Source of the DNA: a virus
Length of the DNA stretch: 29,074 nucleotides
Strand: one strand, 5' to 3'
Virus record (IMG/VR): IMGVR_UViG_3300046000_001663
Span: 1-29,074 of that record
Shown here: positions 1 to 29,074 of the stretch, one piece after another
How the letters are laid out: each line of letters opens with the position of its first letter
Numbering within the stretch: the stretch's first letter is position 1
Made by a program: the position numbers and the translations under genes
The notes under the pieces: model-generated
What the model saw: only the letters and a program-made list of their open reading frames with translations
The model's database searches: none
What the model was told of the DNA's origin: nothing

Positions 1-126
1 AGGTTAACTCAGATTGGAATGCAGTTAGCGGAGTAAGTGAGATTCTTAACAAGCCTACCATTCCATCTATTGCAGGCTTAGTGCCTGACACTCGCACGAT
101 AAGCACAACAGCACCTATCACAGGAG
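1..126. repeat. Terminal direct repeat, left copy
   Basis: Bases 1-126 are identical to 28946-29071. The repeat lies inside a single reading frame that stays in register across the joint, so it marks circular closure of the sequence (or terminal redundancy), not a duplicated element. The unit genome is then about 28,945 bp. Confidence 0.95.
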
Positions 127-1154
127 GCGGTGACTTAACAGCTAATAGAACGCTATCTATTCCGCAAGCGACTACACTCGTTGACGGCTATCTTAGCGCA
201 ACGGATTGGACTACGTTTAACGCAAAGCAAAACGCGTTAGGATTTACTCCAGTTCCTTCAACGCGAACGCTTACAATTAACGGCACAACGCAAGACTTAT
301 CAGCCGATAGAACATTCACAATAGCGACAGGCTTAATGGTAGGCACTACACCTATCACAAGCGGAACTGTTGGACGTGTGTTGTTCGAAGGGACGGGCAA
401 TGTACTTCAACAAAGCGCTAATCTATTTTGGGACAATACTAACGGAAGGTTGGGTATTGGTACGGCTTCGCCAACAGGAAGATTACAAATACTTGGAAGC
501 GGAACAACAAGTGCTACAAATAGTTTAGTAGTTCAAAATAGTTCAGCAACAAATAGTTTAGTTATTACTGATGATGGAAAAGTAACAATAGGAAGAACAG
601 CAGGTGCTTATGTAGAAGTAGGTACTTTGTCTAATTTTTATAATACATCTGTAGGATATAATCATGTTTTTAGAATAGGAGGTAGTGAAGTAGCGAGAAT
701 AGCATCAACAGGCAACGTCTTAATCAACACAACAACAGACGCGGGTTTCAAACTTGATGTAAACGGGACGGCGAGGGTGAAAGGTTTAGGAACAACTACT
801 GCAATTACTTTTAGCGTTCAGAATAGTTCAAGTACAAATTTACTTACTGTAACAGATGCAGGTAGTTTTGCAACAACTACATCAAACTTTTCAAGTGTTG
901 TTACAAACAACTCAAATTCCTTTCAAGTTACAGGTAGTATTGCAGCTATTCGCGTAGGTAGTTCAATTACAATTGCAAGTTCATCAATTCTTCAAGCAGA
1001 TAGCACAACTCAAGGCTTCTTACCTCCTCGCATGACCACAACGCAAAAGAACGCTATTGCTTCACCTGCTGCAGGCTTGGTAGTGTATGACACTACTTTG
1101 GGTAAACTTTGTGTAAGAGGAGCAGCAGCGTGGGAAACAATAACATCATTATAA
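1..1154 (+). CDS. Tail fibre protein, C-terminal part (gene continues from 28129 across the circular joint)
   Basis: The reading frame is open from base 3 and continues in register the gene that starts at 28129; the joined product is 656 residues. The first ATG inside this part is at 81, but it lies within the fibre motif and is not the true start. The sequence is rich in Thr, Ser, Asn and Gly, as expected for a trimeric beta-rich fibre. It contains fibre phrases such as DGYLSATDWTTFNAKQ, repeats of the type VQNSSxTNxLxVTDxG, RLGIGTASPTGRLQI, and a C-terminal GFLPPRMTTTQKNAI segment followed by GLVVYDTTLGKLCVRG, a common ending for fibre or receptor-binding proteins in Bacteroidota phages. 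It would sit at the tail tip and bind the host surface. Bases of about 480-720 and 790-1000 are more AT-rich than the flanking parts, which hints at modular exchange. The exact receptor is unknown. Confidence 0.85.
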   Translation, partial: VNSDWNAVSGVSEILNKPTIPSIAGLVPDTRTISTTAPITGGGDLTANRTLSIPQATTLVDGYLSATDWTTFNAKQNALGFTPVPSTRTLTINGTTQDLSADRTFTIATGLMVGTTPITSGTVGRVLFEGTGNVLQQSANLFWDNTNGRLGIGTASPTGRLQILGSGTTSATNSLVVQNSSATNSLVITDDGKVTIGRTAGAYVEVGTLSNFYNTSVGYNHVFRIGGSEVARIASTGNVLINTTTDAGFKLDVNGTARVKGLGTTTAITFSVQNSSSTNLLTVTDAGSFATTTSNFSSVVTNNSNSFQVTGSIAAIRVGSSITIASSSILQADSTTQGFLPPRMTTTQKNAIASPAAGLVVYDTTLGKLCVRGAAAWETITSL

Positions 1155-1173
1155 AATTAACAAACAAAATACA

Positions 1174-1443
1174 ATGGCTAAAATTCAACCAATCGTCTTT
1201 CCTTTGAATCAGGGAACAGCAACAGAGATGAGTGTACTCATTCTCAACTTCGACACAAGCGCAACAACTTGCACTACCTACTATGAATTAAAATCTGAAG
1301 CAACTGAAGAAGTGGCTGCGAAGGTTTTATCAAATGGTAACTACACGCTAACCGAACAAGAATTCGCAGCGTGGGGTGAAGACAATTCATGGGTAGAAAC
1401 TTGCGTAGCTAACGCAATAGGAGTAACAATTTTATCTTTCTAA
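1174..1443 (+). CDS. Hypothetical small protein downstream of tail fibre
   Basis: An 89-residue, acidic protein without signal peptide or membrane segment. It starts 19 bases after the fibre stop behind an A-rich leader (AACAAACAAAATACAATGG) typical of Bacteroidota starts. It contains LNFDTSATTCTTYYELKSE and a conserved-looking WGEDNSWV segment. Its position next to the fibre, and before the gp10-like neck gene, suggests a small virion or fibre accessory protein, but I recognise no domain and the role is inferred from context only. Confidence 0.7.
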   Translation: MAKIQPIVFPLNQGTATEMSVLILNFDTSATTCTTYYELKSEATEEVAAKVLSNGNYTLTEQEFAAWGEDNSWVETCVANAIGVTILSF

Positions 1444-1444
1444 T

Positions 1445-1567
1445 ATGAACTTAACAGAGGAACACTTAAAGCAGTTAGACGCTTTCATTCAAGAAATGCC
1501 AGTGAAATTTGGCTTACCATTGATTCAGTTTTTCAACAAGATAAAAGAGGAAGCTGATAAAGAATGA
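1445..1567 (+). CDS. Hypothetical 40-residue protein
   Basis: A short frame reads MNLTEEHLKQLDAFIQEM and ends in KIKEEADKE. The ATG lies directly after the preceding stop, and the TGA overlaps the next start as ATGA (1564-1567), the same coupling used between neighbouring real genes. It fills the otherwise empty gap between 1443 and 1564. The peptide is predicted to be mostly helical and amphipathic. The gene is too short for a domain call. Confidence 0.6.
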   Translation: MNLTEEHLKQLDAFIQEMPVKFGLPLIQFFNKIKEEADKE

Positions 1568-2187
1568 GCATACTTGCTGAGCTGTTTGAACAGGGAGCGC
1601 TATACGATGTGCTTTTAGATTTCGGGGAATCCGTTACTGAGAGCGCACGCTCAAACATTCGCATCCAGCAGACACGCTACGGCAAGAAGCGCAAGGCTAA
1701 CACTACAGGCACGCTGGCAGCTTCTCTCTTTTACAGCGTAGATGTTACAGGATCACTACCATCTATTGGCTTTGACTCATCAGCTGATTACGCTAAGTGG
1801 GTAGAGTATGGAAGGCAGGGTAAGGAGAGTAATTACAAAGGCATAGATACACGCTTCGCAGCAAGCGCAGCCAAGCCTCCGGTAGAAGCTATCTTAACGT
1901 GGATGAATCTAAAGAAGATTAAGCTGAGAGCTATGGGTGAGACTGGCAAGATGACTAAGTTCGCTAAGAGCGCAGCTAACAAAGATGCAGATAATAGATT
2001 AAGAGTAGCTAACGCAATGGCTAAGAGTATAGAGAAAAAAGGTATTGCACCTCTCTACTATTTTAGAGATGCATATTTAGAAACGCTACCTGATTACGCT
2101 CCTCAGCTAAATGGTGCTATGAGTGATGCAGTAAACATCTACATCTTAGGCCAAACAAGAAAACTAACTAACATTAAACCAGGTTAA
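1564..2187 (+). CDS. HK97 gp10-like neck / tail-completion protein (putative)
   Basis: A 207-residue protein. The middle part, TGTLAASLFYSVDV followed by GFDSSADYAKWVEYGRQGK, resembles the conserved core of HK97 gp10-like proteins, in which a short beta segment leads into a Y-x-x-x-V-E-x-G motif. Proteins of that family complete the neck between connector and tail tube. The C-terminal half is helical and basic (KKIKLRAMGETGKMTKFAK). The gene starts in an ATGA overlap with the upstream small gene and ends three bases before the next ATG. In this genome it lies between the fibre and the tail proteins rather than beside the connector. The family call rests on one motif and is moderate. Confidence 0.5.
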   Translation: MSILAELFEQGALYDVLLDFGESVTESARSNIRIQQTRYGKKRKANTTGTLAASLFYSVDVTGSLPSIGFDSSADYAKWVEYGRQGKESNYKGIDTRFAASAAKPPVEAILTWMNLKKIKLRAMGETGKMTKFAKSAANKDADNRLRVANAMAKSIEKKGIAPLYYFRDAYLETLPDYAPQLNGAMSDAVNIYILGQTRKLTNIKPG

Positions 2188-2190
2188 ATC

Positions 2191-3474
2191 ATGGCAATTA
2201 CAATACAACAACAGCCCTATTCATACACTGCCTTAAAGCAAAAGCTAATAGTAGTAGCTACATCTACCAACGTAGGTCAGCCTGGCTTTAGATATGTAAT
2301 AGAGGTAACATGCAATGGTGGTAATACTAATACCTTTTACGTGCAGCCTAACTTATCAGGCGCACTTGTCTTTGACCTTAATCCGGTAGTAAGCTCTGCC
2401 ATGGATTTAGGAGTAAACAGCACAGATTTAGCTAATAGTCTTTTTGGTTGTTATACTGTACAAGATGATTCAACAGCTCGCAATATAATGACTGTTGAAG
2501 TTACTTTATACGAAGGGTACGAGGTGTTAGGTGTATTTGAGGTGCAGGCTACTGCTTACCCATTAACTAACCTTTCTTTAATCAATGCAGCATTTCAGAT
2601 TAGTGATGGCTTTAATCCTGATCCTGAGCTTTACTTTGCTTTAGTAGGTAGTGGTAGTCGCATTATGAGTGATTTATACCGAAGCACTTATGCTATGGAT
2701 GATTTACTGAGCAAGTATTCATTAGGGGTTAAGACTATAGGCATAACAGGGTTTGAAGATGACTATGGAGTGCTAACTATTCCTGCGGATGATGGCACTA
2801 AATTAACGGGTAACTTAATTGATAACATTCAAATACTGCAATTTGATATAGCAGGCGCACTATTGCAGACTGATACAATGTCTCCGATTATTGCAGCAGG
2901 TAGTATTAATCACTTACCACTATTGCCAGCTAACATCAATGAAGCATTTGCATTAGATATAAATTGGCATCACTACCTCATTAACTTTTTGGATAGCTCA
3001 GCTTCACCATGTGCAACATCTATAGCAGTATTTAAGGCAGATGATGAATGTAGATTTGATAAGATAAGATTAGCATGGACCAATAGTAGGGGTGGATGGG
3101 ATTACTTTAATTTTACTAAACGTAGTGAGGAAAGTTACTCAGTGGAACGCAAGCGCTACAGGAAAGTAGTAGGTAACTACGCTACTGCAGATGCAGGTGA
3201 AGCATTTGGATTTAACACATACGATAGAGGGCTAACTGAGCGCAGCCCATTTGTAGAAAAGATGATGCGTATCAGAACTGACTTCTTAACCGAAGGGCAA
3301 TTTGAATACTTAAAGAATCTGATCTACAGCGAATCAGTTTACATGATTGGTACCAGTGCTAATGCTATTCCAGTGCTAATAGATAGCAATAACTATACAG
3401 CAATTAGGACACGAAGCTTTAGAAAAACAGACTTAGAATTAACTATTAAATTCAGCAACGACTATACAGCATGA
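2191..3474 (+). CDS. Putative tail protein (distal tail or baseplate)
   Basis: A 427-residue soluble protein with alternating beta-type patterns. The N-terminus has IEVTCNGGNTNTFYVQPN and FDLNPVVSSAMDLG; the C-terminal part has RIRTDFLTEGQFEYLKNLIYS and SFRKTDLELTIKFSND. I do not recognise a named family, but proteins of this size and style regularly precede the large baseplate-type protein in Bacteroidota siphophages. Translation is coupled to the next gene: the stop overlaps its ATG (3471-3474). The likely place is the distal tail or tail tip, upstream of the 1024-residue protein that probably partners it. Confidence 0.5.
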   Translation: MAITIQQQPYSYTALKQKLIVVATSTNVGQPGFRYVIEVTCNGGNTNTFYVQPNLSGALVFDLNPVVSSAMDLGVNSTDLANSLFGCYTVQDDSTARNIMTVEVTLYEGYEVLGVFEVQATAYPLTNLSLINAAFQISDGFNPDPELYFALVGSGSRIMSDLYRSTYAMDDLLSKYSLGVKTIGITGFEDDYGVLTIPADDGTKLTGNLIDNIQILQFDIAGALLQTDTMSPIIAAGSINHLPLLPANINEAFALDINWHHYLINFLDSSASPCATSIAVFKADDECRFDKIRLAWTNSRGGWDYFNFTKRSEESYSVERKRYRKVVGNYATADAGEAFGFNTYDRGLTERSPFVEKMMRIRTDFLTEGQFEYLKNLIYSESVYMIGTSANAIPVLIDSNNYTAIRTRSFRKTDLELTIKFSNDYTA

Positions 3475-6400
3475 AGCCATCAGTAATCTTAGTAGTAACT
3501 GCCGATAATGGCGCTCAGGTAGTAGTAGACCTTTATGAGAATGAGAGCATAAGTTACTCATCTAACTTCAATAGCGTATCTGAGTTCACTACCAGGGGAG
3601 CTTTCTCAAGAGAGTTCAGAATACCTGCAACTAAGACTAATGTAGATTTCTTTGGGCAGCAGTACAATGTGAATCTGCTCAATGATGATACTACACAAAT
3701 CAATGTGCTACGCAAGATAGAGGCAACTCTTTCTGTAGACACATTACCTATTGCAGATGGGCACATACAATTTAAGCAGGCCATCACTCAGCAGGGTAAG
3801 ATGCACGAATTTGTAATAGCATTTTTTGGTGAGACTGTAGACTTAGCTCGCAGCATTGGAGATAAGATGCTAAAAGAATTAGACTACACTGATTTAGCTC
3901 ACGAAAATAGCTATGAGAATGTAAACTTAATTAACGATGGTAGCTTATTTGATAATGCTATCTGCTACACGCTAACAGATAAGGGCCAAAATTGGAGTGA
4001 GGATAGCACGTTAGGAAGCAGAAGAGTATTTAGCTCAGTTAATCCTATCTATACGGGAGAGCTGACCTTAGCTGTTCAGGCCAAGTGGTTAATGGATAAG
4101 ATAATAAATGAGGCTGGCTTTACCTATAGCGGAGATACTTTAAGTACTGAGTTAGCTTCTATGTATGTTCCATACATCACTAATCCTCTGACACTTGGAA
4201 ATATTGCCGCTGATGAAGCTAAATTTAGTGCAGAGTATACAGCAAATCATGACGTAACTATAGATACTCAAGGTAATGGTGGATATTATTATAAACAGCT
4301 TACAGGATTAACTGAAACATTAGATCCATCTAACAGCTTTGCCTCAGATGTTTATACAGCTCAGGGTAATTTTAATACTACCTTTAATGTTAATTTAGAA
4401 ATAGACGTAGATTTTACAGGCTATTCTAATCAGTCCTGGCATGATTATGATATTAATTTACGAATAACGCGAGGCGGTTTAGATTTTATTTTGCCAATTC
4501 CATTTGCTCAAAATGTAGGCCCTACAAGTAGTCAATGGATTGCAGGAACTAACATGCAGCAAATAGTTCAAAATAACCCATTTACAGTTAATGCATCTTT
4601 AGAATTACCTCTGCAAGTAGGAGATGAAATAAGATTTTTTATTTACGCACATCCAGGAAGCTCGCAAAATGTAACTATAAATGCAGATAGCACAGTAGGT
4701 ATAACATTTGTAACAGGAGAGTTACAAGCTCAGGATATTAATTTTATTCGAAACGCACCTGAGCAGAAACAAGTAGATTTCTTAAGAGATATTCTGAAGA
4801 TGTTTAATGCAGTGCTTGTGCCTAATCCAAACATGCCTAACGCTGTTGAGATTATTCCAATGGTAGAGTATTTAGGTACAGGAGATGATTACGATTGGAC
4901 CGGTAAGTTAGACCTATCAAAAGACATTGTACTTACCCCTGCAGCTGACATTAGAAAGCGCCTACTTAAGTGGAGCTATAAAGATCAGGGAGATGTGTTT
5001 AATGCTAAGTACAAGACAGCAGCTCAGAGAGTCTATGGAGAGCTTAGGTTAAATGATGCAGGCAATGACTTCAGCACAAGTGATTACACTGTTGAATTAA
5101 CATTTGGCGCTTCACCCTGCGACTTAATACCTAACACTAATTACGTTATCCCTAAATACTTTAATGAGACTGGTGAGTTTATGGCACCTGGGCCTCGCAT
5201 ACTTTATAGAAGAGCATTTGAAGAAAGCGCTGTAGTTATGGTTTACGATGAGGTAGCAGAAGATGCAACCTTTACAATTATACCACTACTCTGCCATTAC
5301 AAATCTATTCCAACTGAGATAGGTACGGATGACTTAAATTTTGGGCAGGAGATTCCTCCGCATCCAATAGAAGTAATGCCATTACACACGCTATTTGATA
5401 GATATTGGAGGCAATACATTGCAGAGCTTTATGATTCAGAGCAAAAGATAATGGAAGCTTATTTTAAGCTTAGTGTAACTGATGTATTTGGCTTAAAGTT
5501 TAATGATAAGATTTGGATTAAGGATAGCTTTTGGAGAGTAATAGAATTAACAGATTACATTGTAGCTGATGAGCAAGTAACTAAGTGCAAGCTTATTCGT
5601 TTTTTAAACATTGGAGCGCTTTGCCAATATACACCGTCTACAATTAATGCAACTACAGGAGCTGTAGACTTCTTAGATTACGATGGTAATATAAGTAACG
5701 GCTCACAAGAGTGTTGCGAGTTTTATGGCTACACTTGGAATGATGGTAAGGGTGCATGCTTTGCGTCTACAGGCACGAATGGAACAGGCGGTATAATTAC
5801 CTCACCTAATAACGTAGGCGGTAGCAATATTACTAACACAAGTGGTAACCAAAGAAGCGCTACCGGTATGGGTAACGTCAATAGAGCTGAAATTGAGAAT
5901 AACAACGAACGCATCTTTGTTAGTGGCTTAGGCCATGGAATTGCACCTAACAATAACTACTCTCAAGCTTTAGGCTATCGCAACTTTATCAGACCTAACT
6001 TAGAAGGCACTACAGTTATGGGCCGATGGGCAGAGGCAGATGTTAGAGGTGTGCACTTTGGCGGTGGTACGTGGTGGGATGGTACATCAGACTTTGGAAC
6101 AACTATACCAGGTAGATCACAGCATGGATTTATTCAGCTCATGGGCTTAGGTGAAATGGTATCTAATCCAACTAACGTAGATTTATACATAGATGGGATA
6201 GATGGCGGTGTGATAGAGATGCCTACTGAGACTGTATGGATGGTTAAGGTTTACATCTCAGTACTCGAATATAATTACGGCATTGCTGACTTTACAGGCA
6301 AGGTTGCAAGTGTTGAATATAGCTCAATGGTATGGCGCGATAAGGTAACACATCACAGCTCTACTCCTCATAAGATACATGAATTTCACAGCGGCTTCTC

Positions 6401-6545
6401 AGCTAACTCATTCATCTTACACATGCCTATAGTAAGCAATAAGATAGCACCTTATTTAGAGTGCAAACACACTGGCAAAACAGCTGTAATCAGCGCAACG
6501 ATTCAATACACTCAATCTAAATTCCAACGTATACCTATAATATGA
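3471..6545 (+). CDS. Large tail tip / baseplate-type protein
   Basis: A 1024-residue protein, the largest in the window. The N-terminus (NESISYSSNFNSVSEFTTRG, then FSREFRIPAT near residue 45) is a conserved opening of tail proteins in Bacteroidota phages. The central part is beta-rich. Around residues 748-763 is a small cysteine cluster (C748, C749, C763) in the setting ECCEFYGYTWNDGKGACF, a motif I associate with this protein class. A Gly/Asn/Thr-rich linker follows, then a C-terminal domain with GYRNFIRPNLEGTTVMGRW and FGGGTWWDG, possibly a host-contact domain. It probably forms the tail tip hub and carries or contacts the fibre. Starts and stops overlap both neighbours (3471-3474 and 6542-6545). 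The exact function is inferred from size, order and style. Confidence 0.6.
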   Translation: MKPSVILVVTADNGAQVVVDLYENESISYSSNFNSVSEFTTRGAFSREFRIPATKTNVDFFGQQYNVNLLNDDTTQINVLRKIEATLSVDTLPIADGHIQFKQAITQQGKMHEFVIAFFGETVDLARSIGDKMLKELDYTDLAHENSYENVNLINDGSLFDNAICYTLTDKGQNWSEDSTLGSRRVFSSVNPIYTGELTLAVQAKWLMDKIINEAGFTYSGDTLSTELASMYVPYITNPLTLGNIAADEAKFSAEYTANHDVTIDTQGNGGYYYKQLTGLTETLDPSNSFASDVYTAQGNFNTTFNVNLEIDVDFTGYSNQSWHDYDINLRITRGGLDFILPIPFAQNVGPTSSQWIAGTNMQQIVQNNPFTVNASLELPLQVGDEIRFFIYAHPGSSQNVTINADSTVGITFVTGELQAQDINFIRNAPEQKQVDFLRDILKMFNAVLVPNPNMPNAVEIIPMVEYLGTGDDYDWTGKLDLSKDIVLTPAADIRKRLLKWSYKDQGDVFNAKYKTAAQRVYGELRLNDAGNDFSTSDYTVELTFGASPCDLIPNTNYVIPKYFNETGEFMAPGPRILYRRAFEESAVVMVYDEVAEDATFTIIPLLCHYKSIPTEIGTDDLNFGQEIPPHPIEVMPLHTLFDRYWRQYIAELYDSEQKIMEAYFKLSVTDVFGLKFNDKIWIKDSFWRVIELTDYIVADEQVTKCKLIRFLNIGALCQYTPSTINATTGAVDFLDYDGNISNGSQECCEFYGYTWNDGKGACFASTGTNGTGGIITSPNNVGGSNITNTSGNQRSATGMGNVNRAEIENNNERIFVSGLGHGIAPNNNYSQALGYRNFIRPNLEGTTVMGRWAEADVRGVHFGGGTWWDGTSDFGTTIPGRSQHGFIQLMGLGEMVSNPTNVDLYIDGIDGGVIEMPTETVWMVKVYISVLEYNYGIADFTGKVASVEYSSMVWRDKVTHHSSTPHKIHEFHSGFSANSFILHMPIVSNKIAPYLECKHTGKTAVISATIQYTQSKFQRIPII

Positions 6546-6739
6546 CAAATCCACAAAATGACATCATACTTAGTATGACTTTACTTAGATCAGGAGTGCA
6601 GGGCAAGAGCAAAGAGTTTAAACACGCTGTAGGTATCTATTATGCTAAGCACAAAGTGTGGCAAATAAGAGCTATTAATTACACTATACTAATAGGGCTA
6701 CTTAGCTTCATTACATTCACAATTTATAGCATAGTATAA
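6542..6739 (+). CDS. Small protein with C-terminal membrane segment
   Basis: A 65-residue protein with a basic N-terminal half (GVQGKSKEFKHAVGIYYAKH) and one hydrophobic segment near the C-terminus (about residues 46-64, NYTILIGLLSFITFTIYSIV). It overlaps both neighbours (ATGA with the baseplate gene, TAATG with the tape measure gene), so it is translated with the tail genes. I recognise no family. It could be a membrane-associated tail or DNA-ejection accessory, but that is only a guess from position. Confidence 0.65.
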   Translation: MTNPQNDIILSMTLLRSGVQGKSKEFKHAVGIYYAKHKVWQIRAINYTILIGLLSFITFTIYSIV

Positions 6740-8973
6740 TGGCTGCACAAGAAATGATATTGAAACTCATCTTTAATGATGATGGTACTTTTAAAGGATT
6801 AGAGCAGATTAATGCTGAACTGAAAAAAACTGATGATAGTGCTGGTAAAACCGAAGAGGCTGTTAAATCATTAGCTAAGCAGTTTTCAGAATTAAAAAAA
6901 CAGCAAGAGCAGTATAAGCCAAACACAGAAGAATTCAAAGCTTTGACTTTGCAAATGGCTGAGTTAAAAAAGCAGATGAAAGAATCTGCCGATGCTGTTA
7001 ATTTAGAAACAACTCCAGCTATAGAAGGTTTGAAAGGTACTTTCGGCATGATGGGAGAGCAACTGAAAAACTTAGATTTTCAAGGATTAACACAATCATT
7101 TCAAACATTAGGTAGCAATCTTGGAAAAATAGACACTAAAGCATTAGGCACAGGTTTAAAAGCGGCATTTCAAGCAGGAGTAGCAGGAGTTAAAGCATTA
7201 GGTAAAGCTATTTTAGCCAATCCTATTTTAGCATTAGTAGCAATTATTATATCTATTATAGTTTATTGGGAGCAGCTAACTGATTTAGTTAGTGGTAAGA
7301 GTAAAATGGTGGAGGGTTTAAAGAAGCAGGCTGAGGTACTTAAATCACAAGAGCAGACCTTAACACGTCAGCTTGCAATGCAGAAAGCTTTAGGCGCAGG
7401 AGCTGCTCAGATGCTACGTACTGAGTTAGATATTTTAAAGAATAAGCAAGCTCAGGCTGAGACAGCTATGAAGATAGCCTATGCTGAGAAAGATAGAGCA
7501 GCTTTTTTAGAGGCACAGCAATCGCAATTACAAGCTATTAATGAGCTTGAGCTAAGAAAGGTAAAGATTAACACTGATGCACAAGCACTCTTAGATAAGA
7601 TTCGTGCAGGCACTGATGATCAGTATAATAAACAGCTTCTACAAAATCAGGCATTTAGTGAATACAAAGCACGTACTGAAGAGCTTAGCGTATTGCAGCA
7701 ATTAAATAACGAGAGAGCAGCTCAGCTAAACAAGGAGATAGCTGCTGCACGTAGAGCTGGTAACAATGCTTTAGCAGATGATTTAGTTTTACAAAGAGAA
7801 TCTTTAAAGCTTCAGAATATAAGTTTACAAGCTAATAAAGATGAGATATGGAATGCAGGTGAGGCAGCTAAATCTGAGGTAAAGACTGAGAAAGAACTTG
7901 AGGCCATTGCTAAAGCTAAGGCAGCAGCAGCGGAAAGGAAGGCTAAAGCAGATGCTGAGAGTAAAAGAATAAGAGATGAAGCTATAACAGTAGACAAAGA
8001 AATAGTAGCTATAGAGAAGGCTTTAGCAGATAGTAAAAAGACTGAGCAGAAGAGAGAGATAGATGATTTACTTGCTGCTCAGAAATTAAGAGAGGATGCG
8101 TATAAAGCAGATAAGAGAAGTGCTGAGGATTTTCGCGCTTTAAATATTGCGCATTCTATGGAGATGCAGCTTTTACTTGAGAAATATAAAAAGATAAATC
8201 AAGATGCAGCAGATGAACAAGCTGCTAAAGATAAAGATGCGGCAGACAAAAGAAAGGAAGATAAGATAAAAGAACTGCAAGACTTACAAGCTATAATTGA
8301 TGCAGCCGATAAAGGCAATATCATGCAGCAATATACTAAGCAGCAGCAAGAGTTAATAGCCAATGATGAATATTATCAGCAGCTTATATCTCAAGCGCAG
8401 GCAGCAGGATTAGATGCAACAGCATTAACTGAAGAGCAGGCACGTAAAGAGAATGAGATTAAAGCTAAGTATAGAAAGGAAGATGAGGCTAATAGAATGG
8501 CTAACATTCAAGCAGGATTCGAAATGGCCTCACTTGGATTAGATGCATTGATGAGCTTAAATGAAGCAGCTGCTAAAGGTGATGAGGCAAGCCAGCGTAA
8601 AGCTTTCAACCGAAATAAATTAATGCAGAAAGCTCAAGCTACTATAGCTATGGCCGCAGGTATAGTTCAGCAGTTAGCCGTTCCGCAAGATCAGCTAACA
8701 GGAATGAACTTTGCCAAGGCAGCAGCCTTAGCAGCAGCAGGTGTAGCTAACATTGTTAAGATTAACCAAACTCAATTCAACGGTAATAGTCCTTCCCCTA
8801 ATGGTGGTAATCTTAATGCACCAACGGCAGGAGCCAATGCACCGGCTATTGACTTCAGCGGAGCTAACATGCAAGTTAATGCACCTGGTAGTGTAGAAAC
8901 TTATGTGCTCGCAGGTAATGTAGCTAACGCATTAGAGGCACGACAAAAGATAATAGACCAATCATACTTATAA
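6739..8973 (+). CDS. Tail tape measure protein
   Basis: A 744-residue protein that is almost wholly helical, with long coiled-coil stretches rich in Ala, Lys, Glu and Gln (about residues 20-85, 180-480 and 490-580). One hydrophobic segment at about residues 157-176 (AILANPILALVAIIISIIVY) follows a Gly/Ala-rich stretch; such segments are typical of tape measure proteins. The C-terminus is Gly/Ala/Asn-rich. The protein would fill the tail tube, set its length and take part in DNA passage through the host membrane. At roughly 0.15 nm per residue it would predict a tail of about 110 nm. It follows the tail-tip genes and precedes the protease, the reverse of the common order. Confidence 0.88.
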   Translation: MAAQEMILKLIFNDDGTFKGLEQINAELKKTDDSAGKTEEAVKSLAKQFSELKKQQEQYKPNTEEFKALTLQMAELKKQMKESADAVNLETTPAIEGLKGTFGMMGEQLKNLDFQGLTQSFQTLGSNLGKIDTKALGTGLKAAFQAGVAGVKALGKAILANPILALVAIIISIIVYWEQLTDLVSGKSKMVEGLKKQAEVLKSQEQTLTRQLAMQKALGAGAAQMLRTELDILKNKQAQAETAMKIAYAEKDRAAFLEAQQSQLQAINELELRKVKINTDAQALLDKIRAGTDDQYNKQLLQNQAFSEYKARTEELSVLQQLNNERAAQLNKEIAAARRAGNNALADDLVLQRESLKLQNISLQANKDEIWNAGEAAKSEVKTEKELEAIAKAKAAAAERKAKADAESKRIRDEAITVDKEIVAIEKALADSKKTEQKREIDDLLAAQKLREDAYKADKRSAEDFRALNIAHSMEMQLLLEKYKKINQDAADEQAAKDKDAADKRKEDKIKELQDLQAIIDAADKGNIMQQYTKQQQELIANDEYYQQLISQAQAAGLDATALTEEQARKENEIKAKYRKEDEANRMANIQAGFEMASLGLDALMSLNEAAAKGDEASQRKAFNRNKLMQKAQATIAMAAGIVQQLAVPQDQLTGMNFAKAAALAAAGVANIVKINQTQFNGNSPSPNGGNLNAPTAGANAPAIDFSGANMQVNAPGSVETYVLAGNVANALEARQKIIDQSYL

Positions 8974-8978
8974 CGAAT

Positions 8979-9131
8979 ATGGCAAATTTTCCACTACTTA
9001 AAAAGTGCATATCACGAGGAGTTCGAAACGCATTATCTGAAATTGATAAGACTGAGCTGCAAGATACCGAGCTTATAATTGATGAAGTAATTGAAGCTAT
9101 ACTATTTGAAATAAATGAAACCTATGAATGA
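8979..9131 (+). CDS. Hypothetical 50-residue protein
   Basis: The frame starts at ATGGCAAATTTTCC five bases after the tape measure stop and ends at TGA 9129-9131, inside the start of the protease gene. The product begins MANFPLLKKCISRGVRNALS and ends in an acidic helical part with ELIIDEVIEAILFEINETYE. A TTTTCCACTA site (8987-8996) lies within its first codons. It fills the gap between two sure genes with tight spacing, which supports it as real, but no family is recognised. It may be a small virion or assembly protein. Confidence 0.55.
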   Translation: MANFPLLKKCISRGVRNALSEIDKTELQDTELIIDEVIEAILFEINETYE

Positions 9132-9717
9132 TAAATTAAAGTTAATTGAATACGGCTTAGGCGAAGAAGAGGATAACATGGGGGTATACGCTGTGAGCCT
9201 TGTATCTGAGCCTGCTATAATGGTAGACTTTGTAGCACTGTCTAAAGCTAATGTAATGTTAGCACGCGTAGAGGATGGAGAGAAGCGCATGCTGTATGGC
9301 CCTGCATTAATTCCTAATCAGCCTATAGTGCGTTACGATGGCAATGGAGAGAAATACTTTATCACTTACTCTAAAGAGACCATTGAGCAAACAGCTCAGG
9401 AATTCCTTAAGCGTAACATGCACCATAATCACACCATTCAGCATGAGATGCCTGTAAACAACTTAACTGTTGTAGAATCATGGATTAAGTTCGGTGCAGA
9501 TAAGGGAGATAACTACGGCTTTGAGCTACCTGATGGCACGTGGATGATTGGTGTTAAGGTAGATGATGATAAGACTTGGGCAGCTGTAAAGAATGGCGAG
9601 GTTAAAGGCTTCTCTATTGAAGGATGGTTTACTCCAATGGCTGAAAGCAATGTATCTGAGAAAGACTTAGAGAAGCTATTAGCTGAATTGAGCGAAGCAC
9701 TTGAAATGAATTCTTAA
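9115..9717 (+). CDS. XkdF-like putative serine protease (prohead protease)
   Basis: A 200-residue protein matching the XkdF-like protease pattern: an N-terminal GVYAVSLVSEPAI, then YFITYSKETIEQTAQEFLKR, a His-rich stretch NHTIQHE (H106, H110), and GEVKGFSIEGWF with candidate nucleophile S167. Such enzymes cleave the scaffold and capsid precursors during head maturation. The placement directly before a candidate scaffold and the major capsid gene fits. ATG 9115 and ATG 9124 are both possible starts; 9124 gives a shorter overlap with the upstream small gene. Catalytic roles are assigned by family analogy and have not been tested. Confidence 0.75.
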   Translation: MKPMNDKLKLIEYGLGEEEDNMGVYAVSLVSEPAIMVDFVALSKANVMLARVEDGEKRMLYGPALIPNQPIVRYDGNGEKYFITYSKETIEQTAQEFLKRNMHHNHTIQHEMPVNNLTVVESWIKFGADKGDNYGFELPDGTWMIGVKVDDDKTWAAVKNGEVKGFSIEGWFTPMAESNVSEKDLEKLLAELSEALEMNS

Positions 9718-9742
9718 TTTTTTCCACTAACTAATATAACAC

Positions 9743-10315
9743 ATGAACATGATTCAAGAAATTTTAAACAAATTCAGCCCGATGCTTAGTAAGCATGGGA
9801 TCAAACTATCTGTTGAAGAGACTCCTGCTGTTGAAGAATCTACCAAGGTAGAGATGATGGCTCAAGAGACTCTTGAGGATGGTACTATTGTTTACACTCC
9901 AGCTCCTGAAATGGCAGAAGGTGTAGAAGTATTCGTAATGGATGCAGATGGCAATCCAACACCTGTAACTGATGGTGAGTATAAGTTAGCTAACGGCACT
10001 ACTATAGTAGTAGCAGAAGGCAAGATAGCTTCTCTTGCTGAAGCAATCACTGAAGAGCCTACTATAGAGATTGAAATCGAGCAGGAAGTAGCTGAGACTT
10101 ATAGCAAAGAGCAGGTAGAGGGATTGTTGAATAACATTATCTCTGAGTTCGAAGCTAAGTTAAGCGCTGCTGAAGCTAAGATAGTAGAGCTTTCACAAGC
10201 TCCTGCTGCAACAACTGTTAAGCAATCTCGCCAATCAGCACCAGCTCAGCCTGTAGATATGTCACGCATGACGTCTCAACAAAGAGCATTCGCAATTTTA
10301 AGTAAATTCAAATAA
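9743..10315 (+). CDS. Candidate capsid scaffold protein
   Basis: A 190-residue, strongly acidic protein between protease and major capsid. It has a beta-type Glu/Val/Thr-rich middle (EDGTIVYTPAPEMAEGVEVF) and a predicted coiled coil at about residues 118-155 (EQVEGLLNNIISEFEAKLSA), followed by an Ala/Pro/Gln-rich linker and a basic C-terminus (MTSQQRAFAILSKFK). This acidic-helical design, with a basic tail that could bind the capsid, is common in scaffolds, and the position is the usual one. The upstream leader contains TTTTCCACTAAC (9720-9731). No sequence family was recognised, so the role rests on composition and place. Confidence 0.6.
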   Translation: MNMIQEILNKFSPMLSKHGIKLSVEETPAVEESTKVEMMAQETLEDGTIVYTPAPEMAEGVEVFVMDADGNPTPVTDGEYKLANGTTIVVAEGKIASLAEAITEEPTIEIEIEQEVAETYSKEQVEGLLNNIISEFEAKLSAAEAKIVELSQAPAATTVKQSRQSAPAQPVDMSRMTSQQRAFAILSKFK

Positions 10316-10341
10316 AAACAACATAAAAACAAACACAAAAA

Positions 10342-11268
10342 ATGGCATCTAATTTATCCATTTCAAGCTCATATGCTGGCGAGTTAGCTCTGCCGTATAT
10401 CAGCGCAGCAGTTTTATCGGGAGATACTATTGCTAACAACTACGTAACCGTTAAGGAAAACGTAAAATTCAAGATGGTACTTAAGACTTTAGCGTCTACA
10501 GGTATCGTTAAAGCATGGGGTTGTGACTTCAACAACGCTGACACTACGCTTACTTTAGCGGAGCGCGTATTGCAAGTTACTGACCTAAAGGTAAACGTTG
10601 AAGTTTGTAAGGCTCAATTTGCATCGGATTGGGAAGCGGCTCAAACAGGTCGTGGATTCATCAACAATGTTATTCCTGCTAACTTCGCAGATTTTGTTAT
10701 CGCACACCTTTCAGGTAAGGTTGCTGAGAACATTGAATACACTTTGTGGCAAGGTAACTTCGAAGGTTCTTCATTCACTTCTTTCAACGGAATTTTGAAA
10801 GTATTGGATACTGCTAAAGGTGGTACTCCTGATGTAGACTTCGCTAACGCATTCACTGCTGCTAACGTAGTAGCTTCTTTGACAACTTTAGCTAACGCAT
10901 TGCCTGCTACTTTGTTGGGTGATACTACTGTTAAATTGTTCATCAACAGAAAGACTGCTCAGCTTTATCGTCAAGCGTTAAGCGCTTTGGGATATTTGCA
11001 ACAGTTCAACGCTGCTTCTAACTACCCATTGATGTTTGATGGATATGAGATTTACGTTTGCCCAGGTATTCCTGACAACGTAGCTTTATTCGCTAAGGTT
11101 GATAACCTATTCTTTGGTACTGACTTAGTATCTGACTTCAACGAAGTTAAGGTTGTAGATATGAGCGTAACTGATGGATCAGATAACGTGAGAATGGTTA
11201 TGAAGTTCCGCGCAGGTACTCAAGTAGCTATTCCAGCTGAGGCTATCTTAGGATTTATGAATCCCTAA
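10342..11268 (+). CDS. Major capsid protein
   Basis: A 308-residue protein located after protease and scaffold candidates, with an A-rich leader (CAAACACAAAAAATGG). It has the features expected of an HK97-fold capsid protein: an N-terminal arm region, a long spine helix candidate around NVEVCKAQFASDWEAAQTG, and a C-terminal KVVDMSVTDGSDNVRMVMKF followed by GTQVAIPAEAILGFMNP. Codon choice is shifted relative to its neighbours toward AAC, TTC, GGT and TTG, which suggests high expression. A strong hairpin follows the stop (11286-11319). The size is typical of capsid proteins in Bacteroidota siphophages. No direct structural check was possible. Confidence 0.8.
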   Translation: MASNLSISSSYAGELALPYISAAVLSGDTIANNYVTVKENVKFKMVLKTLASTGIVKAWGCDFNNADTTLTLAERVLQVTDLKVNVEVCKAQFASDWEAAQTGRGFINNVIPANFADFVIAHLSGKVAENIEYTLWQGNFEGSSFTSFNGILKVLDTAKGGTPDVDFANAFTAANVVASLTTLANALPATLLGDTTVKLFINRKTAQLYRQALSALGYLQQFNAASNYPLMFDGYEIYVCPGIPDNVALFAKVDNLFFGTDLVSDFNEVKVVDMSVTDGSDNVRMVMKFRAGTQVAIPAEAILGFMNP

Positions 11269-11285
11269 TTAATACTCCTTTGTTA

Positions 11286-11319
11286 AAAGAGTGGGTAAGC
11301 TAAGAGCTGCCCATTCTTT
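11286..11319 (+). terminator. Hairpin after the major capsid gene (partial terminator or mRNA stabiliser)
   Basis: Arms AAAGAGTGGG (11286-11295) and CCCATTCTTT (11310-11319) pair over ten positions with one G-U pair, and an inner AGCT/AGCT pairing shortens the loop. No T-run follows, so it may stabilise the capsid message or reduce read-through rather than end transcription fully. Its right arm is also part of the perfect palindrome at 11313-11328, so two hairpins compete. Confidence 0.6.
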
Positions 11320-11328
11320 GCAAAGAAT
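11313..11328. repeat. Perfect 16-bp palindrome ATTCTTTGCAAAGAAT
   Basis: The sequence equals its own reverse complement over 16 bases. It shares ATTCTTT with the right arm of the hairpin at 11286-11319, so only one of the two structures can form in RNA at a time. It could also be a dimeric protein binding site. Confidence 0.85.
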
Positions 11329-11355
11329 ATTTAACTAATTAAATAATAAAAAAAC

Positions 11356-11904
11356 ATGAGCTGTCTAACTACCGCTGGATTCCAAATTAATTGTAAAGAA
11401 GCAATTGGTGGAATTAAAGCTATCTATCTTGGCGCATACGCAACCTTTGCAAATGACGCTACTATTGATGGCACATCTAACTTAGTTACTGCATTGCCTA
11501 CAGGTTCAGTGTATGAATTCGAATTGCCTAAGCACACCGGATCATTTACTGAAGAGGCTGCTATTTCTATTGAGAATGGCACAGTATTCTACACTCAAAC
11601 TATCGTGTGTTCATTCCATGGAATGAGCGCTGCACGTGCACTACAACTTCAAAATATTGCTAAAGGTCGCAACGTACTTTTTGTACAAGACAATAACAAT
11701 AACATTTGGATGTGTGGATATAAAGATGGTGTTGAGGTTACTGCATTCACTACTACTACCGGTACTGCGAAAGGTGACATGGTAGGATATACCGTTACCT
11801 TCACAGGTGAGGAGAAAGATAAGGCATACTTACTTGACCAAGATGCTGGAGATACTCCATTTGAAGATTTCGCAACTGTTACTGTAGTACCAGGTTCACT
11901 ATAA
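11356..11904 (+). CDS. Probable major tail tube protein
   Basis: A 182-residue beta-rich protein: GGIKAIYLGAYATF near the N-terminus, YEFELPKHTGSFTEEAAISI in the middle, then SFHGMSAARALQLQNIAKGR, VLFVQDNNNNIWMCGYKDGV and GDMVGYTVTFTGEEKDKAY. This pattern resembles the tail tube proteins of Bacteroidota phages, where a substituted beta sandwich ends with a G-Y-x-V-T-F-T-G-E strand. It follows the capsid hairpin behind an A-rich leader (AATAATAAAAAAACATG). It would form the stacked rings of the tail tube. The call depends on pattern and context. Confidence 0.65.
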   Translation: MSCLTTAGFQINCKEAIGGIKAIYLGAYATFANDATIDGTSNLVTALPTGSVYEFELPKHTGSFTEEAAISIENGTVFYTQTIVCSFHGMSAARALQLQNIAKGRNVLFVQDNNNNIWMCGYKDGVEVTAFTTTTGTAKGDMVGYTVTFTGEEKDKAYLLDQDAGDTPFEDFATVTVVPGSL

Positions 11905-11905
11905 G

Positions 11906-11913
11906 TAAATTTG
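11906..11913 (+). promoter_or_regulatory. Possible -7 promoter box TAAATTTG
   Basis: The sequence fits the TAnnTTTG form used by Bacteroidota and lies 15 bases before the start at 11929, but I find no TTTG at the expected -33 distance. It is a weak candidate for an extra promoter feeding the portal segment. Confidence 0.25.
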
Positions 11914-11928
11914 AGCTATCTTTAGCCA

Positions 11929-12339
11929 ATGATTTACTTACTTAAAAATACAGCAGCACAGCTCCTCTACCTTACACTAAAGGAAGGGGAGCTTTTGCTT
12001 GCTAATCCATACACTCATTACCTGCTTGAACTAACTAACGAGCAGACACTTCAAAAGCTTTACGCTATTCCAACTCAAATAGCGCAGAATGATAGGTATA
12101 CTACCATTCAGATTGGCACAAATGCCAACACACCAACAGCTGCAAGCCTACTAATTAACTATCCAGCGAGATTCAGCTACGTAGTTTATGGTCAAAATAG
12201 CAGCACTAACTTAGATCCTACCAACGCGGCAGTAGAGGGAGTAATTGAGAAGGGTTATTTAATAGTAGAAGATATTACTACTCCCCGATTTACTGAGCCG
12301 AATTTAACAATTGATAACGATATAGCCTACAATGGATAA
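11929..12339 (+). CDS. Hypothetical virion-region protein
   Basis: A 136-residue soluble protein that begins MIYLLKNTAAQLLYLTLKEG and continues with TNEQTLQKLYAIPTQIAQND, TIQIGTNANTPTAASLLINY and RFSYVVYGQNSSTNLDPTNA. The pattern is beta-rich, and it overlaps the portal start by eight bases. I do not recognise the family. It sits between the probable tail tube gene and the portal, so a connector, head decoration or neck role is possible; the sequence alone does not decide. Confidence 0.65.
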   Translation: MIYLLKNTAAQLLYLTLKEGELLLANPYTHYLLELTNEQTLQKLYAIPTQIAQNDRYTTIQIGTNANTPTAASLLINYPARFSYVVYGQNSSTNLDPTNAAVEGVIEKGYLIVEDITTPRFTEPNLTIDNDIAYNG

Positions 12340-14098
12340 TATAGCACACTCAGCACCAATGTTAGTTAATCTTGGCGCAGCAATGCCTCAGGAAGCTACT
12401 GAAAAAGAGACACCTAAAGGATGGGTAACGCTTGGCGAGGCTAACTTGTTTAGCAATTATCTTATTGATTTGTACTATGCCTCTCCTGTGCACTCTGCTC
12501 TTACTATGAGCATAGCTTTCATGATTGCAGGCAAAGAGATTAGAAGCAATAATCCTACTGCTCAACGTGAGATAGATAGATTAAAACTTAATACCATTCG
12601 TAGACCTATAGCATTGGATGCAAAGATGCAGGGCGGCTACTACTTAGAGGTGATTTGGTCAGTAGATAGAAACACTATTGCTAAGATTAATCATCTGCCT
12701 TATGAGAACTGCCGCTTAGCTGTGGCTAATGATGAGGATATTATACCGGGTATTTATTACTCTAAAGATTGGAGTGATACTCGCAAAAAGAAAAACATTC
12801 CTGTATTTATTCCAATGTATAACACAACAACGAAAGCAGATGAGCCTTCGCAAGTGCTATTTATTGGAGTTATGACACCAGGCTCTGCATACTATCCTAA
12901 GCCTGATTACTACAGTGCTATTAACTACATTGAAATCACAAGAGATATCAGCGAATTTTATAGAGCATTCTTAAGCAATGGAATGGCACCGAGCTACTTC
13001 CTTCACATGAATAATGGTATTCCTGATCCCGAAGAGCAAATGGCTATCAGAAGGAACTGGGAGACTATGGTAGGCGCAAAGAAAGCAGGTAAAGTAGTAT
13101 TCACATTCAACGAGTCAGCTGATAGAGCACCGCGTTTAGACTTAGTGCCTATGAGTGATGCTGATAAGCAGTGGCAAGAGTTAAGCGTGCAGTCAAGAGA
13201 GAACATCTTAGCAGCTCACCGCGTAACTTCACCCTTATTATTTGGTATTCGTGATTCAGGTGGATTAGGTAGCAATGCAGATGAAATGAAGAGCGCTTAC
13301 CGCATCTTCAATAAGAACATCATTGAGCCTTACCAACAAATTATAACAGATAGCCTTGAAGAGATATTTAAAGGTATGGGGATTGTGGCTGATTTATACA
13401 TCGAGTCTAATGATATTTTCGGTGAAGAAATCACTACAACAACTGTTGCACAAAATGCAACAACTCAGCTAAGCGCTGAAAAAAAAAAGATTAATTTAGA
13501 GCCACAAGAAAAGCCAATCTTCACAGATGAAGATGAAGCGTGGTGGTGTGAATTCTTAGAAGATAAGGGCGAGATAATAGACGAGGAAGAGTGGGAATTA
13601 ATCGAAGCTGAGCCTGTTAATCTTGCGTCAGTTAGAAGCTACTCTGATCCTGATAAGCCTTCTGAAATGGATAGTGGCTTGTATAAAGTGAGATACGCAT
13701 ACTCTAAAAATACAAGCGCTAAGAGTAGAAGATTTTGCAGGCAAATGGCTAACGCTGCACGCGCTGGATTTGTTTACAGATATGAAGATTTACAAGCTAT
13801 GGAGCCCGATACTAAGGAGCTAAATCCAGGCTTAGCACAAAGAGGCAGTACTACCTATTCGGTCTGGTTGTGGAAAGGCGGAGTCAACTGCAAACATGCT
13901 TTCGAGCGCAGAGTTTATTTTCGTAAAAGAGAGAAGGGAAGATTCGTTGCTGATAATGGCTTAGAGTCATCTGATCCTATCTCAGTAGCTAAAGCAATCA
14001 GAGCAGGCATGCCTTTAAAAGATATAGCTAAAGACTTTGCTACAGCTAATACTCGCCCATTTGATATGCCTGACCAAGGCAGAGTTAATCCAATCTAA
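12332..14098 (+). CDS. Portal protein with C-terminal extension
   Basis: A 588-residue protein. Residues of about 30-360 look like a portal: GYYLEVIW, NHLPYENCRL, a long helical region with REISEFYRAF-like sequence, and QSRENILAAHRVTSPLLFGI followed by LGSNADEMKSAYRIFNKNII, which matches the portal stem and wing region. It forms the dodecameric DNA entry ring. After an acidic linker (about 370-430) comes a second module ending in TYSVWLWKGGVNCKHAFERR with C520 and H522, similar in style to the C-terminal end of MuF-type minor head proteins. The total is longer than a minimal portal, which supports a fusion. The portal call is solid in context; the identity of the extension is tentative. Confidence 0.8.
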   Translation: MDNIAHSAPMLVNLGAAMPQEATEKETPKGWVTLGEANLFSNYLIDLYYASPVHSALTMSIAFMIAGKEIRSNNPTAQREIDRLKLNTIRRPIALDAKMQGGYYLEVIWSVDRNTIAKINHLPYENCRLAVANDEDIIPGIYYSKDWSDTRKKKNIPVFIPMYNTTTKADEPSQVLFIGVMTPGSAYYPKPDYYSAINYIEITRDISEFYRAFLSNGMAPSYFLHMNNGIPDPEEQMAIRRNWETMVGAKKAGKVVFTFNESADRAPRLDLVPMSDADKQWQELSVQSRENILAAHRVTSPLLFGIRDSGGLGSNADEMKSAYRIFNKNIIEPYQQIITDSLEEIFKGMGIVADLYIESNDIFGEEITTTTVAQNATTQLSAEKKKINLEPQEKPIFTDEDEAWWCEFLEDKGEIIDEEEWELIEAEPVNLASVRSYSDPDKPSEMDSGLYKVRYAYSKNTSAKSRRFCRQMANAARAGFVYRYEDLQAMEPDTKELNPGLAQRGSTTYSVWLWKGGVNCKHAFERRVYFRKREKGRFVADNGLESSDPISVAKAIRAGMPLKDIAKDFATANTRPFDMPDQGRVNPI

Positions 14099-14113
14099 TT
14101 AAACATTAATAAC

Positions 14114-14686
14114 ATGGCAATAGCACCCGAAATATTATTCATTAACGAGGAATTTCTTAAAAAGTACACTCAGCTTAATGAGGCTGTAGATACTAATCTT
14201 ATTCGCCCTGCAATGTACTTGGCTCAAGATAAGTACATGACTCTTTATCTTGGAACTGATTTAACTAACAAGATTAAATCTGAGATAGAAAACAACACGT
14301 TAGCTGGAGTGTATGCAACTCTATTAAATGAATACATCGTAAAGCCAACAGCTTGGTGGACCATGGTAGAGCTATATCCATTCCTAATGTACAAGCATGA
14401 TAATGGTAACTTAGTTACTCGTCAATCTGAGAATACTACAGCCATCACTAAGGGCGAAATGGATAGCTTAGTGGAGAAAGCGCGTGAGAATGCACAGTGG
14501 TACACTCAGCGCTTAGTAGATTATTTGTGCGACAATAGCACTTTGTATCCTGAATACACATCTAATAACTTCCCTGACATTCACCCATTACGCAAAGTGA
14601 ATAGGCAGAGCACTATAGCTTTCAGCGAAAGTAGAACTGATGCAAGTTCATGGAGTAGATTCAACGTGAGAGATTTTACTAATTAA
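14114..14686 (+). CDS. Head-tail connector protein (putative)
   Basis: A 190-residue, mainly helical protein: INEEFLKKYTQLNEAVDTNL, IRPAMYLAQDKYMTLYLGTD, an aromatic stretch PTAWWTMVELYPFLMYKHDN, and a C-terminal segment with SRTDASSWSRFNVRDF. The helical N-terminus with a repeated xxYxxxYLG element resembles head-tail adaptor proteins that bind under the portal, and it lies directly after the portal gene. It would be a neck component. The family is inferred from helix pattern and position; I cannot confirm it by profile. Confidence 0.55.
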   Translation: MAIAPEILFINEEFLKKYTQLNEAVDTNLIRPAMYLAQDKYMTLYLGTDLTNKIKSEIENNTLAGVYATLLNEYIVKPTAWWTMVELYPFLMYKHDNGNLVTRQSENTTAITKGEMDSLVEKARENAQWYTQRLVDYLCDNSTLYPEYTSNNFPDIHPLRKVNRQSTIAFSESRTDASSWSRFNVRDFTN

Positions 14687-14692
14687 TAAAGG

Positions 14693-14806
14693 ATGACAAA
14701 GGAAGAAAAAACACGCAAGGATTATGAGCGAAAGCTCAAGGTCTATTTAACTAAACGAGATAAAGAACTACGCAAGAATGAAAGCACCAACAATAGAAGA
14801 GCTTAA
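14693..14806 (+). CDS. Hypothetical 37-residue basic protein
   Basis: A short frame beginning MTKEEKTRKDYERKLKVYLT and ending KNESTNNRRA. It is very rich in Lys, Arg and Glu and likely forms a single charged helix. The start lies six bases after the connector stop, and its 3' end overlaps the start of the cell-wall enzyme gene at 14778. The tight packing supports it, but the role is unknown. Confidence 0.5.
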   Translation: MTKEEKTRKDYERKLKVYLTKRDKELRKNESTNNRRA

Positions 14807-15323
14807 AGCTCAATTCACAGAGCTTGGCTACAAGTGGCCTGCATTTCACATAGTAGGAATTCGCTCTAAAGCTAATCTGCCTAACCAATTTGATGACCTT
14901 ATCGGAATGGTGCAAGGTGATAAGCTCAATTGGTACACTGGCACAACTAATCCAGGTACTTTTTGGCTCAATAGCCCTATGAATTCTTTAGGCACAGCTG
15001 TACTTAAGTGTGGTCAATACGTAGACACTTACACAATAGGGCTGCATCAGGGCAAATACACAGCTTTAAAGCAGTCTAAGAAAGTTACAGTGTATAGAGA
15101 TGCTGATAAAGATTTGATAGCTGAGGAGCAAGGCAAAGAAGATACAGGCCTATTTGGAATTAACATCCATCGTGCTAATGAATTAACAGAATCTCGCAAT
15201 ATTGATAAGTGGAGCGCTGGATGCCAAGTGCTTAACAATCCTAAGCAATTCAAAGAGCTTATTCAAGCTTGCATTAAATCGAATAAAAAAGCGTTTACTT
15301 ACACTTTATTACATGAGCAGTAA
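14778..15323 (+). CDS. Putative endolysin-type cell-wall enzyme with H...SxGC motif
   Basis: A 181-residue protein without signal peptide. The N-terminus has TELGYKWPAFHIVGIRSK; the C-terminal half has GLFGINIHRANELTE and IDKWSAGCQVL. The pattern His131 followed by Ser146-Ala-Gly-Cys149 resembles the H...SxGC signature of L,D-transpeptidase (YkuD-like) catalytic sites, where Cys is the nucleophile. Proteins with such a NIHRA...SAGCQV motif occur in lysis clusters of Bacteroidota phages. Its place ahead of two holin-like proteins and two spanin-like proteins supports a lysis role acting on peptidoglycan. Whether it cuts or exchanges cross-links cannot be told from sequence. Confidence 0.6.
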   Translation: MKAPTIEELKAQFTELGYKWPAFHIVGIRSKANLPNQFDDLIGMVQGDKLNWYTGTTNPGTFWLNSPMNSLGTAVLKCGQYVDTYTIGLHQGKYTALKQSKKVTVYRDADKDLIAEEQGKEDTGLFGINIHRANELTESRNIDKWSAGCQVLNNPKQFKELIQACIKSNKKAFTYTLLHEQ

Positions 15324-15489
15324 CCAACAACAAGTAGCAGAAGGAGTAACCGGTACAATTAGCAGCATCTTGTTATCAGTGCCAGCATGGATGGTAGATG
15401 TAGAATTCGCACTAAAGATATTTTGTCTATTGCTATCAGCAGCCGCTTCTATCTTCACCATCTATAAGATGAATAAGAAGAGAAGATGA
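15313..15489 (+). CDS. Small membrane protein, holin candidate 1
   Basis: A 58-residue protein starting MSSNQQQVAEGVTGTISSIL, with a moderately hydrophobic segment (about 12-28) and a strong one (about 32-51, FALKIFCLLLSAAASIFTIY), and a basic C-terminus (KMNKKRR). The frame is open upstream to 15202, but ATG 15313 gives the usual short overlap with the end of the enzyme gene (15323). Two membrane segments, a charged tail and its place right after the cell-wall enzyme fit a small holin. It overlaps the next gene by ATGA (15486-15489). Confidence 0.6.
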   Translation: MSSNQQQVAEGVTGTISSILLSVPAWMVDVEFALKIFCLLLSAAASIFTIYKMNKKRR

Positions 15490-15725
15490 AATGGCTTAAG
15501 AGCGTATTCAGCAGCGAGACCGATGCAAGCTCTAAGAGAGTAGCATCTATACTTGCGTTAGTAGTATGCATTAACTTGAGCTACATCGGAACATTCACAG
15601 AATACAAGACTCCTGAATACATGTTTGACGGCTTGCTTATTTTAGCCGGTGGAGGATTAGGATTGACAGTGATAGAATCTATCTTTGCAAATAAAAAGAA
15701 AGGCAATGACGAAGGAACAAATTAA
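15486..15725 (+). CDS. Small membrane protein, holin candidate 2
   Basis: A 79-residue protein with two membrane segments: about residues 18-37 (RVASILALVVCINLSYIGTF) and 48-66 (FDGLLILAGGGLGLTVIESI), and charged ends. The SSKRVASI...GGGLGL arrangement resembles holin-like proteins of Bacteroidota phages. It lies inside the lysis cassette, overlapping holin candidate 1 at the start and the spanin-like gene at the end. One of the two could be the holin and the other a regulator, but the sequence does not say which. Confidence 0.6.
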   Translation: MKWLKSVFSSETDASSKRVASILALVVCINLSYIGTFTEYKTPEYMFDGLLILAGGGLGLTVIESIFANKKKGNDEGTN

Positions 15726-16053
15726 AGGAGCTATTGTTATCACTGTAGCCATAACTATCTGCATAATTATTCAGACTTTATACATCCGAATTAAGCAGGA
15801 TGAAAAAACTATTGAAGGTTATGAGAGAAGAGCTGAGAAAGCTACTAAAGTTATTGATTCTTTAGAAGCTACTAACGTGCAGCGTATGCTTCAGATAGAG
15901 GAATTAAATCAGCAGTTAGAACGTAACACAGCAATTTATGAAGCAAATATTAGTGCTATTGATTCTCTTGATAGGAATGGCCTTAAGCGTGCCATGCACA
16001 ATCTACTCTCAAGCCTCACTGAAGAGAGATACCCTGGTGAGTCTAACGACTGA
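15706..16053 (+). CDS. Inner-membrane spanin-like protein (putative)
   Basis: A 115-residue protein: MTKEQIKGAIVITVAITICI gives one N-terminal membrane segment (about 9-26), followed by a long coiled-coil region (IEELNQQLERNTAIYEANIS) and a polar C-terminus. This is the design of an i-spanin (Rz-like), anchored in the inner membrane with a periplasmic coiled coil. The start at 15706 overlaps the holin-like gene; an upstream in-frame ATG at 15685 is less likely. Its last 116 bases overlap the next gene in another frame, as in Rz/Rz1 pairs. The call rests on topology and context, not on sequence identity. Confidence 0.5.
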   Translation: MTKEQIKGAIVITVAITICIIIQTLYIRIKQDEKTIEGYERRAEKATKVIDSLEATNVQRMLQIEELNQQLERNTAIYEANISAIDSLDRNGLKRAMHNLLSSLTEERYPGESND

Positions 16054-16336
16054 GCAAGTAAGAAGCCTGCTTAAGCTTAAGGCTGAGCGTGATTATTTAA
16101 AGACTCAGTTTATTACACTATCTAAATCAGATAGTATATCATCCATAGTGATTACTGATCAAGCTAAGACTATAGATGCCTACACTATTCTAAACGAAAA
16201 GACTTCACAAGATTTAGTTAAAGCGCAAGAGCAGCTATACAAAGAAGCTGCACGTAAAGAATCATGGCGCAATGCAACGCTAATAGGTATTCCCATCTCA
16301 TTCGTGGGGGGTATTATCTTCAATCTACTTTTTTAA
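15938..16336 (+). CDS. Overlapping spanin-like or lysis membrane protein (putative)
   Basis: A 132-residue protein with an N-terminal hydrophobic stretch (ILVLLILLIGMALSVPC, Cys20), a helical middle (VRSLLKLKAERDYLKTQF, VKAQEQLYKEAARKESW) and a C-terminal membrane segment (about 113-132, TLIGIPISFVGGIIFNLLF). A signal at one end and a membrane anchor at the other match the architecture of a unimolecular spanin, yet its partial overlap with a Rz-like gene matches a two-part pair. The residue before Cys20 is Pro, which is not a normal lipobox, so outer-membrane lipidation is doubtful; cleavage after YSQA is an alternative. It ends the late operon, just before the control region at 16337. Confidence 0.5.
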   Translation: MKQILVLLILLIGMALSVPCTIYSQASLKRDTLVSLTTEQVRSLLKLKAERDYLKTQFITLSKSDSISSIVITDQAKTIDAYTILNEKTSQDLVKAQEQLYKEAARKESWRNATLIGIPISFVGGIIFNLLF

Positions 16337-16356
16337 ATTAACAAATCTTTGTTAAT
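16337..16356. promoter_or_regulatory. 20-bp inverted repeat (possible operator or weak terminator)
   Basis: ATTAACAAA (16337-16345) and TTTGTTAAT (16348-16356) are perfect reverse complements around TC. It lies directly after the last lysis gene and 28 bases upstream of the early promoter's TTTG box. The stem is AT-rich with no T-run, so a dimeric repressor or activator site is more likely than a terminator. A TAACTTTG box (16356-16363) at its edge has no matching -33 element. Confidence 0.6.
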
Positions 16357-16383
16357 AACTTTGCTATAATTAGTAAGGTTTCT

Positions 16384-16414
16384 TTTGCTTTTCTAAAATA
16401 TCGTAGTACATTTG
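16384..16414 (+). promoter_or_regulatory. Bacteroidota-type promoter for the early operon
   Basis: TTTG (16384-16387), 19 bases, then TACATTTG (16407-16414) match the TTTG / TAnnTTTG promoter form of Bacteroidota. Transcription would start near 16420, about 17 bases before the first gene at 16437. It is the only full match I found near a clear operon start and probably drives 16437-20919. Confidence 0.7.
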
Positions 16415-16436
16415 CTAAAATTAAATCAATAAGCAA

Positions 16437-16553
16437 ATGAAAAAAGCACTACTCTTTTTAGCCATGCTAATCGCAGGCCTACTCATCGGAGGATCATTCG
16501 ATGCAGACATTCAAGAATTAGAAAAAATAGAAACCAATTTAACATCTAAATAA
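16437..16553 (+). CDS. Small membrane or secreted peptide, first gene of early operon
   Basis: A 38-residue product: MKKALLFLAMLIAGLLIGGS followed by a short acidic tail with DADIQELEKIETN. The two Lys residues and hydrophobic core look like a signal or single membrane segment. It is the first frame after the promoter at 16384-16414 and ends two bases before the next start. Early, membrane-directed phage peptides of this size often act on the host, for example in superinfection exclusion or inhibition of a host function, but nothing here proves it. Confidence 0.65.
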   Translation: MKKALLFLAMLIAGLLIGGSFDADIQELEKIETNLTSK

Positions 16554-16555
16554 TC

Positions 16556-16738
16556 ATGAATAAATTTTTCGAACTTGTAGAAGTAGCCAAATATGATGGC
16601 ATTCGCTACTATCTTTACATTGATGGCTCATGCCATAAATCATTCAGCACATATGAGGAAGCTTTTGCTGAATATACTTTAGCCATTAACTTCAGAGAGA
16701 CGCGTGTAGTATTAGTAAGTAAAGAATTAGTACTATGA
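16556..16738 (+). CDS. Hypothetical early protein, 60 residues
   Basis: The product reads MNKFFELVEVAKYDGIRYYL near the start and ends TRVVLVSKELVL. It is soluble and mixed alpha/beta, with a Tyr-rich centre and one Cys. It is the second gene of the operon behind promoter 16384-16414, with an A-rich leader, and overlaps the next gene by ATGA. No family is recognised; early position suggests host take-over or replication support. Confidence 0.65.
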   Translation: MNKFFELVEVAKYDGIRYYLYIDGSCHKSFSTYEEAFAEYTLAINFRETRVVLVSKELVL

Positions 16739-16968
16739 ACTACGTTTTAAAAGTTACCCCATTGCGTGAGGATAGAATAAGTTTATACAGTAGACTTAAG
16801 ATACCTACTCAATTCGAAGCTGAGACCTTTGAGATAGCTCAGCAGATGGCTGCATTAATCTTTGACCTTTACGAATTTAAAGAGCAGCCTATGTGGCAAG
16901 ATGAATACACTGGCGAATATTCATTTGAAGGTGAAGGATTTTTGATTGAGATAGAAAAAGTTTTATAA
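16735..16968 (+). CDS. Hypothetical early protein, 77 residues
   Basis: An acidic, soluble protein beginning MNYVLKVTPLREDRISLYSR and ending GEGFLIEIEKVL. The predicted pattern is beta-helix-beta, with the helix in EAETFEIAQQMAALIFDLYE. Its first 20 residues and general size resemble the neighbouring small proteins in style, but I see no clear homology between them. It starts in an ATGA overlap with the gene before it. The function is unknown. Confidence 0.65.
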   Translation: MNYVLKVTPLREDRISLYSRLKIPTQFEAETFEIAQQMAALIFDLYEFKEQPMWQDEYTGEYSFEGEGFLIEIEKVL

Positions 16969-16988
16969 ATTAGCAAAAATTAATAATC

Positions 16989-17219
16989 ATGAATAAACCA
17001 AATCAAATTACCGGAAGGGTAATCGTATCTCGGTGGGATGCCGAAGGATGCACATGGAGATTGTACACATCAGCACACTCCTATTCACTAACTGATTTCT
17101 CAACAGCTAAGAAACATGGGGAGGTATTCCCTGATGATGGTACATTCTTATACCAGTTCGAGAGCGAAGATGAGAATAATGTGCATGACTACTTTATGTC
17201 TGATCGCTATGTTATCTGA
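16989..17219 (+). CDS. Hypothetical early protein, 76 residues
   Basis: A soluble, acidic protein: ITGRVIVSRWDAEGCTWRLY, then HSYSLTDFSTAKKHGEVF and an acidic end with FESEDENNVHDYFM. The start has an A-rich leader (AAAATTAATAATCATG). The final codons overlap the start of the 51-residue gene at 17209. I do not recognise it; the high Asp/Glu content could suit a DNA-mimic or a protein-binding inhibitor, but that is speculation. Confidence 0.6.
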   Translation: MNKPNQITGRVIVSRWDAEGCTWRLYTSAHSYSLTDFSTAKKHGEVFPDDGTFLYQFESEDENNVHDYFMSDRYVI

Positions 17220-17364
17220 AAGATATAACAGCAGATTTATCTGCGTGCAGAGCTCACTACCGGGAGAGGAGTTAGAGTTCAATCAGATGGCAGAGAAAGT
17301 AGTCTATGAATCATGGCGCTCATACTTTCAAAACAATCCCGATGAGTTACACAAGAGAGCCTAA
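17209..17364 (+). CDS. Hypothetical early protein, 51 residues
   Basis: The product begins MLSERYNSRFICVQSSLPGE and ends in a helical, polar part (VVYESWRSYFQNNPDELHKR). The frame is open upstream to 17116, but the ATG at 17209 gives an 11-base overlap with the previous gene, like other junctions here, and avoids an unlikely Cys/Met-rich start. Its end overlaps the SSB-like gene's earliest good start. The function is unknown. Confidence 0.5.
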   Translation: MLSERYNSRFICVQSSLPGEELEFNQMAEKVVYESWRSYFQNNPDELHKRA

Positions 17365-17956
17365 TTGGGATAAGCTCAAGCCATCAATAGATTGGGATGA
17401 GCAAGAAGAAAAGTTAGCGGAAAAATTAAGTAAGTATATTAATCAAAAACAAACAGTTATGAATCAGTCAGTAGTAAAATCACAGAAATTTGTTAGAACA
17501 TGGAACAGCTCAAATGGTGACATTCACTATTTTGATATTGCCTTAGAGAATGGAGAGGTAGGGCAAGTAGGTGTAAAGGATATGAACAGCCCTAAGATTC
17601 AAGTAGGCGCTACTATTCACTACACAGCCGAAGAGCGCACTGGACCAACAGGTCGCAAGAGCACAAACTTTAAGCTACAAAATCCAATGCAGTATAGTGG
17701 CCCATCTTCTGCTCCAAGTAGTGCGGCGAATAGCGCTGTTAATTACCGCAAAGAATCACCTGATGTGCAGAATTCTATCAGCAAATCAGTAGCGCTTAAT
17801 AACGCTGTGCTATTTTGCAAAGAGCAAAAGGGATCTAAGCCAGGTGATGTATTAGATACAGCTGAGATATTCTTAGCATGGCTTAAGGGTGAGTCTATTA
17901 TTGAAACTAAATTAGCTATAACAAATGAAAGTGCAGACGATGAAATGCCATTCTAA
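17342..17956 (+). CDS. Single-stranded DNA-binding-like protein
   Basis: About 204 residues from ATG 17342 (165 from the alternative ATG 17459, which has an A-rich leader and may be the real start). From the 17459 start, the first 70 residues form a beta-rich OB-type pattern: VVKSQKFVRTWNSSNGDIHY, FDIALENGEVGQVGVKD, VGATIHYTAEER. A Ser/Ala/Asn-rich linker follows. The last residues, SADDEMPF, closely match the acidic tip (D-D-x-x-P-F) of bacterial SSB proteins, which binds many replication and repair partners. It probably coats phage ssDNA and recruits host factors. Its place next to DnaA-like and replisome-organiser genes agrees. The OB fold is judged by eye. Confidence 0.65.
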   Translation: MSYTREPNWDKLKPSIDWDEQEEKLAEKLSKYINQKQTVMNQSVVKSQKFVRTWNSSNGDIHYFDIALENGEVGQVGVKDMNSPKIQVGATIHYTAEERTGPTGRKSTNFKLQNPMQYSGPSSAPSSAANSAVNYRKESPDVQNSISKSVALNNAVLFCKEQKGSKPGDVLDTAEIFLAWLKGESIIETKLAITNESADDEMPF

Positions 17957-18161
17957 GCTTACTCCATTTCACGCATGGGTGCGCAGTCATTTTATGACTG
18001 TTGCACACTTTGCGGAGGTGCTTGAGGTAAGTTACCCAACAGCTCAAAAGTTTATTAAGCAGCCGCGCACTATGAAGGTTACGCATATTGGTAAGCTTGC
18101 TAATATCACTGAGGAAGAGATACCATACATTTTAGAATTAATGAAAGACAGTAAACCATGA
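17940..18161 (+). CDS. Small helix-turn-helix DNA-binding protein
   Basis: A 73-residue protein starting MKCHSKLTPFHAWVRSHFMT (an ATG at 17925 would add five residues). The segment MTVAHFAEVLEVSYPTAQKF looks like a helix-turn-helix (A-x-x-L-x-V-S-x-x-T-x-x-K), followed by a basic KQPRTMKVTHIGKLANI and a final helix. Proteins of this size and pattern act as Cro-like regulators or small repressors. The gene overlaps the SSB-like gene and, by ATGA, the DnaA-like gene. The inverted repeat at 16337-16356 is a candidate target, by inference only. Confidence 0.6.
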   Translation: MKCHSKLTPFHAWVRSHFMTVAHFAEVLEVSYPTAQKFIKQPRTMKVTHIGKLANITEEEIPYILELMKDSKP

Positions 18162-18646
18162 GCCGAGTATTAGAAAGAAAAATAGCAGATTTAATCCTAT
18201 TGATTCCATCAGAGAATCAGCACTGCGCGCGTAGACGAATTGATAACATCATCAGAGTAGTAAATGAATCTCAGATACCTGAGCTAAATTGGAAGTCTAT
18301 CAATGGCGAGGTTGAGAGCTTAAATGAAAAGCTGACTAATGAGATAATGAGCGTAGTATGTAGCATCACTCAGATAAATTGGAGTGAAATGAAAGGTAAA
18401 TGCCGCAAGCGTGAAATAAACGATGTTAGGCAGACTGCTATGTGGATGATCCGCAAAGGTACCAGCATGAGTTTCTATGATGTAGGCAAGGTATTCAATA
18501 GACATCATTCAACAGTGCTGCACGCAGTTAAAGCTGTAGAGAATATGATTGAAACTGATAACATGTATAGAGGTCATGTGGAGCAGATTCTAAATCACAT
18601 TGACAGCCCTGATATCAATAGAGCATTTACACGTTTAACTAAATAA
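18158..18646 (+). CDS. Stand-alone DnaA domain-IV-like protein
   Basis: A 162-residue protein. The C-terminal half (about 82-145) matches the DNA-binding domain IV of DnaA: KREINDVRQTAMWMIRKGTS, then SFYDVGKVFNRHHSTVLHAV, with R115, H116, H117, S118, T119, V120 and H122-A123 in the positions of the DnaA signature (G-R-D-H-T-T-V-x-H-A). There is no AAA+ ATPase domain, so it cannot unwind the origin itself. It may bind DnaA-box-like sites, either to bring in the host helicase loader or to interfere with host initiation. Candidate sites TTTTCCACTA are in this genome (8987, 9720, 23579 and 23610). The N-terminal 80 residues have no recognised domain. Confidence 0.7.
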   Translation: MSRVLERKIADLILLIPSENQHCARRRIDNIIRVVNESQIPELNWKSINGEVESLNEKLTNEIMSVVCSITQINWSEMKGKCRKREINDVRQTAMWMIRKGTSMSFYDVGKVFNRHHSTVLHAVKAVENMIETDNMYRGHVEQILNHIDSPDINRAFTRLTK

Positions 18647-18666
18647 TCAATAAATCACTAAACCAA

Positions 18667-19050
18667 ATGAAGCAATTAAGCATTAGTTATGATACCGGTA
18701 AGGTAACAATAGAGCGCGTAAAGAGCGTATGTGTTTTAGTCAATGCTGGCATGACACCAAGCGCAGCTCTGAAGCATGAGAGAATGGGCAAGCAATACCT
18801 ACAGCTTATGCGAGAGGTAGGTATTATTAAGAAGGTAGGCTCACGCGAATGGGAGGCAGTAAAGCATTTAAGACAGGATAAGTTCAAGCAGTTTGTAGAT
18901 GCAAAGAATAAATACTACAGTGATATTCAGGCATCAAAAGCAGATACTGATTTGCTCGGATTAGTCAACATGCCTAAGACTGAGCCTATAAAAAAAGCAG
19001 TAGCATTACCATGGTGGAAGAGAATCTTGTTATATTTGGCCAATCGATAA
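18667..19050 (+). CDS. Hypothetical early-operon protein, 127 residues
   Basis: A basic, mostly helical protein: TIERVKSVCVLVNAGMTPSA followed by ALKHERMGKQYLQLMREVGI, which could be a winged-helix or HTH-like region, then REWEAVKHLRQDKFKQFVDA. A short aromatic/basic C-terminus (LPWWKRILLYLANR) resembles an amphipathic membrane or protein contact. It lies between the DnaA-like gene and the replisome-organiser motif gene, so a DNA-binding role in replication is likely. The family is not recognised. Confidence 0.6.
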   Translation: MKQLSISYDTGKVTIERVKSVCVLVNAGMTPSAALKHERMGKQYLQLMREVGIIKKVGSREWEAVKHLRQDKFKQFVDAKNKYYSDIQASKADTDLLGLVNMPKTEPIKKAVALPWWKRILLYLANR

Positions 19051-19062
19051 TCTTAAACCAAT

Positions 19063-19386
19063 ATGATGACAATTCTTTTAAAGCGCATAGAAGCGCTCGA
19101 AGAGAGGGTAAAAGCGCTTGAATCTAAGCGTGCAGCCTCTACTAAATTCACTCCCCCATCACTCGCAGATGTAGTAACCTACTTAGAAGATTTAGTCTTA
19201 GCTAAGAAATTCTATTGCCACTATGAGAGCAATGGATGGAAAGTAGGTAAGAACTCTATGAAGAGCTGGAGAGCAGCTGCAGATCAGTGGAGAGCACGTG
19301 AGATTAACAATAAAAACACTACACAAGATGAGCAAAGAATTGGGCGCATTAGTACAGCAGAGCTTCAGTCGTTCACTAAGCGCTGA
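19063..19386 (+). CDS. Coiled-coil protein with replisome-organiser C-terminal motif
   Basis: A 107-residue protein. Residues of about 2-25 form a short coiled coil (LLKRIEALEERVKALESK). The middle part, KKFYCHYESNGWKVGKNSMK followed by SWRAAADQWRAR, matches the motif F-x-x-Y-x-x-x-G-W-x-V-G-x-N-x-M-K-x-W-x-A-A, which closes many phage replisome-organiser or DnaD/O-type proteins. Here it stands on a small protein without the usual N-terminal winged helix. It may bind host helicase loader or DNA, with the coiled coil for self-association. It overlaps the next gene. Confidence 0.6.
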   Translation: MMTILLKRIEALEERVKALESKRAASTKFTPPSLADVVTYLEDLVLAKKFYCHYESNGWKVGKNSMKSWRAAADQWRAREINNKNTTQDEQRIGRISTAELQSFTKR

Positions 19387-20068
19387 AGAGAGAGCTATAG
19401 CTGAGTGCATTAGCTCACCTAAGCTTCATACATTAAATGAGCAGGAATTCAGAGAGCTCATTGCTCAGGCTGCTGTAATCAATTCTATTAAAGCTTTACC
19501 TTCAGATATTGAAGTGTCTATGTTACAAGAGCTTACACGAAATACTTATAGAAGCACATCAATTAAAGACTGGCATAATGCGTTTTTATACAATGCAATT
19601 GGTAAAGACTTTGAGAGGGTAGATGCATTTAACCTATTTAGCATAAGCTTTATGGCTGATGTATTAAAGCGCTATGAGGAATATAAAAGCAAGATATGGC
19701 GAGAGCTTAATAAGATTGTTATAATGCCTGAATTAGAGCCAAAACATATTGAGGCTATTGATCCTGTTACAGCGCTGCATGAAGATGTTGAAAGATGGAA
19801 TGCAGGTAAAGAGTCATGGATAGAGATATCTGCGCCATACAACTGCCAGCGCTTGTTTAGGCAGGGCATCTATAAGAAATCTATGTGGGCACCTGAGGTA
19901 TGGGCAAGATTCGAAGATATAGCTAAGCAGAAAGTAGAGGCTAAATTCAAGGCAAGTAACAAAGTTATCTTAGGTGAATCTGCGCAGGCTGAATTTGATG
20001 GCTTGCAAAAGATAGAGCTCAGCCGAATAGTTTATATTGATATTATTAAACAAATTAACAATGGCTAA
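19328..20068 (+). CDS. Hypothetical replication-operon protein, 246 residues
   Basis: A mostly helical soluble protein starting MSKELGALVQQSFSRSLSAE. An upstream in-frame ATG at 19298 is less likely because it lies deeper in the previous gene. It contains ERAIAECISSPKLHTLNEQE, DIEVSMLQELTRNTYRSTSI, DWHNAFLYNAIGKDFERVDA and a C-terminal helix near IELSRIVYIDIIKQI. It overlaps the preceding gene by 59 bases and the HNH gene by eight bases. The position between a replisome-organiser motif gene and an HNH gene suggests a replication accessory or primosome-type part, but I see no known motif. Confidence 0.6.
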   Translation: MSKELGALVQQSFSRSLSAEERAIAECISSPKLHTLNEQEFRELIAQAAVINSIKALPSDIEVSMLQELTRNTYRSTSIKDWHNAFLYNAIGKDFERVDAFNLFSISFMADVLKRYEEYKSKIWRELNKIVIMPELEPKHIEAIDPVTALHEDVERWNAGKESWIEISAPYNCQRLFRQGIYKKSMWAPEVWARFEDIAKQKVEAKFKASNKVILGESAQAEFDGLQKIELSRIVYIDIIKQINNG

Positions 20069-20690
20069 AGATTGGACCATAGAAGAAATGCAATACCTGG
20101 TTAATCACTACGCTGATAACTTTACTGAAGATATAGCCAAGGCTTTAAATAGAACTGTTAGCGGAGTTTATGGTAAGGCTTATGCTCTTGACATTAAAAA
20201 GAGCAAGCTGCACCATGATAAAGTAATGGCTAAGACTTCAGTTAAGTTTAAAGAAAATTCTAAGATACATCGTTACGCTAAAGGGCATCAGCCTGCAAAC
20301 AAGGGTAAGAAAGTAGCTTTATCTACTTACAATAAGTGCGCTCCAACAATGTTTAAGAAAGGCAATAAGCCTCACAATTATAGGCCTGTTGGTAGCGAGC
20401 GTATTACTAAGGATGGATACATCGAGCGCAAGGTAGCAGAGCCCAAAACTTGGCGAGGAGTACATATCTTAGTATGGGAAGAGGCTAATGGTCCCGTTCC
20501 GGCAAAGCACAAAGTAATATTTAAAGATAACAACCAGCTAAACAATGAGCTCAGTAATCTTGAATGTCTTTCTTATGCTGATGCAATGCGAAGAAATAGC
20601 ATAGTTAGATACCCTGCTGATCTAAGATTCGCTATGAAAACACTTAAAAAACTAAAAAAACAAATTGAAAATGGCACGCAACAAAATTGA
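20061..20690 (+). CDS. HNH endonuclease with N-terminal Myb/SANT-like HTH
   Basis: A 209-residue basic protein from ATG 20061. Residues of about 4-47 (DWTIEEMQYLVNHYADNFTE, DIAKALNRTVSGVYGKAYAL) fit a SANT/Myb-like three-helix DNA-binding domain. The middle is Lys-rich. The C-terminal part, WRGVHILVWEEANGPVPAKH and FKDNNQLNNELSNLECLS, matches the HNH_3-type endonuclease found in phages; in this copy the segment reads KHKVIFKDNN rather than the common VxHxDG form, so activity should not be taken for granted. Such enzymes can be free-standing homing nucleases or aid packaging. It shares eight bases with the gene before. Confidence 0.75.
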   Translation: MAKDWTIEEMQYLVNHYADNFTEDIAKALNRTVSGVYGKAYALDIKKSKLHHDKVMAKTSVKFKENSKIHRYAKGHQPANKGKKVALSTYNKCAPTMFKKGNKPHNYRPVGSERITKDGYIERKVAEPKTWRGVHILVWEEANGPVPAKHKVIFKDNNQLNNELSNLECLSYADAMRRNSIVRYPADLRFAMKTLKKLKKQIENGTQQN

Positions 20691-20919
20691 AGATTTAAGA
20701 AATCACCTATTCGAAGTTATAGAAGCGCTTAAAGATGGTGATATTGAAATGGATAAGGCTAAGACTATAGCGGATGTAGCACAAGTAATTGTGAACAGTG
20801 CTAAGGTGGAAGTAGATTTCATGAAGGTAGTACATGGTAATGGCAGTGGATTTATTCCATTAGATAACCGAGGCGCCTATGAAACTAAGCAAATTACGAT
20901 AGGTGAAACAATAGAATAG
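20671..20919 (+). CDS. Hypothetical protein, last gene of early operon
   Basis: An 82-residue acidic protein starting MARNKIEDLRNHLFEVIEAL and continuing with MDKAKTIADVAQVIVNSAKV. It is helical in the first 60 residues and ends in a flexible tail. The pattern (KIEDLRNHLFEVIEALKDG...KAKTIADVAQVIVNSAKVE) is common in small phage proteins of Bacteroidota next to replication genes; the role is unknown to me. A hairpin terminator follows at 20960-20989, so it closes the operon. Confidence 0.7.
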   Translation: MARNKIEDLRNHLFEVIEALKDGDIEMDKAKTIADVAQVIVNSAKVEVDFMKVVHGNGSGFIPLDNRGAYETKQITIGETIE

Positions 20920-20926
20920 CAATTTC

Positions 20927-20950
20927 TTCCACTAACAAGTAGATGTTAGT
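20927..20950. repeat. Small inverted repeat carrying a TTCCACTAAC site
   Basis: ACTAACA (20931-20937) and TGTTAGT (20944-20950) form a seven-base inverted repeat. The left arm is part of TTCCACTAAC (20927-20936), also found at 9722-9731. It lies just before the terminator and may be a protein site or an extra hairpin. Confidence 0.5.
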
Positions 20951-20959
20951 AACTAATTT

Positions 20960-20989
20960 AAAAGGCTGAGCTATTTGCTCGGCTTTTTT
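20960..20989 (+). terminator. Intrinsic terminator of the early operon
   Basis: AAAAGGCTGAGC (20960-20971) pairs with GCTCGGCTTTTT (20977-20988) over twelve positions with two G-U pairs, around loop TATTT, and a T-rich run follows to 20994. It lies 41 bases after the last early gene. Confidence 0.85.
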
Positions 20990-21003
20990 ATTAACCTTTG
21001 AAT

Positions 21004-21354
21004 ATGAATCTATTTAGAAAAAAAAAGGAGCCTGTAGATTTAAACGCAAAGCTATTACCGGAGCTATGCAGCTGCACTATAATACAGTGGAATTACTCAG
21101 ATGATATCGGTATGGAAGCTATTTATGCTGAGGATATACCTTTTATGTTTGATGCTCGAAAGTGTGTAGGAGTTCAGGCTGAAGTAGAGTTTAGAAATGA
21201 TGGTACTTACTACGTAGGCCAGCGCACGTTAGCGCTAATGCAGGGAGTAGATAATGCAATAGTAATAGATGTGCCTTACAACGAATTTAAAAAACATTTT
21301 CAAGAGTTAAAATCTAACATAATCACAAATGATTACATCATATCGAGAGGGTAG
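21004..21354 (+). CDS. Hypothetical protein upstream of metallophosphoesterase
   Basis: A 116-residue protein from ATG 21004 (a TTG six bases upstream is less likely). It begins MNLFRKKKEPVDLNAKLLPE and has beta-type segments with AEVEFRNDGTYYVGQRTLAL and NAIVIDVPYNEFKKHFQELK. It is the first gene after the early terminator and overlaps the next gene by 26 bases, so the two are translated together. No family is recognised; it may be a partner of the phosphoesterase. Confidence 0.65.
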   Translation: MNLFRKKKEPVDLNAKLLPELCSCTIIQWNYSDDIGMEAIYAEDIPFMFDARKCVGVQAEVEFRNDGTYYVGQRTLALMQGVDNAIVIDVPYNEFKKHFQELKSNIITNDYIISRG

Positions 21355-22207
21355 AAATGTCATAGTAACAAGCTGCAAGAGTGCAGATAAGTTCTTAATG
21401 ATTTCTGATGTGCACTGGGATAATCCTCACTGCGACAGGAAGCTCCTCAAAGCTCACTTAGATAAGTGCTTAGCAGAGAATATCTACTTCGCTGTAAATG
21501 GTGATTTATTTTGCGCTATGCAAGGCAAGTATGATCCGCGTAGAAGCAAGCAAGATATTAGACCTGAGCACAACGTAGCTAACTACTTAGATGCACTTGT
21601 GAACACTGCTATAGATTGGTTTAAGCCTTACGCTCACTTAATGGTATTCGTGGGATATGGTAATCATGAGACTGCAATAATAAAGAACTGTGAAACTGAT
21701 TTAATTGAGCGCTTTATTAGCGGCTTGAATAGAGAAGCTGGCAGCAATGTATTGGTAGGTGGATATGGTGGATGGTGGATTCATAGAGTGGCTAAAGGTA
21801 AGAGCAGCCATTACACATTTAAGACTAAGTATTATCATGGATCAGGTGGAGGTGGAGTAGTTACGAAGGGAGTAATTCAGAATAATCGAATGGGTGTTAT
21901 GATTGATGGAGCTGACTGCATTTGGAGTGGTCACGTTCACGAGCTTTATCACCATGCCGATATGGTAGAGGAATTAACTCACAGCCCAGGTAATGGCTAT
22001 AGAATTAACATGAGATATGTTCACCATATTAGAACAGCATCTTACAAAGAGGAATATGATGAAGGCTTTATGGGCTTTCACGTTGAGCGCATGAGACCTC
22101 CTAAGCCATTAGGCGCATATCTTATGGAGTTAAATTTAGAAAGAATCTTAAAACCTGTTGATACTCACATTGTTGTGCCTAACTTTGTGCAATGGCGCGA
22201 CAAATAG
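21329..22207 (+). CDS. Calcineurin-like metallophosphoesterase
   Basis: A 292-residue protein with all the main metal-binding motifs of the family in order: SDVHW (D27, H29), NGD (G58, D59), GNHE (G111-E114), a His in KYYHG (H170), and GHVHE (G201, H202, H204). These bind two metal ions and cut phosphoesters such as nucleic acid ends or nucleotides. It is sited directly before the large terminase, overlapping it by 16 bases, unlike SbcD-type nucleases that travel with an SbcC partner, which is absent here. The substrate could be DNA ends, a nucleotide signal or protein phosphate; the sequence does not decide. The catalytic set looks complete. Confidence 0.85.
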   Translation: MITSYREGRNVIVTSCKSADKFLMISDVHWDNPHCDRKLLKAHLDKCLAENIYFAVNGDLFCAMQGKYDPRRSKQDIRPEHNVANYLDALVNTAIDWFKPYAHLMVFVGYGNHETAIIKNCETDLIERFISGLNREAGSNVLVGGYGGWWIHRVAKGKSSHYTFKTKYYHGSGGGGVVTKGVIQNNRMGVMIDGADCIWSGHVHELYHHADMVEELTHSPGNGYRINMRYVHHIRTASYKEEYDEGFMGFHVERMRPPKPLGAYLMELNLERILKPVDTHIVVPNFVQWRDK

Positions 22208-23511
22208 AATACAATTTCAAGCCTCTTACACGACAAAGCGAGGCACTTAAATTTTTATCAGTAGACAGTGATGTTGAAACTATCCTCTATGGAGGAGCAG
22301 CAGGCGGTGGAAAGACTATGCTCGGCTGCATGTGGCAGATTCTTAGACGCTTAAAGTACCCAGGTACACGCTCATTGATTGGCCGAGCTAAGTTAGATAC
22401 GCTTAAGAAAACTACAATGGCTACTTTTTTTCAAGTGGCTAATGAGATAGGGCTAAAAGCAGGTGATGATTTCATCTATAATCAGCAGAGCCATATCATT
22501 AAATTTAGCAATGGTAGTGAAATTATCTTAGCTGATTTGTTTCTCTATCCATCAGATCCCATGATGACGGATTTAGGTGGCCTTGAAATTACAGATGCAT
22601 TTATAGATGAAGCTACTGAGATAACTGAGAAGGCTTATTCTATTGTCAGCTCACGTATTCGTTATAAGCTTAATGAGTTCAGTCTTAAGCCTAAGATTTT
22701 ACTTACTTGCAATCCTTCAAAGGGATGGATTTATAACCAATTCTATCTACCATACAAGAATCAGAATCTTCCTGAGCATAGAGCATTCGTTCAAGCGCTA
22801 CCTGGGGACAATATACACTTACCCGATAGCTATGTTACAAGCCTTACTCGATTACCTGAAGCAGATAGAAAGCGCTTGCTTGAGGGAGACTGGGAATTTG
22901 ATAACAGCTCAGATAGATTATACATGTATGATGAGCTCATGCGCTGCTTTAGAGAGCCAATGAATGTAGGTGATGGATACATTACTGCCGACATTGCGCG
23001 TTTAGGTAAGGATAGAACTGTGCTATGTGTATGGAAAGGATTAAGCTGCATAGATATAGTAGTGCTTAGGCAGAAGCGACAGGATGAAGTTAAGGCAGAG
23101 ATACAAAGATTAATGAACACTCACAGCATTAGACTAAGCAATGTACTTGCCGATGCTGATGGAGTAGGAGGTGGATTGGTAGATAGTTTACGATGCAGAG
23201 AATTCATGAACGGAAGTAAAGCTGTGAGGGGAACGCAATACATGAACTTAAAAGCTGACTGCTACTTTAGATTAGGTGAGCTGATAGATAAGAATGAGAT
23301 AACCTTCCCTATTAAATGGCAGGAAGATATTGTTAAGGAGCTTGAGCTGATTCGCAGAGTAGATCCTGATAAGGAAGGAAAGCTCAGAGTAACATCAAAA
23401 GATACTATCAGCCAGCGCACCGGAGGGATATCTCCCGATATAGCTGATGCTATAATGATGCGAGCTTTCTTTGAGCTCAATCGTAATTATACCAAATACG
23501 CATTTATCTGA
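22192..23511 (+). CDS. terL: Terminase large subunit
   Basis: A 439-residue packaging motor with clear motifs: Walker A GGAAGGGKT (34-42), Walker B AFIDEATE (D139, E140), coupling motif LTCNPS (171-176), and RNase H-type nuclease residues in TADIARLGKD (D267), LADADGVGGG (D321/D323) and SPDIADAIMM (D416, D419). The ATPase drives DNA into the prohead and the nuclease cuts the concatemer. Full length and intact motifs suggest an active enzyme. The small subunit gene is not next to it but about 3.3 kb downstream. The start overlaps the phosphoesterase gene. The only feature downstream is the gene-free segment from 23512. Confidence 0.95.
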   Translation: MARQIEYNFKPLTRQSEALKFLSVDSDVETILYGGAAGGGKTMLGCMWQILRRLKYPGTRSLIGRAKLDTLKKTTMATFFQVANEIGLKAGDDFIYNQQSHIIKFSNGSEIILADLFLYPSDPMMTDLGGLEITDAFIDEATEITEKAYSIVSSRIRYKLNEFSLKPKILLTCNPSKGWIYNQFYLPYKNQNLPEHRAFVQALPGDNIHLPDSYVTSLTRLPEADRKRLLEGDWEFDNSSDRLYMYDELMRCFREPMNVGDGYITADIARLGKDRTVLCVWKGLSCIDIVVLRQKRQDEVKAEIQRLMNTHSIRLSNVLADADGVGGGLVDSLRCREFMNGSKAVRGTQYMNLKADCYFRLGELIDKNEITFPIKWQEDIVKELELIRRVDPDKEGKLRVTSKDTISQRTGGISPDIADAIMMRAFFELNRNYTKYAFI

Positions 23512-23515
23512 GTAA

Positions 23516-23531
23516 TGTGTTATAAAACACA
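23516..23531 (+). terminator. Weak AT-rich hairpin after terL
   Basis: TGTGTT and AACACA pair around ATAA, five bases after the terL stop, with CTTTATTATATT following. It could end the terminase transcript, but the stem is short. Confidence 0.4.
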
Positions 23532-23577
23532 CTTTATTATATTAAAATGTGCGTTATGACGGATATTACACACTATA

Positions 23578-23621
23578 ATAGTGGAAAATAATCTACAGAA
23601 TTAGGCTTATAGTGGAAAATA
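23578..23621 (-). repeat. Two direct copies of ATAGTGGAAAATA (DnaA-box-like on the minus strand)
   Basis: The copies at 23578-23590 and 23609-23621 are identical over 13 bases and start 31 bases apart, about three helical turns. On the minus strand each reads TATTTTCCACTAT, including the TTTTCCACTA word also present at 8987-8996 and 9720-9729. Confidence 0.8.
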
Positions 23622-23659
23622 CTCATCAATATTATACGCATAAGGGTATAAACTAAAAT

Positions 23660-23681
23660 AGGCCTGCACGTTTGCAAGCCT
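23660..23681. repeat. Hairpin in the candidate origin
   Basis: AGGCCTGCA (23660-23668) and TGCAAGCCT (23673-23681) pair with one mismatch around CGTT. It is the most GC-rich element of the segment. There is no T-run, so a structural or protein-binding role is more likely than termination. Confidence 0.6.
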
Positions 23682-23750
23682 ACTTCAGATAATCAATAAT
23701 CATTGCTAAACCAAAAGCAAATTCTTAGGCCAAAGATATGGTGCTTAATG

Positions 23751-23774
23751 CTATGTGAATAACTATGTGAATAA
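23751..23774. repeat. Perfect tandem 12-bp repeat CTATGTGAATAA
   Basis: Two copies lie head to tail at 23751-23762 and 23763-23774, just upstream of the promoter-like boxes before the VRR-NUC gene. This could be an iteron-type or activator binding site. Confidence 0.85.
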
Positions 23775-23777
23775 GAT

Positions 23778-23810
23778 GTTGATTTAGATTAAGTTAATAG
23801 TCTAATTTTG
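23778..23810 (+). promoter_or_regulatory. Promoter-like boxes before the VRR-NUC gene
   Basis: GTTG (23778-23781) and TAATTTTG (23803-23810) are separated by 21 bases; the second fits TAnnTTTG. The next ATG is at 23816, five bases after the box, so the message would have almost no leader. Confidence 0.45.
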
Positions 23811-23815
23811 AGCAC

Positions 23816-24160
23816 ATGAGAAATGAGGAAGCCTTAATACAAGAGGCAGTTATTAACTATATTAACGCACAGTATCCGCGTTTACTTTATTGCGCTTCAG
23901 CTGGAGGGGTAAGAACTTCCATGAAGCAGGCAGTGAAGATGAAAAAAACAGGATACGTTAAAGGCTTCCCTGACATCTTTATCTATAACGCTAAAGGCTC
24001 ATTCTTTGGATTAGCTATAGAGATGAAAACAGCTAAGGGTGTAATGAGTCAAAGCCAAAAGGATTGGCAAGCAAAGTTAATTAACAATGGCTACCAAGCT
24101 GTTACATGCAAAAGCTTCGATGAAGCTAAAAAAGTTATAGATGACTACATGGCGCAGTGA
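23816..24160 (+). CDS. VRR-NUC domain nuclease
   Basis: A 114-residue protein that is nearly all VRR-NUC domain: an N-terminal helix with EEALIQEAVINYINAQYP, YCASAGGVRTSMKQAVKMKK, then GFPDIFIY (D53), LAIEMKTAKG (E69, K71) and QSQKDWQAKLINNGYQAVTC with a closing DEAKKVIDDY helix. The D...E-x-K set is the catalytic core of the PD-(D/E)XK-like family. Stand-alone phage members are thought to act on branched or forked DNA during replication or packaging. It is the first gene after the candidate origin, with promoter boxes just upstream. The start at 23816 allows the whole domain. Confidence 0.85.
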   Translation: MRNEEALIQEAVINYINAQYPRLLYCASAGGVRTSMKQAVKMKKTGYVKGFPDIFIYNAKGSFFGLAIEMKTAKGVMSQSQKDWQAKLINNGYQAVTCKSFDEAKKVIDDYMAQ

Positions 24161-24641
24161 AATAGATAGATGCTACAATGAGTGGCGAAGAGTGGCAGCA
24201 ACTGTTACTCGCCAAGACTTAGCCGATGAGCTGCTCCATGACACGCTGCTTAAGATATTAGAATCAGATAAAGATAAGCTTCAGGATATTCACGATAGAG
24301 GCAAGCTCAATAACTACGTCAGCAATGCTATTAGACTTTCTGCACGATGTAGCAATAGCTCATTCAATTATACCCGTTTAAGATTCGAAAAGATACGCAA
24401 TGATCTGAAAGATGATATCATTGATGATGTAAATAAGAGTGTAGGGATGCGCTTAGAGAATGAGCAGTTAGATATCTTTATCAGTCGCTTGCCATACTTT
24501 GAGCGTGAGCTATTCTTTCTTTATGCCTTAGATGACTTTAGCTATCAGGAATTAGCTAAAGAGACCGGTATACCTTTGAACTATCTTTACAGAACTATTA
24601 AGAAAGCTAAAACAACACTTAGAAATTCACTACAGATATGA
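24141..24641 (+). CDS. RNA polymerase sigma-70-like factor (putative)
   Basis: A 166-residue protein. Residues of about 22-70 have the look of sigma region 2 (VTRQDLADELLHDTLLKILE, then KLNNYVSNAIRLSARCSN), and residues 117-162 that of region 4: LPYFERELFFLYALDDFSYQ followed by ELAKETGIPLNYLYRTIKKA, a helix-turn-helix with the usual L-P...R-x-x-x...Y-x-x-I-A-x-x-x-G spacing. It lacks long regions 1 and 3, like ECF sigma factors. It could direct host RNA polymerase to phage late genes or act as an anti-host regulator. It overlaps the VRR-NUC gene by 20 bases and the next gene by ATGA. Confidence 0.65.
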   Translation: MTTWRSEIDRCYNEWRRVAATVTRQDLADELLHDTLLKILESDKDKLQDIHDRGKLNNYVSNAIRLSARCSNSSFNYTRLRFEKIRNDLKDDIIDDVNKSVGMRLENEQLDIFISRLPYFERELFFLYALDDFSYQELAKETGIPLNYLYRTIKKAKTTLRNSLQI

Positions 24642-25189
24642 TGATTAACAGCACAGACTTCGAAGCGCGCGTTAAAGTTTGCAAAGAGTGCCCTGTTTAC
24701 AACAAGCAGTTTAGCACTTGTGGGCCTCCGATTAATGCAATCAATCCATTTAAACAACCTTACACTATTGACGGCATAACCTTTAAGCCATGCGGATGCC
24801 CTATTGATCACTTAGCATCTTACGCGGTACCTGGATGCCCAGCTAAGAAATGGCCAATGCTTAACAATAAGGAATGGCAACTACCAACACTTGAGCAGAT
24901 TAGAGCAATAAGAAAGCGAGGCAAAGTAGAGCCAGGTGAAATGAGCGAGCTGTTTAAGCTTCGTAAAGAATACTTAGGCATCAGAGATAATAAGAGCTTC
25001 ACAAGCTGCACTCCATGCATGAATGACTTGCTTAATAGATTAGAGAAGCATCTGATGGAGGATATAGCTAAAGCTGAACAAGCTCAAGCACTGATAGAAT
25101 TAACGCAAGTAGAGCTTACTCCTGAGCCAATAACAGAGGTAACTAATACACCACAAAAAAAACGTAGAGCTAAAAGAAAAAAACTATGA
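24638..25189 (+). CDS. Cys-rich, probably zinc-binding protein
   Basis: A 183-residue protein with CKECPVYN (C15, C18), a further C28, KPCGCPIDHLASYAVPGCPA (C52, C54, C67) and, further on, SCTPCMND (C124, C127). The first group likely binds one or two zinc ions. The C-terminus is strongly basic (PQKKRRAKRKKL), as in nucleic-acid binders. I have seen this pattern in Bacteroidota phage proteins of unknown function. It begins in an ATGA overlap with the sigma-like gene, which suggests a link to transcription or to DNA handling. ATG 24641 is an equal start choice. Confidence 0.6.
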   Translation: MMINSTDFEARVKVCKECPVYNKQFSTCGPPINAINPFKQPYTIDGITFKPCGCPIDHLASYAVPGCPAKKWPMLNNKEWQLPTLEQIRAIRKRGKVEPGEMSELFKLRKEYLGIRDNKSFTSCTPCMNDLLNRLEKHLMEDIAKAEQAQALIELTQVELTPEPITEVTNTPQKKRRAKRKKL

Positions 25190-25377
25190 CACTATTAACA
25201 ATCTACTTAGTAGGCTTCCTACTGCACTTTGGAATCTTATCTGTAAACATCTACAGGCATCAGAGGCACTTATCTTCTTACCATTGGTATGCTTATGTGG
25301 GTGTGGCATTTACAGGGCTTGTATGGCTTCCTTTTTGGATATACATCACAGTGCTACGTTTTAAACAGCCTAAATAG
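25186..25377 (+). CDS. Small two-segment membrane protein
   Basis: A 63-residue protein with two membrane segments: residues of about 2-22 (LLTIYLVGFLLHFGILSVNI) and 34-56 (HWYAYVGVAFTGLVWLPFWI), joined by a His/Arg-rich loop (YRHQRHLSSYH), and a basic end. It overlaps the Cys-rich gene by ATGA and is the last gene before the control segment at 25378. The role is unknown; it could act at the host membrane. Confidence 0.6.
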   Translation: MTLLTIYLVGFLLHFGILSVNIYRHQRHLSSYHWYAYVGVAFTGLVWLPFWIYITVLRFKQPK

Positions 25378-25386
25378 TTTTCCACA
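25378..25386 (+). promoter_or_regulatory. DnaA-box match TTTTCCACA
   Basis: The nine bases fit the relaxed DnaA box TTWTNCACA exactly and begin right after the stop of the small membrane protein. A single box is weak evidence by itself, but the related TTTTCCACTA word recurs elsewhere in the genome. Confidence 0.45.
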
Positions 25387-25413
25387 ATAGTGAGTGTAAT
25401 TGATTTACATTTT

Positions 25414-25421
25414 TATATTTG
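25414..25421 (+). promoter_or_regulatory. Possible -7 promoter box TATATTTG
   Basis: It matches TAnnTTTG. A start of transcription near 25427 would give either a short leader before the HNH gene or a transcript of about 90 bases ending at the hairpin at 25475-25506. Confidence 0.4.
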
Positions 25422-25474
25422 TCTCATGCGCAAGATTACTGTTAGACATAGGATTGATTTAAGGTTTAGTAATT

Positions 25475-25518
25475 CCCCTCTGAACGGGCGCATACGTTCT
25501 TTGGGGTTTTATTGTTTT
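25475..25518 (+). terminator. Hairpin with T-rich tail (terminator or end of a small RNA)
   Basis: CCCC-TCT-GAACG (25475-25486) and CGTTC-TTT-GGGG (25495-25506) pair in two blocks around a three-by-three internal loop, with an eight-base terminal loop. TTTTATTGTTTT follows. This looks like an intrinsic terminator for a short transcript or an attenuator before the HNH gene. Confidence 0.55.
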
Positions 25519-25650
25519 AAGACATGAATAGCACTCACTACCTGAGTAAGTCAAAGCTCAGTAACCAATGACTACACTTGCATCACATCAATGCTTGGAA
25601 CGAGCAACTGCTCTTATTGAGCGTGAACATTTGTTTTTCTTGGGGGAGCT

Positions 25651-25704
25651 TTTTCTTTTCTTTCTTTTTCTTTTTACCTTTTTTCTTTTTCTTTCTTTTC
25701 TTTT
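25651..25704. repeat. Perfect 25+25 nt homopyrimidine mirror repeat (H-DNA-type)
   Basis: Left arm 25651-25675 and right arm 25680-25704 contain only T and C and are exact mirror images (same order read outward: T5 C T5 C T3 C T4 C T4), with ACCT between them. Mirror-symmetric homopyrimidine tracts are the classic form for an intramolecular triplex under supercoiling. It ends four bases before the likely ATG of the HNH gene. Confidence 0.9.
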
Positions 25705-25708
25705 GTTT

Positions 25709-26182
25709 ATGATTAAATCTACTGCTAATAATAAGCTAAGATCTGCTAAGAAGCAGATACTAAGTATACTGCTAAAGCAATATGCTATTAGAGTTAAACC
25801 TGGTATTAAGTTAAAGGTTTACTTTAAAGAGTTCTTAGCTTTAAATAATTTGACTGCTCCAACAAATAAGAAACTAAATGAGTACATTATAGAATTATTT
25901 GATAGTGCTGATTTTGATTTGATAGGAGCTAACTATGATAGAAATTATAGCCCATCTGATTTAAAGAAATTTAGGGTGCAATTAGTAAAAATGTATGGAG
26001 AAAAATGCATGTGCTGCAATTCAACTGAGCACATATCGGTAGACCATATTAAGCCTTATTCATTGTACAAACAATTATCTTTAGATTTGGATAATTTACA
26101 ACTACTATGTAGATCATGTAACAGTAAAAAGTCTAATAAGCATTCTACTGATTATAGGCCATTAGCTAATAGCATAAGCTAA
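25709..26182 (+). CDS. HNH endonuclease with zinc-binding Cys pairs
   Basis: A 157-residue protein from ATG 25709. The C-terminal part is a classic HNH: EKCMCCNSTEHISVDHIKPY (C100, C103, H113) and LDLDNLQLLCRSCNSKKSNK (N129, C134, C137, then H145), where two CxxC pairs bind structural zinc and the D-H pair and final N/H form the active site. The N-terminal half is Lys-rich and helical. The frame is open upstream to 25568, but that part passes through the pyrimidine mirror repeat and would be an unlikely Phe/Leu run, so I choose 25709. It lies between control DNA and late genes, as a free-standing homing or packaging nuclease could. Confidence 0.8.
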   Translation: MIKSTANNKLRSAKKQILSILLKQYAIRVKPGIKLKVYFKEFLALNNLTAPTNKKLNEYIIELFDSADFDLIGANYDRNYSPSDLKKFRVQLVKMYGEKCMCCNSTEHISVDHIKPYSLYKQLSLDLDNLQLLCRSCNSKKSNKHSTDYRPLANSIS

Positions 26183-26219
26183 TTACACTAATAGTTATAA
26201 CTAATAAAGATTAATATAA

Positions 26220-26369
26220 ATGAGTGATAATGACTATAATTTTTTGAAGGCTCAAGTAAAGATGTTTAATCCTAACTGGAGCGAAGAGCAGGTTAATAAG
26301 GAGTGTGAAAGAATACTAAATGCAGGAGAGGGAGGTGAAGATGAGGCTTGCCTATATTGTGGATCCTAA
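26220..26369 (+). CDS. Small acidic protein with C-terminal CxxC
   Basis: A 49-residue protein: MSDNDYNFLKAQVKMFNPNW, then SEEQVNKECERILNAGEGGE, ending DEACLYCGS. The helical middle with N-P-x-W-S-x-E-E and the terminal CLYCG look like half a zinc ribbon or a metal site. It has an AT-rich leader and lies before two late genes. It fills most of the gap between the HNH gene and 26411. The function is unknown. Confidence 0.55.
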   Translation: MSDNDYNFLKAQVKMFNPNWSEEQVNKECERILNAGEGGEDEACLYCGS

Positions 26370-26410
26370 TCCAAAATTATTATAGTTTTTTTCGATTGTA
26401 ATCCAAAAAT

Positions 26411-26764
26411 ATGATATTAATACCAGCACAGCTCGAAGCAGTAACTACACGAAAAGATAAGACTTTAAAGCTTACTTTTGGCACTAATGAGCTCACACCA
26501 TCTCAAGCAGCTGAACTGTTCGGAATAGCCAACCAGTTCGGTTACTTAGCTTTTAAAGATGAAAGCTTCAGACGTGAGGAGCTGGATGCTGTGGAAAGCT
26601 TGAAATCAGAGTTAGAAGATACTTTAAAGAAGCCATCACAAAGATTGAGGGGTATTTTATTTAGATGTTATGAAGCTGATTCAGAGGGATTTACTACATT
26701 TGCTAAATACTATGACTCTAAGATGGAGCAGTTAATAACACATTTTAAGAATAAGTTAGCGTAA
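26411..26764 (+). CDS. Conserved hypothetical protein upstream of terminase small subunit
   Basis: A 117-residue protein: ARKDKTLKLTFGTNEL-like start (TRKDKTLKLTFGTNELTPSQ), AAELFGIANQFGYLAFKDES, KSELEDTLKKPSQRLRGILF and FAKYYDSKMEQLITHFKNKL. The pattern is one I associate with conserved genes next to the small terminase in Bacteroidota phages, but no function is known to me. It ends in a TAATG overlap with the small terminase gene, so the two are translated together. A packaging or head-related accessory role is plausible. Confidence 0.65.
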   Translation: MILIPAQLEAVTTRKDKTLKLTFGTNELTPSQAAELFGIANQFGYLAFKDESFRREELDAVESLKSELEDTLKKPSQRLRGILFRCYEADSEGFTTFAKYYDSKMEQLITHFKNKLA

Positions 26765-27168
26765 TGGATGAGCAGGAACAAAACGTAACAATCAAAAAAG
26801 ATGCTATGCTTCAGGCACTTACATCTTCTTTAGGCAATGTTACAGAAGCCTCAGAGAAGATAGGTATCTCTCGCAAGACTCATTACGAATGGCTTAAAGA
26901 TGATCCTGAGTATTCAGCTGCTGTAGCATCACTTAAGAATGTAGCTTTAGACTTTGCAGAATCTCAGCTTAAGAAGCTGATGGAGGGAGCAGAGCGCCAA
27001 GCCTTAACGCATGATGGTGAGGTAGTAACTATTAAGGATGCACCTAACACAAGCGCTGTGATATTCTACCTAAAGACTCAAGGTAAGCAGAGAGGGTACA
27101 TAGAGCGCCAAGAATTAAGCACTGAGATAAAGAGCATTAACATAACCATAGACGGTACAAACATATGA
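26764..27168 (+). CDS. terS: Terminase small subunit (putative)
   Basis: A 134-residue protein with an N-terminal HTH: MLQALTSSLGNVTEASEKIG followed by ISRKTHYEWLKDDPEYSAAV, the pattern of phBC6A51-type small terminases (N-V-T-x-A-x-x-x-x-G-I-S-R-x-T-x-Y-x-W). A helical segment (LDFAESQLKKLMEGAERQAL) and a segment NTSAVIFYLKTQGKQRGYIE follow, both typical of this family. It would recognise the phage packaging site and load the large subunit. It lies 3.3 kb away from terL, unlike most phages. Confidence 0.75.
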   Translation: MDEQEQNVTIKKDAMLQALTSSLGNVTEASEKIGISRKTHYEWLKDDPEYSAAVASLKNVALDFAESQLKKLMEGAERQALTHDGEVVTIKDAPNTSAVIFYLKTQGKQRGYIERQELSTEIKSINITIDGTNI

Positions 27169-27377
27169 CACCAGTAGAGAAAGCAAAAGAGTTAGTAGAT
27201 AAGTATTGGATTTATCTTAGAGCTAATCTGCTTTATGATGATGAAGCTCAAGAGGATGCAAAGCACTGCGCTATAATTGCAGTAGATGAGATATTAAAAG
27301 TAGCGTCATTTTACAATGATTCACAAGCCGAAGTAACTTATTGGCAAGAAGTTAAACAAGAACTACAAACGATATGA
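27165..27377 (+). CDS. Small conserved helical protein
   Basis: A 70-residue protein: PVEKAKELVDKYWIYLRANL and AKHCAIIAVDEILKVASFYN, ending WQEVKQELQTI. The KAKELV...KHCAIIAVDEIL pattern recurs in small proteins of Bacteroidota phages near the packaging genes. It is helical and acidic, without membrane segment, and is coupled to both neighbours by ATGA overlaps. The role is unknown. Confidence 0.65.
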   Translation: MTPVEKAKELVDKYWIYLRANLLYDDEAQEDAKHCAIIAVDEILKVASFYNDSQAEVTYWQEVKQELQTI

Positions 27378-28113
27378 GCGAGAAGATAATAAGCACTAAG
27401 TACAGTGATCAGACATTAGGCACCTATGTAGATTTCCTTAATGCCGGAACTGATAGCATTTCTCAGATTCAGGCAATAACAGGATTGAAGCGTGATGACA
27501 TTAGGAAGATAGATATGGCTACTGTGGAAAAGATAGTGGCATCTTACTCTAATGGCCTGCGCCAAGACGAGAAGGTATTTAAGCAGTTCATAGATATTGA
27601 TGGTGTGAAGTTCGGCTTTCATCCTAACCTTAAATCTATGACCTTTGGAGAGTGGTTAGATCTATCTGAGTTTAGTAAGAATTTTCCCCATCAGCTACCC
27701 GAACTAATGTGCATACTCTATAGACCGGTAACTGCTGAGATAAATCTGCAGTATAAGATAGAGGAGTATGATAGTGATGTGCATCTTAAGTATGTACCTC
27801 AAATGCGCAAGCTAAACTTAGCGAATGTAAATGCTGCGCTGCTTTTTTTTTCGACACTCAGAAACGATTTAGTGAGCAGTACACCAGAATATTTAGAGAA
27901 GGAGCTGGAGACGCTGAAGAGGGAGATAACTCAGTTAGCCGAAGAGGTGAAACATTAGCATCAGTCTACCAATGGTGGCACGTCATAGAGGAGATGGCAG
28001 AGAGAGATGTAACTAAGTTCGATGCCATAACCAACACAAGAGCTACTACCATCTTTACCCATTTAACCTATGCGATGGATTACGCTAACAGCATGCAACA
28101 AAAGCTAACTTAA
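27374..28113 (+). CDS. Tail assembly chaperone with -1 frameshift (long form; short form ends at 27958)
   Basis: The zero frame gives 194 residues (27374-27958). At 27843-27851 is a run of nine T after CTG C, which lets ribosomes slip back one base (T TTT TTT). The -1 frame is then open from 27850 to TAA 28111-28113, giving a 246-residue form that replaces the last 35 residues by FDTQKRFSEQYTRIFREGAG and so on, including SVYQWWHVIEEMAERDVTKF and TTIFTHLTYAMDYANSMQQK. Two-form tail chaperones made by -1 shift (G/GT of lambda type) are a hallmark of long-tailed phages and coat the tape measure protein before tube assembly. The -1 extension has no start of its own that would explain its coding quality. 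It is far from the tape measure gene here. Confidence 0.75.
27843..27851 (+). promoter_or_regulatory. Slippery T9 run for -1 ribosomal frameshift
   Basis: Nine T in a row, read as CTT TTT TTT TCG in the zero frame. It fits the X-XXY-YYZ slip site with X=Y=T. A homopolymer length error in the sequence is the main alternative. Confidence 0.6.
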
Positions 28114-28128
28114 ATTCCACTATAAGAT

Positions 28129-29074
28129 ATGAGCACAATTAACTACACATACAACGTAATAGTAGATAGGTTTAGACAATTTGCAGCAGGGCACTTCCAA
28201 CTGCGTAGGTTTACACATGGTGAGATATCACAGGCCGATTTAGAGAAGGAGGCAGAGTGGCCATGGATGCACGTTAAGCCTCGGGCTATTAACTACTCAC
28301 CAGGCACAAGAGCTTTTAGCTTTGAGGTATTTATCTCTGATCTACCAAGAGATAAGGAAGATAAGACAGGCTACCAAGCAGAGAGCATTACTGACTGCTC
28401 ACTTATCTTTCAGGACCTTATCAATGAGATTCACTTAGGGCACATGTTTGGAGATGATGTGCTGCTTACTCGCCCGGTAAACTCTGAGCCATTTGTAGAG
28501 CAATACACTCACACGCTAACCGGTGTAACAGGAACTATTGAGCTTAACTTAGATTACGATTGGTCAGCCTGTTCTATTCCTGCAAGCTGGAACTACAACA
28601 CTCCAACAGATTCACCATCGGACGGGTGGGGAGCTTTGCAGTTTATTGAAAGCTTAGATCAGAATGGGGTATTCGTTAGCTTGCTTAATGATGAGGAAGC
28701 ACCGGGTAACTCTTACTACTACGGTACTGATGCAGCAGGGATAAAGGGATGGTATGCCATAGTAGATAACATCGGGCTCACGTGCGAGACCTTACCTGAT
28801 TGCGCTGTTATCATAGGCATAGTAGATGACATCATAGCTCTGCAGACTGATGTAGCTTTAAAAGCTAACACTGCTGATTTAGGAGCTACGGCTTTTAGCA
28901 ATAGCTACAATGATTTAGATAACCTACCCACTATACCAGCTGCTCAGGTTAACTCAGATTGGAATGCAGTTAGCGGAGTAAGTGAGATTCTTAACAAGCC
29001 TACCATTCCATCTATTGCAGGCTTAGTGCCTGACACTCGCACGATAAGCACAACAGCACCTATCACAGGAGTCT
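28129..29074 (+). CDS. Tail fibre protein, N-terminal part (continues at base 1)
   Basis: The frame starts ATGAGCACAATTAACTAC at 28129 and is open to the window end; after removing the 28946-29071 repeat it joins 1-1154 in frame. The N-terminal 150 residues (FRQFAAGHFQLRRFTHGEIS, FEVFISDLPRDKEDKTGYQA, then a helix SLIFQDLINEIHLGH) look like a virion-attachment domain. Then come SYYYGTDAAGIKGWYAI-like sequence and the fibre motif SYNDLDNLPTIPAAQVNSDW followed by AVSGVSEILNKPTIPSI, a very common tail-fibre module. A TTCCACTATAAG element (28115-28126) lies just before the ATG. The last three bases of the window (TCT) differ from bases 127-129 and are probably an assembly edge. Confidence 0.85.
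   Translation, partial: MSTINYTYNVIVDRFRQFAAGHFQLRRFTHGEISQADLEKEAEWPWMHVKPRAINYSPGTRAFSFEVFISDLPRDKEDKTGYQAESITDCSLIFQDLINEIHLGHMFGDDVLLTRPVNSEPFVEQYTHTLTGVTGTIELNLDYDWSACSIPASWNYNTPTDSPSDGWGALQFIESLDQNGVFVSLLNDEEAPGNSYYYGTDAAGIKGWYAIVDNIGLTCETLPDCAVIIGIVDDIIALQTDVALKANTADLGATAFSNSYNDLDNLPTIPAAQVNSDWNAVSGVSEILNKPTIPSIAGLVPDTRTISTTAPITGV
28946..29071. repeat. Terminal direct repeat, right copy
   Basis: Identical to 1-126; the match ends at 29071, and the last three bases TCT differ from GCG at 127-129. See the left copy. Confidence 0.95.

Follow-up and report, generated by a model that had tools for sequence, protein, structure and literature searches.

Organization of the locus

The window analyzed here, meaning the whole stretch of DNA, is a 29,074-base IMG/VR virus record, and the closest named phage to its TerL protein is Flavobacterium phage 11b (46%). 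On its + strand, the window contains two 25-nt arms (25651-25675 and 25680-25704) that are exact mirror images of each other around a central ACCT (25676-25679), with each arm reading T5CT5CT3CT4CT4 outward from the center. The perfect homopyrimidine mirror repeat reported in the original prediction was therefore confirmed on the window sequence, with no mismatch, and the tract does end four bases (GTTT) before the ATG of an HNH gene at position 25709, as had been stated. Judging from comparison of sequences, a conserved, putative noncoding RNA, which we call module A, has the mirror repeat as its 3' element; this RNA is read from the + strand, spans ~165 nt (25540-25704), and is represented by 95 distinct copies in IMG/VR phage contigs. 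Module A is composed, in order, of helix Pa, a pseudoknot formed from the Pa loop, helix Pb, hairpin Pc, a G-run, and the two arms around a tetraloop. The features of the locus are listed here with their positions in the window.

25414..25421, + strand: Bacteroidetes-type -7 promoter element TAnnTTTG, TATATTTG, kept at the head of most copies
25426..25506, + strand: 5' domain, an H-type pseudoknot followed by a T-rich stretch; P1 and P2 change on both strands in relatives
25542..25561, + strand: helix Pa (CTGAG 25542-25546 with CTCAG 25557-25561), paired in 94 of 94 copies
25550..25572, + strand: pseudoknot Pk (GUC 25550-25552 with GAC 25570-25572), paired in 94 of 94 copies
25577..25597, + strand: helix Pb (CUUG..CUUG base, GCA/UGC stem), with double changes at two pairs
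25610..25622, + strand: hairpin Pc (GCTC/GAGC), found as GCUC/GAGC, ACUC/GAGU, GCCC/GGGC, UUCGC/GCGAA and others
25642..25649, + strand: conserved G-run GGGGGAGC before the arms, in nearly all copies (exception L124, GTATATG)
25651..25675, + strand: left pyrimidine arm, exact in 30 of 30 CTGAG-type copies and, in diverged copies, still in register with the right arm
25676..25679, + strand: ACCT tetraloop, replaced by AAAC, TAAC, ACCC, CCCT or CTCT in relatives
25680..25704, + strand: right pyrimidine arm, on the same basis as the left arm
25709..26182, + strand: HNH endonuclease gene (Pfam HNH, 4.5e-12), a separate insertion 3' of the arms

The usual place of module A is after genes encoding VRR-NUC, a small sigma factor (Pfam Sigma70_r4_2) and g183, and before g117 and TerS (phrog_309), and this position is kept down to 20-35% protein identity of some of the neighbors. 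The conserved gene that follows the RNA, g117 (26411-26764), has no match in Pfam or PHROG. Its relative in Cellulophaga phage phi19:1 is located between the ERF and NinG recombination genes, a neighborhood that suggests a role for g117 in recombination.

The mirror repeat is a genuine feature of many phages and is separable from the HNH gene

Elsewhere in the window the longest mirror arm is 10 nt, compared with 8-12 nt in simulations (20 order-1 Markov windows), and the longest other run composed only of pyrimidines or only of purines is 18 nt. Given two arms that each contain 21 T and 4 C, the probability that the order of bases matches is, by arithmetic alone, ~1/12650. Relatives of the locus were fetched by HNH-protein and TerL searches. 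In the clade to which the window belongs (the CTGAG-type copies), the exact 54-nt tract is present in 30 of 30 distinct contexts that were anchored on the neighboring hairpin, not on the tract, and it is exact even though an 88-nt stretch of the module differs by 12.6% on average among those same 30 copies. An assembly artifact, which the original prediction had named as one outcome that would undo it, is ruled out by these hairpin-anchored contexts and by the occurrence of the identical 54 nt in many contigs of different metagenomes.

We also searched for copies of the tract in hosts and prophages. An exact 29-mer of the tract was not found in GTDB contigs, and the 24-nt right arm gave 44 matches, all of them in unrelated low-complexity contexts. 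There was no match in 395 genomes of the phylum of G001, which is a weak negative because that set includes no positive control genome. A perfect mirror pyrimidine tract of a different form, 4C5C3C4C6 around GCTTC, was seen in L289 (positions 120-190), where no module A comes before it and the surroundings are unrelated.

Many contigs end at or near the arms. One of them, 3300021963_000491 (L161 and L248), has a 127-nt terminal overlap across the tract, and for this contig we considered and rejected a genome end at the tract, as the overlap looks instead like an assembly k-mer on a circular map. It is consistent with a circular map that was broken at a k-mer common to many strains.

The identical tract precedes all eight close HNH homologs (86-100%). 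In many contigs fetched with TerL, however, the tract is present and HNH is absent, with the arms running into GTTGATGTTAATTAACT. Because most tract-bearing relatives are without HNH, we consider the gene to be an insertion just 3' of the arms, and the proposed link between tract and gene did not hold. In about eight relatives HNH (window 25705-26182) is positioned directly 3' of the ultraconserved arms, and it may be a homing gene that uses the conserved arm junction as its target. Coding through the tract (ORF 25568-26182) was also rejected, since L006, L024, L054 and L055 have lost the ATG and the reading frame is shifted by a one-base indel.

Module A is a structured RNA supported by compensatory base changes

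In an alignment of 15 diverse copies, the 16 pairs of module A are formed in 233 of 233 cells, and 9 of the 16 pairs have changed on both sides. None of 500 shuffles reached this level of covariation, and controls in which the structure was slid along the alignment pair at 21-40%. These compensatory changes, which go beyond chance, establish the RNA structure, and module A is almost certainly a structured RNA. Helix Pa occurs as CUGAG/CUCAG, CUUCG/CGAAG, CUGCG/CGCAG, CCGCG/CGCGG and UCUCC/GGAGA, while Pk occurs as GUC/GAC, GGC/GCC, GCC/GGC and GAC/GUC, such that its middle pair takes all four Watson-Crick types, with double changes in 7/15. U•G intermediates are found on the + strand in Pa (in L285) and in Pc (as GCUU/GAGC); together with the TAnnTTTG kept at the head of the module, they are indirect signs that module A may be transcribed. 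Since TAnnTTTG by itself occurs at chance frequency in the window, it is the conservation in place that constitutes the evidence. A promoter-like element is located directly before module A in L274, and a near match (TATATTTA) is present in L300. No intrinsic terminator was found downstream of the arms.

Most copies of module A are preceded by a 5' domain whose pseudoknot stems are, in the window, ATGCGC (25426-25431) with GCGCAT (25488-25493) and CCCC..GAACG (25475-25486) with CGTTC..GGGG (25495-25506). These stems are hypervariable yet complementary across phages (GUCAAACC/GGUUUGAC, AUGCGC/GCGCAU, GUUGAGAU/AUCUCAAC), and T-runs come after them (window 25414-25506). The domain is optional, because it is absent in L274 and L300 and because in L267 a tRNA-Leu (taa; 2575-2652) is located immediately upstream of module A, replacing the pseudoknot domain; L268, L269, L319 and L326 have tRNA-like sequences at the same place that were not called by ARAGORN.

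The architecture of the 5' domain recurs in sister phages whose corresponding locus carries, in place of module A, an unrelated, ornate RNA of ~285 nt, which we call type B. Type B was found in 24 TerL-fetched loci (for example, L038:12138-12422 and L045:7026-7310), and it has a long closing helix and 87 predicted pairs, 9 of which have changed on both sides. Its best resemblance in Rfam, to Betaproteobacteria-1 RNA (E 5e-4), is below gathering. None of the TerL-fetched loci contains both module A and type B. A pac/cos or origin DNA site at the tract is disfavored, because the tract is missing from type B phages, whose gene order is the same.

We built a covariance model on the helices of module A, leaving out the arms, and it finds diverged copies in L285, L313 and L266 (~1e-13 or better), L300 (1e-5) and L274 (4e-5), as well as in L312, and the arms are present after each one of these distant copies. 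Similarly, in the loci fetched with TerL, a sample that carries no bias toward the tract, arms follow 17 of 17 module A copies and occur in 0 of 24 type B loci; the tract is seen there only together with the RNA structure. A weak match to module A in L386 (7752-7861; E 0.03) has no arms and represents either chance or a copy that lost them.

Rfam contains nothing that matches at gathering score in 16 loci, the GOLLD and ROOL families included, and an E-value search of the window region returned chance-level matches only. Module A has no DNA match among the named phages in INPHARED, and it is absent from phages 11b and phi10:1 and from the examined regions of phi19:1 and ctuNt529. Module A is a previously undescribed class of RNA, and the uncultured phages that carry it form a large group.

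The arms face each other in register

The T/non-T mirror register of the arms is 20-27 nt in every listed variant outside group A3. Its mean over all copies is 21.3 nt, versus 8.3 nt when arms are swapped between copies, a control that is descriptive and not a probability; the copies are related, so that independent events are few. Several of the arm changes are clade-specific. The inner T-runs, outward from the loop, are 5/6 in the window's clade, 6/7 in the L266 clade and 4/5 in the L107 clade, with ACC between them in all three, and the loops of other clades (AGC, AAAC, AAC, ACCC) come with a matching adjustment; the effective loop is almost always 4 nt, and is 3 nt (AGC) in one clade. In the A3 copies, the inner pattern differs on both arms (3C3C2G4C5 and 4C3G2C4C4C3) and the cap is GUG-CUUA-CAC, and in one of them (L135) both inner runs are longer by one, 3/4 having become 4/5. 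Two further concerted changes come from copies that were retrieved independently of the arms: the innermost C•C has become A•G or A•A in L384-L393, with both arms changed, and both arms of L387/L388 have four units instead of five. Across relatives, a facing C•C is replaced by G-C, C-G, A•G or A•A; the A•G and A•A clade contradicts a rule that C changes only to G, which we dropped.

Relatives therefore show what the original prediction had proposed to look for, the same mirror symmetry with changed bases, and because they hold the register with altered lengths and bases, its argument that the symmetry exceeds simple low complexity is borne out. Mirror symmetry, as read from these comparisons, is under selection, and the arms are selected to face each other antiparallel, such that U-runs lie across from U-runs and single C's across from C or G. 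It is very probable that the two arms lie opposite each other and are important as RNA. Energy-based folding, a method that cannot score triplexes, gave no stable U/U duplex and is uninformative for the arms.

H-DNA requires mirror symmetry as well as a pure homopurine-homopyrimidine tract. Of the original interpretation of the tract as an H-DNA mirror repeat, the symmetry survives in relatives and the purity does not: C has changed to G in the pyrimidine strand, with register kept, in L104, L166, L144, L201, L195, L193 and group A3, and A is present in that strand, again with register kept, in L384-L393. No register-keeping C to T changes were seen in the recovered arms. Because symmetry is kept, purity is lost and U-runs remain opposite U-runs, selection appears to preserve two facing U-rich strands and not an H-DNA-capable duplex. 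Because the tract comes after a covarying RNA structure, the unit of selection appears to be RNA; single-stranded DNA is less likely to be the form in which the strands are preserved. The window copy itself may be able to form H-DNA in a supercoiled plasmid, though this is not the conserved property.

Possible functions of the facing arms

We propose that the arms act as RNA, forming a long hairpin, designed like a tandem ENE, in which U-rich internal loops alternate with C•C or C-G steps and the two facing U-strands would clamp an A-rich strand into a U•A-U triple helix in the major groove, as in the ENE. Such a clamp would protect the 3' end of module A or would capture an A-rich RNA of the host or phage. 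Module A would probably be an abundant infection-stage RNA that is produced from its own promoter and is interchangeable with type B RNA. Taken together, a conserved RNA with facing arms and a proposed clamp is the best explanation overall, one that we hold with evenly balanced confidence. Clamping of an A-strand by the arms, considered as a separate step, is a tentative proposal. More speculative still is its fullest form, that of a widespread phage RNA class with a 3' pyrimidine-pyrimidine hairpin of ~25 steps that would clamp A-rich RNA (a tail or host message), would be an ENE counterpart several times longer, and would be swapped with type B.

Among specific mechanisms we rank the clamp first, with a protein-bound U-rich hairpin close behind, because facing U-strands are the hallmark of the ENE and pyrimidine triplexes are possible in RNA. 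The window contains no A/G-rich partner strand except the tract's own complement, the best other match being 18/25, and the C•C and A•G steps that occur every 3-6 nt would break a triplex unless the partner has G at those positions. As either arm can carry a G, one fixed purine partner could not fit every variant. An RNA hairpin bound by protein, either a U-rich binder from the phage or the host or else a factor of the phage itself, would account for the absence of a purine partner in the window, since the facing geometry would then serve the fit of a protein with no third strand. It would also explain why C changes to G or A while the U-runs stay and why the arm sequence is invariant in the window's clade, and the CUUG/CUUG base of Pb has the same design of U•U between C-G pairs. 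However, no candidate protein is tied to module A alone, as g117 and TerS also flank type B loci, and we regard protein binding as possible but doubtful.

It is unlikely that module A is a cis-acting leader of the g117/TerS operon (an attenuator, a stabilizer or a translation control element) in which the U-rich arms would pause polymerase or gate the next start codon. Such a function is compatible with the location of module A on the same strand and at a fixed place upstream of g117/TerS in most loci, with the start of g117 within tens of nt after the arms in A3 loci, and with the terminator-like T-runs after the 5' pseudoknot. In many phages, however, HNH, g70 or other genes lie between module A and the operon, type B replaces module A, and we know of no ligand-like conserved core in module A. 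Even less probable is a tether in cis, by which nascent arms would bind, as a clamp, the purine strand that is the template of their own gene, in an RNA•DNA-RNA triplex or R-loop, and so mark the locus for replication or packaging near TerS. Although the window offers no matching purine strand other than the tract's own complement, the arms co-vary with each other and not with an external target, and the site adjoins terminase genes, G in both arms of the A3 copies breaks both strand assignments, type B phages manage without the tract, and rU-dA hybrids are weak. H-DNA acting as a transcription or replication switch, an intramolecular DNA triplex formed under supercoiling, has the least to recommend it and is quite improbable: the mirror register is conserved, and the window copy is a pure homopurine-homopyrimidine mirror repeat whose few C's make H-DNA possible at mild pH, but the pyrimidine strand of relatives has acquired G or A without loss of register, C to T changes that keep register would be harmless and yet are missing from the recovered arms, the tract accompanies the RNA structure throughout the unbiased sample, and type B phages have the same surrounding genes without any such tract.

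If the clamp that we favor does form, then stabilization or capture by an RNA triple helix extends to phages, and if a protein binds the arms, they belong to a previously unrecognized RNA-protein pair of phage infection. The mirror repeat is of interest as a probable clamp-like RNA structure, and not as a DNA curiosity before a nuclease gene: it is a 50-nt element in which evolution retains two facing pyrimidine strands rather than ordinary base pairs. The exchange of module A and type B at one locus lets one ask what job two unrelated RNAs share.

Comparison with known systems

The phi29 pRNA is a structured phage packaging RNA. Module A is like it in being a structured phage RNA, here near terminase genes, but it has no Rfam packaging-RNA match, both terminase subunits are carried, and an unrelated RNA can replace it. 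With H-DNA repeats and the bacterial intrastrand triplex repeats BoxC/PIT/TMECO, module A has in common a triplex-type pyrimidine or purine repeat (PMC4666352). In module A, by contrast, the purity of the arms is not kept and an RNA structure precedes them, and TMECO repeats lie in chromosomes and have been reported to lack any association with phages; RNA, too, can adopt triplexes of the pyrimidine type (PMC4666352). Module A also resembles GOLLD and ROOL, which are phage-borne structured RNAs often located near tRNAs, and it shares with GOLLD a variable 5' part and a conserved 3' part (PMC12286853). It is ~165 nt long, however, compared with 659 to over 800 nt for GOLLD/ROOL, and facing U/C arms are not described for those RNAs (PMC12286853).

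The arms are most similar to the ENE of KSHV PAN RNA, with which they share a stem-loop in which two U-rich strands face each other, close to the 3' end of a noncoding RNA from a virus; in module A, the facing of the strands is supported by the register and by concerted changes, and the fold itself is predicted. The MALAT1 triple-helix element bears the same likeness to the arms, and we know of no bacterial RNA of this form. The ENE captures poly(A) with a U-rich loop, forming a U•A-U triple helix, and blocks decay (PMC4246217), whereas the window contains no A-rich tract or poly(A) tail that would complete such a helix. The arms differ from the ENE further in that they are interrupted by C•C and C-G steps, contain, where the ENE has a single short internal loop, five U-tracts in each 25-nt arm, lack flanking canonical stems except for the GUG/CAC cap in A3, and belong to phages and not to a eukaryotic virus. 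By the tests made, module A is a member of neither group; it is near the GOLLD/ROOL-like RNAs in kind and near the ENE in design.
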